Below are positions 1 to 64,000 of a stretch of DNA of 64,000 nt, in pieces. The position numbers and the translations under genes were made by a program. Below the pieces are notes generated by a model, which had not been told where the DNA came from, ran no database searches, and saw nothing but the letters and a program-made list of their open reading frames with translations. The stretch covers positions 1-64,000 of the forward strand of contig WYBR01000098.1 of assembly GCA_011525805.1 (NCBI GenBank). The letters are read 5' to 3'. Origin of the DNA: Vicinamibacteraceae bacterium. GTDB taxonomy: Bacteria > Planctomycetota > Phycisphaerae > Phycisphaerales > UBA5793. Within the stretch, counting starts at the first letter, position 1. Each line of letters opens with the position of its first letter.

Positions 1-2
1 GG

Positions 3-2204
3 CGCGGCTCGTCCGGCAAGTCCGTGGAGTTCGAACACCTCACTCTCACCGTGACGTTTCCGGGCAGCAATCCCGCGACGCCGCGCGGCGCGCAGCCGCA
101 GGCGGCGAAGTTCAACTACTACATCGGCGATGATGAGAGCCGGTGGGCGAGCAACGTGCCGTCGTTCGGCGCGATCATCTACGAGAACCTCTACGACGGC
201 GTGGACCTCACTATCGCCGGCAACGACGACGGCGTCCTCAAGTACGAGTTCCACGTCGCGCCGGGCGCGGACTGGAATCAGATCCGCATCGCGTACGACG
301 GCATTGACTCGCTGTGCGTTGATGAAAGCGGCGACCTGCGCATCGCGACGAGTTTCGGCACACTGATGGATTCAGCGCCGCTTGTGTGGCAGGAGGATGT
401 TGAATCGCGGTTGAGTGGTGGAACGGCCGTAACTGGTGGAACGGCCGTCCCGGCCGTTCACCTTGATGGTGGTTGGGCGGCAGACGACGGGCGAGACGCC
501 CGTGCCACCAGTGACACCATCCCCGCGCGCTTTGAACTCGTCGATGACGCAACCTACCGCTTCGCCCTCGACGATCCGGTCGATCCCACGCGCGAACTCA
601 TCATCGATCCGGATGTGGAGTGGATGGTGTACTTGGGCGGAAGCGGCAGCGAGGATGCGGATGGATTAGCAATCGCTCCGAACGGGGATGTACTGGTCTC
701 GGGCACAACCTCCTCCTTTGACTTCGAACATCGCATCGGCCCGCACTACGGTCCCGACGACACGTTCATCCTGCGCATGCTCCCGACGGGGGAAGTGCTC
801 TGGATGTCCTACGTCGGGGGCGAATTGGATGATTACGGACAAGCGCTGGCGGTAGACTCGGCTGGACGGGCGCTGGTGGTGGGCTTCACCTGGTCTCGCA
901 CGTTTGCCCGAGCCATTAATACCTATCGCGGCGGGTCGTGGGACGGCTTTTTGGCCGTCGTATCGCCGGGGGGCCAGATCGAATGGTCCGCATTCGTCGG
1001 CGGTAGTGCGAGCGATTCGGCCAACGCGGTCGCCGTGGATCAACGCGACAGAATCTGGATCGCGGGAAGCACAGGCTCTCCGAACTTGGAGTCACGTCTC
1101 AATGAACATCATGGAGGCGATACGGACGCCTTTGTATCAGTGCTGAGCCCGAGCGGTCAGACTGACTGGTCGATCTATCTCGGCGGTAGTGCATCCGAGA
1201 CTGTTCGCGCGATCACTTTGGATAGTCAGAGTGGGGCCGTCCTTACGGGCAGCACAGGTTCAGTCGACTTTGAGCATCGCGTCAATTCGTACTTCGGAGG
1301 CATCACCGATGGTTTCCTCACGAGCGTGTCATCCCAAGGCGTAGCCGGATCCATGTCTTATCTGGGCGGTTCCGGGCGCGACGCGGGTTCCGGAGTCGCT
1401 CTCCCTCCCGCTGGCGGCGTACGGATTGGCGGATGGACGGACTCGCCGGACTTCACAGGTCACGTAAACGAGTTCGGCGGGGGGCGCAACGATGCATTTC
1501 TGACGAGCATTGAGTCAGGCGGCGAGCTCGCATGGACGATCTATCTTGGAGGAGGTGGCGACGACTGGTCCAATGGTATTGCAACAGACTGTCGTGGGCG
1601 GACAATTGTTGCAGGTGGAGCCGATTCGTGGAATTTCCGGGGTCGATGGAACAACCGACTTGGCGGTGCATGGGACGGCTTTGTTGCAATCGTCGGACCG
1701 GACGCTCGGCAGGAGTGGATGAAGTTCATCGGTGGAAAGAACCAGGACGACGCAAAACGACCCATCCTTGCCGCGGATGAAGTCATCTACACGGTCGGCG
1801 TGACGTCGTCTCCGGCATTCCGCGGCCGAGTCAACGAGTTTCACGGCGGATCGTACGACGCGTTCCTCACGCGCCTCGGACCTGAGCCGATGGTCTCGGC
1901 GACGACTTCATGCCCCAGCGGTGGGGCCGCGACCATCCAGTGGTCTCGAGCAAGGCCCGAGGGACGCGTTGTCCTCTTGTACGCCCGCGAACAGGCGTTG
2001 CTTCGCATACCCGATGGCATTTACTGTGCGGGCACGCTCTTGATGCTCGGTACGGACCATCTTCAGTTGGTGTTTGCAGGCACCTCCGACCCGAACGGTT
2101 CGGGAAGTCTGAACATCAATGCCGGCCCGGGCGCCTGCGGCGGGTACCTGCAACTGCTCGACCTTTCAACCTGCGCTACGAGCAATGTGGCGAGGATTGA
2201 ATAG
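3..2204 (+). CDS. Secreted SBBP beta-propeller protein, 5' partial
   Basis: The frame is open through the left edge, so the N-terminus and any signal peptide are outside the window; GTG at 24 is only the first visible in-frame start codon. The first ~120 residues resemble the domain that usually precedes SBBP repeats (YEFHVAPGADW). Seven SBBP-type repeats follow (about residues 200-620 counted from GTG 24), each with a YLGGS-like strand and a GG-x-W/D-DaF strand, enough to close one seven-bladed propeller. The last ~100 residues are a separate domain (CPSGG, ACGGYLQLL, SNVARIE) that recurs in the small proteins at 31082-32904. Residues about 131-160 are encoded by palindromic repeat DNA. Ligand unknown; probably surface or periplasmic. 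Confidence 0.85.
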   Translation, partial: RGSSGKSVEFEHLTLTVTFPGSNPATPRGAQPQAAKFNYYIGDDESRWASNVPSFGAIIYENLYDGVDLTIAGNDDGVLKYEFHVAPGADWNQIRIAYDGIDSLCVDESGDLRIATSFGTLMDSAPLVWQEDVESRLSGGTAVTGGTAVPAVHLDGGWAADDGRDARATSDTIPARFELVDDATYRFALDDPVDPTRELIIDPDVEWMVYLGGSGSEDADGLAIAPNGDVLVSGTTSSFDFEHRIGPHYGPDDTFILRMLPTGEVLWMSYVGGELDDYGQALAVDSAGRALVVGFTWSRTFARAINTYRGGSWDGFLAVVSPGGQIEWSAFVGGSASDSANAVAVDQRDRIWIAGSTGSPNLESRLNEHHGGDTDAFVSVLSPSGQTDWSIYLGGSASETVRAITLDSQSGAVLTGSTGSVDFEHRVNSYFGGITDGFLTSVSSQGVAGSMSYLGGSGRDAGSGVALPPAGGVRIGGWTDSPDFTGHVNEFGGGRNDAFLTSIESGGELAWTIYLGGGGDDWSNGIATDCRGRTIVAGGADSWNFRGRWNNRLGGAWDGFVAIVGPDARQEWMKFIGGKNQDDAKRPILAADEVIYTVGVTSSPAFRGRVNEFHGGSYDAFLTRLGPEPMVSATTSCPSGGAATIQWSRARPEGRVVLLYAREQALLRIPDGIYCAGTLLMLGTDHLQLVFAGTSDPNGSGSLNINAGPGACGGYLQLLDLSTCATSNVARIE
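411..503. repeat. Two palindromic elements inside a coding region
   Basis: At 435-462 lies a hairpin with arms GAACGGCCG/CGGCCGTTC around a TCC loop, preceded by a direct copy of its left arm at about 416-429. At 487-503 lies ACGGGCG-AGA-CGCCCGT. Both keep the reading frame of the surrounding gene and encode a Gly/Ala/Asp-rich linker between the N-terminal domain and the propeller. Such hairpins are typical of dispersed REP-like repeats. Confidence 0.75.
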
Positions 2205-2207
2205 AGA

Positions 2208-2235
2208 GGCACTTGGCAATAGGCACTGGGCAATA
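2208..2235. repeat. Tandem 14-nt repeat, two copies
   Basis: GGCACTTGGCAATA is followed directly by GGCACTGGGCAATA just after the stop of the propeller gene, in the convergent gap before lepA. One mismatch separates the copies. No function is evident; it may be a fragment of a dispersed intergenic repeat. Confidence 0.6.
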
Positions 2236-2315
2236 GGGGAAGACATCAAGGCATCGAGGCGAACTCCGCGAAGCTGCGAGCGGCGTCGAAGCGACCATCC
2301 ACTCCCCCACTCCCC

Positions 2316-4115
2316 TCAATCCTCCGTCTCCAGCACGCTCATGAAGGCTGACTGCGGGATCTCCACGTTGCCGATCATCTTCATCCGCTTCTTGCCTTCC
2401 TTCTGCTTTTCGAGCAGTTTGCGCTTGCGCGTCACGTCGCCGCCGTAGCACTTGGCGGTGACGTTCTTGCGCACCGCCTTGATCGTTTCGCGGGCAACGA
2501 TCTTGCCGCCGATCGCGGCCTGGAGGGGAATCTCGAACTGGTGACGGTCGATCTGCTTCTTGAGTTTCACGAGAAGTGACCGGCCGCGCTGCTCGGCCTT
2601 GTCCCGGTGGCAGATGACGCTCAGGGCGTCCACCGGCTTGCCGTTGACGAGAATCTGCAACTTGACGAGCCGGTCGGCGCGGTAGCCGATCAGTTCGTAG
2701 TCCATCGTCCCGTAGCCGCGGGTGATGGACTTGAGGCGGTCGTAGAAGTCGTAGATGATCTCGGCGAGGGGCAGTTCGTAGTCGAGGATGTTGCGCGTCT
2801 CGGAGAGGTACTTCTGGTCCTTGTAGACGCCGCGCCGGTTCTCGCACAGGCGCATGATGTCGCCGATGAACTCCGTCGGGCAGATGAGTTCGACGCGGAC
2901 GATCGGCTCGCGGATCTCGACGACGTTGCTGAGGTCGGGGAGGTCGGCGGGGTTGTTGATCATCAGCGTGGTGTCGTCGCGCAGGCCGATCTCGTAACTC
3001 ACCGTCGGCGGGGTCTGGACGATGTCCACGCCCCCCTCGCGCTCGAGGCGCTCCTGGATGATGTCCATGTGGAGCATGCCGAGGAAGCCGCAGCGGAATC
3101 CGAAGCCCAGCGCGTCAGAGTGGTGCGGCTCGTAGGTGAACGACGCGTCGTTAAGGTGCAGGCGGGTGATGGCCTGGCGCAGGGCCTCGAACTCGGCCCC
3201 CTTCTCCCCGCTGCTGGAAGGGTAGAACTCGCAGAACACCATGCGCAGAGGCTCCTGGTAGCCGGGCAGCGGCTCGGGCGCGGGATCAACGTCGCGCGTC
3301 ACGGTGTCGCCGATGCGGACATCGACGAGCGTCTTGATGGAGGCGATGAAGTAGCCGACCTCGCCGGTGGTGAGTTGATCGATCTTCGTGGGCTTGGGGG
3401 TGTAGCGGCCGAGTTCGGTGATGGTCCAGACGCGGCCGCTGGACATCATGCGGATGCGGTCGCCGGTTTTGAGTTGCCCGTCGAAGACGCGGACGTAGAC
3501 GATGACGCCGCGGTAGTCGTCGTAGACGGAGTCGAAGATGAGCGCGCGGGTCTGCTTCATGACCGGCTGGCGCGGCGGGGGCAGGCGGTCGCAGATGGCG
3601 GCGAGCAACTGGTCGATGCCCTGGCCGGTCTTGGCGGAGCAGTTGATGCACTCTTCGGCCGCCAGACCGAGCACCTGCTCGATCTCCATGGCCGTCTCGG
3701 CCGGCTGGGCGCCGGGGAGATCGATCTTGTTGACGGTGGGGATGAGTTCGACGTTGTTGTTGACGGCGAGGTAAGCGTTGGCGACGGTCTGGGCCTGGAC
3801 CCCTTGGGTCGAATCAACGACGAGCAGGGCGCCCTCGCAGGCGGTCAGGGCCCGGCTGACCTCATAGTGAAAGTCGACGTGGCCGGGGGTGTCGATGAAG
3901 TTGAGTTGGAAGGTCTCGCCGTTGTGGACGTGAAAGACGGTGACGGCGGAGGCCTTGATGGTGATGCCGCGCTCGCGCTCGATGTCCATGTCGTCGAGGA
4001 GTTGAGCCCGGGCATCGCGATCGGCGACGGCATTGGTGGCCTGGAGGAGGCGGTCGGCGAGGGTGGACTTGCCGTGGTCGATGTGGGCAATGATGGAGAA
4101 GTTGCGGATGGGCAT
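2316..4115 (-). CDS. lepA: Elongation factor 4 (LepA), ribosome back-translocating GTPase
   Basis: Translation GTPase that acts on the ribosome. At 599 aa it has the usual LepA length. The G-domain motifs are at the N-terminus: AHIDHGKST (G1), DTPGHVDF (G3), NKIDLPGA (G4). The Lys/Arg-rich C-terminal region typical of LepA ([17 protein letters not shown]) follows. The start ATG is fixed by the family N-terminus [18 protein letters not shown]. No Shine-Dalgarno site is seen; a TATCAT box lies 10 nt upstream. Monocistronic, 98 nt downstream of the glycosidase-like gene on the same strand. Confidence 0.97.
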
Positions 4116-4125
4116 GCGAGCGGGA

Positions 4126-4131
4126 ATGATA
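4126..4131 (-). promoter_or_regulatory. -10-like box TATCAT before lepA
   Basis: TATCAT ends 10 nt before the lepA start codon, which has no Shine-Dalgarno site, so transcription may begin at or very near the ATG. No clear -35 hexamer. One of a series of similar boxes in this window. Confidence 0.4.
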
Positions 4132-4213
4132 CGGCGCTGCGCGACGGCGATCCGGCCGACAGCAATTCAGCGACGCTTCAATCGGGCGGCGCCGCCGCGC
4201 CGGTTCATCCGAA

Positions 4214-5362
4214 TCAACCGCGCCGACGGTTGCGTCGGGGCGGGGCTTCAGGCTCGCCCTCCTCGTCCTCCGGGGGAGCGGCCTGCTCGAACTCAGCCGG
4301 CGGCTGCCCCGTCTCCGCGATGGTCTTGTAGAGCGAATAGAACGGCTCGTGCGGGCGGCCCTGCGCATCCCAGAGATTGGCCCATTCGTAGGTGTCCTTG
4401 AGCGCGGTGTCGGCGAAGGCGGCGTAGGCCGCGATCAGCACTTTCTCCTCGGCCATGGCGCGATAGATGTCCGCCATGGCGGCCTGGGCGCCGGCGAGAT
4501 CGGTGCGCCTGGCCGCGAACCGCGCCGGGCTCCACTCAAGGACGACGAGAGGCATGTCGCGCTTTCCGGCGGCCGCCAGGGCGCGGCGAAGCAGGCTGAG
4601 TTGGCGGCGCGCCTCTTCGCCCCCGGAGCAGTGCAGGTGAATGTCCACGGCGTCGGCATGATCAACGGACCACTGAATGGCGCGCAGCAGGCCCTGGCGG
4701 CGCAGGTTTCCCGGGCTTCCCGGCTCGGAGGCGCTTTCGAGCGGATCGAGTGCAGTGAGCCCCGGCCCGACGATCTTGACATGAGGGGCTTCCTTACGGA
4801 GGCGCTCCGCGGCGCGCGTGGCGAAGTCATACAGTCCATCGGCCTGTTCGGGCATGATCGTGCCGGGCCCGCCGGCGACTTCGTTGAAGAACTGAACCCA
4901 CAGGCGACCCGCCATGCGCTTGGACTCGGCCAAGTTCAACACCGAAACCACGGTGTCAATCGACTCACGCTCCTCCTGGGTGGTCGGCGCTGCGTCAAAT
5001 CTGATTGGTCGCTTTGTCTCCTTCGGATCGGGCCAACGGAGCGTGATGACCAGTCCGAGGTCTCGACCCTCGTACTGAGCGATCTGGCGGCGCATTCCCT
5101 CAAGTTGAAGATCCTTGCGCGCATTGAGGATCATCCGCACGCCGCTCGCCGAGATCGCGGACAGGCGGGCCGGATTGCCCAATCCATGCACCCACAACTG
5201 CGGACGACCCGCCCCAGGCTCCAGGGGCGATTGTGGATCGGGCGCCGTCGGGGGAGGCTGAGTTTCGTTGCCCCGGCGATCCGCACGAGATCCACCCCCA
5301 ATGCAGGAGACAACCACGAAGGTCGAAGCCACCCACGCCAGACTGATTCTCAAACCACCCAT
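4214..5362 (-). CDS. Secreted glycoside-hydrolase-like lipoprotein, paralogue of 15726-16886
   Basis: A 382-aa protein with a lipoprotein-like leader (hydrophobic stretch ending VVSC at Cys20), then a region consistent with a TIM-barrel glycosidase. FFNEVAGGPG (Asn160-Glu161) looks like the clan-A acid/base Asn-Glu pair, and VVLEWSP (Glu276) like the nucleophile at the end of a late strand. HLHCSGGEE and WANLWD are also conserved in the paralogue. The start was chosen because AGGAGG lies 8 nt upstream of ATG 5362; the frame continues upstream but has no support. It lies just beyond the end of the exopolysaccharide operon and may trim that polymer; the substrate is inferred, and the family was not recognised with certainty. 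Confidence 0.7.
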   Translation of the reverse strand: MGGLRISLAWVASTFVVVSCIGGGSRADRRGNETQPPPTAPDPQSPLEPGAGRPQLWVHGLGNPARLSAISASGVRMILNARKDLQLEGMRRQIAQYEGRDLGLVITLRWPDPKETKRPIRFDAAPTTQEERESIDTVVSVLNLAESKRMAGRLWVQFFNEVAGGPGTIMPEQADGLYDFATRAAERLRKEAPHVKIVGPGLTALDPLESASEPGSPGNLRRQGLLRAIQWSVDHADAVDIHLHCSGGEEARRQLSLLRRALAAAGKRDMPLVVLEWSPARFAARRTDLAGAQAAMADIYRAMAEEKVLIAAYAAFADTALKDTYEWANLWDAQGRPHEPFYSLYKTIAETGQPPAEFEQAAPPEDEEGEPEAPPRRNRRRG

Positions 5363-5698
5363 CCCGCGTTCCTCCTTCGAACTGCCACGACCGATCGAGC
5401 AGGCTATGGTCCACAAGTGACTCTTGAGGATGGTATGAACTTCGCTCGCGCGCGGCCATGACGCCCACGACGCGGATGCCGACGCGATGGGTGTCGCGGA
5501 ATCGCCGTGCTTCTGACGGCGCATGACACCCAAACGCGTTCGGGAGGTGCCGGCGTCTGGGATCCGGCGCGAACGACTCGACTGTTGGCGACTTCGCATG
5601 CGAACATGAATCATACACGGTGCGAACTCTGCACTTCGCGCAATAGCGGCCGGAATTGCGGCCCGGATGCGATGCCGCCCGCCGAATTCACCTGATCC
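5363..5698. other. Gene-free spacer upstream of the glycosidase-like gene
   Basis: 336 nt between the GT4 stop and the downstream glycosidase-like start on the same strand. It contains that gene's AGGAGG ribosome-binding site at its proximal end. No convincing sigma-70 promoter, hairpin terminator or small gene was found. Confidence 0.5.
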
Positions 5699-6952
5699 TC
5701 AATTGGGCGTTTGGGAGCCGACCCCGTCCTCGGTCATTGCGACGCTTCGGATGGCGCCGGCCGCGGCGTCTCGATAGACATCTGCCATGTGTTGCGCAAC
5801 CGCGTGATGCGTGAATTGGGATTCGAGCGATGTGCGGCCGTTCTTCCCCAGTCGAAGGGCACACTGGGGGTCAGCAATCACGCGATCGATCGCCGCAGCG
5901 AGTGCCTCGGCGTCATTGTCGGCCACGAGCAGACCTTCCCTGCCGTCCTCGACCAGGAATGGGATGCCGCCGACTCGAGTGGCGACGATGGCGCGCCGCG
6001 CCGCCATCGCCTCGAACACGAGCATCGGGCAGCACTCGCTGGTGCTGCTGATCGCGACGGCGCGACAGCGGCGCAGGTAGGGCGCGACGCCGGTGATCCA
6101 GCCGACGAAACGGACGCGATCCTCGATCGCCAGGTCGCGCGCGAGTTCGCGCAATTCGGCTTCCCGCGGCCCGGAGCCCGCGATGACGAGCCGGGCGTCG
6201 GGATGAACCGCGACCACTTGCCGCCAGGCGCGAAGGAGCATCGGGAAATTCTTGACCGGCACGAGCCGCCCCATCGCGAGGACCATCGGCGCCTCGCCGA
6301 GCCACTCGCGCAGCGCCGCGGGCAGGTCCGACGCGTCGGAGTCGATCGCGCCGGGATCGTAACCGTTGGGAAGCGTGACAAGGCCGGGTCGGCCTTCGCG
6401 CATTCCCGGCAGCAGATTGGCGAGGTGGGGGCTGACGATGACGACTCTCGCGGATCGCGGCAGCGCCCAAGCCATGGCCAGCCGCCACGCGGCGATCCTC
6501 CACGCCGGCAGGGAACCGCGCATCTCCTCGAACATGTCGGCGTGAACGGTGCGGACGACACGGGCGCCGAGCCGCCCCGCCGCGCGCCAGGCCATGAGGT
6601 GGCTCGCGGGATTGTGGCAATGAAGGATGCGCGGACGCAGCGGCGCCAGCGATCGCCACAACCGCGTCATGCGACCGATGCGGCTGACGCTGAGCACGCG
6701 GGTCTCGTAACCGGCCGCATTGAGCATGTCCGTCGCGGTCGAGCGGCTCAGCGACGCGAAGTGCATCGTCCAGCCAGCGGCTGCGAGCAGGCGGGCCCAC
6801 TGGCTGACCGCGGTAATGATCCCTCCCCCTTCCGTCCCGAGCAGCAGGTGAACGACGCTGCCCTGGAAGTTGGGCGACGGGATCGGCGCGGACGTCTGCG
6901 CGGGGGGCGCGGTCGCCGGCGTGATCGCATTCTTCGCCACGGCGTCGTTCAC
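5699..6952 (-). CDS. Family 4 glycosyltransferase
   Basis: Predicted cytosolic glycosyltransferase of the exopolysaccharide locus, 417 aa, GT-B fold. N-terminal glycine-rich loop LLLGTEGGGI, and a C-terminal nucleotide-sugar site with the E-x7-E motif (ECCPMLVFE) followed by VGGIPFLVEDGREGLLV. The start is set at GTG 6952, because it overlaps the stop of the upstream gene as GTGA, a translational-coupling arrangement; the longer upstream frame is low-complexity and out of family. Last gene of the minus-strand operon. Donor and acceptor sugars cannot be told. Confidence 0.88.
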   Translation of the reverse strand: MNDAVAKNAITPATAPPAQTSAPIPSPNFQGSVVHLLLGTEGGGIITAVSQWARLLAAAGWTMHFASLSRSTATDMLNAAGYETRVLSVSRIGRMTRLWRSLAPLRPRILHCHNPASHLMAWRAAGRLGARVVRTVHADMFEEMRGSLPAWRIAAWRLAMAWALPRSARVVIVSPHLANLLPGMREGRPGLVTLPNGYDPGAIDSDASDLPAALREWLGEAPMVLAMGRLVPVKNFPMLLRAWRQVVAVHPDARLVIAGSGPREAELRELARDLAIEDRVRFVGWITGVAPYLRRCRAVAISSTSECCPMLVFEAMAARRAIVATRVGGIPFLVEDGREGLLVADNDAEALAAAIDRVIADPQCALRLGKNGRTSLESQFTHHAVAQHMADVYRDAAAGAIRSVAMTEDGVGSQTPN

Positions 6953-7725
6953 TGGTGCCAGATGAGTTGAAGGGGAGGGAGGCCGGCGGCGGCGGCGTCT
7001 GCGGCGAGGCGCTCCACCGTCGCGCGATCCGTGCGTCCACGCGCCACCGAAATGACGAGGCGATCGAGCACGCCCGCGAGCATCGAGACGCTCCACTGCG
7101 GCCCAACGCTCGGCAGCGACCAGATGATCCGCTGGTAGCGCTCGCACAGCGCGGCGCTCAACTCGGCAAGCAGGCCGCCGTCCGCGAGGCGAGGCAGCGA
7201 GAATCGGCCGAGGCCGGCGAGCGCGTCGAGATTCGGCGCGGCGCCGGTCATGGGCTGAGGCATGGGAAGATGCTGGCCGCACTCGATGGCCGTAAGCACG
7301 TCGGCGATGCATGGAACCGTCCGCCGAATTCGGCGGCCCGTCTCACTGGAGCGCCCGCCGACTTCGATGAGGATCGTCGAGTACTCCCATCGCGCCCAGA
7401 GTCCGGCGAGTGTCACGGCCGTGTAGGACTGCCGGTTGCCCCGGCGAGCCGCGGACGTCACGCCGATCGAAAACGACTCGCCATCGTGGCCGGCGCGAAT
7501 CTCCGTGGCGATGCGCGCGAGACGGGCAAGCGCCGCGGCCGACTCATCCTCGGCGCACACCTCCCGCAGGTACGTCCCGAGCCTTCCGAGGGCCAGCGGA
7601 GGCGTCGCGGCGTCGAGACGGCGAAACAGCCAGCGCGGCCTTGAGAGGGTGAGCGATCGGCCGTCCTCGCCGCGCTCGCCGGGCGCGCGGGTCGAGCGGT
7701 TCACGATGGCGCGGGATTCGTTCAT
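6949..7725 (-). CDS. Tyrosine-kinase-like (CpsD/Wzc-type) protein without Walker A
   Basis: A 258-aa protein aligning with the cytosolic BY-kinase/ParA-like domain that normally partners polysaccharide co-polymerases: a strand followed by TSAARRGNRQSY where GEGKS would sit, then TILIEVGGR where the Walker A' LIDADLR would sit. The P-loop lysine is lost, so ATP binding is doubtful; it is probably a regulatory pseudokinase. No C-terminal Tyr cluster is seen. The start is ATG 7725, 8 nt after the upstream stop codon; the 3' end overlaps the GT4 gene by 4 nt. Paralogous to 12050-12832. The fold assignment is inference. Confidence 0.65.
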   Translation of the reverse strand: MNESRAIVNRSTRAPGERGEDGRSLTLSRPRWLFRRLDAATPPLALGRLGTYLREVCAEDESAAALARLARIATEIRAGHDGESFSIGVTSAARRGNRQSYTAVTLAGLWARWEYSTILIEVGGRSSETGRRIRRTVPCIADVLTAIECGQHLPMPQPMTGAAPNLDALAGLGRFSLPRLADGGLLAELSAALCERYQRIIWSLPSVGPQWSVSMLAGVLDRLVISVARGRTDRATVERLAADAAAAGLPPLQLIWHQ

Positions 7726-7733
7726 CGCGGTGG

Positions 7734-9362
7734 TCAACTCCCCTGCCGCCCGGGAAGTCGCAGCAGCGTGCGCTGAAGCGGACCAGGCAGTTCGCCGACC
7801 AGTCGAACGGGCAGCGCTTCGCCAAGGGTCTCGACCTGCCACGGAGCGACGAGGCGCGACCGGACCAGGCTGCGCAGCGTCGGCAGGAGGAGCATGGCCA
7901 GCGCCGCCACTGCAAGCGTCCAGGCGAGGTGAACGGCGGCCCTCGGCTCATCCGGCACGTCCGGGTTCGCCACGCGCGGCTGGCCGATGAGCGCGAGATG
8001 GGAGAAAGGGATGACGCTCGAAAGCCGGGAGTCGAGCAGCGCCGCCTCGCCGTCGACGACGCGAAGGGCCGCGTCCGCGGCCTCGCGCTCGCTGATGAGT
8101 TCCTCCATGCGCTGCGCCGCCTGCATGGCGCCGGTCAGTTCGGTGAGGAGGCGCGACTCGGTCTCCGCGAGGCCGAGTTCGCGCCCGGCGAGGGTGACGA
8201 GTTGCCGGTTGTTCTGCGCCTGGCGCTCGAGGAGGCCGACGTACTCGAGGCTCGGCTCCTGAACTTTCTCGCGGATGACGAGAATCTCCTCGTTGTTGAG
8301 ATCTCGCTTCTTGCTCTCGATTTCGAGGCGGAGGCGGACCATGTCCTCGTGCTTGGGCGTCTTGACGGCGAGATCGGCGGCGTAGCGCCCCTCGAGGGTG
8401 CTGATCTCGTTCTTGAGTTCCTGGATGCGGCGGTTCTGCTCGACGACGACGCGGGTGGTCTGCTCGACGGCGGCGGTCTCCAGTTGTCGGGCGATGTCCA
8501 GCCGGTTCGCCTCGGCCTCCTTGAGGTCGGTCTCGAGTTCCGCCCGCCGGGCGCGGGTGTCGATGAGGCGCCCCTGAAGGTCGTTGGCGCTCACTTCCGG
8601 ATCGTGCCGGCCGATCTCGAGTCGATACTGCGTGACGGCATGTGCGGCGGCGCGGAGCCGCTCGGCGGCGTCGTCGCGCACGGGGCGAAGTTCCTCGATT
8701 CGCGCCATGGTGCGCGAGCGATCCTCGCGCCTCAGCAGGTCGCGCACTGCGGCGAGCAACAGTTCGGGCGCCGCCTCGGCAGCGCGGGGCGACGCCGCCC
8801 TCACGTGAATACGAACGACCTGGGCGTCTTCGCGCCAATCTCCGGCGCGCGCCGTAACGACCCGGTCCACCTCGGGAGTCGAGCGCTCCGCGACGCCCAG
8901 CGCCACCGCGAGCCGTCCCGGCCAGGCGCGGAGGGCGGACCAGGCGTCGATGGCGCGCCGTCGAAGCGAACCGGCGGCGAAGGCGGAGCCCTCCGGATCG
9001 GCCTGCTCTTCAAGCGCCGCCGCCACGCCCTGCACGACCGGTTCGGAGACGAGCAGGTCGCGCAACTCAATGGGAGACACCTCGATGCGAAGAGACGCGG
9101 GCACCGGATCGCTCGCCTGGCCGGCAATCCGGAATTCCGCCGTCACGAGCCATGACGGCCGCGTGGCCCAGAGGTGCGAGATGCCCACGACCACGCAGAG
9201 CAGGCCCGCTGCAAGCGTCAGCAGCGGCTGGGTGCGCATGGATGCAATCACATACGAAGCGGTGCGGCGCAAGCGGCCAGGGCGAGGCGGACGCGGCTGC
9301 GGCGCGACCGTCGAGGCGGCGGCGGGCGGCAGAGAAGGTGCTGGACGGTCGTGCTCGAACAT
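7734..9362 (-). CDS. Polysaccharide co-polymerase, Wzz/GumC-like chain-length regulator
   Basis: Inner-membrane protein of 542 aa with one membrane segment near residues 45-72, a long periplasmic coiled-coil region (about 150-430, rich in E, R, L, with repeated heptads such as RRIQELKNEISTLEGRY), and a second membrane segment near 475-500. This is the usual co-polymerase layout. It regulates polymer length or export together with the downstream kinase-like protein, whose gene begins 8 nt after this stop. The start ATG 9362 has only a weak ribosome-binding site. Confidence 0.85.
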   Translation of the reverse strand: MFEHDRPAPSLPPAAASTVAPQPRPPRPGRLRRTASYVIASMRTQPLLTLAAGLLCVVVGISHLWATRPSWLVTAEFRIAGQASDPVPASLRIEVSPIELRDLLVSEPVVQGVAAALEEQADPEGSAFAAGSLRRRAIDAWSALRAWPGRLAVALGVAERSTPEVDRVVTARAGDWREDAQVVRIHVRAASPRAAEAAPELLLAAVRDLLRREDRSRTMARIEELRPVRDDAAERLRAAAHAVTQYRLEIGRHDPEVSANDLQGRLIDTRARRAELETDLKEAEANRLDIARQLETAAVEQTTRVVVEQNRRIQELKNEISTLEGRYAADLAVKTPKHEDMVRLRLEIESKKRDLNNEEILVIREKVQEPSLEYVGLLERQAQNNRQLVTLAGRELGLAETESRLLTELTGAMQAAQRMEELISEREAADAALRVVDGEAALLDSRLSSVIPFSHLALIGQPRVANPDVPDEPRAAVHLAWTLAVAALAMLLLPTLRSLVRSRLVAPWQVETLGEALPVRLVGELPGPLQRTLLRLPGRQGS

Positions 9363-9537
9363 GAGAATCCTGCGTCGCGTTCCTCTGGGAATCGGACTCG
9401 CCTTTCCCGCTGCGGTAGGCGCTGCGAGATCCCTTCATGATAGGGAAGCGCCCCGACCCCGGAGGCCGGCGTGCCCGACTCTGTGCCCGGGCGAGGATCG
9501 GCCGGGCATCGGGCAAAGATCGGGCGGTAAACCTCCC

Positions 9538-10329
9538 TCAGCCGACGGCCCATTCGCTTCGGACCTCGGATCGCAGATCAACGAGGCTGTAGCCGAAACT
9601 CCGCAGCCGCGAGTCGAGCGTGCGCTCCGCCCTGCGGATGCTGCGGCCGTTGAAGAACTCCCGCTTCCAGGCCTCCCATTGCGTGAAGTACGACTCGTTG
9701 ACGTCGGGTTTGACCTCGCGGCTGACTTCGACCGGATCGAGTCCCACAAATCGGAAGGTTTCCGCGAGGGCCTCTGCAGGGCGAGTGACGAGATGCTCGT
9801 AGTGAATGACCTTGGCGCGGCGGAGGTGCGGGAAATCCTGCCTCATGATCTCGTGGCAGACGGCCCAATGCTCCACGAGCCGGGAGAGCGAGGTGCGCCG
9901 CTTCCACTTCTTGGTCGCGCCCGCGACCGCGACCGGATGGCGGAGGATGAAGACGAAACAGGAGTTGGGGAACATCGCCTGGAGGAACCGTGCCTTGATG
10001 AGGTTTGGCGGCGACTTTTCGACGAGATGGGTGCGCGAAGTGTCCCAGTGGCGAGACCACTCCTCCCACAGGCGCCGGCGATTGTCGTCGGTGACGAGCG
10101 AGGAGGTCTCAGTGAGGTGCATCTCGGGCGCGAAGCCGAACTTCCCCGGCCCGCCGTAGACGCTGGCGCGTGGAAAGACGGTCTGGAGGTGTTGTCCCTC
10201 GTCCTCGGGCGCGCCGGTGTCGTGGAACCCTGAGGTAGAGGAGTGATCGGCGAGGCATCGCGCCAGGAGTGAAGTGCCGCTGCGATGCAGGCCGCCGATG
10301 AAGATGAACGAGTGGTGGCTGGGGATCAT
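9538..10329 (-). CDS. Sulfotransferase (PAPS-dependent)
   Basis: A 263-aa sulfotransferase-fold protein. The 5'-phosphosulfate loop GLHRSGTSLLA is near residue 15; a 3'-phosphate-binding region FILRHPVAVAG lies mid-protein; the sequence ends in the helical region common to the family. It probably sulfates a sugar of the exopolymer or a lipid-linked intermediate, as inferred from its place in the operon. The start at ATG 10329 is the Met just before the first strand (MIPSHHSFIFIGG); no good Shine-Dalgarno site. A much longer open frame continues upstream but only shadows the polymerase gene. Confidence 0.85.
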   Translation of the reverse strand: MIPSHHSFIFIGGLHRSGTSLLARCLADHSSTSGFHDTGAPEDEGQHLQTVFPRASVYGGPGKFGFAPEMHLTETSSLVTDDNRRRLWEEWSRHWDTSRTHLVEKSPPNLIKARFLQAMFPNSCFVFILRHPVAVAGATKKWKRRTSLSRLVEHWAVCHEIMRQDFPHLRRAKVIHYEHLVTRPAEALAETFRFVGLDPVEVSREVKPDVNESYFTQWEAWKREFFNGRSIRRAERTLDSRLRSFGYSLVDLRSEVRSEWAVG

Positions 10330-10397
10330 GGCGCCGCGATGAGGTGCCGACGAAGGCCAGGGGTTTTCTTTCGGCGTGGAGAGGCTGGCGGGCGACG

Positions 10398-11945
10398 CTA
10401 CGCGCTCCCCGGCGTCGACGTCGGCGTGAACGCGGCCGCGGGACCGTAGGCCCGCATCTGCGCGAGCGTGGGCGCGACGCGATCCTCTGCGGGGATTTCG
10501 CCGCCCCGGCGCTCGCGGCGATAGACATGGTAGGCGGCGCCGCACAGTCCAAAGACAATGAAGTACAACTCGTTCTCGAGCACGTTGGAGGTGCCGGCGA
10601 AGAAGAAGAACCCGAACGTCGTGGAGGCGACCGCGGTGGCTTCGAACTTGAGCCGGCGATCCGTCGTCGCGAGCGCCGCGCTGAAGGCGCTGACGGCGGC
10701 GGTGGCGTAGAAGCCGACGTAGACGAGCACGCCCTGCAGACCGTTCTCTGCGAGCAACTGCATGAAGGCGTTGTGGACGCGGAGATAGGTCCCGGGCGCG
10801 TTGGGCAGGCGGTAGATGTTGTAGTAGATTCCCCAGCCGTTGGTCCCCACGCCGACGATGGGATGGTCGAGGAACATGTTGAGGGCCATCTGCCACATGG
10901 CCACGCGATACTCGATGGTGCGGGTCGCGGTGCCGGGGCTGGCGACGCGCTGGGCCGCCACGTCGAGGTTGGACGCGGCGAGGATGGTCAGGGCGACAAA
11001 GGCGATAATCGCGACAAGCCCCAGTTTCGCAAAGCGGTGCCGCACCGGGCCGGCCAGGAAGACGATGAGCGCGGCGACGGCGAAGCCGAGCGTGCCGCCG
11101 CGCGAACCCGTCCCGACGATGTTGAAGGCAATGACCAGCAGCGCCACCGTGAGCAGCGCCTTCTTCCACCACTCGCGATAATACAGCAGCAGGCCGAAGG
11201 CCAGCGTCCCCGGCAGCGTCTGGGCCAGGGCGTGGAACGTCGAGCCGCCCGAGGGCCCGACGATGCGAAGCGCCCCCTCGAAGGAGCCGAGCACGTTCAC
11301 CTGCGCCTCCGGGTCGGACTTGCCGAGCCGCTCGAGCATTGACTTTCCCGTGGCGACCTCGCTGAGCGTGGCGAACGCCACGAGCGTTCCGCTGATGACG
11401 ATGCAGAGCACGCAGCGGTGAAAGACCTCGCGGTCGGAGACGGCGAGGATGAGGATCGCCATGAGCGCGACGACGTTGGTGCGCCGGTTGACAAACTCGA
11501 CGCCGATCTCCGGATGCGGCATGAAGGGCATCCCGATCACGGAGACGAGCAGGTAGAGCACGCCGAGAATGATGAGCGGATCGCCCAGTTTGCGCGACCA
11601 GCCCCTGAGTTGATCCGCCAGAATCGCCGCCGTCAGAAAAACGATGGTGAGCGCGATGGCGATCTTTGTCCCGCTGATTCGGCCGCCCTCGCCGAAGGTC
11701 TGCATCCGGTCCCAGAGGACCAGCAGCATGATGAGATAGATGCCCATCCGAAAGTCGAGCCCGAGCACGACGATCGACCCGATGGTTCCGATGATCGCGG
11801 CCGTGAGCACGACCGGAAAGACGGGGCTGGAGGAACGGCCGATGAGCACGCCGAGGACGAACATGAGCCCGAAGATGGGAACGAACAGCAGGGCGAAGAA
11901 CGCCCATTGCCGCCAGTTCTGTCCCGGTGTGGTCGTGGTGAGCAT
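10398..11945 (-). CDS. O-antigen ligase/polymerase (Wzy/WaaL-like) membrane protein
   Basis: A 515-aa polytopic inner-membrane protein with about a dozen hydrophobic segments. The Wzy_C-type signature lies in the large periplasmic loop: VGVGTNGWG, then the HNAFMQLLAENGLQG block, typical of O-antigen ligases and polymerases. It polymerises or transfers lipid-linked repeat units at the periplasmic face. Start ATG 11945 gives MLTTTTPG just before the first membrane segment; an in-frame ATG at 11999 would add 18 Arg-rich residues. Operon with the co-polymerase and kinase-like genes on either side. Confidence 0.88.
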   Translation of the reverse strand: MLTTTTPGQNWRQWAFFALLFVPIFGLMFVLGVLIGRSSSPVFPVVLTAAIIGTIGSIVVLGLDFRMGIYLIMLLVLWDRMQTFGEGGRISGTKIAIALTIVFLTAAILADQLRGWSRKLGDPLIILGVLYLLVSVIGMPFMPHPEIGVEFVNRRTNVVALMAILILAVSDREVFHRCVLCIVISGTLVAFATLSEVATGKSMLERLGKSDPEAQVNVLGSFEGALRIVGPSGGSTFHALAQTLPGTLAFGLLLYYREWWKKALLTVALLVIAFNIVGTGSRGGTLGFAVAALIVFLAGPVRHRFAKLGLVAIIAFVALTILAASNLDVAAQRVASPGTATRTIEYRVAMWQMALNMFLDHPIVGVGTNGWGIYYNIYRLPNAPGTYLRVHNAFMQLLAENGLQGVLVYVGFYATAAVSAFSAALATTDRRLKFEATAVASTTFGFFFFAGTSNVLENELYFIVFGLCGAAYHVYRRERRGGEIPAEDRVAPTLAQMRAYGPAAAFTPTSTPGSA

Positions 11946-12049
11946 TGGAGGTGCAGTCCGCGGCCGGTGCGTGCGGGCCAGCCGGGCACGCGCCGGCATT
12001 CGTCAGCGGGATGCGGCGGCCAGAAGACCCCCGCTGCCCCGCCGTGCGC

Positions 12050-12832
12050 CTAGTCGAACCAGATCACGTCAATCGGCCTGAGGCCCGACCGGAGTGCCTG
12101 CTCGCCGACCTCGCGCACCGGTCCGCCGCGCGTCGATCCTCGCACCAGCGCGAGCACGAGACGGTCGCAACAGCCGCCCAGCGCGACGAACGGGAAGCCG
12201 GTGGCGATGCGAGGCGCGGCGATGACAACCCGGTCGTGGTTCTTCTTGAGGCCTTCCACGAGACTCGCCAAGCGACCCGTGGAGATGAGGCCGAGGACAT
12301 CCGCCTTGCCCGCGGCGATGGCGCCCGCGCGCGGCAGGCTGCTGTGCAGGCGGGCGATGTCCGTAAGCGGGCGCCCGGAGGCGGCGGCATCACACGCGGC
12401 CGAGAGATCGGGCGATGACGCCGTCAGCGCACCGGAGAGCGCCTTGGGTCCGCTCGCGAGGTCGATGAGAACCGTCGACCGGCCCCAGCGCCCCCAGAGG
12501 GCGGCGAGGGCCGCCGCCGTCTGGCCGATCTTCTCATCCGCTTCGACCGCGCTGATCGCGACGGCAACGCTGCCGTTTCGCCCCGCGGTTTCGCACGAGG
12601 TCGCCAGTTCGCCGATCGCCATGGCGATGCGGGCGTTGGCGGGCGCGGACAGGAGTTGCGTGAGGAACGAGCCCACAGGATGGGACGTGTTCAGCGATGC
12701 GTTGGAGCCGGATGAACCGGCGCCGGACGCGGACGGAATGGCTGCGGCTTGGGTGGTCATGTCGGGTGCTCGCACTCGGGTCTTGGTTTCGACCGGCGGC
12801 GGGGACCGGGGCGCCCGCGGCCGCTGATTCAT
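12050..12832 (-). CDS. Second CpsD-like protein without Walker A
   Basis: A 260-aa paralogue of 6949-7725 and again directly downstream of a co-polymerase gene (12-nt gap). The strand/P-loop region reads VAISAVEADEKIGQTAA, without GKS/T, followed by STVLIDLASG for Walker A' and a C-terminal CDRLVLALVRG strand matching CDRLVISVARG-like text in the paralogue. The pairing with a co-polymerase points to the BY-kinase family; loss of the lysine points to a non-catalytic partner. The start is uncertain: ATG 12832 is closest to the upstream stop, ATG 12760 is an alternative. Confidence 0.6.
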   Translation of the reverse strand: MNQRPRAPRSPPPVETKTRVRAPDMTTQAAAIPSASGAGSSGSNASLNTSHPVGSFLTQLLSAPANARIAMAIGELATSCETAGRNGSVAVAISAVEADEKIGQTAAALAALWGRWGRSTVLIDLASGPKALSGALTASSPDLSAACDAAASGRPLTDIARLHSSLPRAGAIAAGKADVLGLISTGRLASLVEGLKKNHDRVVIAAPRIATGFPFVALGGCCDRLVLALVRGSTRGGPVREVGEQALRSGLRPIDVIWFD

Positions 12833-12844
12833 GAATCGTCCGGT

Positions 12845-14488
12845 TCAGGCGCTGGCGAACATCTTGCCGGACCCGCCGCGCGGCACCGCGGCCACGACGC
12901 GCATTCCCGGGATGGCGGAGACCTGCCTCGAGGTCAGCAGCGTCTGGTTCAGGTAGTCGTAGGCGATGGGAAGGACGAGAGCCGCGAAGACGCCGATGGC
13001 CAGCGCCAGAATCGCCGCGAGAAGCATGTTGGGATAGTCGCTCTTGCGCTCGTTGAGCACCTGCGTTTCGGTGCGCGAGACGACGCCGGTGAAGAGCCGC
13101 GGACCGGCGAGGAGGTTCTGCAGTTGTCGCGCCTGCGTCGTCAACTGCTTGAGTTGCTCCTCATCTGCGATGGACTCGCGCTGGAGGCGCTTGAGTTCGA
13201 TGTCGGCCTTGACGGCCTGGTGCAGCATAGTGGTCATCGCGGCGATGGCATCGTCGAGCGCGGCGAAGCGCGTCCTGAGCGCCTCAAGTTGCAGCGTCGC
13301 ATCCAGCCATCGCTCGAAAATCGCCTGATGCTGCGGATTTAACTGCTGGCGGACGTTGGTGGACTGCTGCGGGACGCGGTTCTCCTCCGCCCGGGCGTCT
13401 TCGAGGCTCTTGAGCATGGTCTGGAGGCGGACCTCCAGAGCCTTGACCGCCGGAGAGTTCGGACTCTGACTGAGTGACTTGGCCGCGATGTCGGCGCGAA
13501 GATCGGCGATGTCCTTCTCGAGGCGGGCGGAGAGAGACTGCTCCGTCGCCTTGATGGTCTCCACGTCGCCCATGAGCGAGACGAGTTCTTTGACTTCGGA
13601 CATCTTCGCCGTCAGCGTGGCCAATTCGGCGTCGAGGGACTCCGCTCGAGCACGGAACGTGTTCTTCTCGCTCTGCAGCGACTGAGTGGTGTCCTGGACC
13701 TGCCGCGCGTAGGTCTCCGGATCGAAGAACTCGTAACGCATGCGCGCCTCCTGGAGCGCCACGTCGTTCTGGCTGACCTTGAGGCGAGCGTCCTCGATCA
13801 GGTCGTTGAGAACGGTGACCTGTTGCTCAACGCCGGCGCGGAGGGCGGCGTCGGTGCGCTCCTGAAGGAGGTCCATGATCGTGTCGCCGACCTTCTTCGT
13901 GATCGCCGGCGTGTCGCCGTACACGTAGATCGGGATGACCGTCGAGCCTTCCGTGGGCGTGATGCTCAGCCAGGTCGAGGTCAGTTCATCCATGCCCTTG
14001 GAGACGTAGTCAACCTTGAACTGGCCGCGCAGGAACTGAAGCGAAGCGACTTTGGCGATGACCTTCTTGATTCTCGTCCGCAGGTCCGGCGGCCGATCGG
14101 CCCGGTCCTGAAGATGCTTGTCCAGTTCGGAGCGGATGACGACCTCGCGCAGGAAACTCAGTGACCGGGTCTGCTCGATGAGATTCTTGACGAGTTGGGC
14201 CGCGGTCAGAGGAGCGGCCTGGGACACGGACCCGCTCTCGATGCTCATCTGGGGCATCGGGGTGGGGTGGATCTCCATCGTCGCCTGGCCCTCCCAGGTG
14301 GGCGTCACGAGCCAGGTTCCGAAAAGCACGAGGCCGGTGGCGGCGAGGAAGAGGACGATGATCGCCATCCAGTGCCTCGTCCAGGAGCGGACGAAGTTGT
14401 CGATCATCATGGAGCGGACCTCGGGCAGGGGCCAGCCCTGTGCGTCGAATCCGATGGGAGCCGATTCTCGTTGCTGAGGAGCATTCAT
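12845..14488 (-). CDS. Polysaccharide co-polymerase (Wzc-N/GumC-like)
   Basis: A 547-aa inner-membrane protein: N-terminal membrane segment near residues 40-60 (WMAIIVLFLAATGLVLFG), the Wzz-type start of the periplasmic region (TPTWEGQATMEI), long coiled coils, and a second membrane segment near 505-528. The C-terminal tail VVAAVPRGGSGKMF resembles the linker that joins Wzc to its kinase domain, here supplied by the next gene. First gene of the minus-strand operon. Start at ATG 14488 (MNAPQQRES); the preceding in-frame ATG 14584 would add 32 unlikely residues. Confidence 0.85.
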   Translation of the reverse strand: MNAPQQRESAPIGFDAQGWPLPEVRSMMIDNFVRSWTRHWMAIIVLFLAATGLVLFGTWLVTPTWEGQATMEIHPTPMPQMSIESGSVSQAAPLTAAQLVKNLIEQTRSLSFLREVVIRSELDKHLQDRADRPPDLRTRIKKVIAKVASLQFLRGQFKVDYVSKGMDELTSTWLSITPTEGSTVIPIYVYGDTPAITKKVGDTIMDLLQERTDAALRAGVEQQVTVLNDLIEDARLKVSQNDVALQEARMRYEFFDPETYARQVQDTTQSLQSEKNTFRARAESLDAELATLTAKMSEVKELVSLMGDVETIKATEQSLSARLEKDIADLRADIAAKSLSQSPNSPAVKALEVRLQTMLKSLEDARAEENRVPQQSTNVRQQLNPQHQAIFERWLDATLQLEALRTRFAALDDAIAAMTTMLHQAVKADIELKRLQRESIADEEQLKQLTTQARQLQNLLAGPRLFTGVVSRTETQVLNERKSDYPNMLLAAILALAIGVFAALVLPIAYDYLNQTLLTSRQVSAIPGMRVVAAVPRGGSGKMFASA

Positions 14489-15725
14489 GGGGGATTCTCT
14501 GGCAGTTCTGAAGTGCGGCGAACGGGCACATGCCTGCGAACTCGAGTGGATCCAATGCGATCCACACGCTTCTGAGCGAGTCACCAGGATCCCGGGGCGA
14601 AGCGGGATCGGCTGTGGCTCTTTGCGTGCCTGCTAGCATACCAACCTCCGGCATCGACGTAAAGGGGGCCGGGCATAAACGCATGCGAGGACGATCGCCT
14701 TCGCTGCATCGCGAATCTGGCTGGACGTCGGTCCCAACTCCGGGCCGATCGACGATCGATGGAGACGACAACACGCTCCGCGTGTCCCCGCGGCCCGCTG
14801 CTTCGTCATCACGATTCTGCCATCAGGTTGGATTTTTCCTCTTTTTTTGCGCGCCGCAGCGCAACTCAGCGCGGCGCTGCGGACTCTCAAGACGCAGCCC
14901 GAGAGGGTCGGACTCGGTTTCGAGATGGCCCATTGAGGATCTGGCAGAATTGAGGGCCACCACCCTCCAACGTCCGCCAGAGAACGCAGACGAAGAGCGC
15001 CCACCCGCTGGCCATGGAGAGTGTGCCACTCGGTAACCCAGCGCTCGGGCGTCGGGAGTCAGCCGACGCGGCGGAACGGCATAGTCGGGGGCACGGACAC
15101 GCTCGGCGGCGACCGACTGCGGCGACGGCCTTCCGCCGGTTCCATCGAAGCCTCGACCCGCAGCGTGGGATCTGGACCTTCTGGAGGGGACCGCGGTTCC
15201 TGCCTGGCTGAGGAATCGAGTCATTCACCCGGCGGCCCTCCGGGCGCTCGCGCGCTCTTGAAGCGGCCGAGCGTTATCGGGTCAATCGCCGCGCTCGGTC
15301 GGCGAGGCGCCGTGACGATGCGGATCGACCGCAAAACCATCGGCTGGAAGTTGAACGACCACACACTCGAGCCATCTTCATGCCGGACCACCCTCAAAAG
15401 TCGGCGCGCGTTCCGATGATTGACGAAGTGACCGCAGCGTCACTACGCCGCTCCGTGGGCCGTGCATCTCACCCCGCCGCAGACAGATGATCAGGATCGA
15501 ATGACCCGGGGTTGCAACCGGAGCGCTTATCGCGCCTATGTCGCCCGAGGATTGGGCGTTACTCAGGCACAAGTCCTGCAATCGTCACACCTTGCCGATG
15601 TTGGCGTGTTTCGCCCTTGCACGCGTAAAGATGAATCGTACTTTTCTCTCTGACACGGTTGGCTCGATCATGCCCTCGCGCCGCGGCGGCATCGTCAGGG
15701 CACCGCGCTGTCGGGAGGGACGAGC
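14489..15725. other. 1.2-kb divergent intergenic region of the exopolysaccharide locus
   Basis: No convincing gene on either strand; the open frames here are short, Arg/Ser/Pro-rich and unlike the neighbours. It separates the minus-strand polysaccharide operon from the plus-strand glycosidase-like gene and must hold promoters for both. The right part carries a good sigma-70-like promoter (15617-15644). A T-rich tract (about 14826-14840) is the only low-complexity feature. Its size is unusual for this compact region; a regulatory RNA or decayed gene is possible but not shown. Confidence 0.5.
15617..15644 (+). promoter_or_regulatory. Putative sigma-70 promoter of the second glycosidase-like gene
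   Basis: TTGCAC (15617-15622) and TACTTT (15639-15644) are separated by 16 nt, about 80 nt upstream of the ATG at 15726. The order, spacing and strand fit a vegetative promoter. Confidence 0.45.
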
Positions 15726-16886
15726 ATGGCTCCGAGAACAAACCAACGTGCGGGCGCGACTTCACTGATGCTCGCATCGACCCTCGCCATCTTCGGGCAC
15801 GCAAGTTCGGTGTGCTGCGCTTCGCATTCCGGGGAGGAAGCGCTCATCGCGTCCTTGACCCAAGAACCTGCACATCGAACCGAGCTATGGATTCACGGGC
15901 TGGGGAATGCGAAGCGCATGAGCGAAGTCTCGGCTGCGGGGCTCCGCACCATTGTGGACTTGCGCCAGGACCTCAAACTGGAGAGCATTCGGCGCCACAT
16001 GCGCACGTACTCAGGTCAGCAACTCGGTCTCGTCTATACGCTGCGCTGGGCGGATCCCGAGGACAAAGGCCGCCCCGTGCGACTGGACCGAACGCCGACC
16101 GCGGAGGAAGAGCGACGCGCCCTGGATACGCTTGCGCAGTTGATGAACACACCAGAGTCCCGGCAGTTGGCAGGCCGCATCTGGGTGCAGTTCTACAACG
16201 AGGTGGCCGGCGGACCCGGCACGATCGAGCCCGCGGACGCCGATGCGCTCTATGACTTCGCAACCAGAGCCGCTCTTCGCCTGCGTGCGGAAGCCCCGCA
16301 CATCCGCATCATCGGACCGGCGCTCACGGGGCTGTCCGCGCTCGAAGAGAATCACTCTCCCGGCTCGGTCGGGGAGTATCGGCGCGACGGCTTGCTTCGC
16401 GCCATTCGATGGTCGATCGCCAATGCCGATGCGGTCGACCTTCATCTGCATTGCGCCGGAGGTGAGGACGCGGCCGAGCAACTCGCCAGGCTGCGGCGCG
16501 CGCTTCACCGCGAAGGACGGCCCGATCTTACCGTGCACTCACTGGAGTGGAGTGCGGCTCGATTCCCCGCCGGTTCGGCGGATCTGAGCGGCGCGCAGCA
16601 GGCCATCAGCGACATCTTCGAGGCGATGTGTGCTGCCCGCGTGGGCATCGGCGCCTACTCCTCATTCCCCAAAGGGCACCTCAAGGACATGTACACATGG
16701 TCCTATCTGTGGGATCAGAAGGGCCAACCTCATGAACCTTTCTTCTCGCATCTCAAGTCGATCGCGGGGCAGAACGCTCCAGCCGCGCAATCTCAAGCGC
16801 GCGGCGGAGTGAGCACGGACGCTCCTGCCGCCCGAAGCAAGTCAGGCACGAGAGCCACCCTTGTCAAACGCAAGAAGCGCCGCTGA
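15726..16886 (+). CDS. Secreted glycoside-hydrolase-like protein, paralogue of 4214-5362
   Basis: A 386-aa protein with an N-terminal hydrophobic leader ending in a Cys pair (SVCCAS), probably exported. It shares the whole barrel region with the paralogue at the other end of the polysaccharide locus: LWIHGLGNAKR, TLRWADPE, QFYNEVAGGPGT (Asn158-Glu159, candidate acid/base), DLHLHCAGGED and HSLEWSAARF (Glu274, candidate nucleophile). The C-terminus ends in a basic Lys/Arg tail. GGGAGG about 7 nt upstream supports the start. Exopolymer processing is inferred only from location. Confidence 0.7.
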   Translation: MAPRTNQRAGATSLMLASTLAIFGHASSVCCASHSGEEALIASLTQEPAHRTELWIHGLGNAKRMSEVSAAGLRTIVDLRQDLKLESIRRHMRTYSGQQLGLVYTLRWADPEDKGRPVRLDRTPTAEEERRALDTLAQLMNTPESRQLAGRIWVQFYNEVAGGPGTIEPADADALYDFATRAALRLRAEAPHIRIIGPALTGLSALEENHSPGSVGEYRRDGLLRAIRWSIANADAVDLHLHCAGGEDAAEQLARLRRALHREGRPDLTVHSLEWSAARFPAGSADLSGAQQAISDIFEAMCAARVGIGAYSSFPKGHLKDMYTWSYLWDQKGQPHEPFFSHLKSIAGQNAPAAQSQARGGVSTDAPAARSKSGTRATLVKRKKRR

Positions 16887-16946
16887 AACGGCGCAGCGAT
16901 CGAGCCTGCCGAGCAGCGTCGGCGTTGAAGGGGTGGCGGGTAGGAC

Positions 16947-19016
16947 CTACCCCTCCTCCGCCGGGGCGGCGAGGGTCACTTCAACCTTGATCATCTCGCC
17001 GTTTCGCTTCACGCCCAACGTGATCTTGTCGCCGGGCTGGTGCTTGGCGAGTTCGGTCATCAGGGCCCGGATGTCGGTCACGGGGGCGCCGTTCCAGGAG
17101 AGGATGAGGTCGCCCGCCTTCAGCCCCGCCGCCGCCGCGGGCGTGCCCTCCGTCACGCCGTCGAGCAGCACGCCCGTCGTCTCGGCGTTGTAATTGGGCT
17201 GGATGCCCAGGCGCACGCGCGAGCGGGCCATCGGCCGGGCCGGCTCCTCGGCGTCGGCCCCTTCGCCCGGCGGCTGGTCGAGCATGTCGAGACGGAACCC
17301 GCCGCCGGTGCGCTGAAACTCCAGTTTCTCCGGCATCGTGGCGAACTGCATCGCCAGTTCGTGCGCGAGGCGGACGATCTTCACCGCGCCGACGGGGTTG
17401 ATGAGCGAGGCGACGTCCGTGGGCCGGTGGTACTGCTCGTGCAGGCCGGTGAAGAAGAAGAGCACGGGAATGCCCACGGCGTTGAAACTGGCGTGGTCGC
17501 TCGGGCCGCTGCCGCTCTCCTGGCTGACGACGCGCATGCCGCTGGCGTCGAAGGCGGGCTTGACGAGGTCGGCCAGGCCGACGGCGCTGCCGATGCCGCT
17601 CACCTCCACGCTGTTGTGGCGCAGGCGCCCCACCATGTCGAGATTGAGCATGATGTTCACCTGGTCGGCGGTGAGCGTGGGCTTGCGCGTGTAGTGTCGC
17701 GAGCCGTTCAATCCCGACTCTTCGGCCGAGAAGGTCATGAAGAGGATCGAGCGGGCGCTGGCTTCGGGAGGCAGTTTGGCGTAGGCGTCGCCGAGGCGCT
17801 GCGCGAGGACGAGGACGGCCGACGTGCCCGAGCCGTTGTCGTCGGCGCCTGGGTGAATCGTGCCGACGGCGGAGCGGCCCGAGAGGCTGCCGAAGTAGCC
17901 GTAGCCGACGTGGTCGTAGTGGGCGCCGATGATGATCCACTGATCCTTGAGGTCGCCGTGGCCGCGAAGCACGCCGCCGACGTTGTCGGTCGGGTTCTGG
18001 GTGCGCCGCAATTCGACCTTGATCGTCGCGGTCGTCTGGTCGCCGTAGTGGGTCGCCTTGAAGTCGTCGGCGTCGGCGGCCTGCCTGTGGGCGCTGAGGC
18101 TGCGCGCGCCGATGCGCGAGAGGAGGCGGTCCGCCGCGGGAATCGAGAGGTGAACGACGGGCACGCCGACGCGGCGCCAGGAGGACTCCGACGCGGCGAG
18201 AAGTTCGTGCGTGCGCCCGTCGCGCGTGTCGGGCGGGTTGACGAGGATGATGCCCACGGCGCCGCGGCGCGCGGTCTCGAGCAGTTTGGTCTGCAGGTTG
18301 GCCCGCTCGCTCCAGCCCTCGCGCCCGCCGTTCCACTTGCTGCGGCCGGAGGCGTCGCTTGGCTCCCAGTTGAGAAGGAGGGCGATGCGGCCGGTGAGGT
18401 CGATGTCGCCGAAGTGATCCTGCCCGTCGGGACCCCCGGCGATGCCGTAGCCGACGAACGAGAGCGGTCCGCTGACCTCTCCCTCGCCGACGCCCAGGGC
18501 CGTGAATTCTCGGAGGGGTTCGAGATCCGTGCGCGTGCCGTTGATGTCGGCGAAGGCGAGTTGCTGGGTGATCGCCTCCATGCCGCCGGGCATGTCAAAG
18601 GGCTGTCGGTAACTGACCCACAGCGCGCCGTCGCCCACGGCGTTGCCCTCGGCGTCGTACTCCGGAAACGCCGGCTGAAGGCCGAAGTGGCGGAACCAGA
18701 ATTCGATGTAGTCGGCCGCGACGCGATTGCCATGCGTGCCGGGCGCGCGGCCTTCGAAGAACGGATTGGCGAGGGTGGTGATGTGAGCGATGTAGGCGCG
18801 GACGTCCGGGTCGAGCGCGTTGAGGATCGCCGGCATGTCCACATCGCCATTGGCGTCGATCCAGCCTTGCGTCGAGGCGGCGGCGTTATCCGGCGCGGCG
18901 GCGGCAGTCTGGGCCAGTGCCCGGCCGCCCCAACCGAGGGTGAGACTGCCCGCAAGCAGAAGCGCGGCAGCGGGAATGGACAACGAGCGCGACAAACGGT
19001 GAGTCCGATCGAGCAT
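16947..19016 (-). CDS. Secreted M28-family zinc peptidase with PA and PDZ domains
   Basis: A 689-aa exported aminopeptidase-like enzyme. Signal peptide at the N-terminus, a PA-like insert in the middle (VGIILVNPPD), then the di-zinc M28 core: GAHYDHVG (His), GADDNGSGT (Asp), FSAEESGLNGS (Glu-Glu), LDMVGR (Asp) and the final His in SDHASF/HEQYHRPTD. A C-terminal PDZ domain (about 590-680; GVLLDGVTEGTPA) probably binds substrate or a partner. Start ATG 19016 is chosen for the GGAAGGG site upstream; an in-frame ATG at 19076 lacks one. Convergent with the glycosidase-like gene. Confidence 0.92.
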   Translation of the reverse strand: MLDRTHRLSRSLSIPAAALLLAGSLTLGWGGRALAQTAAAAPDNAAASTQGWIDANGDVDMPAILNALDPDVRAYIAHITTLANPFFEGRAPGTHGNRVAADYIEFWFRHFGLQPAFPEYDAEGNAVGDGALWVSYRQPFDMPGGMEAITQQLAFADINGTRTDLEPLREFTALGVGEGEVSGPLSFVGYGIAGGPDGQDHFGDIDLTGRIALLLNWEPSDASGRSKWNGGREGWSERANLQTKLLETARRGAVGIILVNPPDTRDGRTHELLAASESSWRRVGVPVVHLSIPAADRLLSRIGARSLSAHRQAADADDFKATHYGDQTTATIKVELRRTQNPTDNVGGVLRGHGDLKDQWIIIGAHYDHVGYGYFGSLSGRSAVGTIHPGADDNGSGTSAVLVLAQRLGDAYAKLPPEASARSILFMTFSAEESGLNGSRHYTRKPTLTADQVNIMLNLDMVGRLRHNSVEVSGIGSAVGLADLVKPAFDASGMRVVSQESGSGPSDHASFNAVGIPVLFFFTGLHEQYHRPTDVASLINPVGAVKIVRLAHELAMQFATMPEKLEFQRTGGGFRLDMLDQPPGEGADAEEPARPMARSRVRLGIQPNYNAETTGVLLDGVTEGTPAAAAGLKAGDLILSWNGAPVTDIRALMTELAKHQPGDKITLGVKRNGEMIKVEVTLAAPAEEG

Positions 19017-19359
19017 GGCCTGTGAACCCTTCCGGTGGTGTTGGAGCAAGGAGGCGCGGCGTGGAGCGGGAATCATATGTGTCCACGCCGAGTGAGACGA
19101 TCGTCAAGCGGTACTGCCCACAACGCTGAGCGTTGCGGCAACTGGGCCGATCGTCTCGCCGATCGCGGGAGAGTACCTGAATCTGGCGGTGGCGAAGGGG
19201 GCGGTTCCAAGGCCTTGCGCGGGCCTCTGCTATGATTCGGCCGGCTGAGGGGCCGTGATCGGTCGGTGCCCTTGGCCGCTGGTTTCTTTCCTCACAGGAA
19301 TCCTCGCGCCCATGCCGCCGACCATCGCCTCGTCCCGCCCCTTCTCCGTTGAACCTCCC
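19017..19359. other. Divergent spacer between the M28 peptidase and gcvP
   Basis: Holds the peptidase ribosome-binding site at its left end and a -10-like TATGAT at 19231-19236 reading toward gcvP. No glycine-riboswitch core could be recognised. Alternative in-frame gcvP starts (GTG 19255, ATG 19312) lie in its right part, so it may partly be coding. Confidence 0.45.
19231..19236 (+). promoter_or_regulatory. -10-like box TATGAT upstream of gcvP
   Basis: TATGAT matches five of six positions of the sigma-70 -10 consensus and is the best such box before gcvP. No good -35 at 16-18 nt. It lies 18 nt before GTG 19255 and 123 nt before the chosen ATG. Confidence 0.35.
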
Positions 19360-22311
<2,952 letters not shown>

Positions 22312-22333
22312 ACGTGCTTCGCGCCGGGCGTCG

Positions 22334-22437
22334 GGTGGCATGGCCTGGCGCTTCGCCTGGCTATGCCAAGCAGGCAAGGACGTTCGATCGCGTTTGCCGA
22401 GAGGGCATAGCGACGCGAAGCGCGACGCCATGCCACC
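22334..22437. repeat. Inverted pair of REP-like palindromes (BIME type)
   Basis: Two ~34-nt imperfect palindromes in opposite orientation (22334-22367 and 22404-22437) around a 36-nt spacer. Each begins or ends with GGTGGCAT/ATGCCACC and has a GCGCTTCGC-like apex. The right-hand unit plus part of the spacer is the same sequence as the three 63-bp units at 23121-23307, and a diverged pair occurs at 63573-63676. They flank a RAYT transposase gene, the known association of REP elements. Confidence 0.85.
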
Positions 22438-22478
22438 CCGGATAGACCTGGAAGGCGAGTCATGCGGCTATGCTGATC

Positions 22479-22484
22479 TATCAT
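22479..22484 (+). promoter_or_regulatory. TATCAT box before the RAYT gene
   Basis: The hexamer ends 5 nt before ATG 22490, which has no Shine-Dalgarno site; consistent with a leaderless transcript. Confidence 0.4.
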
Positions 22485-22489
22485 GAACC

Positions 22490-23074
22490 ATGAACGAGCG
22501 GTCTCGCCGAACTGTCCATCGCCGCCGCCTCCGCCGCATCAACGTGCCCGGCACCGCTCGATATCTGACCTACTCGTGCTTTCAGAATCGCCCCCTTCTT
22601 CGCGCTTCGCGCACCTGTGCATGGCTCGCCAATGCCATCAACGGTGCGAGAGAGAAGTATGGGTTCCGAGTGTGGGCGTACGTGTTCATGCCCACGCACG
22701 TGCATCTGCTCCTGCGGCCTGACGACAATTCGCCGGACGTCGGGCCGATCCTTGGATCGACCAAACTCTCCGTGGCGAGGCGGGCAATCCGCTGGGTGAA
22801 GGTCAACGCACCGCACTCGCTCGGTCCCTTCGTTGATCGGTCGCCTTCGGGCAAGGTAACGCACCGCTTCTGGCAGCGCGGCGCGGGTTATGACCGGAGT
22901 CTCATCACGCCCGCCCACATCTGGGAGGCAATCGACTACATCCATTACAACCCGGTTGCAGAGGGATTGTGCGATTTTCCGCATGTGTGGTACTGGTCAA
23001 GTGCCGCCTTTCATCGCGACGGCACGCCCGGCCCCGTGGCATTGGATCTTACAGAGCTTCCGGCAAGACACTGA
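22490..23074 (+). CDS. REP-associated tyrosine transposase (RAYT, Y1/HUH type)
   Basis: A 194-aa single-strand DNA transposase-like nuclease of the IS200/IS605-related RAYT group. The HUH metal motif is in VFMPTHVHLLL (His-Val-His), and the family tail YIHYNPVAEGLC contains the candidate catalytic tyrosines. RAYTs are domesticated, usually single-copy, and are thought to mobilise the REP palindromes around them; here REP-like repeats lie on both sides (22334-22437 and 23121-23307). No left or right IS ends or target duplications were recognised. Complete and apparently intact. Confidence 0.9.
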   Translation: MNERSRRTVHRRRLRRINVPGTARYLTYSCFQNRPLLRASRTCAWLANAINGAREKYGFRVWAYVFMPTHVHLLLRPDDNSPDVGPILGSTKLSVARRAIRWVKVNAPHSLGPFVDRSPSGKVTHRFWQRGAGYDRSLITPAHIWEAIDYIHYNPVAEGLCDFPHVWYWSSAAFHRDGTPGPVALDLTELPARH

Positions 23075-23120
23075 CCTGCGAGTGGATCTCAGCCGATTCG
23101 CCTTATCATGCCGTGCGGGC

Positions 23121-23307
23121 AGGGACGTTCGATCGCGTTTGCCGAGAGGGCATAGCGACGCGAAGCGCGACGCCATGCCACCCAGGGACGTTCGATCGCG
23201 TTTGCCGAGAGGGCATAGCGACGCGAAGCGCGACGCCATGCCACCCAGGGACGTTCGATCGCGCTTGCAAACTCGGCATAGCGGCGCGAGGCGCGACGCC
23301 ATGCCAC
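23121..23307. repeat. Three tandem 63-bp REP-containing units
   Basis: Units start at 23121, 23184 and 23247, all beginning AGGGACGTTCGATCGCG. The first two are identical or nearly so; the third is diverged and a little shorter. Each carries a ~31-nt imperfect palindrome running from GGCATAGCG to CGCCATGCC. A fourth copy lies at about 22378-22438. The tandem run sits between the RAYT stop and the convergent rplS stop. Confidence 0.92.
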
Positions 23308-23319
23308 ACGCTCCCGCGC

Positions 23320-23736
23320 TCACTCCGCCGCCGCGACTGCTTCGCCGTTGACGGCGTTTTCACCTTCGACGAGGCGTTGCAAACCGCGGCGCTGGTCGCG
23401 GAGGCGGCGGCTCTTGCCGACGCGGTCGCGGAGGAAGTACAACTTCGACCGGCGCGCGTCGCCGCGCCGGACCAGTTCGATCTTGGCGATGCGCGGCGAG
23501 TGGATCGGCACGACGATCTCCACGCCTTCGTTGGAGACGATGCGGCGGACGGTGATCGTCTCGTTGATCCCGCTGCCCTTGCGGGCGATGAGCACGCCCT
23601 GGTAGACCTGGATGCGCTCCTTCTCGCCCTCGATGATGCGGCGGTGCACGTCGATCGTGTCGCCGATGGTGATATCGGGAAGATCGGACTTGAGTTGCTT
23701 TCCGATGACGTCGGCGAGGAGTTGCTGCTGGTTCAT
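23320..23736 (-). CDS. rplS: Ribosomal protein bL19
   Basis: A 138-aa large-subunit protein at the 30S/50S interface. Family text: DVHRRIIEGEKERIQVYQGVLIA-type core, ITVRRIVSNEGVE, PIHSPRIAKIELVRRGDARRSKLYFLRD. A ~20-residue acidic C-terminal extension is present. Start ATG 23736 is preceded by AGAAGGA; a longer frame to 23823 lacks support. Third gene of an rpsP-trmD-rplS set; the usual rimM is absent. Confidence 0.97.
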   Translation of the reverse strand: MNQQQLLADVIGKQLKSDLPDITIGDTIDVHRRIIEGEKERIQVYQGVLIARKGSGINETITVRRIVSNEGVEIVVPIHSPRIAKIELVRRGDARRSKLYFLRDRVGKSRRLRDQRRGLQRLVEGENAVNGEAVAAAE

Positions 23737-23831
23737 GGCGTGTCCTTCTGAGGAAGAAGTGAAGACGCAAGCGTTGCCGCGGGTCATGGAGCAATCGTGC
23801 GCCGCTGATTCCTTGTTCAGCACCGGACGGT

Positions 23832-24545
23832 TCAGGCGTCCGGGGGGTCGTTCCTTTCAAGCAGGTCCGGCCGCCGTTCGGCCGTCCGCGTTCGTCTCTG
23901 TTCCATCCGCCATCGATCCACCTCGCCGTGATCGCCGCTGAGGAGGATGTCGGGGACGCTGCGGCCGCGCCACTCGCGCGGCCTGGTGTACTGCGGGCAG
24001 TCGAGCAGCCTCCGCCCGCCAGCGCTCACCGAGAAACTGTCCTGCTCGGCCGACTGATCGTGCCCGAGCGCGCCGGGAAGGAGCCGCACGACGACGTCGA
24101 TGAGCACCATCGCCGGCAGTTCCCCGCCGCTGAGGACGTAGTCGCCGATGCTCAGTTCCATCGGCTCGAGTTCTTCGATCACCCGTTCGTCGATGCCTTC
24201 GTAATGGCCAGCGATGAGCAGGAGCCTCTCCCGCTGGGCCAGGTCGGCCACGATGGCCTGCGTGAGGGTCCGGCCCTGCGGGGTGAGGAGGATCCGCGTC
24301 GCCGGCCTCGGGTCGAGCGCCTCGGCGGCGAGGACCGCATCCCACACCGGCTGGCACATCATCACCATGCCCGGGCCGCCTCCGAAGGGGCGATCGTCTA
24401 CTTTGCTGTGTTTGTTCTCCGTGTAGTCTCGAATGTTGACGAGGTTGAATTCGACGAGGCCTGCCGCCTGAGCCCGACCCGCGATCGACGCGCCGAGCAC
24501 CGGGGGGAACATCTCCGGAAAGAGGGTCAGCACATCAATGCGCAT
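23832..24545 (-). CDS. trmD: tRNA (guanine37-N1)-methyltransferase
   Basis: A 237-aa SPOUT methyltransferase that makes m1G37 in tRNAs reading CNN and some other codons, preventing +1 frameshifts. N-terminus [13 protein letters not shown]; the trefoil-knot SAM site is in [14 protein letters not shown] and [16 protein letters not shown]; the C-terminal helical domain ([12 protein letters not shown]) is present. 47 nt downstream of rpsP and 95 nt upstream of rplS, same strand. Confidence 0.97.
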
Positions 24546-24592
24546 CGCTCACCGCCCCTTGCCGGGCGAGCGCCCGGGCCGAGGGCCGGGCT

Positions 24593-24883
24593 TCACTGTC
24601 CCGCCGGCGCCGCCGGGGTGAACTTCTGCCCCGGCGTGGGATCCACGCCGATGCGCTTGAGCAGCCCCGCCACCGTCTCGCTGGGCTGGGCGCCGACGCT
24701 GAGCCAGTAGCGAATGCGGTCGGCATCGAAGTTGATCTGCCGGGCCTCGTCGCTGAGGGTCGGATCGAACCAGCCGAGTTCCTCGATGACGCGGCCGTTG
24801 CGCGGCGATCGGGAATCCATGGCGTTGAGGCGATAGCGAGGCGTGTGGCGGCGCCCGAAACGCTTGAGACGCAGACGAACCAT
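24593..24883 (-). CDS. rpsP: Ribosomal protein bS16
   Basis: A 96-aa small-subunit assembly protein starting MVRLRLKRFGRRHTPRYR, with ELGWFDP and RIRYWLSVGAQPSETV typical of S16. First gene of the rpsP-trmD-rplS operon, driven by the promoter at 25016-25043. Confidence 0.97.
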   Translation of the reverse strand: MVRLRLKRFGRRHTPRYRLNAMDSRSPRNGRVIEELGWFDPTLSDEARQINFDADRIRYWLSVGAQPSETVAGLLKRIGVDPTPGQKFTPAAPAGQ

Positions 24884-25015
24884 GTACGGGTGCTCCGAGA
24901 AGTGCCAAGGCCCGGTTCCCGAAACCGCTTCGGGCGCCCGCCGGGACCGGCGCCAGAGCGGGCGGCGGCGTGGGGCGGATCATGAGGGCCGATTTCACCG
25001 AGTTGACGGACGCAA

Positions 25016-25043
25016 AGTGTAGGCCGCCGCCTCGGCGTTTCAA
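25016..25043 (-). promoter_or_regulatory. Sigma-70 promoter of rpsP-trmD-rplS
   Basis: On the minus strand TTGAAA (25038-25043) and TACACT (25016-25021) are separated by 16 nt, close to consensus and about 130 nt upstream of rpsP. The strongest classical promoter in the window; the long leader leaves room for ribosomal-protein regulation. Confidence 0.7.
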
Positions 25044-25098
25044 GGGGTGGACGGCCTGCCGAACCCTGGAGCAGTTTCACATCAAGCATGGCGGGTGC

Positions 25099-25134
25099 CA
25101 CTGCACGCTCGCTGCTCTGGGCGAGAGTGCAGTG
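25099..25134. repeat. 14-bp stem-loop
   Basis: CACTGCACGCTCGC (25099-25112) and GCGAGAGTGCAGTG (25121-25134) pair with one mismatch around an 8-nt loop. It is upstream of the rpsP promoter, so not its attenuator. It could be a dispersed palindromic repeat or a terminator for the preceding gene, but has no T-run. Confidence 0.6.
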
Positions 25135-25348
25135 CGAGGGGCAGGGGAGGACGACTGCGCTTGCACGCTCGCATCGATCTCCGCCCGGAGCGGCGGCGAT
25201 CGATGCCACGCCGCGGCGATACGCTTGACGCGGAATCGCTCTCGCGTACCCCCCAGAAACGCAAGCGGGCCGCGGCGCGCGCCGCGACCCGCCGTTGATC
25301 AAGGTTGTCGAGGCGCTCCGTCGAAGCCGGCGGCTACGCCCGGAGGCG

Positions 25349-25537
25349 TCAGTTCCGCAGCAGCGTCCAGGGAGAGGCCTTGGAGGAGGAATCCGAAGCC
25401 AGTTCGCCGCCCTTCATCCAGAGCGAGGCGAGGAGGACGACGAGGGCGAACACGCCGGCAAGCGCGAGGACGGTGTAGACGTCGAGGTTTCCGCCTCCGG
25501 AAACGCGGCGCGGGGCTGAACCTTTGAACTGGGACAT
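25349..25537 (-). CDS. Small single-pass membrane protein
   Basis: 62 aa: a basic N-terminus (MSQFKGSAPRR), one membrane helix (about residues 22-42, TVLALAGVFALVVLLASLW), and a short Ser/Lys tail. GGAGAT upstream of ATG 25537 supports the start. It follows the coiled-coil membrane protein by 51 nt and may be its partner. No known family recognised. Confidence 0.6.
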   Translation of the reverse strand: MSQFKGSAPRRVSGGGNLDVYTVLALAGVFALVVLLASLWMKGGELASDSSSKASPWTLLRN

Positions 25538-25588
25538 GGTCGATCTCCGCAAGGCGCCCCGCGACGAGGGCGCGGAATGGTTCGGGAA

Positions 25589-26443
25589 TCAGAGGCGGGA
25601 AAGCAGTCCGCCGCGCACCTCGTCGTTGATCTGCACCTGGCCCTGCTCGAGTTCGACGTAGCCGACGGCGCGGTTGAGTTCAACCTTGGTGATGATGAGG
25701 TTGCCGAGGAAGTTGCCGCCGCGCGCGATAAGGAACTTCATGTTCTCGGAGACGCCGTCGCGGCTGCCCAGGTTGACCTCAACGTAGCGGTTGCCGTCGG
25801 CGCCTTGCGCGACGCTCATGACGCGGCCGCTGACGAGAGGCGAAGGGATGGGCGGTCCGGCCTCGGCGCCGGCCTGGCTCGGGGCGGCGCCGCCGCCGGC
25901 CAGTTGCTCGCGCAGTTCCTGCATCTGTTCCTGGAGGGTGCGCTGGGCGGCGAGGGAGACGTCAAGGCGGCTGAGCGTGTCGCGCAACTGATCCTCGAGT
26001 TCGATGGCGCGGGCCATGAGTTGCAGCGACTCATCGCGCCGGCGCGTGATCTCCTCGCCCTGCGTCTTGATGATGTTGGCGTTGGTCTCGGCCGCGGCGG
26101 TGAGGCGGTTGATCTGCGCCTCGATCGCGTCCTTCTCCTGCTGAAGGGTGGCGGCGCGGGAGCGCAGGTCGGCGACCTGCGTGGTCTTGGAGGCGAGTTC
26201 CTCGCGCAGGTCGGTGATGATCTTGTTGAGGGCCGACTCCGACTGCGCCTTGGCGATGTTGGCGAGGTCAAGGTCGCGGCTGGCGAGTTTGGCGGAGTTC
26301 TCGGCCGCGATGCGCAGGCCGTTCTCCTTCTGGTACCGCGCCTTCCACGTGTCGTTGTTCATGACCAGCGGGACCGCCAGGGCCATGACGAAGACCGAAA
26401 GCAGGGCCCAGAGCACGATGAAAACCTTGGTGAGGGTGTGCAA
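25589..26443 (-). CDS. Membrane-anchored coiled-coil protein
   Basis: About 284 aa. One N-terminal membrane anchor (FIVLWALLSVFVMALAVPLV), a long coiled coil (about 35-175) rich in Ala, Glu, Asn and Leu, then a ~95-residue C-terminal beta-rich domain containing YVEVNLGSRDGV and FLIARGGNFLG, like the MreC-type or cell-shape accessory barrels. TTG 26443 is the likely start: GGAGGA lies 7 nt upstream and the anchor begins at once; longer frames reach 26581. Function unknown; a role in envelope organisation is possible. Confidence 0.7.
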   Translation of the reverse strand: MHTLTKVFIVLWALLSVFVMALAVPLVMNNDTWKARYQKENGLRIAAENSAKLASRDLDLANIAKAQSESALNKIITDLREELASKTTQVADLRSRAATLQQEKDAIEAQINRLTAAAETNANIIKTQGEEITRRRDESLQLMARAIELEDQLRDTLSRLDVSLAAQRTLQEQMQELREQLAGGGAAPSQAGAEAGPPIPSPLVSGRVMSVAQGADGNRYVEVNLGSRDGVSENMKFLIARGGNFLGNLIITKVELNRAVGYVELEQGQVQINDEVRGGLLSRL

Positions 26444-26641
26444 CGATCGATCCTCCACACAGCGCTGGTGTTTGGCCGACCCGGCCCCTTCCCCGTGGCG
26501 GGGTCGTCGCGGGCCGACTGGCGTTTCCGTCGAAACTTCCCTTCGCCGGGGTGTCGAGCCCGATCGCTCGCTTTCCGGCATCCGTCCCCGAAGCCGCCCG
26601 GGCCGTCCGATTCATCCCGGCGGATTCGGTAACGCTAATCA

Positions 26642-27766
26642 TCACTCCAAGTCAACCGGTGTCAACCGGGTCCCGTCTCTTTCCGTTTCGGCGTCCTCCT
26701 CGCCCAGGGCGACGGTCAGTCGGAGGATCGCGGCCGCGGCGGGAAGCCGGATCTCCGGTTCGGGGCTGGAATCAAAGGCCCGGGCCAGGTGCGGCAGGGC
26801 CTGCGGCGCGGGGTACTGGCCCAGCGCGTAGACCGCCTGACTCTGGATGGCCAGGAAGGTCGGATTGGTCCGATCCCGATAGGTTGGGCCGAGGTATTCG
26901 AGCACCAGGTCGATCGACTGGGGGTCGCCGAGTTGGGCGAGCGAGGCGAGGGCGGCAAGGCGAACCTCGGCGCTGTGGCGGTACTGCCTCCACATGGCGA
27001 CGATGTTGCGCAGGTCGCCGATCGTCCGCGTCGCGCCGAGCCGGCCGAGCATCGAGGCCGCCAGCGCCATCACTTCGCCATGCTCCGGGCGGCGGGAGTA
27101 CAACTCGGCGCGGATGCGGGCGACGGCGTAGGGGTCGCCGAGTTTCGCCATCGCTTCGGCGATCTGCAACTGCACGAGGCGCTGCTGCTGGACCGAGAGG
27201 CGCGGCGAGCGGAACTCGATCGTCTCGCGGAGCAGCGGCAGCGCGCTCACGTCGCCGATCTCGCCCAGCACGAGCGCCGCGTTCCCCGCCGCCTGCGGAT
27301 CTTCGCCGTGGAGCATCTCCGCCAGCAGCCCGAGATTCACGTCCACGGCGTTGCGCTTGAGCGCGAACGCGGCGGCGGCGCGGACCGAGGGAGACTCGTC
27401 GCTGAGCAACGCGTGCGCCAGCGGCGCCGAAGCGGAATACTGGTGCAGGCCGATGGCGAAGGCGGAGACGAAGCGCACCGCGAGGTTCGGATCCTCCAGC
27501 CCTTCGCGGGCTGCCTGCTCGCCCGCCCGCGGATCGGCCTGAAGCGCCTCGATCGCGTTGGCGCGATAGAGCGCGTACGGGTCCTTGCGCATGGTCTCGA
27601 GGTATTCGACGGCATCGCGGCGCAGTTCGCGCTGCTCCTGAACGTCGTCGGCGAGCACGGCGTAACCCGGTGGAAGGGTCGGCGCGGAACTGACCGCGGG
27701 CCCGCATCCGACCGCGCCGCCCAACCAGATTGCCGCCAGAACCGCCGCCGACTTGATGCGCATCAT
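26642..27766 (-). CDS. HEAT-repeat lipoprotein
   Basis: A 374-aa exported protein with a lipobox-like GGAVGC in the leader, then about eight HEAT-like helical repeats (for example NAIEALQADPRAGEQAAREGL and LAALASLAQLGDPQSIDLVL), a scaffold for protein binding. The start ATG 27766 overlaps the stop of lnt as ATGA, so the two are translationally coupled; GAGGTG lies just upstream. Lipidation by the co-transcribed Lnt is a natural but unproven link. Confidence 0.8.
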   Translation of the reverse strand: MMRIKSAAVLAAIWLGGAVGCGPAVSSAPTLPPGYAVLADDVQEQRELRRDAVEYLETMRKDPYALYRANAIEALQADPRAGEQAAREGLEDPNLAVRFVSAFAIGLHQYSASAPLAHALLSDESPSVRAAAAFALKRNAVDVNLGLLAEMLHGEDPQAAGNAALVLGEIGDVSALPLLRETIEFRSPRLSVQQQRLVQLQIAEAMAKLGDPYAVARIRAELYSRRPEHGEVMALAASMLGRLGATRTIGDLRNIVAMWRQYRHSAEVRLAALASLAQLGDPQSIDLVLEYLGPTYRDRTNPTFLAIQSQAVYALGQYPAPQALPHLARAFDSSPEPEIRLPAAAAILRLTVALGEEDAETERDGTRLTPVDLE

Positions 27767-29556
27767 GCCACCTCTTCGGATTTGCCGCGCCTGGAGATCC
27801 ATGCCGCAGGCGCCAGCAGCGCCACGAGCGCCAGGCACGCCCAACCAAAGGCGTCGCCGAGGCGCGCGTAGAGCGTCGAACCGGGACGCAGCGTCACATC
27901 GGCGATCATAAGCCCCTCATCGTTGGCCGCCGCGCGCCCCGGGGGAACATTGGGGCCGTATTCAATCAATCTGCCTGCCGAGTCGATCGCGGCGCTGATG
28001 CCGGTGTTGGCGGCGCGGACCATGGGCACGCGGTTCTCGATGCAGCGGAACCGGCCGACCTGAAGGTGCTGCTCGCGCCCCCCCGCGCGCGAGCCGAACC
28101 AGCCGTCGTTGGTCAGGTTGATGAGCAGGTCAGCCTTTCGACCGCCTCGCGGCTGGACGAGCGCCCGGCAGACGTAGGGCATGGTCGACTCGAAGCAGAT
28201 CGGCGTGCCGACGAGAAGCGCCGCCGGCTCACCGCCAGGCAGCGGAATCTCGAGTCGCGTGAAACCGGCTCCGGCGTCGAGGTCGAAACTCATCCCCCGC
28301 GCGCCGAGGTTGAGCAGCCACTGCTGAACGCCGGGCCAGCGGTGCGCGATCGGGATCACCTCGCCGAAGGGCGTGCGGTGGACCTTGTCGTAGCGGCGCT
28401 CGTCGAGCGTGCCGTCGGCGCGGAAGACGAGCGCGGAGTTGTAGCGGGCGTTCCACTTCCAGCGGGCCGACTTCTTCGGCGAGCCGTCCGCGTTCGTGTT
28501 CGTCTCCTCGACGTACTGCAACTGATCCGCGGCCGAGCCGCCGACGAGCAGCGGCGTGTGGAGTTCGCTCGCCACTTGCGCGAGCGCATCGTGGAAGTAG
28601 CGGACGCTTCGCAGGTCGCGGCCGGTTTCGCGCTCGATGCGGAGCGTGTCGCGCAGGGCTTCGATGTTGAGGGCCACGCCAGGCACCATCGTCTCGGGCC
28701 AGACGATGAGATCGGGCCGGGGCCGATCCGCCGCGGCAAGGAGTGTCGAAGCGGTCAGTTCCACGAAGTGGGCGAAGTCGGCGAACTGCTGCTCAACCGT
28801 CCACGCCTGCTTGTTGCTCTGGGGCAGATTGGTCTGCACCGCCGCGACACGCACCGAGGCAGCGCCGCCGGCGGCAAGACCATCCGCCTCGCGCACCCGC
28901 CACAGACCGTACCCCGCGACGAACGTCTGAACCAGCAGAAAGACAGCGAGCGAAACGCGGATCGAGAGCGCGCAGCGGCCGTGTCGAAACAGCGGCAGCG
29001 TGAGCAGGTCGCAGACCACTCCCGCAAACGTCGCCGCGGCGAAACTGACGAAGTACGTGCCGAAGAGGTCCGCCGACTGGCAGAGCACCGGCTGGGCAAT
29101 GAGCGGATGCGCGAGCAGGAACCAGGGATAACCGCTCAGGAAGATCGGCGAGCCGCGGAGCATCTCCGTCGCCGTCCACAGCAGCGGAACGAAAAGGACG
29201 TTGGTCAGGCCCGGAACCACCGGCCGCCCGCCGCGCGGCCGCAGGCTCGCCAGCAGCCAGACGAACAGGGCCGGAAAGAACCCCTGCGCCAGGGCGAGGA
29301 GGACATAGCCCGGACCCGTCACGTCGATCATCCACCGCTGCATCCAGAGCCACGAGAGCGTCGAGGCGGCCCACACGGCCAAGACGGCGCGGGGGCGGCT
29401 CGTCGTCCGCAACGCCAGCAGCGCCGCCGGCACGAGCGCCGCGTACGCGAGCGGCCAGAGGTTGTAGGGCGGAAAGGCCAGCATGAAGCAGGCGGCATGG
29501 AGCACCGCGGCCGTGAAGGCGCCAATCCAGGATGTCCGCCTCGCTTCGTGACTCAA
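27763..29556 (-). CDS. lnt: Apolipoprotein N-acyltransferase
   Basis: Inner-membrane enzyme adding the third acyl chain to lipoproteins. About 597 aa: N-terminal hydrophobic segments (FPPYNLWPLAYAALVPAALL), then the nitrilase-type periplasmic domain with the catalytic triad Glu in VWPETMVPG, Lys in YDKVHRTPFGE and Cys in TPICFES. The start appears to be TTG 29556 with no Shine-Dalgarno site but a GATAAT box 8 nt upstream. Longer than typical Lnt (about 510 aa), with extra loops around residues 330-360. Confidence 0.95.
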   Translation of the reverse strand: MSHEARRTSWIGAFTAAVLHAACFMLAFPPYNLWPLAYAALVPAALLALRTTSRPRAVLAVWAASTLSWLWMQRWMIDVTGPGYVLLALAQGFFPALFVWLLASLRPRGGRPVVPGLTNVLFVPLLWTATEMLRGSPIFLSGYPWFLLAHPLIAQPVLCQSADLFGTYFVSFAAATFAGVVCDLLTLPLFRHGRCALSIRVSLAVFLLVQTFVAGYGLWRVREADGLAAGGAASVRVAAVQTNLPQSNKQAWTVEQQFADFAHFVELTASTLLAAADRPRPDLIVWPETMVPGVALNIEALRDTLRIERETGRDLRSVRYFHDALAQVASELHTPLLVGGSAADQLQYVEETNTNADGSPKKSARWKWNARYNSALVFRADGTLDERRYDKVHRTPFGEVIPIAHRWPGVQQWLLNLGARGMSFDLDAGAGFTRLEIPLPGGEPAALLVGTPICFESTMPYVCRALVQPRGGRKADLLINLTNDGWFGSRAGGREQHLQVGRFRCIENRVPMVRAANTGISAAIDSAGRLIEYGPNVPPGRAAANDEGLMIADVTLRPGSTLYARLGDAFGWACLALVALLAPAAWISRRGKSEEVA

Positions 29557-29564
29557 GACGGAGC

Positions 29565-29570
29565 ATTATC
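29565..29570 (-). promoter_or_regulatory. GATAAT box before lnt
   Basis: Five of six match to TATAAT on the minus strand, 8 nt before TTG 29556; the arrangement suggests a leaderless or near-leaderless transcript. Confidence 0.35.
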
Positions 29571-29642
29571 GCCGCGTGAGGCGGCCGCGGCGTCGGCCCT
29601 GATCCCTGGGCCCCTTCCGGGGACAAACCCCGCGATCGGGTC

Positions 29643-29648
29643 CATAAT
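29643..29648 (+). promoter_or_regulatory. CATAAT box before the 198-aa gene
   Basis: Five of six match to TATAAT, 5 nt before ATG 29654, with no Shine-Dalgarno site between; possible leaderless start. Confidence 0.35.
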
Positions 29649-29653
29649 TAGGC

Positions 29654-30250
29654 ATGTCCACGGATTCACGGATCGATCTCCTGGCGCAGGAGGCCGCCCG
29701 GCTGGTGCATTCCGGCAAGGTCGAGTCGATTGACGACGCCATCCGCCGCGCCGTCGAGGAGACGGGATGGGTCGAGGTGCCGCGGCCGAGCAAGGGGCTG
29801 GTGCGCCGGCACGTGCAGGGCCTATCGATGCAGGAGATCGGGGCCGAGGCGTACCGCCGCCGCATCGTCAACGTCTGGGAGACGGCCGAGCGGGTCATGA
29901 ACGCCCTGGACGACTGCGACCCGCACCTGCTCGGGCGAGCGGCGCGCGGGCACATCGACGCGGGCGTCACGCTCTACATCCGCGTCTTCACCAGCCAGCG
30001 CATCGGGATGCTCGCCCAGCGCCTCGTGGATGCGGGCTTTCCCGAGCCGGAGTTCAGCACGGCCGACAGCCCGCGCTTTGGCCGCTTCGACCGCCTCGAA
30101 CTGAGCGAGAAGGGGCTGCCCATCGTCGTCACGCGCTGCGCACCGCACCAGCGCGAACTGGCGGAGGTCGATCTCTTCACGGGCCGGCCGATCGAATCCA
30201 TCGACCTACACGCGCTGCGCCGGCAGATCGAATCGAGCGAGGCGATGTAG
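29654..30250 (+). CDS. Conserved-looking cytosolic protein, function unknown
   Basis: 198 aa, no signal peptide or membrane segment. The N-terminal half is helical and basic (VRRHVQGLSMQEIG, helix-turn-helix-like in tone but not a clear match); the C-terminal half alternates strands and helices (LDDCDPHLLGRAARGHIDAG, LPIVVTRCAPHQRELAEVDL). Normal codon use. Divergent from lnt. I do not recognise the family. Confidence 0.6.
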   Translation: MSTDSRIDLLAQEAARLVHSGKVESIDDAIRRAVEETGWVEVPRPSKGLVRRHVQGLSMQEIGAEAYRRRIVNVWETAERVMNALDDCDPHLLGRAARGHIDAGVTLYIRVFTSQRIGMLAQRLVDAGFPEPEFSTADSPRFGRFDRLELSEKGLPIVVTRCAPHQRELAEVDLFTGRPIESIDLHALRRQIESSEAM

Positions 30251-30377
30251 CGCGGCGCTGACGGGTCGAAGAAGCGCCCTCAGCGCCGCGGCGGCTCGCG
30301 GGCGGGGCGGCCTTGCTCGCCGTCGAGGCGCGGCAATGATTGCGGCGGAACTCAACGGCGGCGGCAAGGAGCGCGCG

Positions 30378-30809
30378 ATGCGGACAACACGGGCGGCGGT
30401 ACTGGCGATCGGCCTCGCGGCGGCGGCGATGCAGACCTCCTGCATGACCAGAGGCCGGCTCACCGAGGGCACTCAGCCGCGCCCTTACCCCTACGACGCC
30501 GCGATTGTCCGCACCCTTGACGTGCAGGTCTTCCGCGACGGCTCGAAGATCGAACTCGTCAACCACACGACCCAGCCTCTGGCCGACTTCGACCTCTGGC
30601 TCAATGAGCGCTACCTGCGGCGGATTGATTCGCTGCCGCCGGGCGAGTCGATCAAAGTCTCGCTCTACGAGTTTCTCGACGAGTACCAGGAGCCGTTCCG
30701 CGGCGGGGGCATCTTCAGCACCGAACTGCCCGAGCCGGTCGTCAAGGCCGAAGTGCAGGACAGCGAGGGACTCGTCGGACTGATCGTGATCCCTGAGCGC
30801 AAGCGCTGA
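30378..30809 (+). CDS. Small lipoprotein
   Basis: 143 aa with a lipoprotein signal (AAAMQTSC, lipidated Cys about residue 22) and a beta-rich mature part (LDVQVFRDGSKIELVNHTT, FDLWLNERYLRRID) that looks like a compact periplasmic or outer-membrane domain. AAGGAG upstream of ATG 30378 fixes the start; the in-frame ATG at 30336 is less likely. Function unknown. Confidence 0.7.
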   Translation: MRTTRAAVLAIGLAAAAMQTSCMTRGRLTEGTQPRPYPYDAAIVRTLDVQVFRDGSKIELVNHTTQPLADFDLWLNERYLRRIDSLPPGESIKVSLYEFLDEYQEPFRGGGIFSTELPEPVVKAEVQDSEGLVGLIVIPERKR

Positions 30810-30855
30810 ACGGCTGCGCGAAGCGACTTCCCGCATCTCCGGACGGATTGAAACC

Positions 30856-30883
30856 CGATTTGCCGCAGAGCGCAGAGACCGCC
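30856..30883. repeat. CGCAGAG-type dispersed repeat fragment
   Basis: The run GCCGCAGAGCGCAGAGACCG in the gap before the secreted-protein array resembles the arms of the inverted repeat at 62859-62946 (CCGCAGAGAGCGC). It is probably a partial copy of the same dispersed element. Confidence 0.5.
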
Positions 30884-30983
30884 AAGGGGTCAGTCGTAGC
30901 CGCGCGGCTGCCTCGAAACCTGTCCGAAAGCGGGTTCGGGAGAGCGTATTTGGAAGGCGCGGGGCTTGCGGTTCAGTTTCCTG

Positions 30984-31012
30984 TTGCCAATCCGCGATCG
31001 ATGTGGTAGTCT
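30984..31012 (+). promoter_or_regulatory. Putative sigma-70 promoter of the secreted-protein array
   Basis: TTGCCA (30984-30989) and TAGTCT (31007-31012) with a 17-nt spacer, 70 nt before ATG 31082. The only clear promoter ahead of the four-gene array. Confidence 0.5.
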
Positions 31013-31081
31013 CTTCACAGGGGAGATGCGCGGCGGCCGGCCGTCGCTGGTTTCGCCTGTGAAGGACGAAGGGGAGTAGAC

Positions 31082-31471
31082 ATGAATGCGAACCGTTCAC
31101 GCGGAGTCGCGCTCATCGCGGCGCTGTCGCTGTCTCTTCTTACCACTCCAGCGCTGGCGCAGCCGGTGTTGACGGTCGAGGGATCGTGCCCCGGATCCAT
31201 GCGCGCTCTGGCTGAAGGGATGTACCCCCGCGCGGTCGTGTACCTTTACTTCTCGCCGGAACGCGGCTTCTACGAGTTTCCTCCGTTCCACATGTGCTAT
31301 GGCGTCGAAGTCGGGCTTAATGTGCATCGGCTCTACTACCTCGGGAGTACGCGTGCGGATGACTTCGGCACGGCGCTTTGGGAGGGCGATGCTGGGCCGC
31401 GCGCGTGCGGCGGCTTCATGCAGGCGATGGACAACCGCTGCCAAATCTCTAACGTCGTCCAAGTTCCGTAG
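31082..31471 (+). CDS. Small secreted repeat-family protein, copy 1
   Basis: 129 aa. Signal peptide ending ALAQP, then a single ~95-residue domain: LTVEGSCPG, VVYLYFSPERG, CYGVEVGLN, ACGGFMQAM, SNVVQVP. Four conserved Cys could form two disulfides. Most like copy 4. GGGGAG upstream supports the start. The same domain caps the propeller protein at the left edge of the window. Function unknown; probably a surface or periplasmic module. Confidence 0.8.
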   Translation: MNANRSRGVALIAALSLSLLTTPALAQPVLTVEGSCPGSMRALAEGMYPRAVVYLYFSPERGFYEFPPFHMCYGVEVGLNVHRLYYLGSTRADDFGTALWEGDAGPRACGGFMQAMDNRCQISNVVQVP

Positions 31472-31482
31472 GAGGGACTGCC

Positions 31483-31890
31483 ATGCACGCGGATTATTCA
31501 CACGGGCTGGCGCTCATCGCGGCGGGGGTCATGCCCATGTTGAGCGCGCCGGCGATGGCGCAGTACGAACCCGTGCTGTCGCTGGACGGGAGGTGTCCGG
31601 GAGTGATGCGGGCGGAAGTCAGTGGTGCGCGTCCGCGCAGCGGTCTCTCGCTGCTCTTCGCGTCGGAAACCGGGAGCGTGACAATCCCCTGGTTCTGGCA
31701 GCACTGTCCGGGCGTCGAACTGGGGCTCGGGCGGCGCAACCTGCGCGAAGTCGCGTCGGGAACCACTGACGAGTCCGGCAACCTCATCATCGAGGGCCGC
31801 GTCCGCTCCCGCGCCTGCGGCGGGTACCTTCAGGTGCTTACATTCCCCCTCGGCGGCTGCCTCACGAGCAATGTCGTGCAGATCGAGTGA
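31483..31890 (+). CDS. Small secreted repeat-family protein, copy 2
   Basis: 135 aa; signal peptide ending AMAQ, then the same domain in its most divergent form: LDGRCPGVM, LSLLFASETG, CPGVELGLG, ACGGYLQVL, SNVVQIE. Closest of the four to the C-terminal domain of the propeller protein at 3-2204 (both have ACGGYLQ). GGAGGG precedes ATG 31483. Begins 11 nt after copy 1. Confidence 0.8.
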   Translation: MHADYSHGLALIAAGVMPMLSAPAMAQYEPVLSLDGRCPGVMRAEVSGARPRSGLSLLFASETGSVTIPWFWQHCPGVELGLGRRNLREVASGTTDESGNLIIEGRVRSRACGGYLQVLTFPLGGCLTSNVVQIE

Positions 31891-32025
31891 CGGGCTGCAC
31901 CCGTCAGGAGGCGAAGGCAGGGTCAAGCCCCTGATGGACGCTCGGGGTGAGGCGGGGGCGAGGGTGCACAGTCTCGGTTGTGGGGGCGGAAAGGAGATGG
32001 TCATGAGTGCGAGACGATCACGCGG
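31870..32025. repeat. Duplicated intergenic spacer, copy A
   Basis: From the last codons of array copy 2 through the start of copy 3. It matches 32380-32534 closely at both ends (ATGTCGTGCAGATCGAGTGA at the left, GGCGGAAAGGAGA and GAGTGCGAGACGATCA at the right). It contains the hairpin GACGGG-CTGCA-CCCGTC (31889-31905) overlapping the stop codon. Marks the unit of a segmental tandem duplication. Confidence 0.85.
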
Positions 32026-32401
32026 TTTCACTCGTTGGTCCCTGTGCGCGGCGGGGGCGCTCGCCCTGTGGAGCGCTCCGGCGCTGGCGCAGCCGGTGCT
32101 GACGCTCGAAGGATCGTGCCCCGGACGGATGCTTGCGCAAGTCAGCGGAAGCAGCCCGCGCGGTGTAGTACGTCTCTACTTCTCCCCGCATCGCGGGTCG
32201 TATGCGTTTCCGCCCTTCCATCCCTGCTATGGTGTCGAGATCGGCCTGGACCCCCGACGAATTCAACACGTGGGGACGACGCGCGCCGATCAGGCCGGTA
32301 TCGCCAGATTCAACGGCGACGCCGGACCCGCTGCATGCGGAGGCTTCCTACAGGCGATGAGCGACTTTTGTGAGGTGACCAATGTCGTGCAGATCGAGTG
32401 A
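32003..32401 (+). CDS. Small secreted repeat-family protein, copy 3
   Basis: 132 aa; signal peptide ending ALAQP, then LTLEGSCPGRM, VVRLYFSPHRG, CYGVEIGLD, ACGGFLQAM, TNVVQIE. ATG 32003 has AAGGAG at 7 nt; ATG 31997 is too close to it. Its flanks are duplicated around copy 4, so copies 3 and 4 arose by tandem duplication of gene plus spacer. Confidence 0.82.
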   Translation: MSARRSRGFTRWSLCAAGALALWSAPALAQPVLTLEGSCPGRMLAQVSGSSPRGVVRLYFSPHRGSYAFPPFHPCYGVEIGLDPRRIQHVGTTRADQAGIARFNGDAGPAACGGFLQAMSDFCEVTNVVQIE

Positions 32402-32534
32402 CGGGCTGCACCCGTCAGGGGGCGAAGGCAGGGTCAAATCCCTGATGGACGGCCGGGATGAGGCGGGGGAGTCAGTGTACAACTTCAGCGACGGGGGGCG
32501 GAAAGGAGACAGCCATGAGTGCGAGACGATCAGT
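32380..32534. repeat. Duplicated intergenic spacer, copy B
   Basis: Second copy of the spacer at 31870-32025, with the same hairpin at 32399-32415 and the same AAAGGAGA ribosome-binding site; the middle part has diverged. Confidence 0.85.
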
Positions 32535-32904
32535 CAGGCTCGCCCTGTGGGGCTTGGGCGCGACGGTGCTTTGGGCTGCGCCGGCGATGGCGCAGCCGGT
32601 ACTCACGCTCGAAGGGTCGTGCCCCGGACCGATGCGCGCTCTGGCGGAGGGGATGCATCCGGAGGATGTTGTGTACCTGTACTTCTCGCCTGAGCGTGGC
32701 TCGTACACATTTCCACCGTTGCATCAATGTTATGGCGTCGAGGTTGGCCTGAACGTTCGTCGGCTTCACTATGTGGGCAGTACACGGGCAGATCCGAACG
32801 GGTTGGCAACGTGGGAAGGGACTGCTGGGCCGGCTGCATGTGGAGGCTTTCTCCAAGCCATGGACCGAGTCTGCAGAATCACGAATGTGGCAGAGATTCC
32901 GTGA
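32515..32904 (+). CDS. Small secreted repeat-family protein, copy 4
   Basis: 129 aa; signal peptide ending AMAQP, then LTLEGSCPGPM, VVYLYFSPERG, CYGVEVGLN, ACGGFLQAM, TNVAEIP. Its mature part is nearest to copy 1 (both MRALAEGM) while its upstream spacer is nearest to that of copy 3, which suggests gene conversion or repeated unequal exchange. Start ATG 32515 with AAAGGAG. Confidence 0.82.
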   Translation: MSARRSVRLALWGLGATVLWAAPAMAQPVLTLEGSCPGPMRALAEGMHPEDVVYLYFSPERGSYTFPPLHQCYGVEVGLNVRRLHYVGSTRADPNGLATWEGTAGPAACGGFLQAMDRVCRITNVAEIP

Positions 32905-32964
32905 CTCCGTATCGCGAGAATGTTCAACGCCCACCTGTGTCTGTTGCTGTAAATCGAGGTTCCT

Positions 32965-34428
32965 ATGGAATGTGTGCTTTCTGCGGCTTCGTTGTTTGTG
33001 GTCATGGGCAGCCTGACTACCATGGTACCTGCCGCGCTGGGTCAAGATTGCGGGGCGGCGCTCGACTTCGGCTTTGAGGCGCAATCATCGACGAATCCCG
33101 GCGGGTCGGACTGCGTTCTGGCGGTAAGCAGCAGCCACATTCTTGCAGGGACAAACGAGGGACTCTGGTTGTTCGATCGGGAAGGTAATCAAGTAGATTT
33201 TGCTGTTCATGGCGACTTCTTTCCTTCTCCGATCGATCCTCTCAGCGATCCGATCGTGCGATATGACTCAGAGTCTTCAAGATTCTTTGCTCTCATCATG
33301 AGCGGAAATCTGCAGGATCCGGACATCGCCATGGCCGTTTCAAAAACGTCTGAACCGACGCTCGATCCCGACGATTGGTACTTTTACGAATTCACTGACC
33401 TGCCGGGCAAGGTGGACTTTCCCAACATGAGCGTCGGCGAGGACTATGTTTATGTGACTTGGGCCAGGCTCCAGTCGGAGAGCCGCGAGCATGCCGTCAT
33501 CACATCGCTGGACAAGGCTGACCTCATCGCAGGCACGACGCCGACTCCGGCGGCCAAGCTGATTGACCCCGTGGATGGCCAGGAAACAACCCAGTACTTC
33601 CGCGCGATCGGCTGCGTGAAAATGCACGCCCAGCCCTCCTCCTCGATCGCTTACCTCCTCACGGACTCACACGCGGCGAGCGGGGTCAACACCTGGGTGC
33701 GCCTTTACGCTCTCGACGCATCTTCGAATTCCCTTTCTGAGTTCGTCTTGACGGTTTCCGACTACAACAAGGCACCCATCAAGATCAACTCCGCCGGAAC
33801 GGACGGCGAATTGACCTGCCATTGGGATTTCAAGTTTCCCGTGTACCGGAACGGATCTATCTGGGCGGCACACGCCATCGGCCCCGGCGACCCCGGCCAG
33901 GAACCCAAGACCGCCAAAGTGCGCTGGTACGAGATCGACATGAACGGCTGGCCGGTCAGCCAGGATTTTCCCGAACTCGTCCAGTACGGCACGATCAACC
34001 CCGGCAGCGCGGTCAGCGCGTGGTATCCCGCCATTCATGTGGATGACGACGGCAATGTCGCCATCGCCTACAACCAGGCGTCAGCGAGTCAGCATCCGGC
34101 GATCTACCGGCAGATTCGCAAGTGGTACGACGATGAGGGAGCATTGCGCGCCCCGCTTCTGCTCAAACAGAGCGAATCGTCTCCCGCCGGCAGCAACCCC
34201 TGGGCGGACTACAGCGCGATGGATGAGGATCCTGAGTATCCCGGCGTGATGTGGAGCCATCTCATGTGGTTCGAGGGGGAATCCACGCGCAAGACCTGGG
34301 TCGCGCGGACGGACCTCAACCAGTCGATGCCGCTGGCGATCTCGCCGACGACCACGCCGATCATGCGCGGCACGTACGTGACCTTGTCGGTCAAGGGCGC
34401 GGGGCCGGGCAACCTGGTGCGCTGGTAA
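32965..34428 (+). CDS. Secreted protein of unknown function, ended by an in-frame TAA
   Basis: 487 aa up to TAA 34426. Signal peptide (LFVVMGSLTTMVPAALGQ), then an extracellular region with repeated Asp/Gly/Trp strands (GNVAIAYNQASA, WYDDEGALR, WSHLMWFEGEST) suggestive of a beta-propeller. The stop falls inside a C-terminal domain of ~100 residues (YVTLSVKGAGPGNLVRW), the second half of which continues in frame after the TAA (34429-34650). Codon use is a little richer in A/T near the 5' end than in neighbours. Ligand unknown. Confidence 0.75.
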   Translation: MECVLSAASLFVVMGSLTTMVPAALGQDCGAALDFGFEAQSSTNPGGSDCVLAVSSSHILAGTNEGLWLFDREGNQVDFAVHGDFFPSPIDPLSDPIVRYDSESSRFFALIMSGNLQDPDIAMAVSKTSEPTLDPDDWYFYEFTDLPGKVDFPNMSVGEDYVYVTWARLQSESREHAVITSLDKADLIAGTTPTPAAKLIDPVDGQETTQYFRAIGCVKMHAQPSSSIAYLLTDSHAASGVNTWVRLYALDASSNSLSEFVLTVSDYNKAPIKINSAGTDGELTCHWDFKFPVYRNGSIWAAHAIGPGDPGQEPKTAKVRWYEIDMNGWPVSQDFPELVQYGTINPGSAVSAWYPAIHVDDDGNVAIAYNQASASQHPAIYRQIRKWYDDEGALRAPLLLKQSESSPAGSNPWADYSAMDEDPEYPGVMWSHLMWFEGESTRKTWVARTDLNQSMPLAISPTTTPIMRGTYVTLSVKGAGPGNLVRW

Positions 34429-34650
34429 TACTCGACGACCGGCTGCAGATCGGCGTACATCCCCGCCCTCGATGTAACACTGAATCTCGACACGGCCGAA
34501 CTCATCGGATCGAGCACGGCCGACGCCAACGGCGACGCGTCGAAGAGTTTCACCGTCCCCAACGACTTCCCCCTCGGCGTCGCGCACCTCCAGGCGGCCG
34601 AGGCGCAAAACACGTCGGCGGTGCTCGATGTGACGGTCTCGGGGCAGTGA
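34429..34650 (+). pseudogene. Continuation of the preceding gene beyond the premature TAA
   Basis: The same reading frame goes on for 73 codons to TGA 34648, with text that fits the rest of the C-terminal domain: YSTTGC, LDTAELIGSSTADANGD, QAAEAQNTSAVLDVTV. The C-terminus of the FG-GAP protein at 60483-62042 has matching landmarks (HSLGG, LFGSAVADADG, VVFQAIIRR), so this was coding. A single change in a Tyr codon (TAC/TAT to TAA) would explain it. Alternatives: sequencing error or readthrough. Confidence 0.75.
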
Positions 34651-34692
34651 TGAACCGCCTCGGTCGAAGGCGGCACAACTCAACGGATGAGA

Positions 34693-35007
34693 TCACCCGC
34701 GCAGGTCGATGTGCTCGCCGGCGGGGTCGGGCCTGCTTGCGGCGGCGCGTTGTGCGGCCTGCTCCGACGCCGCCTGGCGCTGGGCCTTGCGCTTCTGCTG
34801 CCGCTCGTGCCCCTCGTCGTTCTCGTCGAGTTTGCGCACGGCCTCACCGGTCTCGACGCCGCCGACGGTGAGGTCCACGGCATCTTCGAAGCGGCGGGTG
34901 CTGTCGGCCTTCTCGCGGTCGCGCTTGGCGCGGGTCTTGCCCGCGGCTTCCTGCGAGGGCAGCGCGCCGGAAAGGCTCGACTGGATAGGCCCGCCGATCT
35001 GGCTCAT
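34693..35007 (-). CDS. Small charged protein next to the PP2C phosphatase
   Basis: 104 aa, starting MSQIGGPIQSSLSG, then a Lys/Arg/Glu/Gln-rich, probably helical and disordered middle (RAKRDREKADSTRRFEDAVD, DENDEGHERQQ), ending GEHIDLRG. Highly charged, no signal or membrane segment. 40 nt downstream of the phosphatase gene and probably co-transcribed. The conserved-looking ends MSQIGG and HIDLRG recall small planctomycete proteins, from memory only. Confidence 0.55.
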   Translation of the reverse strand: MSQIGGPIQSSLSGALPSQEAAGKTRAKRDREKADSTRRFEDAVDLTVGGVETGEAVRKLDENDEGHERQQKRKAQRQAASEQAAQRAAASRPDPAGEHIDLRG

Positions 35008-35047
35008 ACCTGTCAGATCGGCGCGGCCGCCGCCCGCCCATGAGCGT

Positions 35048-36664
35048 TCATCCGCCGCCGCCCGCACGCCCGAGAACCCGCGCGACGATGAGGGTGATGT
35101 CGTCGTACTGCCGCTGAAGCCCCACGAACCGCCGCACATCCCAAAGGATGTGGTTGAGGATCAGCGAAGCGCTCACCTGGTCGGAGAGTTTGAAGGACTC
35201 GGCGACGGCGCGGCAGACGCGCTCGCGGCCGTAGCGCTGGCGGTCGAAGGTCTGGGCGTCGATCAGCCCGTCGCTGTAGATGACCAGCACGTCGCCGGGG
35301 GCCAGGTCAAAGAGGCCCTTTTCGTAAACCGCGCCGCGGTCGATGCCGAGGACCGGCCCGCCGGCGCGCAGGTCGCGGTACGCTTCGGCGGGATGTTCGC
35401 GCAGCGAAGGGCGGAAGACAAAGGGCGGGTCGTGCCCCGCGCTCGTGTAGGTGAGGCGAAGCGTCTGCGAGTCGATCACGCCGTACCAGACGGTGGCGAA
35501 CTCGTGCTCGTGGGTGTCCTCGACGAGCGCGCGGTTGGTGCGGGCCATGATCTCGTTGATGTCGTAGATGTCCATGGCGTGGGCGCGGAGGCTGGCGCGG
35601 ACGCCGGCCATGAGCAGGGCCGCGGGGACGCCCTTGCCGACGACGTCGCCCAGCGCCAGGCCGAGGTTGCGCCCGAGGTCGATGAAGTCGAAGAAGTCGC
35701 CGCCGAGTTCGAGCGAGGGAATGCAGCGCGCGGCGATGTCGAGGCCGGCGACCGCGGGCATGCGCTGCGGGAACATCCGCCGCTGGACGTTGGAGGCGAG
35801 ATCGACCTGCCGGCGCACCTCGCGCGCGGCGCGCTGCTCGTCGAGGAGCCTCGCGTTGGCGATCGCCGTCGCCACCTGCTGCGCCGCGGCGCGCAACAGG
35901 CTGCGGTCGAAGTCGCTGAACCGGCGCACTTCGCCTGTGTAGAGGCGCATCACCCCCACCGCCTTGCCTCGGAAAACCAGCCCCGTGCTCAGGAAACTCC
36001 GCAGCCCTTCCGCCTCAACGAGGTCGGGGAAGCGCACGCGCTCGTCCGCGGCGAGGTCCTCGACGTAGACGACCTCGCCGGCCAGCGAGCGCGTGTCAAG
36101 TTCGCTCTCGTGCGCGAAGACGGGCCCCTTGGCGAAGTAGCGCTCGCTGAGGTTGACGCTGGCGCGGAGGGTGAGTTCGTCGGTGGCGGGGTTGAAGAGG
36201 CGGATCGAGCCGGCCTTGACATCCATGACTTCGATCGCCAGGCGCAGGGCGCACTGAAGGATCGACTCGAGGTCGCCGATGCCGCTCAGGGCGGTGGAGA
36301 CCTGGTAGACGGCGCGGAGTTCGGCGATTCGGTGCGCCAACTGGTCCTCCGCGTCTTCGAGTTGCACGGCGAGGTCGGCGAAAGCGCGGAGGAGGTCGGC
36401 GAGGGCCTCGTCGGGCAGGGCGCCTGGGTCGGCGCCCTCGGCCGGGCCGGCGACGAGCCATCCCCGCGCCCCGTCGCCCGCGTCAAGGGCGACGGCGACG
36501 GCGGCTCCGTCTCCGGGCGGCGCCGCGCTCCACGCCACCGGCCGCCCCAGCGCTGCCGAAAGGCGCTCGACGGCCCGGTCGAGTCCGCGCAGCGCCCCCG
36601 CGGCGCCCGGCGCGGGAGGCGCGGGCGCTTCGGGAAGCGGCGGGTTGGATCGCTCGGCACGCAT
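35048..36664 (-). CDS. GAF-PP2C (SpoIIE/RsbU-type) serine phosphatase
   Basis: 538 aa. A variable N-terminal ~110 residues, a GAF sensor domain (about 135-280: GIGDLESILQCALRLAIEV, AGSIRLFNP), a short coiled linker, and a C-terminal PP2C/SpoIIE domain (about 310-530) with metal-binding LGGDFFDF, LGDVVGKGVPAAL, YTSAGHDPP, VIYSDGLIDA and YDDITLIV. Such proteins dephosphorylate anti-anti-sigma factors in partner-switching control; no anti-sigma antagonist lies next to it. Start ATG 36664; divergent from ugd. Confidence 0.92.
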   Translation of the reverse strand: MRAERSNPPLPEAPAPPAPGAAGALRGLDRAVERLSAALGRPVAWSAAPPGDGAAVAVALDAGDGARGWLVAGPAEGADPGALPDEALADLLRAFADLAVQLEDAEDQLAHRIAELRAVYQVSTALSGIGDLESILQCALRLAIEVMDVKAGSIRLFNPATDELTLRASVNLSERYFAKGPVFAHESELDTRSLAGEVVYVEDLAADERVRFPDLVEAEGLRSFLSTGLVFRGKAVGVMRLYTGEVRRFSDFDRSLLRAAAQQVATAIANARLLDEQRAAREVRRQVDLASNVQRRMFPQRMPAVAGLDIAARCIPSLELGGDFFDFIDLGRNLGLALGDVVGKGVPAALLMAGVRASLRAHAMDIYDINEIMARTNRALVEDTHEHEFATVWYGVIDSQTLRLTYTSAGHDPPFVFRPSLREHPAEAYRDLRAGGPVLGIDRGAVYEKGLFDLAPGDVLVIYSDGLIDAQTFDRQRYGRERVCRAVAESFKLSDQVSASLILNHILWDVRRFVGLQRQYDDITLIVARVLGRAGGGG

Positions 36665-36990
36665 TTCGATATCGCGTCAGTTGGGGGCAATGGTAGGAAG
36701 ACGCGCGGCGCGACGGACTCATCCCGCGAACCGGGCGTTCGTGCCGCAAGCCCCTGCGCCGCAGCCCGTTGACGATCGCCGCGGATCGCGCGCGTCGCGC
36801 CGGGCCGGTTCTGCGCAGGCGGCGGGGCTAGAATCGCAGCCGCGCGCCGGGCCGGGCGACGGGCGGCAAGCCGCCGGAGCGGATAGCCGATGGAGCATTG
36901 GCCGCGACGGTCGCCTCGGGGGGCGGCCGCGTCGATTATCGGCTTTCAGCCCACTCATTTCGAGCCTTCAGAAGACTCAAGGACCAACCC
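36665..36990. other. Divergent spacer between the phosphatase and ugd
   Basis: 326 nt. A -10-like TAGAAT lies at 36829-36834 reading toward ugd, without a clear -35. No gene or hairpin was recognised. The ugd frame is open upstream to 36898, but the extension is not family-like. Confidence 0.45.
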
Positions 36991-38322
36991 ATGCGCCTGA
37001 CCATGGTCGGAACCGGATACGTCGGACTGGTGACCGGAACCTGCTTCTCCAACACGGGCAACAAGGTTACGTGCCTCGACGTGGACGCCGGGAAGATCGA
37101 ACGCCTCAATCGCGGCGAGGTGCCGATCTATGAGCCCGGCCTCGATGAACTGATCCAGCGCAACGTCGCCTCGGGCCGGCTTTCCTTCACGACCGACGCC
37201 GAGCGGGCCTACGCCGGGGCGGAGGTGATCTTCATCTGCGTCGGCACGCCCAGCGATGCGCAGGGCAGGGCCGATCTCAAGTTCGTGCGCTCGGCCGCGG
37301 AGGCGATCGCCGCGGCGATCGAGTCGCTCGGGCCGGACCAGAGGCCCAAGACCGTGGTGGTGAAGTCCACGGTTCCGGTGGGCACGACGTTCATGGTGCG
37401 CGACCTCATTCGCGGCAAGACCCGCCACCCCTTCCACGTCGCCAACAACCCCGAGTTTCTCAAGGAAGGCGATGCGATCAGCGACTTCAACAAGCCCGAC
37501 CGCGTGGTGTGCGGCGTGGAGTCTGCGGAAGTCGGCGAGATGATGAAGGACCTCTACGACCCTTTCGTCCGCCAGGGCAATCCGATCTTCATCATGGACG
37601 TCCTGAGCAGCGAGATGGTCAAGTACGCCTCCAACGCCATGCTCGCGACGAAGATCTCCTTCATCAATGAGATCGCCAGCCTCTGCGACGCCTACGGCGC
37701 CAACATCAACCGCGTGCGCGAAGGGATGTGCTCGGACAGCCGCATCGGCAACCAGTTCCTCTATCCCGGGCTGGGCTACGGCGGCTCGTGCTTCCCCAAG
37801 GACACGCTCGCATGCGTCTCGATGGGAAAGCAGGCGGGCGTGCCGACGCGCCTGCTCCAGGCGGTGCATGACGTCAATCAGGAGCAGCGGGCGCTCTTCT
37901 TCCGCAAGATCAGCGAGGAGTTTAAGGGCGATCTGGCGGGCAAGACCTTCGCCTTCTGGGGCCTGGCGTTCAAGCCGCGAACCGACGACATCCGCGAGGC
38001 GCCGGCGATCACGCTGATCAACTGGGTGGCGGAGAAGGGCGGGAAGGTGCGCGCCTTTGACCGCGTCGCCGCCGCAAACACGAAGCGCGAACTCGGGTCG
38101 AAGGTGGAGATCGCCGACGACATGTACGCCTGCCTCGACGGGGCCGATGCGCTGGTCATCTGCACGGACTGGGACGAGTTCAAGAACCCGGACTGGGACG
38201 CGATGCGGGCGGCGCTGCGGCGACCGCTGATCTTCGACGGGCGCAACCTGTATCGCCGCCCCCACCTCGCGGAACTGGGCTTCACGTACATCTCGATCGG
38301 CAGGCACGCGGTGAGGCCGTAG
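36991..38322 (+). CDS. ugd: UDP-glucose 6-dehydrogenase
   Basis: 443-aa cytosolic enzyme oxidising UDP-glucose to UDP-glucuronate, a precursor for acidic polysaccharides. NAD-binding loop VGTGYVGLVTG at the N-terminus; IYEPGLDELI; SEMVKYASNA (catalytic Lys); catalytic Cys in GYGGSCFPKD; C-terminal UDP-binding domain (FWGLAFKPRTDDIREAP). AAGGACC precedes ATG 36991. It may supply the exopolysaccharide made at 4-15 kb. Confidence 0.96.
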   Translation: MRLTMVGTGYVGLVTGTCFSNTGNKVTCLDVDAGKIERLNRGEVPIYEPGLDELIQRNVASGRLSFTTDAERAYAGAEVIFICVGTPSDAQGRADLKFVRSAAEAIAAAIESLGPDQRPKTVVVKSTVPVGTTFMVRDLIRGKTRHPFHVANNPEFLKEGDAISDFNKPDRVVCGVESAEVGEMMKDLYDPFVRQGNPIFIMDVLSSEMVKYASNAMLATKISFINEIASLCDAYGANINRVREGMCSDSRIGNQFLYPGLGYGGSCFPKDTLACVSMGKQAGVPTRLLQAVHDVNQEQRALFFRKISEEFKGDLAGKTFAFWGLAFKPRTDDIREAPAITLINWVAEKGGKVRAFDRVAAANTKRELGSKVEIADDMYACLDGADALVICTDWDEFKNPDWDAMRAALRRPLIFDGRNLYRRPHLAELGFTYISIGRHAVRP

Positions 38323-38333
38323 CGTCGTAATCC

Positions 38334-38451
38334 GTAGGGTGCGTTGAGGCTTTGCGAAACGTACCACTTCGGCCCAGGCCGCGCCATTGATGGACAAGCC
38401 CGGTGCGACCGTCCATCCCGGTGCGTTTCGCAAAGCCTCAACGCACCCTAC
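38334..38451. repeat. Perfect 28-bp inverted repeat
   Basis: Arms at 38334-38361 and 38424-38451 are exact reverse complements (GTAGGGTGCGTTGAGGC at the left end of the first arm), separated by 62 nt. The right arm can also fold alone (GGTGCGTT...AACGCACC). It lies just after ugd. This GGTGCGTT...AACGCACC type is a familiar dispersed palindrome; here it has a BIME-like inverted pairing. It has no T-run. Confidence 0.88.
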
Positions 38452-38505
38452 AACTACTACACCCTCCCGCTCGTTGCCGGCACAACGCCATCGATCAGTG
38501 GCGCA

Positions 38506-38511
38506 TATACT
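38506..38511 (+). promoter_or_regulatory. TATACT box before the His-rich gene
   Basis: Near-consensus -10 ending 6 nt before ATG 38518; no Shine-Dalgarno site, so a leaderless transcript is likely. Confidence 0.45.
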
Positions 38512-38517
38512 GACGCC

Positions 38518-38838
38518 ATGCACCGCTTGATTCGCTTTGCCGCCGTTTCGATTGTCTCGGGTCTGCTCATGGCTGCCGCGCCCCCTTCGGAGGGTCAGGG
38601 GGAGCACGGCGATGGTCACGCGGAGGACGCCGCCCATCACGACGCCGGCATGGAGTCGGCGGCGAAACTAGCCGTACACGAGCCGCCGGCGTGGTACGGC
38701 AAGGTGGTGACGGGCGCGGTGGTGCTCTTCGTCCTCGCGGCGACGCTCGGTTCGATCGCGGTGCTCACCAAGGCCCCCGAGCCGCAGGAGCCGGATCATC
38801 ATGACGACCACGGTCACGGCGGGCACGGGCACCACTGA
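38518..38838 (+). CDS. Small His-rich membrane protein
   Basis: 106 aa: a signal-like N-terminus (LIRFAAVSIVSGLLMAAAP), a His/Asp/Glu-rich periplasmic stretch (EHGDGHAEDAAHHDAG), one membrane helix (about residues 61-81, VVTGAVVLFVLAATLGSIAVL), and a His-rich tail (HHDDHGHGGHGHH). Both His clusters could bind Zn, Ni, Co or Cu. It overlaps the following methyltransferase start by 38 nt. No family recognised. Confidence 0.65.
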   Translation: MHRLIRFAAVSIVSGLLMAAAPPSEGQGEHGDGHAEDAAHHDAGMESAAKLAVHEPPAWYGKVVTGAVVLFVLAATLGSIAVLTKAPEPQEPDHHDDHGHGGHGHH

Positions 38839-39676
38839 CGCCGGCTTGCTCGGCGCTGTTCACTGCTGCGACAATCTCGATCTGCTGAACGCCCTGCCCG
38901 AGGCGTGCATCGACCTCGTCTACATCGATCCTCCCTTCAACACCGGCCGGGCGCAGCGCGGCAAAGATCGAAGCCGACCCCCCACGCCGGGGCAAAGGCT
39001 CGGCTCTGCCCCGGAGCCGCTCCAGGCCCAGGCGTGTCGCGAGAGACCTGCCACCTACGCCGACGCCTGGCCAAGTATCGCCGACTACCTCGACTTCATG
39101 CGCCCGCGGCTGGTCGAGATGCGCCGCGTGCTGCGATTGAGCGGTTCGATCCTCCTGCACTGCGACTGGCGCGCGTGCCATCACCTGCGGCTGCTGCTCG
39201 ACGACCTCTTCGGCCCGGAGCGGTTCGTGAATCACCTCGTCTGGTCGTACGGCCTTGGCGGCTCCTCGCCGCGGCGCTTCGCGCGCAAGCACGATGACAT
39301 TCTGTTCTACGCGAAAGGCGAGGGGTACTACTTCAGCCCGCCGCGCGTGCCCGCCACGAGCGCCCGGATGAAAGGGCTGACGAAGAAGGCGACGGACGTC
39401 CTCGACATCCCCTCGCTCAACAACATGGCGGCGGAGCGCACGGGCTATCCGACGCAGAAGCCCCTCGCGCTGCTGGAGGTGCTCATCGAGGCGTGCTGCC
39501 CGCCCGGCGGGGTCGTGGCCGATTTCTTTTGCGGCAGCGGCACGGCCCTGGTCGCGGCGGCGCGATCAAACCGGCGCTGGATCGGCTGCGACGTATCGGG
39601 GCAAGCGGCGGCGATCGCGAAGGCCGTCCTCGCGGCCGGATCGGGTCGATCGCCCCGGTCGGTGCGCGGCGCGTGA
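38801..39676 (+). CDS. Site-specific DNA methyltransferase (beta class, N4/N6)
   Basis: 291 aa. The catalytic motif DPPFNTG (about residues 43-49) precedes the SAM-binding DFFCGSGTALVAA (about 244-256), the beta-class order; TQKPLALLEVLIEA lies just before the SAM loop as usual. Between motif IV and YADAW is a Pro/Arg-rich stretch encoded by palindromic DNA (38987-39014), which may be a repeat insertion. No restriction endonuclease is adjacent, so it is probably an orphan enzyme. The target sequence cannot be told. Confidence 0.88.
   Translation: MTTTVTAGTGTTDAGLLGAVHCCDNLDLLNALPEACIDLVYIDPPFNTGRAQRGKDRSRPPTPGQRLGSAPEPLQAQACRERPATYADAWPSIADYLDFMRPRLVEMRRVLRLSGSILLHCDWRACHHLRLLLDDLFGPERFVNHLVWSYGLGGSSPRRFARKHDDILFYAKGEGYYFSPPRVPATSARMKGLTKKATDVLDIPSLNNMAAERTGYPTQKPLALLEVLIEACCPPGGVVADFFCGSGTALVAAARSNRRWIGCDVSGQAAAIAKAVLAAGSGRSPRSVRGA
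38987..39014. repeat. Palindrome inside the methyltransferase gene
   Basis: CCGGGGCA (38987-38994) pairs with TGCCCCGG (39007-39014). It lies in frame within a stretch of the protein that is variable in the family and sits between the catalytic motif and the first helix after it. Confidence 0.55.
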
Positions 39677-39764
39677 CGCCGCCGGGCGGGCGTCTACACT
39701 TTCCGCTTTCCGCGAAGCCGGGTCCGCGCCGGCCTCGCCCTCCAGCAGGTGAAAGGCCAGCGCG

Positions 39765-40964
39765 ATGAAGGTTCACGAGTACCAGGCCCGTCAACTCCTC
39801 GCCGACGCCGGCATTCCCGTTCCCCCCGGCGTGGTCTGCACCGACGCGACCCGCGCCGGCGAGATCTACAAGCAGGTCTGCCGCGAGGCGGGCGCTGAAC
39901 TCGCCGTCGTCAAAGCCCAGGTCCACGCGGGGGGGCGCGGCAAGGCGGGGTTCGTGAAACTGGTCCGCTCCGCGAAGGAAGCGGAGGATGCGGCGAAATT
40001 CATGCTCAGCCATCGCATGGTCAGCCCGCAGACCAGCGCCGAAGGGCTTGAGGTCAAGAAGCTGCTCATTGCAGCCGGCGTGGACATCGCCCGCGAGTTT
40101 TACCTCGCCATCACCACCGATCGGTCGCGCAACACCAACACGCTTATCGCGTCGGCCGAGGGAGGCGTCGAGATTGAGAAGATCGCCGCCGAGCGCCCGC
40201 AGGCGATCATCAAGACGCCGCTGCACCCGCTCGTCGGCATGCAGGCGCACCAGGCGCGCGAAGTGGCGTTCCGCCTCGGCTTCACGGGCAGCCAGGTGGG
40301 ACAGGCGGTGAAGATCATGCTCAATCTCGCGCGGCTGTTCGTCGAGAAGGACTGCTCGCTCGCCGAGATCAACCCGCTCATCGTCACCCCGCCGACCGAG
40401 TCGCACCCGGACGGAGTGGTGATGGCGATCGACGCGAAGTTCAACTTCGACGACAACGCGCTCTTCCGCCACAACGACATCAATGAACTCTTCGACCCCA
40501 CGGAGGAGGACCCGGCGGAGATGCGGGCGTCGAAGTTCGGCCTGTCGTTCATCAGCCTCGACGGCAACATCGGCTGCCTCGTGAACGGGGCCGGCCTGGC
40601 GATGGCGACGATGGACATCGTCAAACTGCACGGCGGCGAGCCGGCCAACTTCCTCGACGTCGGCGGCAGCGCCACCGAGGAGGCCGTCACCGAGGCCTTC
40701 CGCATCATCCTCGCGGACAAGAAGGTCAAGGGCGTGCTCGTCAACATCTTCGGCGGGATCATGCAGTGCGACCGGATCGCGCGGGCGATCGTCAGCGCCG
40801 CCAAGGAGGTCGGCTTCACCGTTCCGCTCGTCGTGCGCCTCGAAGGCAGCAACGTGATCGAGGCGCGGAACATCCTCGACGCCGCCCGCGGCGAAATCGC
40901 CACCATGCGCAGCGCCAAGGACCTCACCGACGCGGCGAAACAGGTCTGCGCGGCGGTGGCGTGA
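39765..40964 (+). CDS. sucC: Succinyl-CoA ligase, ADP/GDP-forming, beta subunit
   Basis: A 399-aa ATP-grasp subunit of the TCA-cycle enzyme making ATP or GTP from succinyl-CoA. [20 protein letters not shown] at the start; [10 protein letters not shown] (nucleotide-binding); [27 protein letters not shown]; the length is normal. GTGAAAGGCC upstream gives a ribosome-binding site. The alpha subunit gene sucD, commonly next to it, is not in the window. Confidence 0.96.
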
Positions 40965-40991
40965 GGCGCACGCCGCGAGCACGAAGCGTGA

Positions 40992-41243
40992 CCGAGGCGA
41001 TACGGCACGGCCACCCGCGAGCAGAACGAGCGCAATTTCGAGCATTGGGAGGAGTTGGTCGACGGCGGCCGTTGCTACTGGTTGGACGTCGCCGGCCATC
41101 ACGGGTGGCGCGCCCGCTACCTGAAACAGGTCGATCGCGACGAGCGAACGCTTCGATTCTGGCAGGAAATCTACGACGACTCAGGGCGACTCGTCGAGGT
41201 ACACCAGAAGTATCCCGTCGATGAAGGGCATCGGAAGGCGTAG
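40992..41243 (+). CDS. Small conserved-type protein, start unclear
   Basis: The frame is open from 40992 after a TGA at 40989, but has no ATG or GTG; TTG 41055 is the first usual start and would give 62 aa. Text before it ([13 protein letters not shown]) reads like the rest of the same compact domain: [37 protein letters not shown]. So the gene may be 5'-truncated, frameshifted or begin at an unusual codon. Next gene 10 nt downstream; the two look like a pair. Confidence 0.5.
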
Positions 41244-41246
41244 AAT
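41241..41246 (+). promoter_or_regulatory. TAGAAT box before the 83-aa gene
   Basis: TAGAAT ends 7 nt before ATG 41254, with no Shine-Dalgarno site; it overlaps the stop of the gene in front. Confidence 0.35.
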
Positions 41247-41253
41247 CCGAGCG

Positions 41254-41505
41254 ATGGCAGTGACTCGAGAGACCGTGGCCGATCGACTTGGCGCTTACCT
41301 TCGCGGGGAGGTTGCGCTGGCGCATCTCGTCGATTGGGCGGAGCGGCAGATTCTGGAGAGCGACTTCGAGTCGCCGGCGGTGCGCGATGCAGTGGCCCGG
41401 CTCGGACTCGCCGATGTGCGCGCGTTCGGCCTGACGTGGGAGGACTGCCAGAGCCTGCTGCGTCAGTTGGGGTACTCGGCTCACATTGACATCGACGCCG
41501 CGTGA
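41254..41505 (+). CDS. Small cytosolic protein, partner of 40992-41243
   Basis: 83 aa, acidic and helical: MAVTRETVADRLGAYLRGEV, LVDWAERQILE, VARLGLADVRAFGLTWEDCQ, LLRQLGY. Complete, with no signal or membrane segment. I recall similar short proteins following FEHW/EIYD-type proteins in other bacteria, which would fit a two-gene module such as toxin-antitoxin; this is from memory and not tested. Confidence 0.6.
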   Translation: MAVTRETVADRLGAYLRGEVALAHLVDWAERQILESDFESPAVRDAVARLGLADVRAFGLTWEDCQSLLRQLGYSAHIDIDAA

Positions 41506-41618
41506 TGCGGGTCGCCGACCACATCCGGCGCGTGCCATCGCCGGCGCACACGTCCAAGACCCGTGCTCACGCGTGGGGCTCGGTTGCGGCTCTCGCACGG
41601 CGATGCCTGAATGAGCGC

Positions 41619-42428
41619 TCAGCGCGGATCGTTCACCCAGCCGAAGCGGGTCGTCCAGGAGCCCATGGTGTACTTGCGGCCCTTGACGGCGAAGAAGAAG
41701 TCCCACGCATCGAGGTCGCCGGATTCGATCCGATCGGGCTGGCCGCCTTCCGCGGGTCGGATGGGATTGACGGATCCATCGAGGAATCCGATGTTGCCGG
41801 TACCCTTGTGACGGTCGGTGATCTGGTCCTGGTTCGCCCAGGCGCCGTCGTCGATCTGCTGGTTGTACCAGCGCTCATCCTCCTCCATGAGCGTCGGCGG
41901 GGGAATCTGGCTCAGCGGCGAGTTGGCGCCGAGTGCGGGTTGCTCGCGGTAGAAGAAGGGCCACTGGAGATCGATCTTGGCGCCTCCCATGTTGTGGGGC
42001 ATGGTGTAACTGAATCGCTGGTTGGCCAGTCGTTTCTCCGTGGGGCACTCGAAGATCAGGACGACGCCGGACACGAACGGCCAGAGCAATCCGTTGTAGG
42101 GAGGGCCGTTGAAGGGCGGCTGATATCCCTGCCGCGGATTGTTGTTGTCGCCGCACCAGTCCAGACCGCGCGGATGCGTCGACGTTCCCGGGAGGATGCC
42201 CTTGGCGTCCTCGGCGGCGTAGAAGCCCTGGGCGAGGACGAGTTGCCGCATGTTGCTGCGGCAGACCACGGCGCGGGAACTGTCGCGCGCCGCCGAGAGG
42301 GAGGGCAGCAGCAGCGCGATGAGCAGCGAGATGATCGAGATCACCACGAGCAGTTCGATCAGGGTGAAGCCGCGACGGGCGCCGAAGATCCGGGCCGCAC
42401 GGGACGGCGGCTCATTTCGCTGCAGCAT
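41619..42428 (-). CDS. Prepilin-like protein with H-x9-DG tail
   Basis: 269 aa. A type IV prepilin-type N-terminus with the cleavage/methylation site [19 protein letters not shown], then the globular domain of the expanded planctomycete family ([18 protein letters not shown]) and the [14 protein letters not shown] motif (H-x9-DG). Members are pseudopilin-like secreted or surface proteins, tens to hundreds per planctomycete genome. 30 nt downstream of the Tyr-rich protein gene on the same strand; GAGGA precedes the start. Confidence 0.92.
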
Positions 42429-42458
42429 CAGGTTGTCCTCGCCACGTGAAGGTCGGAA

Positions 42459-43037
42459 TCAGAATCGCACGCGCAGCGACAGGCCGCACGATGAGGAGTA
42501 CCGCAGGAACGACCCGCCGTGCCAACTCGACGAGCCGCAGTATCGATAGGTCGGCCGGCAGTAGGAGAAGCGGTAGAGCGACGGCCGGAAGGACCAGCCG
42601 TAGTACCCGTACCAGTACGGCGCATACCAGTAGCGCCCGCCGAGTTGGTAGGAGGAGCGCGGATAGTACATGTTGCGATAGCGCCGCTGCGACCAGGGAT
42701 CGACGCGGAAGTCTTCGACGGTGATCGTCGGCGGCGGGCTGGTGTACGAACCCGGCGGGGGCGTCAGGGGCTGCTGCTCGTACTGCACAAAGCGCGCATA
42801 CTCGACCGGCGGAATGGTCCCGCCGGCGGCGAGGACGGACTGCTTCGTGATCAGCCGCGCGCGATTCTGCGGCGGATAGACCTGCGCGTAGGTGCGCTGA
42901 ACGGGCCGGCCCTGAATGACGGTCACGGTCTCCCGCCCATCCACGATGATCTGCGCCGGCGCGGCTGGCGCGAGGGTCAGGAGAGCGAGCGCGGCGCCGG
43001 CGGCCGCAAGGCTATTTCGAATGGTCCGGGTGTTCAT
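42459..43037 (-). CDS. Secreted Tyr/Arg/Ser-rich protein
   Basis: 191 aa. Signal peptide (LAAAGAALALLTLAPAAPAQ), a short folded part (IIVDGRETVTVIQGRPVQR), then a C-terminal ~90 residues very rich in Tyr, Arg, Ser, Gly and Pro (YWYAPYWYGYYGWSF). Such low-complexity aromatic tails suggest a cell-wall or matrix protein that cross-links or stacks. AAGGAG precedes ATG 43037. No family recognised. Confidence 0.7.
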   Translation of the reverse strand: MNTRTIRNSLAAAGAALALLTLAPAAPAQIIVDGRETVTVIQGRPVQRTYAQVYPPQNRARLITKQSVLAAGGTIPPVEYARFVQYEQQPLTPPPGSYTSPPPTITVEDFRVDPWSQRRYRNMYYPRSSYQLGGRYWYAPYWYGYYGWSFRPSLYRFSYCRPTYRYCGSSSWHGGSFLRYSSSCGLSLRVRF

Positions 43038-43173
43038 GGCTGAACTCCTTGTCTCGCGTCCGGATGGCCGGAATCGGACGGCGCGGCCTGCGGGCCGCAC
43101 CTCCATACCATACCCGATTCTGGCGCGAAATGCCGGAGATGTTGGCGGTTTTCCCTTGAAAAGGTCGTTGCCG

Positions 43174-44184
43174 ATGCATTTTTACCCCCTCAGGTTCGTG
43201 CCGCACCTCGTCCCGAAACCGTGGGGAGGGCGGAAGATCGCCCGGCTGGGCCGCGATCTGCCCGGCTCCGCGAGCACGCCGATCGGCGAGTCGTGGGAAC
43301 TCGTCGACCTGCCCGGCCGTTCGAGCGTGGTCGCCAACGGTCCGCTGGCGGGCCGCACGCTTCACGACCTGATCGAGGCGGACGGGGCGTCGCTGCTGGG
43401 CGACCTGCGGCCGACGGCGGAAGGCGGCTTTCCGCTGCTCGTCAAGTATCTGGATGCGCGCGAGAACCTCTCCATTCAGGTTCATCCCGACGCGGCGTAC
43501 GCGGCCGCGAACCCGGGCGTTCGCAGCAAGACCGAGGCGCTCTTCGTGCTTGATGCCGAGCCGGGCGCCGTGGTCTACCGAGGCGTGAAGCCCGGCGTGA
43601 CGCCGCGGCAATTGCGACACGACGCCGAGACGGGGCGCATCGTTGATGACCTCATCGCCACGCCGGTGAAAGCGGGCCAGTGCCTGTACCTGCCGGGGGG
43701 AACGTGTCACGCGTATGGAGCGGGCATCTTCGGGGTGGAGGTTCAGACGCCCGGGGATACGACCTTCCGCCTCTACGACTGGGGCCGCACGGACCGCGAC
43801 CTGCACCTCGATGAAGCGATGGCGTGCGTGAACTTCGAGATCGGCGCAGCGCACTTTGCGAAGGCGGAAAGGCGCACCCACGTTGCCGGCGTCTTCACGA
43901 CGCTGAGCAAGGTGTGCTCGTGCGACCAGTTCACCATCGAGAGAGTGCGGATGGTCGAGCAGTACGGCCAGGAGATTCCCTACGACCGACCGGCGGTATG
44001 GGTGGTGCTGGAAGGGTCGGGGATCGTTTCGGGCAGTCCGGCGGGAGTCGATGTGGAGTTCAATCGCGGAGATGTGCTGCTCATGCCGGCGGGCCAGCAC
44101 GAGGCGAAGGTGCTCATCCGGGAGGACGCGGTCTGGCTGGACGTGCAGTTTCCGAGGGTTGGGACCGATATCCTGCTGGCGTGA
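43174..44184 (+). CDS. Mannose-6-phosphate isomerase-like cupin (type I)
   Basis: 336-aa Zn cupin interconverting mannose-6-P and fructose-6-P, feeding GDP-mannose and exopolysaccharide synthesis. Family text: PKPWGGRKIA at the N-terminus, LLVKYLDARENLSIQVHPD (Zn His), KTEALFVLD (Zn Glu), LPGGTCHAYGAGIFGVEVQ (Zn His), ending with a second cupin strand set. Start ATG 43174 (MHFYPLRF) after GAAAAGG; the upstream open frame overlaps the divergent gene and is not coding. Confidence 0.9.
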   Translation: MHFYPLRFVPHLVPKPWGGRKIARLGRDLPGSASTPIGESWELVDLPGRSSVVANGPLAGRTLHDLIEADGASLLGDLRPTAEGGFPLLVKYLDARENLSIQVHPDAAYAAANPGVRSKTEALFVLDAEPGAVVYRGVKPGVTPRQLRHDAETGRIVDDLIATPVKAGQCLYLPGGTCHAYGAGIFGVEVQTPGDTTFRLYDWGRTDRDLHLDEAMACVNFEIGAAHFAKAERRTHVAGVFTTLSKVCSCDQFTIERVRMVEQYGQEIPYDRPAVWVVLEGSGIVSGSPAGVDVEFNRGDVLLMPAGQHEAKVLIREDAVWLDVQFPRVGTDILLA

Positions 44185-44245
44185 GACTCTCAACGCGAGC
44201 TGCGGCGTCGTCGAGGGGCGGGGGCGCTGGAACGTCGGACGCGAT

Positions 44246-44295
44246 CCGCCACGAGGACGTGGCGGCTCGCGGCGAGCCGCGGCGTCCCCGCCGCG
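44246..44295. repeat. Three adjoining perfect hairpins
   Basis: CCGCCACG-AGGA-CGTGGCGG (44246-44265), GGCTCGC-G-GCGAGCC (44264-44278) and CGCGGCG-TCCC-CGCCGCG (44278-44295) follow each other with 1-2 nt overlaps between the isomerase-like gene and the sigma factor gene. Perfect stems of 7-8 bp. Reads as a compound REP-like element; no T-run to make it a standard terminator. Confidence 0.8.
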
Positions 44296-44348
44296 TGGGG
44301 GTACGAATCGTGGAATACCGAACGCTCTCAAGCGTCTGATTGGGTGAT

Positions 44349-44909
44349 ATGCCGCTTTCCCTGACCGAGCACGACCTGGGACGGCTGATGAAGGCGATGG
44401 GGCCCCGGCTTCTTGCCTTGGCGCGCGGCATCTGCCGCGATACCGCCGTCGCGGAGGACGTGGTCCAGGAGGCGTTCGTCAAACTCTGGAACACGCCGCC
44501 CGATGGGCCGGAGCAGGTCGTGCCCAGTTGGCTCAAGCGGGTGGTCGTCAACCTCTCGATCAACCACCTGCGGCGGCGAAAGAACACGGAGTCGCTGCCC
44601 GAGTTCAGCGAAGATCGCGCCCTGAGGCACGATGAGCCGCCCGAGCGGCAGATCGACCTGACGGACAACATGCGGCGCCTCGAGGCGGCCCTGGGCCGCC
44701 TGCCCGACGACAAGCGCGCCATCCTGGTGATGAAGGTGTACGACGAAATGAGTTACGAGGAGATCGCCAAGGCGATGGACATTCCGATCGGGACGGTGAT
44801 GAGTCGATTGAACCGGGCGCGGGCCGCGCTCAAGGACCTGATGGAGGCGGACCTGAAACACGCCGATGCCGACCCGCTCATCTTTCCGCTGAGGCGGGCG
44901 CAGGGGTAA
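44349..44909 (+). CDS. ECF-type sigma-70 factor
   Basis: About 186 aa with sigma region 2 (AEDVVQEAFVKLW, VPSWLKRVVVNLSINHLRRRK) and region 4 (LGRLPDDKRAILVMKVYDEMSYEEIAKAMDIPIGTVMSRLNRAR), no region 1 or 3. Directs RNA polymerase to envelope or stress promoters. Start ATG 44349; an in-frame TTG at 44340 is possible. Followed by its likely anti-sigma factor 13 nt downstream. Confidence 0.92.
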   Translation: MPLSLTEHDLGRLMKAMGPRLLALARGICRDTAVAEDVVQEAFVKLWNTPPDGPEQVVPSWLKRVVVNLSINHLRRRKNTESLPEFSEDRALRHDEPPERQIDLTDNMRRLEAALGRLPDDKRAILVMKVYDEMSYEEIAKAMDIPIGTVMSRLNRARAALKDLMEADLKHADADPLIFPLRRAQG

Positions 44910-44922
44910 GGACGACGAGGTG

Positions 44923-46056
44923 ATGACCATGGAGCGATACGAGTGTCAGGATGTGCAGGCGGTCCTTTCGGGGCTGCTCGACGGCGAACTGGACGCGGCC
45001 GCGTCGCATCTCGCCGAGGCGCACCTCGCGCAGTGCGCCCCGTGCCGCACGCTGCTCCAGCAAGCCGAAGAGACCGACGACGTGCTCCGCGCGACAATGG
45101 CGCGCCATGAAACGTGGCCGACGGCACTGGAGCGTCGCATCAGGGCCGAGATCTTCGGCGTGGTTGATGGAGCGGAGGTCAGTCACCGGCGTCGGCGGCT
45201 GTTGTTCGCCGCGTGGAGCGGGTGGTCCATCGCCGCAATCGTGATGGTGGGCTTCGGAGTTTCGCTCTCGACCGGCCGGTTGGGGCCGCGGCCTGCCGCG
45301 CCCGCCGACAGCGCTCCGCTGGCGGGTGGGGTCAGCGACGCCGCGCCCGTCGAGCCGCCCGTCTGGGCGCCGCCCGTAGGCAGCGAAGAACTCGCCCGCG
45401 GGCTCTTCGATGACGCTTCGGCGCTTCTCGCGTCGGCTCCGGCCGAGCAGCCCGTCGATTCCGCGGCGCCGGTCGAACCGGAGGCGCCGGCAGTGAATGC
45501 GACTGAGATGCTCGCGTCGGTCGAGCCCACCCCCTCTCTTCCCGCGGGCCTGAGCGAGCGAGTGCTGGCGGGCGTTGAGTCGGAGATGGCGCTCGCGGAG
45601 TCCCTGGGCGACCTGGCGCTGGCGTCGGCGGCGACGCCCGACGCCCCGGCCATCGCGGTTGAGTCGCCGCCGGCGTTCGAAGCCCCCGCTGAAACGCTGG
45701 CGATGAGTGAACCGGCCCCGGCCGGCTCCCCCACCACCGATCCCGCCACGGCCGAAGTGCTTCACCAGGCTTCGGTCCTGCTGACGTTCCTGGAGCAGGC
45801 CGGCGACAGTTCCTTCGGCGACGTGCGTAAGGTTCAGCAGGCCCTCACGAGCGACGACGTACTCGAACGGCTCGCGCTGGCCCGCCATGATCTTGACTCG
45901 CCCGACTCCGTCGATCTGGTCAACCGGGCCTGGACGGTTCTCGAGTGGACGACGGGCAGCGTCGATCAGGAGGAACTGGAGCGCGTCCGGGAGTCGATCG
46001 CGATTCAGGATCTGCCGGGCCGTCTGGAGCGTCTGAGTGATCGCTACTGGAACTGA
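44923..46056 (+). CDS. Zinc-finger anti-sigma factor with one membrane helix
   Basis: 377 aa. N-terminal anti-sigma zinc motif HLAQCAPC (H-x3-C-x2-C) with an upstream His/Glu-rich helix, one membrane segment (about 98-120, WSIAAIVMVGFGVSLS), then a long periplasmic part, first Ala/Pro/Glu-rich low complexity, then helical. Holds the adjacent ECF sigma at the membrane until a periplasmic signal. Start ATG 44923 (alternatives GTG 44920, ATG 44929). Overlaps the next gene by 20 nt. Confidence 0.85.
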   Translation: MTMERYECQDVQAVLSGLLDGELDAAASHLAEAHLAQCAPCRTLLQQAEETDDVLRATMARHETWPTALERRIRAEIFGVVDGAEVSHRRRRLLFAAWSGWSIAAIVMVGFGVSLSTGRLGPRPAAPADSAPLAGGVSDAAPVEPPVWAPPVGSEELARGLFDDASALLASAPAEQPVDSAAPVEPEAPAVNATEMLASVEPTPSLPAGLSERVLAGVESEMALAESLGDLALASAATPDAPAIAVESPPAFEAPAETLAMSEPAPAGSPTTDPATAEVLHQASVLLTFLEQAGDSSFGDVRKVQQALTSDDVLERLALARHDLDSPDSVDLVNRAWTVLEWTTGSVDQEELERVRESIAIQDLPGRLERLSDRYWN

Positions 46057-46588
46057 CAGGTTGAGGCGCCCCCGGGGCGTCGGGTGGATTCTGGCGGCCG
46101 CGGGCTTGGCGGCGGTCGTCGGCTGCTCCTCCTCGGCGCGGCACCCGACAGCGCCCGGCGGCCTGCTCGACACCAGCCTGCGAAGCAGCGACGCGCTGCG
46201 GACGCCCGCGCTCAGCGGCGAAGCGCCAAGCCCGGAAGCACGGATCATCCGAATCGAACCCGATCCGGAGCGCGATGCACAGGTGCATGCGCTGCTGCGC
46301 GAGGCGCTCGACCACCTGCGAAGCGGGGAGATTCAGCCGGCGCTCGACCTGCTGCTGGCGGCGCAGAGCATCGAAGGGTGGATGCGCAGCGAGCACGCCC
46401 CGGCCCTCCTCTTCTGGACGGGGCACTCCTACGACCAGTTGGGGGAGCGCTACGCCGCGATGGGCGCGTTTCGGCGCATCACCGCCCACTATCCGAACTC
46501 CGCGTTCGCGGAGCGCGCCACGCGCCGCCTGCGGGAACTCCGCAACCGGCCCCAGCGGGCGGAAGATCAGCCGCGCGGCGGGATTTAG
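46037..46588 (+). CDS. Lipoprotein with TPR-like helices
   Basis: 183 aa from GTG 46037, or 175 from TTG 46061. Lipobox-like AAVVGC in the leader, a Pro/Ser-rich linker, then paired helices (LLREALDHLRSGEIQPALDLLL, LFWTGHSYDQLGERYAAMGAFRR) like a TPR/Ybg F-type outer-membrane-assembly protein. It overlaps the anti-sigma gene and is probably translated with it, so may be the periplasmic partner of that signalling pair. Confidence 0.7.
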   Translation: MIATGTDRLRRPRGVGWILAAAGLAAVVGCSSSARHPTAPGGLLDTSLRSSDALRTPALSGEAPSPEARIIRIEPDPERDAQVHALLREALDHLRSGEIQPALDLLLAAQSIEGWMRSEHAPALLFWTGHSYDQLGERYAAMGAFRRITAHYPNSAFAERATRRLRELRNRPQRAEDQPRGGI

Positions 46589-46642
46589 CCCGGTTCCGCG
46601 GCATTCAAACGGCGCGAGAGGGTCGGCGCCGTTCCGGGCGAC

Positions 46643-46648
46643 TATATT
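46643..46648 (+). promoter_or_regulatory. TATATT box before the ferredoxin gene
   Basis: Near-consensus -10 ending 7 nt before ATG 46656; no ribosome-binding site. Suggests a leaderless mRNA. Confidence 0.45.
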
Positions 46649-46655
46649 TGTGGGC

Positions 46656-46922
46656 ATGGCGAAGAAACTGCCCAAGACCCTGGCGATCCTCGACGAGGAC
46701 CTCTGCACCGGCTGCGAAGCGTGCGTTTCCGTCTGCCCGGTGGATTGCATCGACACCCTCCCCGGCCCGCAGTTCCAGTCCGTCATGCAGATCTGCCACA
46801 TCGATCTGCCTCGGTGCATCGGCTGCACGCTCTGCGCACAGGTGTGCCCGTGGGATGTGATCTCGATGGTGCCGACGGACCAGGTCGTGCAGGTGGGCAA
46901 GTACGCCGAGCAACTGTCGTAA
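46656..46922 (+). CDS. 2[4Fe-4S] ferredoxin
   Basis: 88-aa electron carrier with two cluster motifs, CTGCEACVSVCP and CIGCTLCAQVCP (each C-x2-C-x2-C-x3-C-P). Cytosolic; partner enzyme unknown. The spacing between motifs includes a ~20-residue insert (IDTLPGPQFQSVMQICHID) as in clostridial-type ferredoxins used with oxidoreductases. Stands alone between a lipoprotein and an amidase gene. Confidence 0.92.
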   Translation: MAKKLPKTLAILDEDLCTGCEACVSVCPVDCIDTLPGPQFQSVMQICHIDLPRCIGCTLCAQVCPWDVISMVPTDQVVQVGKYAEQLS

Positions 46923-47068
46923 CGACCGCCGGAACGGAAGAAACGAGCGGTCTGGGGAGTTGGTTGAGGTCCGAATAGCGCCGGGTCAAATGAGGGCTGT
47001 GCGAGTTGGTTCGTTTCGCGCGAATCGTCTGCATGAAACGGAAATGGCGTGCCGATAGGTAATCCATC

Positions 47069-47776
47069 GTGAACCCGCGAACCACACGTCGGATGTTTCT
47101 GCTCGGGGGGCTGGGCTTGCTCGCCGGGTGCGCTTCCACGTCGAGCCGGACATCGCTTCCCGGCGTTCCATGGAGCGCCGGCCGCCCGGCCGGAAGCGGC
47201 GCGCCGCGGCCGATTGAGTTGCCGCCGGTCGAGTCGCCGGTTCGGCCCGCCGTCGGCGGCAGCCAGACCTTCGCCGGCGCGATCCCGCGCAGCGCGTGGG
47301 CGAACGGCGCCCCGATCCCCGCCCGCATGGACCCGCTGACGGGCATCAGCCGCATCACGCTGCACCACGACGGCATGACGCCCTTCTTCTCGACGAGCCA
47401 GGGCGACGCGGCCGCGCGCATCGACGCCATCCGCCGCGCCCACCAGACACAGGGCTGGGGGGACGTGGGGTATCACTTCATCATCGATCCCGCCGGGCGG
47501 ATCTGGGAGGGTCGGCTGCTCCAGTTCCAGGGCGCGCACGTGAAGGACAAGAACCCCGGCAACATCGGCATCGTCTGCCTGGGAAACTTCGAGCGGCAGA
47601 GTCCCGCGCCCGCCCAGGTCGAGGCGCTGCGCGACTTTGTCCGCCGCGTCCAGTCAACGTACCGAATCCCGGCGGCGCGCATCCACACGCACCGTGAACT
47701 CGGCTCAACCCTCTGCCCCGGCGGCGCGCTTCAGGGGCGCATCAACATGCTCCGCCAGGGCGGCGCCTTCGCCTGA
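47069..47776 (+). CDS. Secreted N-acetylmuramoyl-L-alanine amidase (PGRP/amidase-2)
   Basis: 235 aa with a Tat-like leader (RTTRRMFLLGGLGLLAGCAS) that also has a lipobox, so probably a Tat-exported lipoprotein. The amidase-2 fold shows Zn ligands in ITLHHDG, HTHRELGS and TLCPGG, with GWGDVGYHFIIDPAGRIWEGR in between. Cuts the stem peptide from muramic acid in peptidoglycan. Start GTG 47069. Convergent with the LON-domain gene. Confidence 0.9.
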   Translation: MNPRTTRRMFLLGGLGLLAGCASTSSRTSLPGVPWSAGRPAGSGAPRPIELPPVESPVRPAVGGSQTFAGAIPRSAWANGAPIPARMDPLTGISRITLHHDGMTPFFSTSQGDAAARIDAIRRAHQTQGWGDVGYHFIIDPAGRIWEGRLLQFQGAHVKDKNPGNIGIVCLGNFERQSPAPAQVEALRDFVRRVQSTYRIPAARIHTHRELGSTLCPGGALQGRINMLRQGGAFA

Positions 47777-47797
47777 ACCTCGAACGCCGCCGGCCGG

Positions 47798-48508
47798 TCA
47801 GTTCCAACTGCACCCCTTGGGCCAGTCGGAGGTTTGCGTGCGCGCCCGCGAGACGAGGCGCTCCAGTTCGCGCAGTTGCGCCTCGGTGTATTCCGCGCGT
47901 TCAAGGGTGTTCGACTCGGCGAGGAGGCGGTAGCGGCGCTCGGCGTCTTCCGCGGTCGTCATGAGCAGGTGCCCGATGATCTCGATGAGCACGTGCGAGG
48001 GAATGTCCTCGCGCTCGAACCATTTGAGCACGTCCGGGCCGAGGCGCATTCCGGAAAGCGGATCGTTCTCGAGCAGTTCCTGCACGCGGCGGCGCCATCC
48101 GGCGAGTTCACCCTCGTGGGTTTCGGGGCTGGCGTCGAGCGCGGCGAGGCGGGCGAGGCGATAGGGCCGGCCTTCGTCGGGCATGAACTCCTCGACGATT
48201 CGCGCCCGGCAGATGCCCTGGAGCATGATGTTGTAGCGCTCCATCGGCAGGCGCTCGTAACGCTCGATCTGGCCGATGCAGACGACCGGCCGGATCGGCG
48301 GGTTGCCGTGGTACTCCTGCTTCCAGCGATCGCCGGCGAACGTCGCCATCGCGATCTGGCTCGAACCGTCGAGCGCTTCGCCCACCATCTGAACGTAGCG
48401 CGGCTCGAAGATGTGCAGCGGAATCGTCGCGTGCGGAAGGAGGCACATCCCCGCGAGCGGAAAGACGGGGAATCGTCGGCTGAAGTTGATCTGGATCATC
48501 TCCGGCAT
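47798..48508 (-). CDS. LON substrate-binding (N-terminal) domain protein
   Basis: 236 aa made of the Lon N-domain only: FPVFPLAGMCLLPHATIPLHIFEPRY, then the strand-rich part (VVCIGQIERYERLPMERYNI) and a helical tail; no AAA+ or protease domain. Probably recognises unfolded or specific peptides; role unknown. Start ATG 48508, with TACAAT 6 nt upstream and no Shine-Dalgarno site. Separated from the PDZ gene behind it by a terminator. Confidence 0.85.
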   Translation of the reverse strand: MPEMIQINFSRRFPVFPLAGMCLLPHATIPLHIFEPRYVQMVGEALDGSSQIAMATFAGDRWKQEYHGNPPIRPVVCIGQIERYERLPMERYNIMLQGICRARIVEEFMPDEGRPYRLARLAALDASPETHEGELAGWRRRVQELLENDPLSGMRLGPDVLKWFEREDIPSHVLIEIIGHLLMTTAEDAERRYRLLAESNTLERAEYTEAQLRELERLVSRARTQTSDWPKGCSWN

Positions 48509-48514
48509 CGCCGG

Positions 48515-48520
48515 ATTGTA
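48515..48520 (-). promoter_or_regulatory. TACAAT box before the LON-domain gene
   Basis: Near-consensus -10 on the minus strand, 6 nt before ATG 48508; the gene lies downstream of a terminator and so needs its own promoter. Leaderless start likely. Confidence 0.45.
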
Positions 48521-48557
48521 CACGTCCCCGCCGCCCGGCCGGGTCGTGGAAGGGTCC

Positions 48558-48598
48558 AAAAAACCGCGACGCCCGCGAGGGGGATCGGCTCGCGGGCG
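48558..48598 (-). terminator. Rho-independent terminator of the sigma/anti-sigma/PDZ operon
   Basis: On the minus strand a perfect 10-bp stem (CGCCCGCGAG/CTCGCGGGCG, arms at 48589-48598 and 48570-48579, 9-nt loop) is followed 6 nt later by TTTTTT (48563-48558). It is 39 nt beyond the stop of the second PDZ gene. Confidence 0.7.
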
Positions 48599-48636
48599 GC
48601 GCAGGCGAAGGAAAGAGGTCGATTCGGGCGCGGCGA

Positions 48637-49797
48637 CTACGCCTCGGAGGCGTTCGCCGGCTTGAGTTCCTGGCGCAGTTCGTCGTGGCGCAGGCGGAGG
48701 TCGTCGAGAATCTTCTGCATCTGCTTGAGTTGCTCTTCCATCATCCGCATCATCTCACCGTGGTCGGGAGCGGCTCGCCGGAGAAGATCCTGCACGTTCT
48801 TGTCAACCTCGCGCAGCCGCGGCTGGAGTTCGATGATGCGGTTCTCGCCGAGGTTGCGGAAAAGGCGCGGCTGGGCGTCAAGTTGAATCCCCTCTCCCGG
48901 GCGCCCGAAGAGCATCGGCGTGTCGGTGAGCGACCCGAGCCGCCCGCCGTCCCACTCCGCCAGGGTCGCCGACGCCGTGCGGCGCTCGCCCTTGCGGAGG
49001 CAGGTGATCGAGATTTCCGTTCCCGGTTCGCCCTGGCCGACGATCTCGCGGAACTTGTCGATGGCGATGCCGTCGTGCGTTTCCGAGCCGATCTGGACGG
49101 CGACGACGATGTCGCCTTTCTGGAGGCCGGCCTTGGCGGCGGGTGAGTCTTCGACAACGCCGCCGATGCGCACGCCCGCGCCCTGCGGCAGTTCGAGGTA
49201 CTCGCGCAGATCGTCGCTGATCGGCTCGAGGTGAACGCCGAGCATGGACTTGGGCGGATTGAGCGCCGTCAACCGGGTCACATCGAGATTCGGGACCGCC
49301 AGTTCGAAGCCCTTGAAGCCGGGCATCTCCCCGTGAAGTTCGACCTGGAAGTCCTGCGGGTTCACCTGTAGATGCCGCCAGAGATGCGGCTGCCTCGGGT
49401 CGAGGACCTGGACATCGACCTCGACGTGGGCGCCGGCCTCGCCGATCGCTTTCTGCACGTCCTCCATCGTTTCGACTTCGATCTCCTTGCCGTCGATCCA
49501 GAGGCGCACGTCCTCCTTGCCGTCCACCACTTTGCGCTCGATGCGGATGTCCTGAGACTTGGAGGCGGCGGGATCCTGCCCCGCCTGCCGCGTCACCACG
49601 AAGGTCCGGGTCTGCGGCGAAGGCTGCGTGAGCGTGTAGGTGCGCACCTGCGCCTCGCGCGGCGAGGTGAGGACGATCGCGTCGCTCTCGGCGGAGGGGG
49701 CCGGCTGAGTCTGGGAGCAAGCCGTGCTCGCGGCCAGGGTCATGAGAGAAGCGGCCGCGCCGGCGGTCAGGCCGGTCAGGGCGTGTGCGTGTCGCAT
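48637..49797 (-). CDS. Secreted PDZ-domain protein
   Basis: 386 aa, signal peptide (LMTLAASTACSQ, could be lipidated at Cys27), a ~150-residue variable region, a PDZ domain (about 190-290: MLGVHLEPISDDL, GVVEDSPAAKAGLQKGDIV), and a C-terminal coiled coil rich in Met/Glu/Lys (MMEEQLKQMQKILDDLRLRHDEL). No protease domain. Last gene of the sigma/anti-sigma operon; may recognise misfolded C-termini and signal to the anti-sigma factor. AAAGGA precedes the start. Confidence 0.85.
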   Translation of the reverse strand: MRHAHALTGLTAGAAASLMTLAASTACSQTQPAPSAESDAIVLTSPREAQVRTYTLTQPSPQTRTFVVTRQAGQDPAASKSQDIRIERKVVDGKEDVRLWIDGKEIEVETMEDVQKAIGEAGAHVEVDVQVLDPRQPHLWRHLQVNPQDFQVELHGEMPGFKGFELAVPNLDVTRLTALNPPKSMLGVHLEPISDDLREYLELPQGAGVRIGGVVEDSPAAKAGLQKGDIVVAVQIGSETHDGIAIDKFREIVGQGEPGTEISITCLRKGERRTASATLAEWDGGRLGSLTDTPMLFGRPGEGIQLDAQPRLFRNLGENRIIELQPRLREVDKNVQDLLRRAAPDHGEMMRMMEEQLKQMQKILDDLRLRHDELRQELKPANASEA

Positions 49798-49842
49798 GAG
49801 TGATCCATCCTTTCGCTCGAAGTCGTTGCTCAGGGGAGTTGC

Positions 49843-50841
49843 TCAGCCGCCGACGGCCCGAGCCGCCTCGGCCTGGCGCTGCTGCTCGAGGAGCAGAAGG
49901 TCCTTCAGCACCTCCTCGATACGACGCAGTTGGCGGCGGATTCCGTCAAGTTCCGCGCGGAGGGCCTCGGAACTGATCTCGCCGCCGCGGACCCGGGGCT
50001 CCACGAGGCTCACGACGGGCTGGCGCTCGCCGTTGTGGGGAACGGCAATGCCCTCAGGCAGGTCCTCGCCGGTCTCCGCCAGCCACTGCAGCACGTCAGC
50101 GGGCGAGAGGCCCGTCCCGAGTGGTTTCCGGACCGACGCCATCGCCTCCGGGTTGTAACGCTCGACGCGGACTTCGACCTCCGTCTCCCGGCCCTTGCGG
50201 AAGAGCACGATGTTGACCGTGTCGCCGGGAACGGAGGCGGCCATGATGCGGGAGAACTGGACGTTGGTCATCGGCCGCTTGCCGTTGCATTCGATGATGA
50301 CGTCGTGGACGAGCAGACCCGCTCTTGCCGCGGGGAGGTTCTCCTGCACTTCCGTCACCACGAGCGCGTCGCCCGGATTGAGGTTGAGTTGCGAAGCGAG
50401 CGCGCCGGAGATGGGTTCGAGGAGGATGCCGATCATCGCGCGCGGAGAGACGTGCAACGTCTGGCCCTGCGGATCGACGAAGGTGATCGTGCGGCCGGGG
50501 AGCATTTCGATCGCCTTCCTTTCGATCTCGACCCACCTGGCGTCGCGGAACGAGGCGTCGCCGATCCTGATCTCGTACTGGCCGTCGGCGCCCTGGCGGA
50601 CGGTGACGGTCGCCTGCGCGTCAAACTGATCGGGCGCGAGCGCGGCGGGGGGCGAAGCGGATTCGCCGCCGCGCCGCTGCGCCGCCGCGGGAGCAGCGGC
50701 GATATGGAGCGCCGCGGCTGTTGCCGCCGCAATCGCGAGCGCGGACGAGGCCCGCGCTCTGCTTCTCGAGGAAATGTTGGAACGCTGGATTCTGGTTTGC
50801 ATGTTGACCATCCCACGAATCGGATCGAAAGGGGCTCGCAT
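49843..50841 (-). CDS. Secreted PDZ-domain protein
   Basis: About 332 aa. Leader with basic n-region and Ala-rich core (ALAIAAATAAALHIAAAPAAAQ), then a domain with IGILLEPISGALASQLNLN and a PDZ-like PAARAGLLVHDVIIECNGKRP, and a C-terminal helical tail. ATG 50841 overlaps the stop of the anti-sigma gene as TGATG; ATG 50811 and 50802 are alternatives. Similar in plan to the next gene, and probably its partner in sensing. Confidence 0.8.
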   Translation of the reverse strand: MRAPFDPIRGMVNMQTRIQRSNISSRSRARASSALAIAAATAAALHIAAAPAAAQRRGGESASPPAALAPDQFDAQATVTVRQGADGQYEIRIGDASFRDARWVEIERKAIEMLPGRTITFVDPQGQTLHVSPRAMIGILLEPISGALASQLNLNPGDALVVTEVQENLPAARAGLLVHDVIIECNGKRPMTNVQFSRIMAASVPGDTVNIVLFRKGRETEVEVRVERYNPEAMASVRKPLGTGLSPADVLQWLAETGEDLPEGIAVPHNGERQPVVSLVEPRVRGGEISSEALRAELDGIRRQLRRIEEVLKDLLLLEQQRQAEAARAVGG

Positions 50842-51446
50842 CAGTAGCGGCTCGCGAGCATGGCCGGCTCCTGCCGCGCTTCGCGCAGGACCGGATTGGA
50901 GTTCTCATCGAGTTGCAGGTCGTAGAGGCTGACCGGCCGGCGTTCGACGAACCGGCGCACGTAGGTGACGACTTCGCCACCCTCGGCGGCGCTGATGCCG
51001 CGGATCTGCACGGGCAGTTCGCCAACGACGTGGGCCTGCTGGAGATACTGCGCCAGCAGCGACGTGCTCGCGGGGGCGAGAGGTTGGGCGCTCGGCACGA
51101 GCACGGAGCCGGCCCACGCCAGCCCCATGACGAGCGCGGCCGCCCAGCCGAGCATCGGCCGCCAGGAGGCAAACGAGCGCGAGGACGCGCGGCTGGTTGT
51201 CTGAACTTCGAGGGGCAACTGGACCGCGAGCGCCGGCGCCACTGCCGCGTCGAAGCCGGTCTGGAGCAGCGAGGCGCAGCGCTGCGCCTCGGCGAGGCGG
51301 CGCCACGGCTCGGCGCTGGTCGCGGCGAGCGACTGGAACTCGCTCCACGCGGCCTCGTCGGCGGCGCCGTCGACGATCGCGTCGATGAGATCGTCGAGCC
51401 GGTCGGCGGGCGGATTGGCGGCGTCGTTGCGAAGGTCTTCAGTCAT
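50841..51446 (-). CDS. Membrane anti-sigma factor
   Basis: 201 aa: an acidic, helical N-terminal ~90 residues without a zinc motif (DDLIDAIVDGAADEAAWSEF), one membrane helix (about 98-117, MLGWAAALVMGLAWAGSVLV), and a short periplasmic tail. The start overlaps the sigma gene by 8 nt. Function is inferred from position and topology: it binds the sigma factor encoded just upstream. Confidence 0.75.
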   Translation of the reverse strand: MTEDLRNDAANPPADRLDDLIDAIVDGAADEAAWSEFQSLAATSAEPWRRLAEAQRCASLLQTGFDAAVAPALAVQLPLEVQTTSRASSRSFASWRPMLGWAAALVMGLAWAGSVLVPSAQPLAPASTSLLAQYLQQAHVVGELPVQIRGISAAEGGEVVTYVRRFVERRPVSLYDLQLDENSNPVLREARQEPAMLASRY

Positions 51447-52095
51447 GATGAACTCCTCTTCGGGACTGGGCGGCGGCCGCGGCCGCGCCGGAGGTTTCGA
51501 TGGATTCGCTTGGCGTGTCGTTCTCCTCGCCTCCGTCCGAGCCGTGACGCTGCCGCCACTCGGTGCGGAGCATTCTGCGGGCGCGGCTCAGGCGCGTCTC
51601 GACGGTGGTGCGAGGCAGGTCGAGCATCTCGGCAATCTGCGCCGACGAGAGGCCGCGCACGCAGCGGAGCAGAAGCGGTTCGCGGAACTCGAGGGGAAGC
51701 GTCATGGCGTGCTGGAGCAGGGCGGTCGCTTCGTCCGTCGTCTGGCCGCGAACTTCCGGCTCCGGGAAGCGCTCCTGCACGTAGGCGTCCTCTTCGATCG
51801 TCTGATCGCCGCGGGTCTTGAGCGAGCGGGCCGCCTCGCGGGCGATGTTGATGGCGATGCGCCGCAGCCAGGGCCGGAAGGACTGCGCCTCGCGCAGAGT
51901 GTGCAACTTGGACACGAACTTGACGGCGACGTCCTGCATGAGGTCCTCGATGTCCAGTTCCCGCGGCTTGTGAGAAAGGAGAACGGCCGCGAGCCACGGG
52001 CGATGTGCCCGCCAGAGATCGCTCTGTGCCCGGTTGTCGCCCTGCATGGCCAGGACCACCACGTGATCCGGTGCTTCCAATCCCCGATCGGGCAT
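51439..52095 (-). CDS. ECF-type sigma-70 factor
   Basis: About 218 aa: sigma region 2 (DLMQDVAVKFVSKLH, FRPWLRRIAINIAREAARS) and region 4 (LPLEFREPLLLRCVRGLSSAQIAEMLDLPRTTVETRLSRARRMLR). GGAGGAACG upstream of ATG 52095 fixes the start. First gene of a four-gene operon ended by the terminator at 48558-48598, an arrangement like envelope-stress sigma-E systems. Confidence 0.92.
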   Translation of the reverse strand: MPDRGLEAPDHVVVLAMQGDNRAQSDLWRAHRPWLAAVLLSHKPRELDIEDLMQDVAVKFVSKLHTLREAQSFRPWLRRIAINIAREAARSLKTRGDQTIEEDAYVQERFPEPEVRGQTTDEATALLQHAMTLPLEFREPLLLRCVRGLSSAQIAEMLDLPRTTVETRLSRARRMLRTEWRQRHGSDGGEENDTPSESIETSGAAAAAAQSRRGVHHD

Positions 52096-52242
52096 CGTTC
52101 CTCCGGATGCGCGCCGCCGCGCCGCTGGGCAGAAAAGCACGGGCGAGGGGCCGCCGGCGCGGCCGCCGGCGATCCATTCGATCGTATCACCGGGTCCGGT
52201 TGCATGGCGGCGAGGGCGGTCGGGCGTTCCCGGACGCGGGGG

Positions 52243-52248
52243 TATGAT
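52243..52248 (+). promoter_or_regulatory. TATGAT box before tatC
   Basis: Close match to the -10 consensus, ending 8 nt before ATG 52257; no Shine-Dalgarno site. Leaderless start likely. Confidence 0.45.
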
Positions 52249-52256
52249 TCGCTCCC

Positions 52257-53213
52257 ATGACCGCGCGCCCCGAAGAGTTCCGCATGCCGCTTGGAGAGCA
52301 CCTTGAGGAACTGCGCGGCCGGCTGATCATCTGCCTCGTCGCCCCGCTGACCCTGGCCGTTCCAGCGCTGATTTTCGGGAAGCCGATTCTCGCCTGGCTC
52401 CTGCGGCCGATCCAGGCGGCGATGACGGATGCAGGGCTGGTCGGGCGCCTGCAACTGCTCAGCCCGATGGAGCCGCTGGTTTCCTACTTCAAGATCGCCC
52501 TGCTCGTGGCGGTGCTCGTCGCCGCGCCGGTCATTCTCTGGCAATTGTGGCGCTTCATCGAGCCGGGCCTCTACCAGCGCGAGAAGAAGTTCGTCTACCT
52601 GCTGCTGCCCGGGAGCGTGACGCTGCTGGTGATCGGCGTGGCGTTCAACTACTACCTCGTCTTTCCGCTCACGCTGCGGATGCTCGTCGGCTTTGCCCAA
52701 ACGATGCAGCCGATCGCTTCGCTCGCGCCGCCGGAGGGGGTAACGACGCCGCCTGAGATCATCGAGAAGTTCTTCACGGCCCCCCGCTATCCCTATGACC
52801 CGCCGGAACTCAGGCCGGGCGAGTTCTACTTCAACACGACGGTGAACCAGTTGCGGACGGTGGACGAAGAGGGGCGCTACTTCGGCATCGACGCGCAGGT
52901 GGACACGGGGTTCGCGCAGCAGTACGAGATCAAGGCGTACCTCGGCATGCTGCTGAGCATGACGGTGGCGTTCGCGCTGGCGTTCCAGTTGCCGCTCATT
53001 CTGCTGCTCATGGGGTGGATCGGGATCGTGGACGCGGCGTCGCTGCGGCGGTACCGCAAGCATGCGCTGCTCGGCTGCGCGGTGGCGGCGGCGATTCTCA
53101 CGCCGCCGGACGTTACATCGCAGATCGCGCTGCTCGTGCCTCTCTATCTGCTCTACGAACTGAGCATCGTCCTGCTGTGGCTGATGCCCGGGTCGCGCGC
53201 TTCGGCCGAATAA
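52257..53213 (+). CDS. tatC: Sec-independent translocase TatC, with a periplasmic insertion
   Basis: A 318-aa polytopic subunit of the twin-arginine export system that binds RR signal peptides. MPLGEHLEELRGRLI is the cytoplasmic TatC signature; six membrane segments are visible. Between the third and fourth membrane pairs lies an extra ~70-residue hydrophilic insert (about 155-225, PPEGVTTPPEIIEKFF, RPGEFYFNTTVNQLR), making it longer than the usual ~250 aa. Such insertions occur in planctomycete TatC. No tatA or tatB in the window. Confidence 0.95.
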   Translation: MTARPEEFRMPLGEHLEELRGRLIICLVAPLTLAVPALIFGKPILAWLLRPIQAAMTDAGLVGRLQLLSPMEPLVSYFKIALLVAVLVAAPVILWQLWRFIEPGLYQREKKFVYLLLPGSVTLLVIGVAFNYYLVFPLTLRMLVGFAQTMQPIASLAPPEGVTTPPEIIEKFFTAPRYPYDPPELRPGEFYFNTTVNQLRTVDEEGRYFGIDAQVDTGFAQQYEIKAYLGMLLSMTVAFALAFQLPLILLLMGWIGIVDAASLRRYRKHALLGCAVAAAILTPPDVTSQIALLVPLYLLYELSIVLLWLMPGSRASAE

Positions 53214-53331
53214 CGCTCCGGCCGCGCGGGCCGGGGGCGGATAAAGTTGACCGGCCCGGAAAACCGCCCGTGCCGCCCGGAAAAAACGTATATCCGGCAA
53301 AGGACCTCGGACCAACCTCCGATCATCCACC

Positions 53332-53982
53332 ATGTCTGAGACTCACGCGCACAACGGGCCAAAGCGGGAGGCAGTCCTCCCCACCGCCGCGCTGCGGGCG
53401 CTCAGCAGGTGGGTGAAACGCTTGACGATTCTCCGATCCACGCCGCGCGCGCATCCGACCTCGGGTCGGGCGACGGAACGCGACCTCCGCATGATGCGGC
53501 GGGCGCTCGAACTGGCGCGGACCTCCGCGGCCGCGGATGAAGTCCCCGTCGGCGCCGTCGTCTACCGGGGCGACGAGATCATCGCCGAGGCGCACAACCT
53601 CCGCGAAGCGGTGAACGATCCGACCGGCCACGCCGAACTCATGGCGATCCGGCGCGCGGCGGAGCGCCTCAAGACGTGGCGCCTCTCCGACTGCTCGCTG
53701 GCGGTAACGCTCGAACCCTGCCCGATGTGCGCCGGGGCGATCGTGCAGGCGCGCCTGGGCCGCCTGGTCTACGGCGCGACGGATCCCAAGGCCGGGGCCG
53801 TTCACACCCTCTACAACCTGTGCTCCGATCGGCGCCTCAACCACAGCGTCGAGATCATTGCCGGGGTGCTGGCCGAGGAAGCGGGCGATCTGCTCAAGGC
53901 CTTCTTCCGCCGCCGCCGGGCCGAGAAAAAGGCCGATCGCGACGATGATCGCCCCCCATCGAGTCGGGTGCGAATTCGCTGA
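53332..53982 (+). CDS. tadA: tRNA(adenine34) deaminase TadA
   Basis: Converts wobble A34 to inosine. 216 aa, or about 163 from ATG 53491, because the first ~53 residues are not family-like. The Zn/catalytic motifs are HAELMAIRRAAE (His, catalytic Glu) and PCPMCAGAI (two Cys). ARLGRLVYGATDPKAGA is typical of bacterial TadA. The C-terminal basic tail is long. Follows tatC by 118 nt, a gap with no clear promoter. Confidence 0.93.
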   Translation: MSETHAHNGPKREAVLPTAALRALSRWVKRLTILRSTPRAHPTSGRATERDLRMMRRALELARTSAAADEVPVGAVVYRGDEIIAEAHNLREAVNDPTGHAELMAIRRAAERLKTWRLSDCSLAVTLEPCPMCAGAIVQARLGRLVYGATDPKAGAVHTLYNLCSDRRLNHSVEIIAGVLAEEAGDLLKAFFRRRRAEKKADRDDDRPPSSRVRIR

Positions 53983-54051
53983 CGCGCCGGGGTCCGAAGC
54001 GGATCGCTCCGGGCCGCAAGTGCAGGCCGGCTCGTACGTTGTGCCCGAGCA

Positions 54052-54060
54052 TGGTATACT
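54052..54060 (+). promoter_or_regulatory. Extended -10 promoter before the HNH gene
   Basis: TGG-TATACT is an extended -10 (TGn plus near-consensus hexamer at 54055-54060), 43 nt before ATG 54104; this promoter type needs no strong -35. Confidence 0.5.
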
Positions 54061-54103
54061 CCATGGCCGACGGATCGGCGAAGGGCCTCAGGAGGGCCGG
54101 GGA

Positions 54104-54733
54104 ATGCACGCGCATTCGATCGCTCTGGACGCCAAGGTGCTCGTTCTCAACCGCTTGTACATGGCGGTGCGCGTCATCTCCGCGCGCCGGGCGTTCCGCC
54201 TGCTCATCAAGAACCTCGCCGAGGTGATCAGCGTCGAGGACGGCAAGTACTGCAACTACGACTTCCAGACCTGGACCGACCTCGCCCAACTCCAGCAGCA
54301 GTTCGAGCGCGACCAGCACGACTGGGTGCGGACGGTGCGCTTCGACATCGCCGTGCCCCGGATCATCCGGCTGCTGGGCTACGACCGCCTGCCGCAGCAG
54401 ATGGTCAAGTTGAACCGCAAGAACATCTTCGCGCGCGACCGCAACCAGTGCCAGTACTGCGGCCGGACATACGCCACGAGCGAACTGAGCATCGACCACA
54501 TCATTCCCAAGAGCCAGAACGGCTCGGACACCTGGGAGAACCTCGTCTGCGCCTGCACGGGCTGCAACGCGCGCAAAGGCGGCCGCACTCCCGACCAGGC
54601 CAGCCTCACGCTGGTGCGCCGGCCCGTGCGGCCGAAGCGCAACCCGATGATCACGGTGCGCCTGGGCGACAACCGCTACGCCTGCTGGCAGACGTTCCTC
54701 GACAACGCCTACTGGTCGGTGGAACTGCGCTGA
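54104..54733 (+). CDS. HNH endonuclease domain protein
   Basis: 209 aa. The C-terminal HNH domain shows CQYCGRTYATSELSIDHIIPKSQNGSDTWENLVCACTGCNARKGG: two Cys pairs for structural zinc and the His-His/Asn metal site. The N-terminal ~100 residues (VLVLNRLYMAVRVISARRA) are the usual partner region of this widespread chromosomal family. AGGAGG lies 8 nt before ATG 54104. Often a housekeeping gene rather than a mobile one. Its 3' end overlaps rpe by 25 nt, tail to tail. Confidence 0.9.
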   Translation: MHAHSIALDAKVLVLNRLYMAVRVISARRAFRLLIKNLAEVISVEDGKYCNYDFQTWTDLAQLQQQFERDQHDWVRTVRFDIAVPRIIRLLGYDRLPQQMVKLNRKNIFARDRNQCQYCGRTYATSELSIDHIIPKSQNGSDTWENLVCACTGCNARKGGRTPDQASLTLVRRPVRPKRNPMITVRLGDNRYACWQTFLDNAYWSVELR

Positions 54734-55416
54734 CGCGCTGCGGCGCGGCGAAGCGCGTCGATGGCCGCGCGGTAGTCGCTCTTCCTGAAGATGCTCGACG
54801 CGGCGGCGATGACATCGCATCCGGCCGCGCGGCACTCGACCGCTTCCCGCGGACCGATCCCGCCGTCCATCTCCAGGCGCTGATCCGCCCGCAGCCGAGG
54901 CGCGATGACGCGGACCTTCTCAAGCACCGGGGCGATGAAGGACTGTCCCGAGTAGCCCGGGTTCACGCTCATCACCAGCACGAGATCGACGTGCTCGATG
55001 AGCGGCAGGACGCGGGCAACGTCCGTCGGGGGATTGACGGCGATGCCGGCCGTGGCGCCGTCGTTGCGGATGCGCAGCGCCAGTTCGCTCGCTTCCGCTC
55101 CATCGACCGCCTCAACGTGGAAGGTCAGGTGATTGGCCCCCGCCCGGACGAAAGGCTCGATGAAGAGGCCGGGATCGGTCACCATGAGATGAACGTCGAT
55201 GAAGGCGTCGGGCAGGTGGCGGCGGACGGCAGCGCACATGTCCGGTCCCATCGTCAGGTTGGGCACGAAATGCCCGTCCATCACGTCGAGATGAAGCAGG
55301 TCGGCCCCCGCCTCCATCACCGCCCGGCACTCCTCGGCCATGCGCCCGAAATCGGCCGAGAGGATCGACGGAGCGATCAGCGGCAGTCGCGGAGGACGTC
55401 GAACCAGATCAGTCAT
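54709..55416 (-). CDS. rpe: Ribulose-phosphate 3-epimerase
   Basis: A 235-aa TIM-barrel enzyme interconverting ribulose-5-P and xylulose-5-P. Family text: IAPSILSADFGRMAEE, LLHLDVMDGHFVPN (metal His/Asp), IDVHLMV, LVLVMSVNPGYSGQ, EMDGGIG, AASSIF. Start ATG 55416, with TACGAT 5 nt upstream and no ribosome-binding site. Confidence 0.96.
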   Translation of the reverse strand: MTDLVRRPPRLPLIAPSILSADFGRMAEECRAVMEAGADLLHLDVMDGHFVPNLTMGPDMCAAVRRHLPDAFIDVHLMVTDPGLFIEPFVRAGANHLTFHVEAVDGAEASELALRIRNDGATAGIAVNPPTDVARVLPLIEHVDLVLVMSVNPGYSGQSFIAPVLEKVRVIAPRLRADQRLEMDGGIGPREAVECRAAGCDVIAAASSIFRKSDYRAAIDALRRAAARQRSSTDQ

Positions 55417-55421
55417 GCCCG

Positions 55422-55427
55422 ATCGTA
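55422..55427 (-). promoter_or_regulatory. TACGAT box before rpe
   Basis: TANNNT-type -10 on the minus strand ending 5 nt before ATG 55416; leaderless start likely. Confidence 0.4.
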
Positions 55428-55504
55428 GCGGGCCGGCGGGTGAGTTGACGGCGGCCGGTTCGCTGCGCTTTCCAGCCCGCGCCCGGGGCGACGGATGGCG
55501 CGTC

Positions 55505-55510
55505 TATCAT
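55505..55510 (+). promoter_or_regulatory. TATCAT box before the nucleotidyltransferase gene
   Basis: TANNNT-type -10 ending 5 nt before ATG 55516; no Shine-Dalgarno site. Confidence 0.4.
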
Positions 55511-55515
55511 CGGGC

Positions 55516-56118
55516 ATGTCTCTTGGCGGATTCAACTCCTCGACACTTCTTCAGCGGATGGTGGATGCCGTGGAACTTGTTCGACAGCGGCTGGTGCGCG
55601 CGGCGGGAGCGCTGCGAACTGCGGGCATCGACTACGCCGTGGTGGGCGGCAACGCCGTCGCGGCGTGGGTCGCCACGGTCGATCGCGCTGCCGTGCGCAA
55701 CACGCAGGATGTGGACATCATGATCCGGCGCCGCGACTTCAACCGGGCCAGGGTGGCGCTCGAAGGGGCGGGGTTTGTCCATCGCCGGGCGCGCGGGCTG
55801 GATGTGTTTCTCGACGATGCCGCCTCCAGCCCCCGCCAGGCCGTGCATCTCGTCTTCGCGGGTGAACTCGTCAAACCCGGCGAGCCGGCGGCGAACCCCG
55901 ATGTCAAGGAGTCGATCGACGCAGGCGGCGGCGAGAACTTCCGCATTCTCAATCTCGATGCGCTGGTGAAGATCAAGTTGACAGCCTTCCGCGATGAGGA
56001 CCGCACGCACTTGCGCGACCTCATCGAGGTCGGACTCGTCGATCAATCGTGGACGAAGCGATTGCCGGCGCCTCTCGCCGAGCGCCTGCAATCGCTGCTC
56101 GACAATCCCGATGGGTGA
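55516..56118 (+). CDS. Nucleotidyltransferase-fold protein (AbiEii/MNT-like)
   Basis: 200 aa. YAVVGGNAVAAWVATVDR and NTQDVDIMI match the nucleotidyltransferase GG(N)-x9-DxD core; LDALVKIKLTAFRDEDRTHLRDL is the helical region common in AbiEii/DUF6036-type proteins. Often part of toxin-antitoxin or phage-defence pairs. The next gene starts at or within its end and encodes a nuclease-fold protein. ATG 55516 preferred; 55561 possible. Confidence 0.7.
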   Translation: MSLGGFNSSTLLQRMVDAVELVRQRLVRAAGALRTAGIDYAVVGGNAVAAWVATVDRAAVRNTQDVDIMIRRRDFNRARVALEGAGFVHRRARGLDVFLDDAASSPRQAVHLVFAGELVKPGEPAANPDVKESIDAGGGENFRILNLDALVKIKLTAFRDEDRTHLRDLIEVGLVDQSWTKRLPAPLAERLQSLLDNPDG

Positions 56119-56134
56119 GCGCGGAGTCGGTCCA

Positions 56135-56626
56135 ATGCCGAGAGACTACAGCGGTGCGGTTTCATCGACACAGATCGGCGCGGTGGCGGAGAGTCTGGTC
56201 GCCACTCGCCTGATGGTTGCGTCTGCTGGTCGGCTGTCGCCGTACCGCCCTCTTGCTGACGATGCCGGTATTGACATTCTGATTCACGACAAGCACACCG
56301 GATGTGCCGTACCCTTGCAAATCAAGTCGAGAACGGTCACACTCAAACGCCATCCGAACACGGTTCACTTTCAGGTTCGCTGTGCGACATTCCAATCGAG
56401 TCGAACTGCGTTGCTGCTTGCTGTGCTGCTTGATCCGGCGACGATGACTGAGCGACGCGCTTGGCTTATTCCAATGAATCGACTCGAGAGCGTCTGCCGG
56501 CGCGGTAAGTCGAATCTGATCATGCGTTCCAGCATTCAGATGGACTCGAAGGATCGGTATACGCAGTTCCGATGCGCAGACCTGTCGCAGGTGGCGGACC
56601 GGATCATCGCGCAAATTGACAGATGA
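56135..56626 (+). CDS. PD-(D/E)xK nuclease-like protein
   Basis: 163 aa from ATG 56135, or 171 from ATG 56111, which overlaps the stop of the gene before. GAVAESLVATRL (Glu), DDAGIDILIHD (Asp) and VPLQIKSR (Gln-x-Lys) fit the E...D...QxK core of Holliday-junction-resolvase/DUF4365-like nucleases. Base composition is less GC-rich than flanking genes, a hint of transfer. With the preceding nucleotidyltransferase-like gene it may be a defence or toxin-antitoxin module. Confidence 0.6.
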   Translation: MPRDYSGAVSSTQIGAVAESLVATRLMVASAGRLSPYRPLADDAGIDILIHDKHTGCAVPLQIKSRTVTLKRHPNTVHFQVRCATFQSSRTALLLAVLLDPATMTERRAWLIPMNRLESVCRRGKSNLIMRSSIQMDSKDRYTQFRCADLSQVADRIIAQIDR

Positions 56627-56667
56627 ACAGGTGAGATTGTGTGTCGGTAAGCCTTCGGGCAACGTCA

Positions 56668-56673
56668 TACCCT
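56668..56673 (+). promoter_or_regulatory. TACCCT box before the homoaconitase-like gene
   Basis: TANNNT hexamer ending 5 nt before ATG 56679; GC-rich middle, so weaker than the others in the series. Confidence 0.25.
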
Positions 56674-56678
56674 TCCCC

Positions 56679-58655
56679 ATGCCCACACCCCTCACGCTCA
56701 CGGAGAAGATCGCCACGCGGTACGCCGTCGGCCTGCGGCCCGGCCAGGCGGCGCGGCAGGGGGCGATCATCACGATCCGCCCCAGGCACGTCATGACGCA
56801 CGACAACACGTCGGCGGTCATGGGCAAGTTCCGGGAGATGTTCAAGCAGGGAAACGCTGATCCGCGCCTGCACGACCCACGCCAACCCGTCTTCGCCATC
56901 GACCACGACATCCAGAACACCTCGCCGGAGAACCTCGGCAAGTACGCGAAGATCGAAGCCTTTGCGCGCGGGCACGGCATCGACTTCTATCCAGCCGGCA
57001 CGGGCATCAGCCACCAGGTCATGGTCGAGTACGGCTACGTCACGCCCGGCTCGATGGTGGTCGGCAGCGACTCGCACTCCAATCTCTACGGCGCGCTGTG
57101 CTGCCTCGGCACGCCGGTGGTGCGCACCGACGCGGCGTCGATCTGGGCGATCGGCACGACGTGGTGGCAGGTGCCGCGCGTCGCCCGCTGCACGCTCACC
57201 GGCAGACTTCCTCTTGGCGTCGTCGGCAAGGACGTCATCGTCGCGCTCTGCGGCGTCTTCAACAACGACGAAGTGCTCAACATGGCCGTCGAGTTCACCG
57301 GCGACGGCGTGGCGAGCCTCTCGATGGACGAGCGCTTGAGCATCGCCAACATGACCACGGAGTGGGGCGCGCTGGCCGGCATCTTCCCAGCCGACGAGGC
57401 GCTGCGCGAGTACCTCTACAGCCGAGCGGATGTGTTCGAAGGGCGCGGCGATGCGCGGCCCAAGTACACTCGCGCCGATGTCGATGCGATGTTCGAGCAG
57501 GATCTCGCGGCCGATGCCGAGGCGCCCTGGGCCGTCGATCTCACACTCGATCTCTCCACCGTCATCCCGCACGTCTCCGGGCCGGACCACGTCAAGGTGA
57601 TGCGCTCGCTGCCCGAGGTGGAGCGTGAGCGGATCCGGGTTCACAAGGCGTATCTGCTCAGTTGCGTCAACGCACGCCTGTCGGACCTGCACGATGCGGC
57701 GAAGGTGCTGCGCGGGAGAACCGTGGCGGACGGCGTCGATCTCTACGTCGCCGCCGCGTCGGCCGAGGTGCAGAGCAAGGCCGAGCATGACGGCACGTGG
57801 AAGGCGCTGATCGACGCCGGCGCTCATCCGCTGCCGCCGGGCTGCGGAACGTGCATCGGCCTGGGCGTGGGCACGCTCGAAGCCGGCGAAGTCGGCATCA
57901 GCGCGACGAATCGCAACTTCAAGGGCCGCATGGGCAGCCGCGAGGCGCAGGCGTATCTCGCCAGCCCGGCGGTCGTGGCGGCCTCGGCCGCGGCAGGGTA
58001 CATCTGCGCGCCGCAGCGCTTCGACGAAGTGCGGCCGCGCTTCTCGATCACGGTTCATCCGGCCCCGGCGGGGGCGGAAGTGGAGACGCCGATCCTCGAG
58101 GGATTCCCCGAGACGGCCACGGGCCGGGCGCTCTGGCTGCCCATCGACAACCTGAACACCGACGGCATCTACTCCGGCAAACTCACCTATCGCGATGATG
58201 TGACGCCGCAGGAGATGGCCGCGGCGTCGATGGGCAACTACGACCCCGCTTTTGCCGCGATGGCGCGCCGGGGCGACATCATCGTCAGCGGCGCCAACTT
58301 CGGCACCGGCTCGTCGCGCGAGCAGGCGGCCACCTGCCTCGTGATGCTCGGCATCCGCTGCATCATCGCCGCGTCCTTCAGCGAGACGTACAAGCGCAAC
58401 GCGTTCAACAACGGCTTCCTCGTCTTCGAGTGCCCCGACTTCGTCGAGAGCCTGCGCGCGGCGCACGCGGGGACCAGGGCGCTGACCATCGACGCGGGCG
58501 AGGTGACGATCGACTTCCGCCGCTCGCGCCTCACGCATGGCGGCCGGGCCTATTCGTTCGTTTCGCCGAGCGAAACGGCCCAGGAACTCATCATCGCCGG
58601 CGGGGCGGAGAACGTCGTGAAGCGGAGGCTGGCGGACCTTTCGTCCCGGGAGTGA
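56679..58655 (+). CDS. Aconitase-family hydratase, homoaconitase (Lys4)-like
   Basis: 658 aa, both the three-domain catalytic part and the C-terminal swivel domain in one chain. The [4Fe-4S] Cys are in LLSCVNARL and PPGCGTCIGL; the swivel has NFGTGSSREQAATCL. Text such as NMTTEWGALAGIFPAD, VGISATNRNFKGRMGS and DNLNTDGIYSGKLTYRDDV is, from memory, nearer to fungal homoaconitase Lys4 than to bacterial LeuC/LeuD or AcnA. If right, it hydrates homoaconitate in lysine synthesis; no other gene of that pathway is here. The start is fairly sure; GTG 56641 is an alternative. Confidence 0.8.
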   Translation: MPTPLTLTEKIATRYAVGLRPGQAARQGAIITIRPRHVMTHDNTSAVMGKFREMFKQGNADPRLHDPRQPVFAIDHDIQNTSPENLGKYAKIEAFARGHGIDFYPAGTGISHQVMVEYGYVTPGSMVVGSDSHSNLYGALCCLGTPVVRTDAASIWAIGTTWWQVPRVARCTLTGRLPLGVVGKDVIVALCGVFNNDEVLNMAVEFTGDGVASLSMDERLSIANMTTEWGALAGIFPADEALREYLYSRADVFEGRGDARPKYTRADVDAMFEQDLAADAEAPWAVDLTLDLSTVIPHVSGPDHVKVMRSLPEVERERIRVHKAYLLSCVNARLSDLHDAAKVLRGRTVADGVDLYVAAASAEVQSKAEHDGTWKALIDAGAHPLPPGCGTCIGLGVGTLEAGEVGISATNRNFKGRMGSREAQAYLASPAVVAASAAAGYICAPQRFDEVRPRFSITVHPAPAGAEVETPILEGFPETATGRALWLPIDNLNTDGIYSGKLTYRDDVTPQEMAAASMGNYDPAFAAMARRGDIIVSGANFGTGSSREQAATCLVMLGIRCIIAASFSETYKRNAFNNGFLVFECPDFVESLRAAHAGTRALTIDAGEVTIDFRRSRLTHGGRAYSFVSPSETAQELIIAGGAENVVKRRLADLSSRE

Positions 58656-58661
58656 CCGATC

Positions 58662-59105
58662 ATGCTCATCGACCACCTGCTCGGCGGGGAGAATGCGGGC
58701 GAGGTGCGGCGGTTCCGCATCGGCCTGGGGCTGTTCATTCTCTGCGGCGTCGCGCTCTTCAAGTCCTGCTCGGAACTGAAACTCTCGATCTGGGGCCGCG
58801 AGGCGACGGCCACCGTCGTCCGCGCCGAACCGTCAAAGTACAACGACGACGGCCAGTACCTGACCTTCACCTTCCGCGACGACGCAGGGACGCGGCACAC
58901 GGTCGAGCGGACCGTGCACGGGCTCGAGCGGATCATCGAGTCGCCGCAGGAAGTCGGCGTCGTCTATCGCCGCGGATTGGAGCGCCAGGCGGTGCTCGCG
59001 GAGGAGCGCAGCATGTACTGGCCGACGATTCTCGGGCTGTTCATGGTGGGCGGGGTAGTGTGGTTCATCTTCGAGTGGCGAGCGGCGAAGGCGGGCGAGT
59101 TGTAG
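58662..59105 (+). CDS. DUF3592-type membrane protein
   Basis: 147 aa with two membrane helices (about 20-36 and 119-137) flanking a periplasmic beta-domain (EATATVVRAEPSKY, YLTFTFRDDAGTRHTVER, VGVVYRRGLERQAVL), the DUF3592 layout. Function unknown. 6 nt after the hydratase stop, so co-transcribed. Confidence 0.75.
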   Translation: MLIDHLLGGENAGEVRRFRIGLGLFILCGVALFKSCSELKLSIWGREATATVVRAEPSKYNDDGQYLTFTFRDDAGTRHTVERTVHGLERIIESPQEVGVVYRRGLERQAVLAEERSMYWPTILGLFMVGGVVWFIFEWRAAKAGEL

Positions 59106-59252
59106 GGCGAGGTGAGGGCGATTCGTTGCGGCGCGGCCCAGGCGCAACGCGGCGGAACAGGCAGGCGTACGAGCGCCAAGGCGGCGATCCCTCCGGACCG
59201 GCGCCCGGGTCTGGTGGCGGGGCGCTGAAGCGCAGCGCACGCTGCCGCGCCA

Positions 59253-59258
59253 TACGAT
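59253..59258 (+). promoter_or_regulatory. TACGAT box before the dus gene
   Basis: TANNNT-type -10 ending 6 nt before ATG 59265; no Shine-Dalgarno site. Confidence 0.4.
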
Positions 59259-59264
59259 TGCACG

Positions 59265-60335
59265 ATGCGATCCTGCTTTGAAGTCGATCCTCGAATCCGA
59301 GCGGTGCTGCCCGCGATGGACGCCCCTTTCTTCCAGGCGGGTCTCGCGGGGTATTCCGACGCGGCGATGCGACTGATCGCCCGGCGGCACGGGGCGCCTT
59401 ACTGCATCACCGAGGCCCTGCTCGACCGCATCCTCCTGGCGGGCGGCAAGGGCCTGGCCAAGGCCGATCTCGAAGCGCTCGCCGACAACGTGCCAGCCAG
59501 CGCCGAGGATCATCCGCTCGCGGGTCAGATCATCGGCACCGAGCCGCACGAGATGGCTGCGGCGGGCCGACTTCTCGCGGGCATGGGTTATGACGTGATC
59601 GACGTCAACCTCGCCTGCCCCGTGCGCAAGATCGCGCGCAAGTGCCGCGGCGGGCATTTCCTCGCGCACCCTGACGATGCGATCGAGGTGCTCAAGGCGG
59701 TGCGCGACGCCGTCCCGCATCGCATCCCCACGACGGTCAAACTCCGCCGCGGCTCGGACGATTCCAGCGAAGCGGCCGACAACTTCGAACGCATCTTCAT
59801 CGCGCTTTACGACCTCGGCTACCGCTGGGCGACGGTGCACGGGCGCACGGTCGAGCAGAAGTACAACGGGCCAAGCCGTTGGGAGTTTCTGCGCGACCTC
59901 ACGAACCGGCACCCCGACAAAGTGATCTTCGGCTCGGGCGACATCTGGAGCGCCGGCGACATCTTCCGCATGATCGAGGAGACCGGCGTGCAGGCGGTGA
60001 GCGTGGCGCGCGGCTGCATCGGCAATCCGTGGATCTTCCGCCAGGCGCGGGAGATCATGAGCAGCGTGGAGCGTGGGCTTCCAGCCCGTGCAAGCGAACC
60101 GACTCTCCCAACCCTCGACGAACAGCGCGAGGTGCTCCTCGAACACTTCTCCCTGTCAGTGGCCCTGCACGGCGAGAACGCGGCGGGGAAGATGATGCGC
60201 AAGTTCGGCATCAGGTTCGCCGCCCATCACCCGCAGGCGGAGCAGGTGAAGAACGAGTTCATCAAAGTGCACACGACGGCGGACTGGCGCGCGGTGATTG
60301 AGCGGTGGTATGCGGCGGAGCCCGTCATGGCGTGA
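59265..60335 (+). CDS. tRNA-dihydrouridine synthase
   Basis: 356-aa FMN enzyme reducing uridines in the tRNA D-loop. Catalytic Cys in NLACPVRKIARKCRGG; FMN-phosphate text TTVKLRRG and VHGRTVEQKYNGP; GSGDIWSAGD and ARGCIGNPWIF are family landmarks. About residues 268-275 (VERGLPAR) are encoded by a palindromic repeat (60071-60091). Its last 21 codons are duplicated 1.8 kb downstream (62052-62114). Subfamily (A, B or C) not resolved. Confidence 0.93.
   Translation: MRSCFEVDPRIRAVLPAMDAPFFQAGLAGYSDAAMRLIARRHGAPYCITEALLDRILLAGGKGLAKADLEALADNVPASAEDHPLAGQIIGTEPHEMAAAGRLLAGMGYDVIDVNLACPVRKIARKCRGGHFLAHPDDAIEVLKAVRDAVPHRIPTTVKLRRGSDDSSEAADNFERIFIALYDLGYRWATVHGRTVEQKYNGPSRWEFLRDLTNRHPDKVIFGSGDIWSAGDIFRMIEETGVQAVSVARGCIGNPWIFRQAREIMSSVERGLPARASEPTLPTLDEQREVLLEHFSLSVALHGENAAGKMMRKFGIRFAAHHPQAEQVKNEFIKVHTTADWRAVIERWYAAEPVMA
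60071..60091. repeat. Palindrome inside the dus gene
   Basis: GCGTGGGCT-TCC-AGCCCGTGC, a 9-bp stem with two G-T pairs. It encodes residues between two domains of the enzyme in frame. The GGGCT-TCC-AGCCC motif is a common dispersed repeat type. Confidence 0.55.
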
Positions 60336-60337
60336 GT
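60274..60337. repeat. Left copy of a 64-nt direct repeat (3' end of dus)
   Basis: Aligned without gaps to 62053-62116, mostly identical (GGTGGTATGCGGCGGAG is shared exactly). The pair brackets the FG-GAP gene. Confidence 0.85.
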
Positions 60338-60342
60338 CCGGC

Positions 60343-60369
60343 GCGAAGCCACGGCTGAAGTGGCTTCGC
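60343..60369. terminator. Stem-loop after dus
   Basis: GCGAAGCCAC-GGCTGAA-GTGGCTTCGC, a perfect 10-bp stem 7 nt after the dus stop. No T-run, so either a weak terminator or another dispersed palindrome. Confidence 0.4.
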
Positions 60370-60482
60370 GAGTTCGCACTCGACAAAACGGACACGTTGA
60401 TCGAAATTAGGAATTCGGCGGCTCCCTCTTGCGGCGGTTCCGCAACGCCCGTACACTCGACTGTCGGAGGAAGGAGGGGCTG

Positions 60483-62042
60483 ATGTCCCGAAAGCGCAAC
60501 CGTCCCTCAAGGCAACAGGCAGGAAGCAGCGCCCTCGCGTGCCTGGGCCTCGGCACGCTCGCTCTCAATCTGCCGGCCCACGCTCAGTTCCGCTTCGCGC
60601 CGCCTCATCGCTCCACACTTCCCGGGGTCGAGGGGGCGGCGATCGCGCTCGGGGATCTGAACGGCGATGGGAAGATGGACGCGGCCGTCGCCGGCTACTT
60701 CTACCCCGACGGTCCCAGCCGGCTCTACGCCTATTTCCACCTCGATCGCGGCCTCGTGGAGCGCCGGTTCATCATCGAGCGCCCGACGGCGACGTTCACT
60801 CTGGCCGCGGGCGATCTGGACGGCGATGGACATGTCGATCTCGCGTGGAGCGAGCCCGACGGCATCGGAATCTGGTACAACAGCGGGGACGGCGTTCACG
60901 GGCAGTTCGTCCTGGAGGCGGCGTTCCACTATGGTCGGCGCTTCCGGCTGGCTGACCTGGATGGGGACGGCGTGCTGGACATCGCCGTTGTGCTTGGGCC
61001 CCCGAGCGGCCCGGCGCCGCAGATCGAAGCGAGACTCTCGCGCGGCCGGGGACAGTTCGAGCCGCGACTCATCTACGAGCATTCGCAGCCAGGGTACGGA
61101 GCGCGGGATCTGGTGCTGGGCGACATCGACGGCGACGGAGACATCGACGCCGCGGTCGTCTTCACGCATCAGGACTCCGGCTCCACCTACGACTCGGAAC
61201 TTGTGTACCTCGCCAACGACGGCCTGGGCGATTTTTCGCAGCGAGCCCGGTGGCCGCTGCCCTGGCGCAACGGCGTGGACACCTATCCGCAGGCGATCAC
61301 GATGGGCGACCTGGACGGCGACGGCGACCTCGACTTCTTCATCGCCACCGGCGAGCACTATCACTCCGTGGAACTCTTCGCATTCCGCAACGACGGGGAC
61401 CGAATCACGCAGACGGCGATACTCGGATCAGCCTACGGCTATCGCGTGCGCGTGCTCACCACTTCCGACCTCGATCTGGACGGCAACGTGGAGGTGCTCT
61501 TCGCAGGGCAATCGGATCTCTACGTCTTTCGCAACCGGGGCAATGGGAGTTTCAACACGAGACAGACGATCGAACTCGGCCGCGGCAAGGCCGTCAGCGT
61601 CGCAACGGCCGACCTCTATTGGAGTGGGCAGTGGGACATCGCGGCGCTTGTGGGAACTCGCTTTCTCTCGATTGTCCGCAACACGACATTCGAGCAGGGA
61701 CCGCGGCTGTTCGTCGGCCCGCTCACGCAGGGCGAGCCGGTGTCGCTGGCGGTGCGCCATGCCCAGCCAGGCGAAACCGTGCATTTCCTCCACTCGCTCG
61801 GCGGCGCCGGCCACGCGCACGGCCAACCGCTCCTCGGCGGGATGGTCCTCGACCTGCTCGAACCGATCACGCTCTTCGGCAGCGCCGTGGCCGACGCCGA
61901 CGGAACCGCCGTGCTGCGGCGCATCGTCCCCCCCAACGCGCCGTTGAGAAACGTCGTGTTCCAGGCCATCATTCGGCGCGGGCCGGGCGGAGAGGATTCC
62001 GTCAAGACGCCATTCCGCACCGCGCGGATTGAGCCGAACTGA
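60483..62042 (+). CDS. Secreted FG-GAP/VCBS beta-propeller protein
   Basis: 519 aa: signal peptide (LGTLALNLPAHAQ), seven calcium-binding FG-GAP-like repeats (LGDLNGDGKMDAAVAG, LADLDGDGVLDIAVV, LGDIDGDGDIDAAVVF, MGDLDGDGDLDFFIATG and others), enough for a seven-bladed propeller, then a ~105-residue C-terminal domain (LTQGEPVSLAVRHAQPG, LFGSAVADADG) shared with the interrupted protein at 32965-34650. GGAGGAAGGAGG precedes ATG 60483. Likely surface adhesin or carbohydrate binder. Confidence 0.88.
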   Translation: MSRKRNRPSRQQAGSSALACLGLGTLALNLPAHAQFRFAPPHRSTLPGVEGAAIALGDLNGDGKMDAAVAGYFYPDGPSRLYAYFHLDRGLVERRFIIERPTATFTLAAGDLDGDGHVDLAWSEPDGIGIWYNSGDGVHGQFVLEAAFHYGRRFRLADLDGDGVLDIAVVLGPPSGPAPQIEARLSRGRGQFEPRLIYEHSQPGYGARDLVLGDIDGDGDIDAAVVFTHQDSGSTYDSELVYLANDGLGDFSQRARWPLPWRNGVDTYPQAITMGDLDGDGDLDFFIATGEHYHSVELFAFRNDGDRITQTAILGSAYGYRVRVLTTSDLDLDGNVEVLFAGQSDLYVFRNRGNGSFNTRQTIELGRGKAVSVATADLYWSGQWDIAALVGTRFLSIVRNTTFEQGPRLFVGPLTQGEPVSLAVRHAQPGETVHFLHSLGGAGHAHGQPLLGGMVLDLLEPITLFGSAVADADGTAVLRRIVPPNAPLRNVVFQAIIRRGPGGEDSVKTPFRTARIEPN

Positions 62043-62051
62043 AGCGTACGT

Positions 62052-62114
62052 GCGACGACAGACTGGCGCGCGGTGATCGAGCGGTGGTATGCGGCGGAGG
62101 CCGTGGAGGTGTGA
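62052..62114 (+). pseudogene. Remnant of a second dus 3' end
   Basis: The last 21 codons of dus recur here in frame: ATTDWRAVIERWYAAEAVEV then TGA, against TTADWRAVIERWYAAEPVMA in dus. No upstream part of dus remains, as the FG-GAP gene ends 10 nt earlier. The next gene's ribosome-binding site lies inside this remnant. Confidence 0.8.
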
Positions 62115-62117
62115 GTC

Positions 62118-62633
62118 ATGGCTTACTCAAGAATGCGTGCAAGTGTCATCGATCGCTCCTGCCGAGATCAATTCGCAGAGATCTTCCGTCACTTCGCCGC
62201 TGGATTGATGACGACGGATGCCTTCGAAAGCCGAGTCGGTGAAGCAGTCGGCCGGACGCGCGACCTTGGAGTCGAGCGAGTGTTCTGCGACGGCGCGTAC
62301 CTGCTGTATCACGACATCTGGCCGTACCGATTGCGGGGTCGCAAGCGCCTTCCGCATGAGCAGCGGCGTGAGGTCGCCCGCATGATCCTCTTCCTGCACT
62401 CCGATCTTCCATACGAATGGCCTGCGGAAGACGGCTGGTGGCTGCAGACTGGCGAATCGCGCATCGGCTGCCTCGGCTGGTTTGCCAAGCGGTGCGGCTG
62501 CCCGCTTCCGGACCCGCCGAAGATGTCCAAGGAACTCCGCGATTCGATGCACATCTTCCGCGCGGTCTGGCCATTCCGCCGCGTGGAAGATTTTGAGGAA
62601 GCCAGACGGCATCCGCGCCTGCTGGCGGGTTGA
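62118..62633 (+). CDS. Cytosolic protein of unknown function
   Basis: 171 aa, Trp/Arg-rich (YHDIWPYRLRGRKRL, PYEWPAEDGWWLQTGES), no signal or membrane segment. GGAGGTG, inside the dus remnant, serves as the ribosome-binding site. Slightly lower GC than neighbours. I do not recognise it; it may be a mobile-element cargo or defence-type gene, as it sits next to a duplication junction. Confidence 0.65.
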   Translation: MAYSRMRASVIDRSCRDQFAEIFRHFAAGLMTTDAFESRVGEAVGRTRDLGVERVFCDGAYLLYHDIWPYRLRGRKRLPHEQRREVARMILFLHSDLPYEWPAEDGWWLQTGESRIGCLGWFAKRCGCPLPDPPKMSKELRDSMHIFRAVWPFRRVEDFEEARRHPRLLAG

Positions 62634-62691
62634 GAGCCCCGTTGGCAACCCGCTCGCTCCTGTTGTGCTGTTCACCTAACCTCACGCGACC

Positions 62692-63525
62692 TTGCCGCGG
62701 CTGCACATTGTCATTCCGGTCTACAACGAGGAGGCGACGCTGGCGGCGTGCCTGGCGCGCGTCGCCGCCGCGCCGCTGCCGGCCGGATGGCCGCGGTCGC
62801 TCATCCTCGTCAACGACGCGTCGACCGACGGCACTCGGGCTTTGCTGGAAAGCCTTTTCACCGCAGAGAGCGCTGAGATCGCGGAGCAGAGTCCTGATTC
62901 TGCTGCGAAGGCCGGTCCCCTGCCCTCCTCCGCGTTCTCTGCGGTGATCACGCTTCATCACGACCACAATCGCGGCAAGGGCGCGGCGATCCGCACCGGC
63001 TTCGCCGCCGCGCTCGAAGCAGCCGCGGCGACCGATGTGATTCTCGTGCAGGACGCCGACCTCGAGTACAACCCGGCCGACTGGCAGCGGCTGCTCGAAC
63101 CGATCGCGCAGGGCCGCGCGCGGGTCGTCTTCGGCACGCGCTTCGGGCGGCACTATCGCCCCACCACTATGGCCCTGCGCCTGCACGCCTTCGGCAACCG
63201 CCTGCTCACCGAGATGAGCAACTGGCGCACGGGACTGCGCGTGACGGACATGGAGTGCGGCTACAAAGCCTTCACCGCTGACGTTCTGCGGCGCATCGTG
63301 CCGATGCTCACGGAGGATCGCTTCGGCATCGAGCCGGAGGTCGCCGCGGCGGTCGCGGCGATCGGCGAGCGCGTCGAGGAGGTCGCTGTGTCCTACGACC
63401 CGCGCAGCGTCGGAGAGGGAAAGAAGATCAAGTGGTCGGACGGCTGGGCGGCGCTGCGCGTCATCCGGCGCGGCGTGCGCGGCCGCACGGGGCGCTCATC
63501 GGGTGCGAAGGACGACCACGGGTGA
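62692..63525 (+). CDS. Family 2 glycosyltransferase (polyprenyl-phosphate mannosyl/glucosyl type)
   Basis: 277 aa, DPM1-like GT-A fold: IVIPVYNEEATL, LVNDASTDGT (nucleotide-binding), NRGKGAAIRTGF, VQDADLEYNP (DxD), GTRFG and DMECGYKAF. It loads a polyprenyl-phosphate with a sugar for later transfer. Start TTG 62692 (MPRLHIVIPVYN), no good ribosome-binding site. Between LESLF and ITLHHDHN is a ~27-residue insert (AESAEIAEQS...) encoded by an inverted repeat. Its TGA overlaps the next ATG. Confidence 0.9.
   Translation: MPRLHIVIPVYNEEATLAACLARVAAAPLPAGWPRSLILVNDASTDGTRALLESLFTAESAEIAEQSPDSAAKAGPLPSSAFSAVITLHHDHNRGKGAAIRTGFAAALEAAAATDVILVQDADLEYNPADWQRLLEPIAQGRARVVFGTRFGRHYRPTTMALRLHAFGNRLLTEMSNWRTGLRVTDMECGYKAFTADVLRRIVPMLTEDRFGIEPEVAAAVAAIGERVEEVAVSYDPRSVGEGKKIKWSDGWAALRVIRRGVRGRTGRSSGAKDDHG
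62859..62946. repeat. Inverted repeat inside the GT2 gene
   Basis: CACCGCAGAGA (62859-62869) pairs with TCTCTGCGGTG (62936-62946), and CGCGGAG (62880-62886) with CTCCGCG (62928-62934). The ~88-nt element keeps the reading frame and interrupts a conserved stretch of the glycosyltransferase. CGCAGAGA-type repeats are widely dispersed in bacterial genomes; a fragment lies at 30856-30883. Confidence 0.75.
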
Positions 63526-64000
63526 TGGACGAGCGCGGCGAATCAACATCGCGGCCGGACGGGGCGCAGGAGGGTGGCCTGGCCTGGCGCTTCGCATGGC
63601 TCTGCCGTGCGGGCAATCGCGTCAGAACGGCTCTAAACGCTGAGCATGGCGACGCGAAGCGCGACGCCATGCTGCCCGGCACGCGGTCGCGCCTGCTGCT
63701 CAAGATCGTCGGCTTCATCCTCGGCCTCGGCCTGCTTGCGTGGGTCACTCAGCGCGCCGTCTCGCGCCAGCAGTTCAGCGGCCTGACGGAGGCGGCGTGG
63801 TGGCAGTTTGCCTTGCTGCTCCTGTGCACCGTCGTGAGCGTGCTCGCCAACGGCGCGATCTTCTGGACGATCATCCGGCCGGCGGCGCCGCTCGGGTTCT
63901 GGCCGATCCAGGCGGTGAATGCGGCGGTGAGCCTGGTCAACTACAGCCCGGTGCGCATCGGCGTGGCCCTGCGCTTCGTGCATCATCGGCGCGTGGACGA
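63525..64000 (+). CDS. Polytopic membrane protein, 3' partial (flippase-like/LPG-synthase type)
   Basis: Runs off the right edge. ATG 63525 overlaps the GT2 stop as TGATG, so it is probably coupled to it. About residues 17-50 are encoded by an in-frame REP pair (63573-63676). Then two membrane segments (LLLKIVGFILGLGLLAWVTQ, FALLLLCTVVSVLANGAIFW) and a third that begins with FWPIQAVNAAVSLVNYSPVR, reminiscent of the lysylphosphatidylglycerol-synthase transmembrane family often next to GT2 genes. An alternative start, ATG 63669, would exclude the repeat. Confidence 0.65.
   Translation, partial: MDERGESTSRPDGAQEGGLAWRFAWLCRAGNRVRTALNAEHGDAKRDAMLPGTRSRLLLKIVGFILGLGLLAWVTQRAVSRQQFSGLTEAAWWQFALLLLCTVVSVLANGAIFWTIIRPAAPLGFWPIQAVNAAVSLVNYSPVRIGVALRFVHHRRVD
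63573..63676. repeat. Inverted pair of REP-like palindromes inside a gene
   Basis: Units at 63573-63606 and 63643-63676 in opposite orientation around a 36-nt spacer, the same layout as 22334-22437 with many substitutions. GACGCGAAGCGCGACGCCAT is shared exactly. Lies in the 5' part of the membrane-protein gene. Confidence 0.82.

Follow-up and report, generated by a model that had tools for sequence, protein, structure and literature searches.

Two putative stand-alone BY pseudokinases, each beside a kinase-less co-polymerase, flank a Wzy-type polymerase gene in a planctomycete

In the window analysed here, a stretch of 64,000 nucleotides of planctomycete DNA, the products of two genes, P0001 and P0002, appear to be paralogous stand-alone BY pseudokinases, the cytoplasmic halves of split PCP-2 co-polymerases, which would take part in polymer assembly without tyrosine phosphorylation. 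We give this reading a probability of about 0.7. Models of chain-length control in capsules and exopolysaccharides centre on phosphorylation cycles of the PCP-2 kinase half, and our results suggest that the capsule-type polymers of these bacteria are controlled without tyrosine phosphorylation.

Both genes lie on the minus strand, where their frames are open, and the plus-strand frames carry stops (Table 1). P0002 probably begins at 12760, the start used by several orthologs. The earlier note had placed both proteins after a co-polymerase gene, and this placement, with its coordinates, is right: each lies 8-12 bases downstream of its own co-polymerase gene, P0003 for P0001 and P0004 for P0002, whose products have two transmembrane (TM) segments, 33-41 residues past the second, and no kinase domain. 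The P0004 profile matches the PslE co-polymerase 9v75 (E 6.7e-7), and P0004 reaches the chain-length determinant family TIGR03007 at E 1.2e-5, far below the cut-off. P0003 is weakly similar to P0004 and has a weak EpsF chain-length match (E 0.0014); it has no PDB match, and its family matches are weak chain-length-determinant ones, none convincing. The Wzy-type gene and a sulfotransferase gene lie between the two pairs, and the GT4 glycosyltransferase gene also adjoins P0001 orthologs in relatives.

Table 1. Features of the two-pair locus, with positions in the window
Feature	Position	Strand	Basis
PCP-2 co-polymerase without kinase domain, P0004	12845..14488	-	hydropathy: TM 37-64 and 484-514; ~33 cytoplasmic C-terminal residues
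Putative stand-alone BY pseudokinase, P0002	12050..12832 (likely start 12760)	-	model, VIA Z, lost motifs
Former Walker A of P0002, residues 97-105 EADEKIGQT	12518..12544	-	alignment, ortholog motif check
Wzy-type polymerase / O-antigen ligase family	10398..11942	-	PF04932, E 2.3e-23
Sulfotransferase family protein	9538..10329	-	PF13469, E 3e-22
Second PCP-2 co-polymerase without kinase domain, P0003	7734..9362	-	hydropathy: TM 44-67 and ~474-501; ~41 cytoplasmic C-terminal residues
Putative stand-alone BY pseudokinase, P0001	6949..7725	-	model, VIA Z, profile match to VpsO
Former Walker A of P0001, residues 94-100 RRGNRQS	7426..7446	-	HMMER alignment, ortholog motif check
GT4-type glycosyltransferase downstream of P0001	5699..6952	-	PF13692, E 3.2e-36

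AlphaFold2 models built from ten-sequence alignments (pLDDT 78.8 and pTM 0.77 for P0002; 79.2 and 0.79 for P0001) show a BY-kinase fold for both proteins, in agreement with the BY-kinase/CpsD relationship that had been claimed and not with a fold other than that of a P-loop kinase. In Foldseek searches of the PDB the best match of P0002 was Wzc (3la6_I, E 1.8e-8) and that of P0001 was CapA2B2 (4jmp, E 6.6e-7), and VIA-align superposed P0002 on the same Wzc chain with Z 18.5 (204 residues, 3.2 A, 20% identity) and P0001 on CapA1B1 (4jlv) with Z 19.2 (199 residues, 3.0 A, 19% identity). The first 19 entries listed for each protein are BY-kinases. The best entries of another kind are ParA/MinD proteins, at Z 12.7 for P0002 and 13.0 for P0001; a ParA/MinD/Soj ATPase was rejected, given Z values of 12-13 versus 18-19 for BY-kinases and a GK[ST] P-loop (KGGxGK[ST]) in none of the 12 orthologs of the two proteins.

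Sequence comparisons point the same way. Pfam yielded no family for either protein and NCBIfam one sub-threshold family for P0002 only; the curated cut-off of TIGR01007 was not reached (12.4 bits for P0002 against 108.05; no match for P0001), and 5 of the 12 orthologs matched that family at E <= 0.1, the best at 1.7e-8. Single-sequence phmmer matches in the PDB were weak (VpsO, E 0.08-0.19), and profiles settled the assignment: those of the P0001 and P0002 orthologs match VpsO at E 3.4e-6 and 5.2e-5, and hhalign relates the two families to lysine-bearing BY-kinases at 97.6% and 96.6%, respectively. P0001 and P0002 are themselves paralogs, with 25% identity over 210 residues (E 4e-17) and 99.5% in an hhalign profile comparison.

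The loss of kinase function in both proteins is well supported by their sequence motifs. As the earlier note had it, GKS/T of Walker A is replaced in both, the Asp-rich Walker A' segment is altered and there is no Tyr tail, and each of these points extends to the orthologs. HMMER aligns RGNRQS of P0001 to PGEGKT of VpsO, with Gln99 in place of the lysine. In P0002 the hhalign alignment sets Ile102 against the lysine and Lys101 against the glycine before it, and the register used previously puts Gln104 at the lysine; since no ortholog of either protein (0 of 12) has an intact [AG]xxxxGK[ST] P-loop and all have lost parts of Walker A' and B, the choice of register is immaterial to the conclusion. 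Walker A' reads IDLASG, IEVGG or variants, and its second Asp is missing from all 12, matching neither DxD nor ExD. A further loss, on which the earlier note was silent, is that of the Walker B Asp, which is Ala in P0002, Ser in P0001, and Ala, Val or Ser in every ortholog. Beyond lacking tyrosines, the tail is missing altogether: each protein finishes with its last beta-strand (IWFD, IWHQ), and the last 60 residues hold no Tyr in either protein and 0-1 in the orthologs. Inspection by eye showed no EX2RX2R ring motif in either protein, and a Wzc-like ring is therefore uncertain.

Both pseudokinase genes are under purifying selection. The two PCP-pseudokinase pairs stand on either side of the Wzy gene, in the same order, in each of the six family genomes searched: this one, four others of the genus and one further member of the family. 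Pairwise dN/dS within the genus (10 pairs each) was 0.09-0.20 for P0002 and 0.05-0.34 for P0001, well below 1 in all ten comparisons per gene and similar to the values of the neighbouring genes, 0.17-0.35 for P0004, 0.18-0.41 for P0003 and 0.08-0.25 for Wzy, although all these values are rough, with many dS above 1 and near saturation. Since the pair is kept in five other genomes at such ratios, the lost motifs are not due to chance. Outside the family the two-pair arrangement was not found in the genomes searched, which gave weak P0002 matches only. A P0002 search of 61 genomes at E <= 0.01 hit 16, the six of the family and ten with weak matches (best 2.4e-5), of which L008-L011 prove to be ordinary Wzc proteins with the lysine, while L014 and L016 overlap lysine-bearing stand-alone kinases, the others being L012, L013, L015 and L017. 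The P0004 profile matched exactly the six family genomes among 101, and the P0002-family profile, in 298 genomes of the class, found three family genomes and three weak matches (3.7e-5 to 7.3e-5).

These data bear on several other explanations. That the pseudokinase genes are decaying remnants without function is very improbable: the catalytic residues are gone, but the frames are intact, dN/dS is well below 1 in five genus members, gene order is kept in all six genomes, and P0002 has gained invariant residues of its own (LW.RW, Pro207, Asp223, Trp258). It is unlikely, though clearly less so, that a nucleotide is still bound through a rebuilt site and serves as a bound/unbound switch without phosphotransfer. 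Such a site could draw on the basic residue immediately preceding that of the lysine (Lys/Arg101 in 6 of 6 P0002 orthologs), which makes weak phosphate binding conceivable, on the glycine kept in P0001 orthologs (RGN[RG] or PGN) and on the first Walker A' Asp, retained in 5 of 6 P0002 orthologs. Against it, the Walker B Asp is lost and GxxxxGK[ST] absent throughout the 12 orthologs, and the position of the lysine is freely variable, occupied by Q, H or I in the P0001 family and by I, A or M in the P0002 family. A displaced lysine as the mark of an intact site was rejected, as glycines, Ser/Thr and Walker B do not accompany it, and no displaced but intact nucleotide site was found in the 12 orthologs.

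Alternatively, the pseudokinases might assemble into mixed rings together with an active BY-kinase whose gene lies elsewhere in the genome; we consider this slightly less probable than a rebuilt site. This genome does encode a full-length lysine-bearing Wzc-like protein, C17, with a Tyr-less tail, and a contig-end fragment, C73, with a Tyr-rich one. However, G005 has both pairs, yet its sole full-length BY-kinase-like protein is a lysine-less Wzc, and in the main text of PMC12004946 the authors of the EcpK study argue against a need for active kinases in Myxococcus.

Our preferred reading is of pseudokinases that act without phosphorylation, and we propose, by analogy with EcpK/EpsV (PMC12004946), that they would work by scaffolding. 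The membrane half, P0003 or P0004, would dock through its short cytoplasmic tail on its own pseudokinase, and each pair would assist the Wzy polymerase, whose gene lies between the two, in building the chain and passing it on. The pseudokinases would bind no nucleotide, chain length and assembly would be controlled by binding and unbinding rather than by tyrosine phosphorylation, and both pairs would serve one polymer. The earlier note's interpretation, control without phosphorylation or by scaffolding, is probably right.

The locus is a doubled case of a mechanism already known elsewhere. Stand-alone BY pseudokinases with a kinase-less PCP-2 partner are described in the main text of PMC12004946 for EcpK/EpsV of Myxococcus xanthus and HfsB/HfsA of Caulobacter crescentus, with a scaffold role proposed, deletion, two-hybrid and modelling data for EcpK/EpsV, a third PCP-2 subfamily proposed and fused pseudokinase variants mentioned. 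To judge by that published description, P0001 and P0002 carry the sequence and structure features of the EcpK/HfsB type: they share with EcpK the BY-kinase fold, the absence of Walker A, A' and B and of a Tyr tail, and the kinase-less PCP-2 partner, and with HfsB/HfsA the same stand-alone arrangement. Unlike EcpK/EpsV, the locus, known here from sequence and models, has two paralogous pairs flanking one Wzy gene, whereas HfsB/HfsA is a single pair of the holdfast pathway; EcpK ends in a basic C-terminal helix and the HfsB/HfsA system also has a C-terminal helix (PMC12004946, as far as its main text describes them), while P0001 and P0002 have nothing beyond the last strand. The same split arrangement is found in CapA/CapB of Staphylococcus aureus (PCP-2b), the system whose structures 4jlv and 4jmp P0001 matches best, but CapB is an active BY-kinase with intact Walker motifs and a Tyr tail. 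The kinase domain that P0002 matches best, 3la6, belongs to Wzc of Escherichia coli (PCP-2a), a fused, active autokinase.

Catalytic loss in this lineage is wider than the two genes. The survey of planctomycete loci suggested by the earlier note found a milder form of it in the fused Wzc of 78 of 81 genomes sampled, one domain per genome, within an order that we take to be Phycisphaerales. The survey used TIGR01007 matches from 101 relatives and comprised 113 domains, three from the same genome as the window, 30 from loci and 80 more, which were taken roughly by score, so that the sample favours canonical-looking proteins. Among 112 complete domains, 34 have the Walker A lysine and 78 do not, the replacements being Thr (28), Ala (22), Val (14), Ser (8), Cys (3) and Gly (3). 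The second Walker A' Asp is Asn in all 78 (DxD to DxN) and Asp in all 34 lysine-bearing domains, and the Walker B Asp is retained in all 78. The lysine-less domains belong to Wzc-like open frames of ~730-940 residues, of which they make up the kinase portion (C77, with GSGATT, in the same genome as P0001 and P0002); no displaced lysine is common to them, a lysine lying within 4 columns of the motif in 3 of 78. Most of them show the ring motif as EX2RX2R (56) or EX2R (21), the two scored as having none including the truncated L034, and a Gly-Tyr near the C-terminal end in 20 of 20 aligned. They resemble the fused PCP-2 pseudokinases (SMc01795 and others) that the main text of PMC12004946 mentions after Cuthbertson et al. 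in being fused and lacking catalytic residues; they differ in their distribution, a single copy in each genome throughout an order, and in their fixed DxN and retained Walker B.

Among the lysine-bearing proteins, other departures were seen. The Wzc-like L033 (C17:29236-29772, same genome) has intact Walker motifs, a Tyr-less tail and no EX2RX2R, with similar proteins in G295, G307, G011, G015 and G059; to judge by its sequence, a tail of this kind would be a separate way to lose the phosphorylation cycle. Stand-alone CpsD-like kinases of the order (L103, L119, L123 and others) have Glu for the first Walker A' Asp (ExD) and mostly very Tyr-rich tails, and ExD occurs in 25 of the 34 lysine-bearing domains.

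In the fused Wzc, the change from DxD to DxN in Walker A' seems to have preceded the loss of the lysine. When the lysine-less profile was run against 392 genomes of the phylum, 30 of 31 same-order genomes (at least 198.8 bits) outranked all those outside the order (at most 191.5), and all 30 top matches were lysine-less with Asn. A further 39 domains comprised 29 with lysine and Asp, among them that of G017, the sole same-order genome without a lysine-less match, nine with lysine and Asn, and one lysine-less with Asn. These ten Asn domains come from nine genomes of the same class outside the order, and the presence there, in sister orders, of lysine together with Asn points to DxN first and lysine loss second.

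Trees were also used to relate this history to that of P0001 and P0002. Their families form one clade and the lysine-less Wzc another (support 100/100 and 100/99). In a quick tree of 127 domains the P0001/P0002 families grouped next to the clade of lysine-bearing, Tyr-less Wzc proteins (SH-aLRT 99), a placement that was not recovered in a careful tree of 67 rows. Since AU tests rejected a grouping with neither that clade (p 0.33) nor the lysine-less one (p 0.30), and the P0001/P0002 branch is very long (2.4-2.8), we do not claim that the two losses were independent; hhalign and BLAST favour lysine-bearing relatives.

Some genomes may have no active BY-kinase at all. In eight relatives chosen for a single TIGR01007 match at 1e-8 (G005, G007, G012, G016, G035, G043, G289, G292), the sole full-length BY-kinase-like protein at E <= 1e-5 is the lysine-less Wzc. 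The other matches read have ParA- or Mrp-type P-loops, with a P0001 homolog also in G005 (E 1.6e-8), and among the matches read, which exclude six weaker ones (1e-6 to 7e-6), we found no lysine-bearing BY-kinase in the eight. An OPX/Wza gene lies ~10 kb from the lysine-less Wzc in all eight genomes and is the only one in seven; G005 has a second, ~2 kb from the first PCP gene of its pseudokinase operon. We had expected genomes without a lysine-bearing kinase to lack LMW tyrosine phosphatases as well, and this expectation failed, with LMWPc proteins in 21 of 21 genomes. Because the LMW phosphatase family has other roles, their presence is weak evidence, though it speaks against a complete loss of phosphorylation. 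One such gene (G016:C17:213904-214332) lies ~2.6 kb from the lysine-less Wzc in G016, in which no lysine-bearing BY-kinase was detected.

A broader reading, which we advance tentatively and at slightly worse than even odds, is that this Phycisphaerales-type order gave up phosphorylation control of Wzx/Wzy export, with DxN and then lysine loss in the fused Wzc, several genomes left without a lysine-bearing BY-kinase, and one family carrying two degenerate pairs around one Wzy, possibly as a mixed co-polymerase. What is new here is the doubled PCP-pseudokinase arrangement around one Wzy in planctomycetes, and the order-wide, fused lysine-less Wzc with a surviving intermediate that has lysine and DxN. 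The main text of PMC12004946 names no planctomycete, and a literature search that covered few subscription papers found no paper on BY-kinase loss in this group. The lineage-wide pattern makes the locus worth following. Catalytic loss with living intermediates makes it testable which part of the kinase half matters: the ring scaffold, the nucleotide or the tail. 'Tyrosine autokinase' annotations in this order, where some lysine-less proteins score above the TIGR01007 cut-off, are likely wrong about activity.

Several features of the surroundings were also noted. Among the 19-kb loci of five relatives, a homolog of the sulfotransferase within the operon is present in L024 only, so that sulfation of the polymer may be limited to certain species. 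The operon is flanked by genes for two related proteins, at 4214-5614 (-) and 15726-16886 (+), which have no Pfam match and have homologs beside the relatives' operons. Farther along the window, 22490-23074 (+) encodes a candidate REP-associated (Y1-type) transposase, recognized by eye.

Follow-up and report, generated by a model that had tools for sequence, protein, structure and literature searches.

A predicted Ig-like C-terminal domain on unrelated exported proteins of a planctomycete, and a tandem array of its cargo-free members

The T9SS CTD is a C-terminal beta-sandwich of about 100 aa that follows varied, signal-peptide-bearing cargo, occurs on dozens to 230 proteins per genome, and has been reported to be restricted to Bacteroidota (PMC10202324). 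Widespread C-terminal domains on exported proteins have led repeatedly to new machineries, i.e., PEP-CTERM to exosortase, MYXO-CTERM to myxosortase, and the CTD to the T9SS. Here we describe four genes in a row in a planctomycete genome. They encode, without cargo, a predicted Ig-like domain that about 140 otherwise unrelated exported proteins carry at their C-terminus. From its distribution, we somewhat favour the view that this domain, once folded, serves as a C-terminal signal for sorting or anchoring, which would be recognised in the periplasm or at the outer membrane in the manner of the T9SS CTD, although the domain is not a member of that family.

The window analysed in this study is the whole stretch of 64,000 nt covering positions 1-64,000, forward strand, of contig WYBR01000098.1 (assembly GCA_011525805.1). 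Four tandem paralogous ORFs at 31082-32904 were confirmed as real (Table 1), and the initial annotation was right in describing them as exported paralogs of ~130 aa with a common domain. Each protein is composed of a signal peptide with an AxA|Q end and one four-cysteine domain of ~100 residues bearing the signature CPG..C.GVE..ACGG.LQ..C..NVV. Copies 4, 3 and 2 are 67%, 61% and 44% identical to copy 1, respectively, in the alignment; copies 1 and 4, which had been regarded as the closest pair, are indeed sisters in the tree, albeit with weak support (92/58). The intergenic gaps in the array are as short as 11, 112 and 113 bp, and the next gene, encoding an exported protein, begins 60 bp after copy 4, so that from their spacing the five genes look like one transcription unit.

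Table 1. Domain copies, spacers and the adjoining gene in the window.
Feature	Coordinates	Strand	Description
Domain in large ORF	1899..2201	+	C-terminal in a large ORF entering from the window start
Copy 1	31082..31471	+	129 aa; signal peptide and stand-alone C-terminal-type domain (domain about 31172-31468)
Copy 2	31483..31890	+	135 aa; divergent subfamily; nearest relative in another species' array (G004:C59)
Spacer/leader 1	31866..32002	+	end of the copy 2 reading frame; hairpin on its stop codon (31888-31906); leader and RBS for copy 3
Copy 3	32003..32401	+	132 aa; signal peptide and stand-alone domain
Spacer/leader 2	32377..32514	+	end of the copy 3 reading frame; hairpin on its stop codon (32399-32417); leader and RBS for copy 4
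Copy 4	32515..32904	+	129 aa; signal peptide and stand-alone domain
Downstream exported-protein gene	32965..34647	+	487 aa; in-frame TAA 34426-34428; variant C-terminal domain 34438-34632 behind the stop
Diverged domain copy	61731..61970	+	close to the C-terminal end of an ORF of 543 aa (60410-62039)

The domain is no local novelty. With copy 4 as a single query, 136 places were hit in the 4.5-Mb genome of the same organism at E<=1, and an iterated profile over the fetched genome regions yielded 150 domain copies, 145 of them complete; for the contig scan, the first profile (A2) was too diverse, and a tighter one was used instead. Searching the genome for the domain had been proposed together with the initial annotation, and the outcome is clear: nearly all of the about 150 copies are C-terminal, the complete ones ending 0-7 residues ahead of the stop codon in 142 of 145 cases, and two copies were found in the same ORF only once. 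About 115 copies lie behind long N-terminal parts, 110 of which have a signal-peptide-like start as called by a simple heuristic rule. The N-terminal parts are unrelated to one another, as 99 of them match 43 different Pfam families, including kelch, SBBP and FG-GAP propellers, subtilases, multicopper oxidase, glucose/sorbosone dehydrogenase, CHRD and beta-helix. Approximately 28 copies, including the four of the array, are stand-alone (a heuristic list gave 29, of which two were start-choice artefacts, and missed copy 2 of the array). Altogether the about 140 domain proteins make up roughly 3-4% of the genes.

No family covering the domain, nor any significant match, was found in sequence searches of Pfam, NCBIfam and the PDB, the last with both a single copy and the profile, and no description of the domain was found in the open-access literature. 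An undescribed domain is thus the best reading with respect to those sequence collections and that literature. As neither Pfam nor NCBIfam has a model for it, the annotation of about 140 proteins in each genome is probably incomplete. We also noticed that large carriers at two loci (L127, 7297-9660; L050, 5963-9007) have at their ends a relative of the domain that lacks cysteines (..GYSTSG..VSDPAGTAVW..VWFQAAQYNQASNVV), which suggests that there are further subfamilies poorly caught by the profile.

AlphaFold2, run on 46 sequences, predicted the domain to be an eight-stranded Ig-like beta-sandwich (pLDDT 97.3). Foldseek gave no match against the PDB at E<=1e-3, and a second structural look retrieved Ig-like beta-sandwiches with Z up to 9.0, namely a pectate lyase module, neocarzinostatin and NK receptors. 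As the fold is common and generic, we did not assign a family name from these matches. The cysteines at domain positions 7, 42, 79 and 91 were present in full in 116 copies (CCCC), six copies showed the pattern xCxC and none showed CxCx; cysteines 7 and 79 were lost jointly in the six copies, in which 42 and 91 were kept. From this pattern of joint loss, the domain probably contains two disulfides, 7-79 and 42-91.

Five related genomes are rich in the domain, with 64-103 matches in those of the same genus and 30 in the sister genus (E<=1e-5), and zero matches were found in 25 genomes from other families of the same order. The named relatives with the domain are MAGs (Phycisphaerales UBA5793, planctomycete PLA5, Planctomycetota KLAP200 and PNC21), at whose loci the domain is C-terminal in 44 of 44 cases. 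In a scan of the phylum, 10 of 294 genomes, including that of the window, had matches; a distant family of Planctomycetota has up to 34 copies, again at the protein end, and in one distant genome two of the four copies are internal. Exosortases were found throughout the order, in nearly all genomes, and PEP-CTERM tails numbered 10-12 in the genus of the window versus 35-135 in several sister-family genomes, as if the domain had replaced the PEP-CTERM tag in this genus. Such a replacement is not general, because three sister genomes (G007, G012 and G017) have few PEP-CTERM tails and no domain. C-terminal tags vary widely by family in this order, PEP-CTERM ranging from 0 to 135 per genome (G009 versus G000-G004). 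Since secretins were present in all genomes tested, an export route of the type II kind across the outer membrane may exist; genomes that have the domain and genomes that lack it both contain exosortases and secretins. A search of 21 genomes for SprA_N (SprA of the T9SS) gave zero matches, and the control genomes were silent as well.

The cargo-free copies stand in a row with exported proteins bearing a variant of the same domain. This arrangement occurs at four sites in the genome, each with one to four stand-alone genes and, behind them, the gene at 32965 or a paralog of it with a variant domain; besides the window, the sites are on contigs C72, C65 and C38. These exported-protein genes are mostly damaged, by the in-frame TAA in the window, an in-frame TAG on C65 and a frameshift on C38, and the one on C72 alone is open. 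The TAG on C65 (genome G000, locus L050), at about 9755-9757, lies one codon beyond the position of the TAA in the window gene. In both genes the stop stands immediately before the variant domain, and the domain frame is open beyond it; these could be pseudogenes, cases of tag loss or cases of readthrough. At four loci (L132, L134, L135 and L075), a subtilase (S8) whose variant of the domain has two cysteines precedes one to three stand-alone copies. In genome G004, the subtilase pair adjoins the ugd gene; in the window, this gene and the array are 4 kb apart.

The initial annotation had taken the array for a locus under recent unequal exchange or gene conversion, which is supported for the spacers but not for the genes themselves. 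Positions 31866-31970 and 32377-32481 align without gaps at 89% identity (93/105), versus 50/105 for the next-best ungapped match to this 105-mer in the whole window, and thus the spacers are duplicated as had been claimed. The identity is 96% over the first 60 nt, which include the last codons, then 83%, 53% and, at the RBS, 90%. The hairpin TGACGGG-CTGCA-CCCGTCA, said to overlap both the stop codon and the RBS, does sit on the stop codon in both spacers, but the RBS is located ~90 nt beyond it, close to the next ATG, within the duplicated spacer and outside the hairpin. The leader, lacking the stop-codon hairpin, also precedes the paralogs on contigs C72 and C65 of the same genome (78-82% identity). 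A short conversion or unequal-exchange tract laid over this inherited leader would best explain the spacer identity, given 96% identity at the tails of copies 2 and 3 and in the stretch that follows, between coding copies that are saturated; recent exchange looks confined to the spacers and the seven codons preceding them. Alternatively, an RNA element may be under constraint, with neither Rfam nor folding in favour of this view: the Rfam scan of the array region gave no match, the spacer RNAs were no more stable than their shuffles (z -0.3 and +0.5), and we make no claim of an RNA element.

Third-position identity among the coding copies of the array is 33-48%, i.e., saturated. Ortholog pairs of stand-alone genes across species gave dN/dS of 0.06-0.24, and comparisons within arrays gave 0.10-0.16 at dS 1.4-2.5 (dS being about 2 or saturated for the array of the window), so that no diversifying selection was indicated in copies or orthologs; these values are averages over the whole domain, in which a few fast sites could hide. 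On these grounds the array genes are, as judged from sequence comparison, old duplicates under purifying selection. The PLA5 genome (G002:C187) holds a partial ortholog of copy 1, which is 96% identical, adjoins the same lipoprotein gene and gives a dS of 0.12 to copy 1; the array copies are older than the split from PLA5. The PLA5 ortholog (L130, 1-160) breaks into a transposase-like frame near the contig end, by either an insertion or an assembly join.

The tree of 42 stand-alone domains comprises two clades. Copies 1, 3 and 4 cluster with copies of the related genome G001, and copy 2 with a G004 copy (100/99) and two copies on contig C65 of its own genome. Within the same clade, the arrays have 4, 2, 1 and 1 members in the genome of the window, 5 and 1 in G001, 2 and 2 in G003 and 3 in G004. 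A comparison of copy number with relatives, as proposed alongside the initial annotation, thus revealed differences in both number (1-5 per array) and composition; each relative is represented by a single assembly per species, derived from a metagenome, and the variation is that between species. The lipoprotein gene upstream of the array was found in four other genomes without adjoining array copies, and a search by synteny showed no clean empty site in these four, where the other neighbours of this gene differ too. The array would have arisen by old duplication, with a later and localised exchange in the spacers.

The domain occurs once per protein, strictly at the C-terminus and behind cargo of unrelated kinds, which together is the pattern of a sorting or anchoring signal, and its genome-wide occurrence at this place makes the gene row point to an unrecognised sorting tag and not to variable antigens. 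The carriers would be exported by Sec, the domain would fold in the periplasm, and the folded domain would be recognised by an outer-membrane machinery for secretion or surface anchoring, as the T9SS CTD is. Less certainly, the cargo-free copies could be small subunits of the surface or matrix, or could act as free tags by occupying the machinery or signalling to it. It is also plausible, if somewhat less likely than not, that Phycisphaerales-type planctomycetes have a dedicated, hitherto unrecognised outer-membrane pathway for secretion or anchoring, analogous to but independent of the T9SS, which reads the domain on about 140 proteins, and that the arrays supply free tags structuring or regulating this pathway.

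The Ig-like fold is also typical of binding and adhesion modules. The domain may instead be an ordinary accessory Ig-like module that binds polysaccharide or matrix and was spread to protein ends by chance, the stand-alone copies being small secreted binders. The FnIII-like pectate lyase modules among the structural matches and the extracellular type of the carriers would fit such a module, but accessory binding modules are common in internal and tandem positions, whereas this domain is nearly always single and at the last residues; we regard this alternative, the strongest of the competing ones, as rather unlikely. The purifying selection described above disfavours two further readings. Variable surface antigens or inhibitors, kept variable through recent unequal exchange as the initial annotation had proposed, would account for the tandem copies, the mosaic spacers and the copy-number differences between species, and the stand-alone genes of the second clade often lie behind a subtilase gene with the variant domain, as an inhibitor might. 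Nevertheless, dN/dS strongly disfavours this reading, the copies predate the PLA5 split, and the same domain is found on about 115 other carriers, which are mostly non-proteases, as well as on the subtilases themselves. We therefore regard it as very unlikely. That the stand-alone genes are functionless leftovers of domain shuffling, which lost their cargo, would agree with the often broken exported-protein genes beside them (in-frame TAA, TAG, frameshift) and with the interrupted copy 1 in PLA5. Leftovers are, however, hard to reconcile with stand-alone orthologs that keep open frames and low dN/dS across species and with a leader common to paralogs, and we consider them very unlikely.

If the domain is genuinely a sorting or anchoring signal, the machinery can be sought with the domain as a specific tag, with its carriers as a list of substrates and with its phylogenetic profile, the cargo-free copies being natural minimal substrates, and the domain bears on how surface proteins are placed in these planctomycetes. 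Among the known systems, the FnIII/Ig-like accessory domains (the PelI module of pectate lyase and the neocarzinostatin fold) are the best structural matches (Z about 9), but they share 10-18% identity, a common fold and no detected sequence relation with the domain. PEP-CTERM/exosortase is likewise a genome-wide C-terminal tag on exported proteins in the same order (PMC1569441), but its tag, described by a 24-position model, is a short tail that includes a transmembrane segment, whereas the planctomycete domain is folded, 100 aa long and devoid of such a segment; domain copies gave no match to PF07589, their carriers ending in the folded domain. MYXO-CTERM/myxosortase also sorts dozens of surface proteins per genome by a C-terminal tag (PMC11980579), which is a short tripartite tail with a signature motif and an invariant Cys, without a folded domain. 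The T9SS CTD (types A, B and C; PF18962, TIGR04183) differs in that the planctomycete domain has four conserved cysteines and no Pfam or NCBIfam match; no T9SS model (PF18962/TIGR04183) was matched by 40 domain copies at E<=0.1. As for likeness to the type A CTD, the predicted Ig-like beta-sandwich agrees with it, although a fold so common is weak evidence. What the two systems share beyond the fold is a domain of ~100 aa placed at the C-terminus of varied exported cargo, as seen here in the 142 of 145 complete copies at the protein end and the 110 of 115 carriers with a signal-peptide-like start.

Follow-up and report, generated by a model that had tools for sequence, protein, structure and literature searches.

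Background

Dispersed palindromes that become part of proteins have been described in several bacteria. In Rickettsia, the palindromes known as RPEs lie in frame in conserved proteins, where they are tolerated, and the RPE-bearing product of the gmk gene is made and active; ERIC and YPAL fusions provide further precedents (PMC2229807). Intragenic REPs were surveyed by Di Nocera et al. in 2013, who found them richest in Opitutus of the PVC superphylum and observed that two Xanthomonas carry different REPs at roughly one position of recB (PMC3733652). The class 3 TnpA-Y1 transposases, characterized by the motifs NHVH, W[TA] and Y....Q, are found in Planctomycetes and Acidobacteria and are flanked by high-copy structures (PMC6006769).

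The window analysed here is a whole stretch of 64,000 nucleotides, to which all bare positions below refer. The initial annotation of this window had proposed that hairpin DNA is translated as linkers in five of its genes, in the manner of the RPEs, and knew of no such description for planctomycetes. Intragenic REPs and the REP families of the planctomycete Rhodopirellula were already published (PMC3733652). Our data make it very probable that the hairpins are mobile repeats, several families of them REPs, whose gene-breaking copies have been lost and whose frame-keeping copies are translated as inserts, and that some RAYT units are resident in essential genes.

Genomes and methods

The present genome (G000) is 4.54 Mb long and forms the genus set together with G001 to G004, the genus tree being ((G000,G002),(G001,(G003,G004))). 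Most of the compared genomes are MAGs. Several REP-like families were discovered de novo from 13-mers in 43% of G000, and the repeat census covers the same 1.97 Mb, in which a home-made hexamer gene caller predicts 1539 genes and 84% coding sequence. The pooled copy count uses eleven arm patterns, some of which come from overlapping families. Searches for the family F1 with three mismatches were half noise (31 matches versus 19 in the control), and hence two mismatches were adopted. Orthologues of the core genes were found in five relatives by one concatenated search.

Palindromes in frame in five genes of the window

The GT2 glycosyltransferase gene at 62692-63525 on the forward strand (277 aa; Pfam PF00535, Glycos_transf_2), orthologues of which are present in 41/41 genomes searched, carries a palindrome within its reading frame. 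The element has TTCACCGCAGAG-type arms of the family F1 and occupies 62857-62948 (~92 nt), with the 21-nt arms TTCACCGCAGAGAGCGCTGAG and CTCCGCGTTCTCTGCGGTGAT; the GT2 frame is open throughout and reads FTAESAEIAE...SAFSAVI. Folded as single-stranded DNA it reaches -30.5 kcal/mol (z -4.96), a stability equalled by none of 200 shuffles. The F1 sequence TTCACCGCAGAGNNCGCNGAG has 55 matches in the genome versus 13 for the control, and a check of F1 as a candidate MITE found the inverted arms present. Where the GT2 protein of G000 has FTAESAEIAEQSPDSAAKAGPLPSSAFSAVI, ~27 residues are absent exactly at this point in G001, G003 and more distant genomes, while G002 and G004 have inserts at the same point with partly decayed or different middles. 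The insertion does not appear to have been perfectly clean, because ~4 ancestral residues seem to have been replaced by the insert.

The next gene (63525-64000, forward strand) runs past the end of the window and resembles the transmembrane part of a lysylphosphatidylglycerol synthase, with a weak match to Pfam PF03706 of 31.4 bits, just under the cut-off of 33.4. It opens with an ATG at 63525 that overlaps the stop codon of GT2, an arrangement kept in 5/5 genus members. An inverted REP dimer of the family F2 lies in frame at 63572-63677 in the hydrophilic N-terminal leader, giving ~35 extra residues that G000 alone has among the five genus members; the dimer folds as single-stranded DNA with z -2.48. 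A second candidate start, the one preferred by our gene caller, is an ATG within the right arm of the REP (about 63670), so the protein may begin there in a shortened form. The same family is found between genes of the window as a second dimer at 22333-22438 and as tandem REP units with 63-bp spacing at 23149-23312. The F2 REP core with at most 3 mismatches has 33 matches in the genome, and the reversed-pattern control has 0. In the sampled 43% of G000, 45 of the 48 F2 REP copies (about 94%) are intergenic, and the 27 intergenic dimers are 102-125 nt long with GTGG at their outer ends, as judged by inspection.

Three other genes of the window have hairpins in frame. F4 repeats (GGTAV...DGRDARAT) occupy 411-507 in an SBBP-type gene at 24-2204, with other copies elsewhere; the insert is ~31 residues long, and the matches of many relatives break off at residue ~124-131 and restart at ~162. 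The peptides of this site recur around one type of RAYT (type B) in valyl-tRNA synthetase (ValRS). An F6 hairpin at 38987-39014 lies in a DNA methylase gene (38801-39676), whose product has 18-20 residues more than those of G001, G003 and G004 at this site, the insert of G002 being longer. An F5 hairpin at 60071-60091 lies in a dihydrouridine synthase gene (59265-60335) and corresponds to ~8 residues absent in eight relatives; G032 has at the same point an insert of SRDRQGA-unit repeats, which differs from F5. Judged by folding energy alone, neither the 38987 nor the 60071 hairpin stands out (z -1.0 and -1.4), and both are counted as elements because relatives do not have them and similar copies occur elsewhere, though the family of the latter has only two copies in the sampled 43%. 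The initial annotation had placed in-frame hairpins in GT2, in the start of the next gene and at 411-503, 38987-39014 and 60071-60091. Alignment with relatives bears this out at all five sites and extends it to a dozen more genes, relatives being without the extra residues at the hairpins, and all of the repeats belong to dispersed families.

The window also has other repeats. A 32-nt inverted repeat, 97% complementary with a 54-nt spacer, lies at 38334-38451 directly after the ORF 36898-38322. Through a 65-nt direct repeat (60274-60338 and 62053-62117, 88%), the last part of the dihydrouridine synthase gene recurs beyond the following gene. Three diverged ~300-nt tandem copies at 31148-32880 are probably duplicated small genes.

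Dispersed families and their reading frames

The repeat families of this genome are found mainly outside genes. In the sampled 43% of G000, where R1, R2 and R6 have 49, 56 and 27 copies, 58 of the 293 pooled repeat copies (20%) fall within predicted CDSs versus 84% of the sequence being coding. Certain families are often genic, with 8/13 copies of F4b and 5/10 of F6 inside CDSs. The elements have features of REPs, being dispersed, short and imperfect palindromes that are predominantly extragenic (80% outside CDSs when pooled), with inverted dimers in F2. At least ten families are involved rather than one element class, several of them RAYT-linked REPs. The initial annotation is supported as to RPE-like in-frame insertion, which the gaps in relatives show, and not as to a single element class.

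The initial annotation had further suggested an element class that can insert into genes without breaking them and is perhaps selected to stay open in both orientations. We consider this improbable. It would agree with the F1 consensus, in which 4/6 frames are open by design according to hand translation, with R6 being read in two ways (PLPHGRGS in 5 cases, TSRDREGA in 4), and with F4b being read mostly as DGRDARS (6/8). However, four frames are in use for R1 (HDSQSLIVG, PRFAEPHRG, AIRKASSW and a form on the opposite strand) and more than one for F1, many of the genic R6 and F4 cases come from the SBBP paralogues, which are repeated genes, and the spans of the intergenic F2 dimers (102, 103, 125) are not all multiples of three; element span modulo three is in general uninformative. 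The small share of copies in CDSs and the varied frames give no support to selection for reading frame in the short elements and indicate that these are not selected to insert in genes. The genic copies may rather be the survivors of insertion, with the purging of harmful insertions accounting for the distribution.

Linkage of the repeats to RAYT genes

Several of the families flank RAYT (Y1_Tnp) genes, which are encoded in 5/5 genus genomes. Free RAYTs are flanked by R2 (C6:24626 and C30:559 in G000, and C152 in G002), R1 (C99:13325), R4 (C40:16418) and R6 (C86:300). The chance that R1, R2 or R6 occurs on both sides of a random 600-bp stretch is 0.0012 (0.12%). R1, R2, R4 and R6 are thus linked to RAYTs directly, and F4 through the type B RAYT of ValRS. 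No gap-free inverted repeats were found beside the strongest RAYTs, and no RAYT flanked by F1 or by F2 was found among the RAYT loci examined. F1b repeats and an R6 tandem lie near one RAYT (C101, locus L096), which we do not accept as proof of linkage. Since the arrangement is that of the REPtrons of other bacteria (PMC3733652, PMC6006769), the flanking families R1, R2, R4 and R6 may well be moved by RAYT-driven transposition.

Inserts in core genes and reuse of linkers

Core genes of the genus have also received repeats. The hosts, as named by their sequences, include MutS, MurD, UppP, LeuRS, PheT, MnmA, NuoJ, ThiC, Mfd, the B12-dependent ribonucleotide reductase and cysteine desulfurase. 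Relatives have gaps at the insert sites of GT2, the dihydrouridine synthase, the methylase, the SBBP-type protein, MutS, cysteine desulfurase, MurD, MnmA, PheT, NuoJ and the ribonucleotide reductase. In the alignment with relatives, 20 additional residues of MutS are confined to G000 and G002, and cysteine desulfurase has an insert that is ~57 residues long in G000, with a related one in G002 but in no others; the MurD insert is ~55 residues long. If translated, these inserts are probably tolerated by the enzymes.

The same linker is often used by different repeats. The UppP linker has the F2 REP peptide in G000 and G002 and HSRAGGNP in G003 and G004. In the ribonucleotide reductase, the linker is occupied by R6 in G000 and G004, by GGTGVSPV in G001 and by PSPQPSPAGRGS in G002, and it has no insert in G003. 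MnmA has R6 in G000 and G004, and it is absent from their sisters G002 and G003. As one linker is used by unrelated families across species, the simplest reading of these sequences is a small number of insert-tolerant loops that are struck repeatedly.

One could argue instead that the repeats are ancestral coding sequence that was precisely deleted in the relatives. The GT2 insert lends this some weight, since on the genus tree its presence in G000, G002 and G004 and its absence from G001 and G003 call for two gains, or for one gain plus losses. But the outgroups have no inserts in GT2, the dihydrouridine synthase and the methylase, the inserts match dispersed families, and those of MutS, cysteine desulfurase, PheT and NuoJ fit a single gain in the ancestor of G000 and G002. 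Ancestral sequence is therefore a highly improbable source of the repeats.

Transposases within tRNA synthetases and methylases

Complete RAYTs are found within ValRS. Our RAYT search matched ORFs of 1271-1373 aa, each being a ValRS whose loop from ...DDRMRGNALRAM to RYAKTFENWHENIRDWCISRQ holds a complete RAYT with repeats on both sides in the reading frame. Loci of this kind include G000:C60 (L288), G001:C33 (L289), G004:C23 (L290), L303 and L311. The RAYT of G000 and G032 is of type A, which is class-3-like, and is accompanied by R6 peptides; that of G001 and G005 is of type B with F4-type peptides (GGTAVSAV, GTGVSPV, DGRDARST); and in G004 the RAYT is of a type A that has diverged and is accompanied by SPKRERGF repeats. 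The ValRS proteins of G003, G007, G008 and G016 have no RAYT. We surveyed 110 genomes of the order and examined 40 ValRS proteins, partly picked for long frames: 13 have loops of 236-325 residues, all with a RAYT, and 27 have loops of at most 125 residues, none with a RAYT. At least 14 of the 110 genomes, including G091 (L436), have a RAYT in ValRS.

The valS gene of G000 is split by contig ends (the starts of C60 and C87) at AEHGRPARTN repeats in its frame, so repeat families can break an assembly inside essential genes. The same combination of RAYT and ValRS occurs in the single-contig assemblies of G032 and G067, which speaks against an assembly error.

The embedded domains retain their catalytic residues. 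The catalytic H-x-H and Tyr are invariant in the RAYT alignments, and the type A alignment A1 has invariant H-x-H, Trp and Tyr/Gln columns, which correspond to the class 3 TnpA-Y1 motifs (NHVH, W[TA], Y....Q). The type B domain aligns nearly end to end with the E. coli TnpArep 4er8 (E 1.2e-5). The AlphaFold2 model of one ValRS-RAYT protein is poor overall (mean pLDDT 61.7, pTM 0.38) and informative only in that the RAYT core has a pLDDT of about 80 and the REP linkers of about 23-40.

ValRS is one of several host proteins. Among the best 80 type A RAYT loci in GTDB genomes, 14 are in ValRS, 10 in AlaRS (L381, L383, L388, L389, L395, L396, L401, L419, L420 and L423), 7 in DUF1156-type DNA methylases of several phyla by record title (L376, L385, L387, L393, L399, L404 and L414), 3 in other long ORFs (L390, L392 and L407), and 46 are free. 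One AlaRS (L381) has two RAYTs. The AlaRS inserts lie near the model positions 256-262, 373-379 and 714-722. In the examples run through Pfam, the host domain and Y1_Tnp occur together in a single protein.

These RAYTs might be spliced out at the RNA or protein level, or the genes might be broken with another copy in use. It is surprising to find ~250 residues inserted in an essential enzyme, and a precedent is offered by inteins, which persist at a single conserved position in essential genes and are patchily present. Yet the frame is open across the host, the repeats and the RAYT, and Pfam finds no intein domain. The site is a loop whose length varies (44-125 aa) even without a RAYT. Moreover, valS is single-copy in each genome where it is intact, with one match over the cut-off, and no second alaS copy was found in nine of the AlaRS-RAYT genomes. 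We regard splicing or a broken gene as unlikely, and the RAYT is more plausibly kept as an internal part of the host protein.

Most of the embedded RAYTs do not have a start codon of their own nearby. A start codon lies at most 20 codons upstream of the RAYT domain in 46/46 free and 7/31 embedded RAYTs (p 5e-14, a value that ignores kinship). This difference speaks for elements adapted to being read through, an idea which is not supported for the short repeats and returns here for the RAYT-bearing copies in synthetases. The RAYTs also group by host gene on their tree, with 2 changes among the 17 ValRS rows and 3 changes among the 10 AlaRS rows, and the host and RAYT trees have 3 of 11 splits in common versus 0.19 expected. 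Such clustering and common splits fit a long residence of the RAYTs in their host genes with some replacement.

A model for in-frame repeats

The hairpins would be short non-autonomous mobile repeats, several families of which are REPs flanking RAYT (Y1 HUH) transposases. Copies would land widely and the gene-breaking ones would be lost, leaving most survivors between genes, while a minority that lies in frame in flexible linkers or termini would persist and be translated as disordered inserts. Some complete RAYTs with their flanking REPs would have entered a tolerant loop of ValRS, AlaRS and the DUF1156 methylase, where they would persist as a domain within the host protein. We are evenly divided on a further reading, namely that a REP transposon lineage lives in frame within essential genes, with the RAYT, often start-less, translated solely as a loop of ValRS, AlaRS or the DUF1156 protein, the REPs as its disordered linkers, and the short palindromes in other genes as its non-autonomous offspring.

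Core enzymes across a bacterial order may thus acquire residues from mobile repeats, which are mainly known as intergenic clutter, with the same loops receiving them repeatedly. If RAYTs are indeed resident in tRNA synthetases, they would represent a new mode of transposase persistence, being expressed by an essential gene and hard to delete from it; our full-text literature search, with most subscription journals outside its scope, found no report of such RAYTs. The cost or benefit of the inserts to the enzymes and the choice of sites by REPs become testable. Protein motifs such as DGRDARST, PLPHGRGS and SRDREGA can be mobile DNA, which should be kept in mind in annotation.

Comparison with known systems

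The elements resemble the Rickettsia RPEs in being dispersed palindromes inserted in frame with gaps in relatives, a likeness of insertion pattern with no claim of RPE membership. They differ from RPEs in having many unrelated families, several with an identified RAYT, and in the full transposase genes in frame. With the REP, BIME and REPtron systems (PMC3733652) they share imperfect palindromes, inverted dimers, the GTGG foot (in F2), REP-flanked RAYTs and a mostly intergenic location with some in-frame copies, including in repair genes. Unlike those, the present case is new at the phylum level, with at least ten families in one genome, linkers reused by unrelated families across the genus and whole RAYTs in synthetases.

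The type A RAYTs resemble the class 3 TnpA-Y1 transposases in their motifs, their occurrence in Planctomycetes and their high-copy flanks (PMC6006769). The class 3 genes are free in that study, whose text does not have the terms 'synthetase', 'fused' or 'in frame', whereas many of ours are embedded and mostly start-less. Residence in an essential gene and patchy presence are shared with inteins and similar elements, but the RAYTs have no splicing domain, occupy variable loops instead of active sites, and encode a transposase rather than a homing endonuclease.
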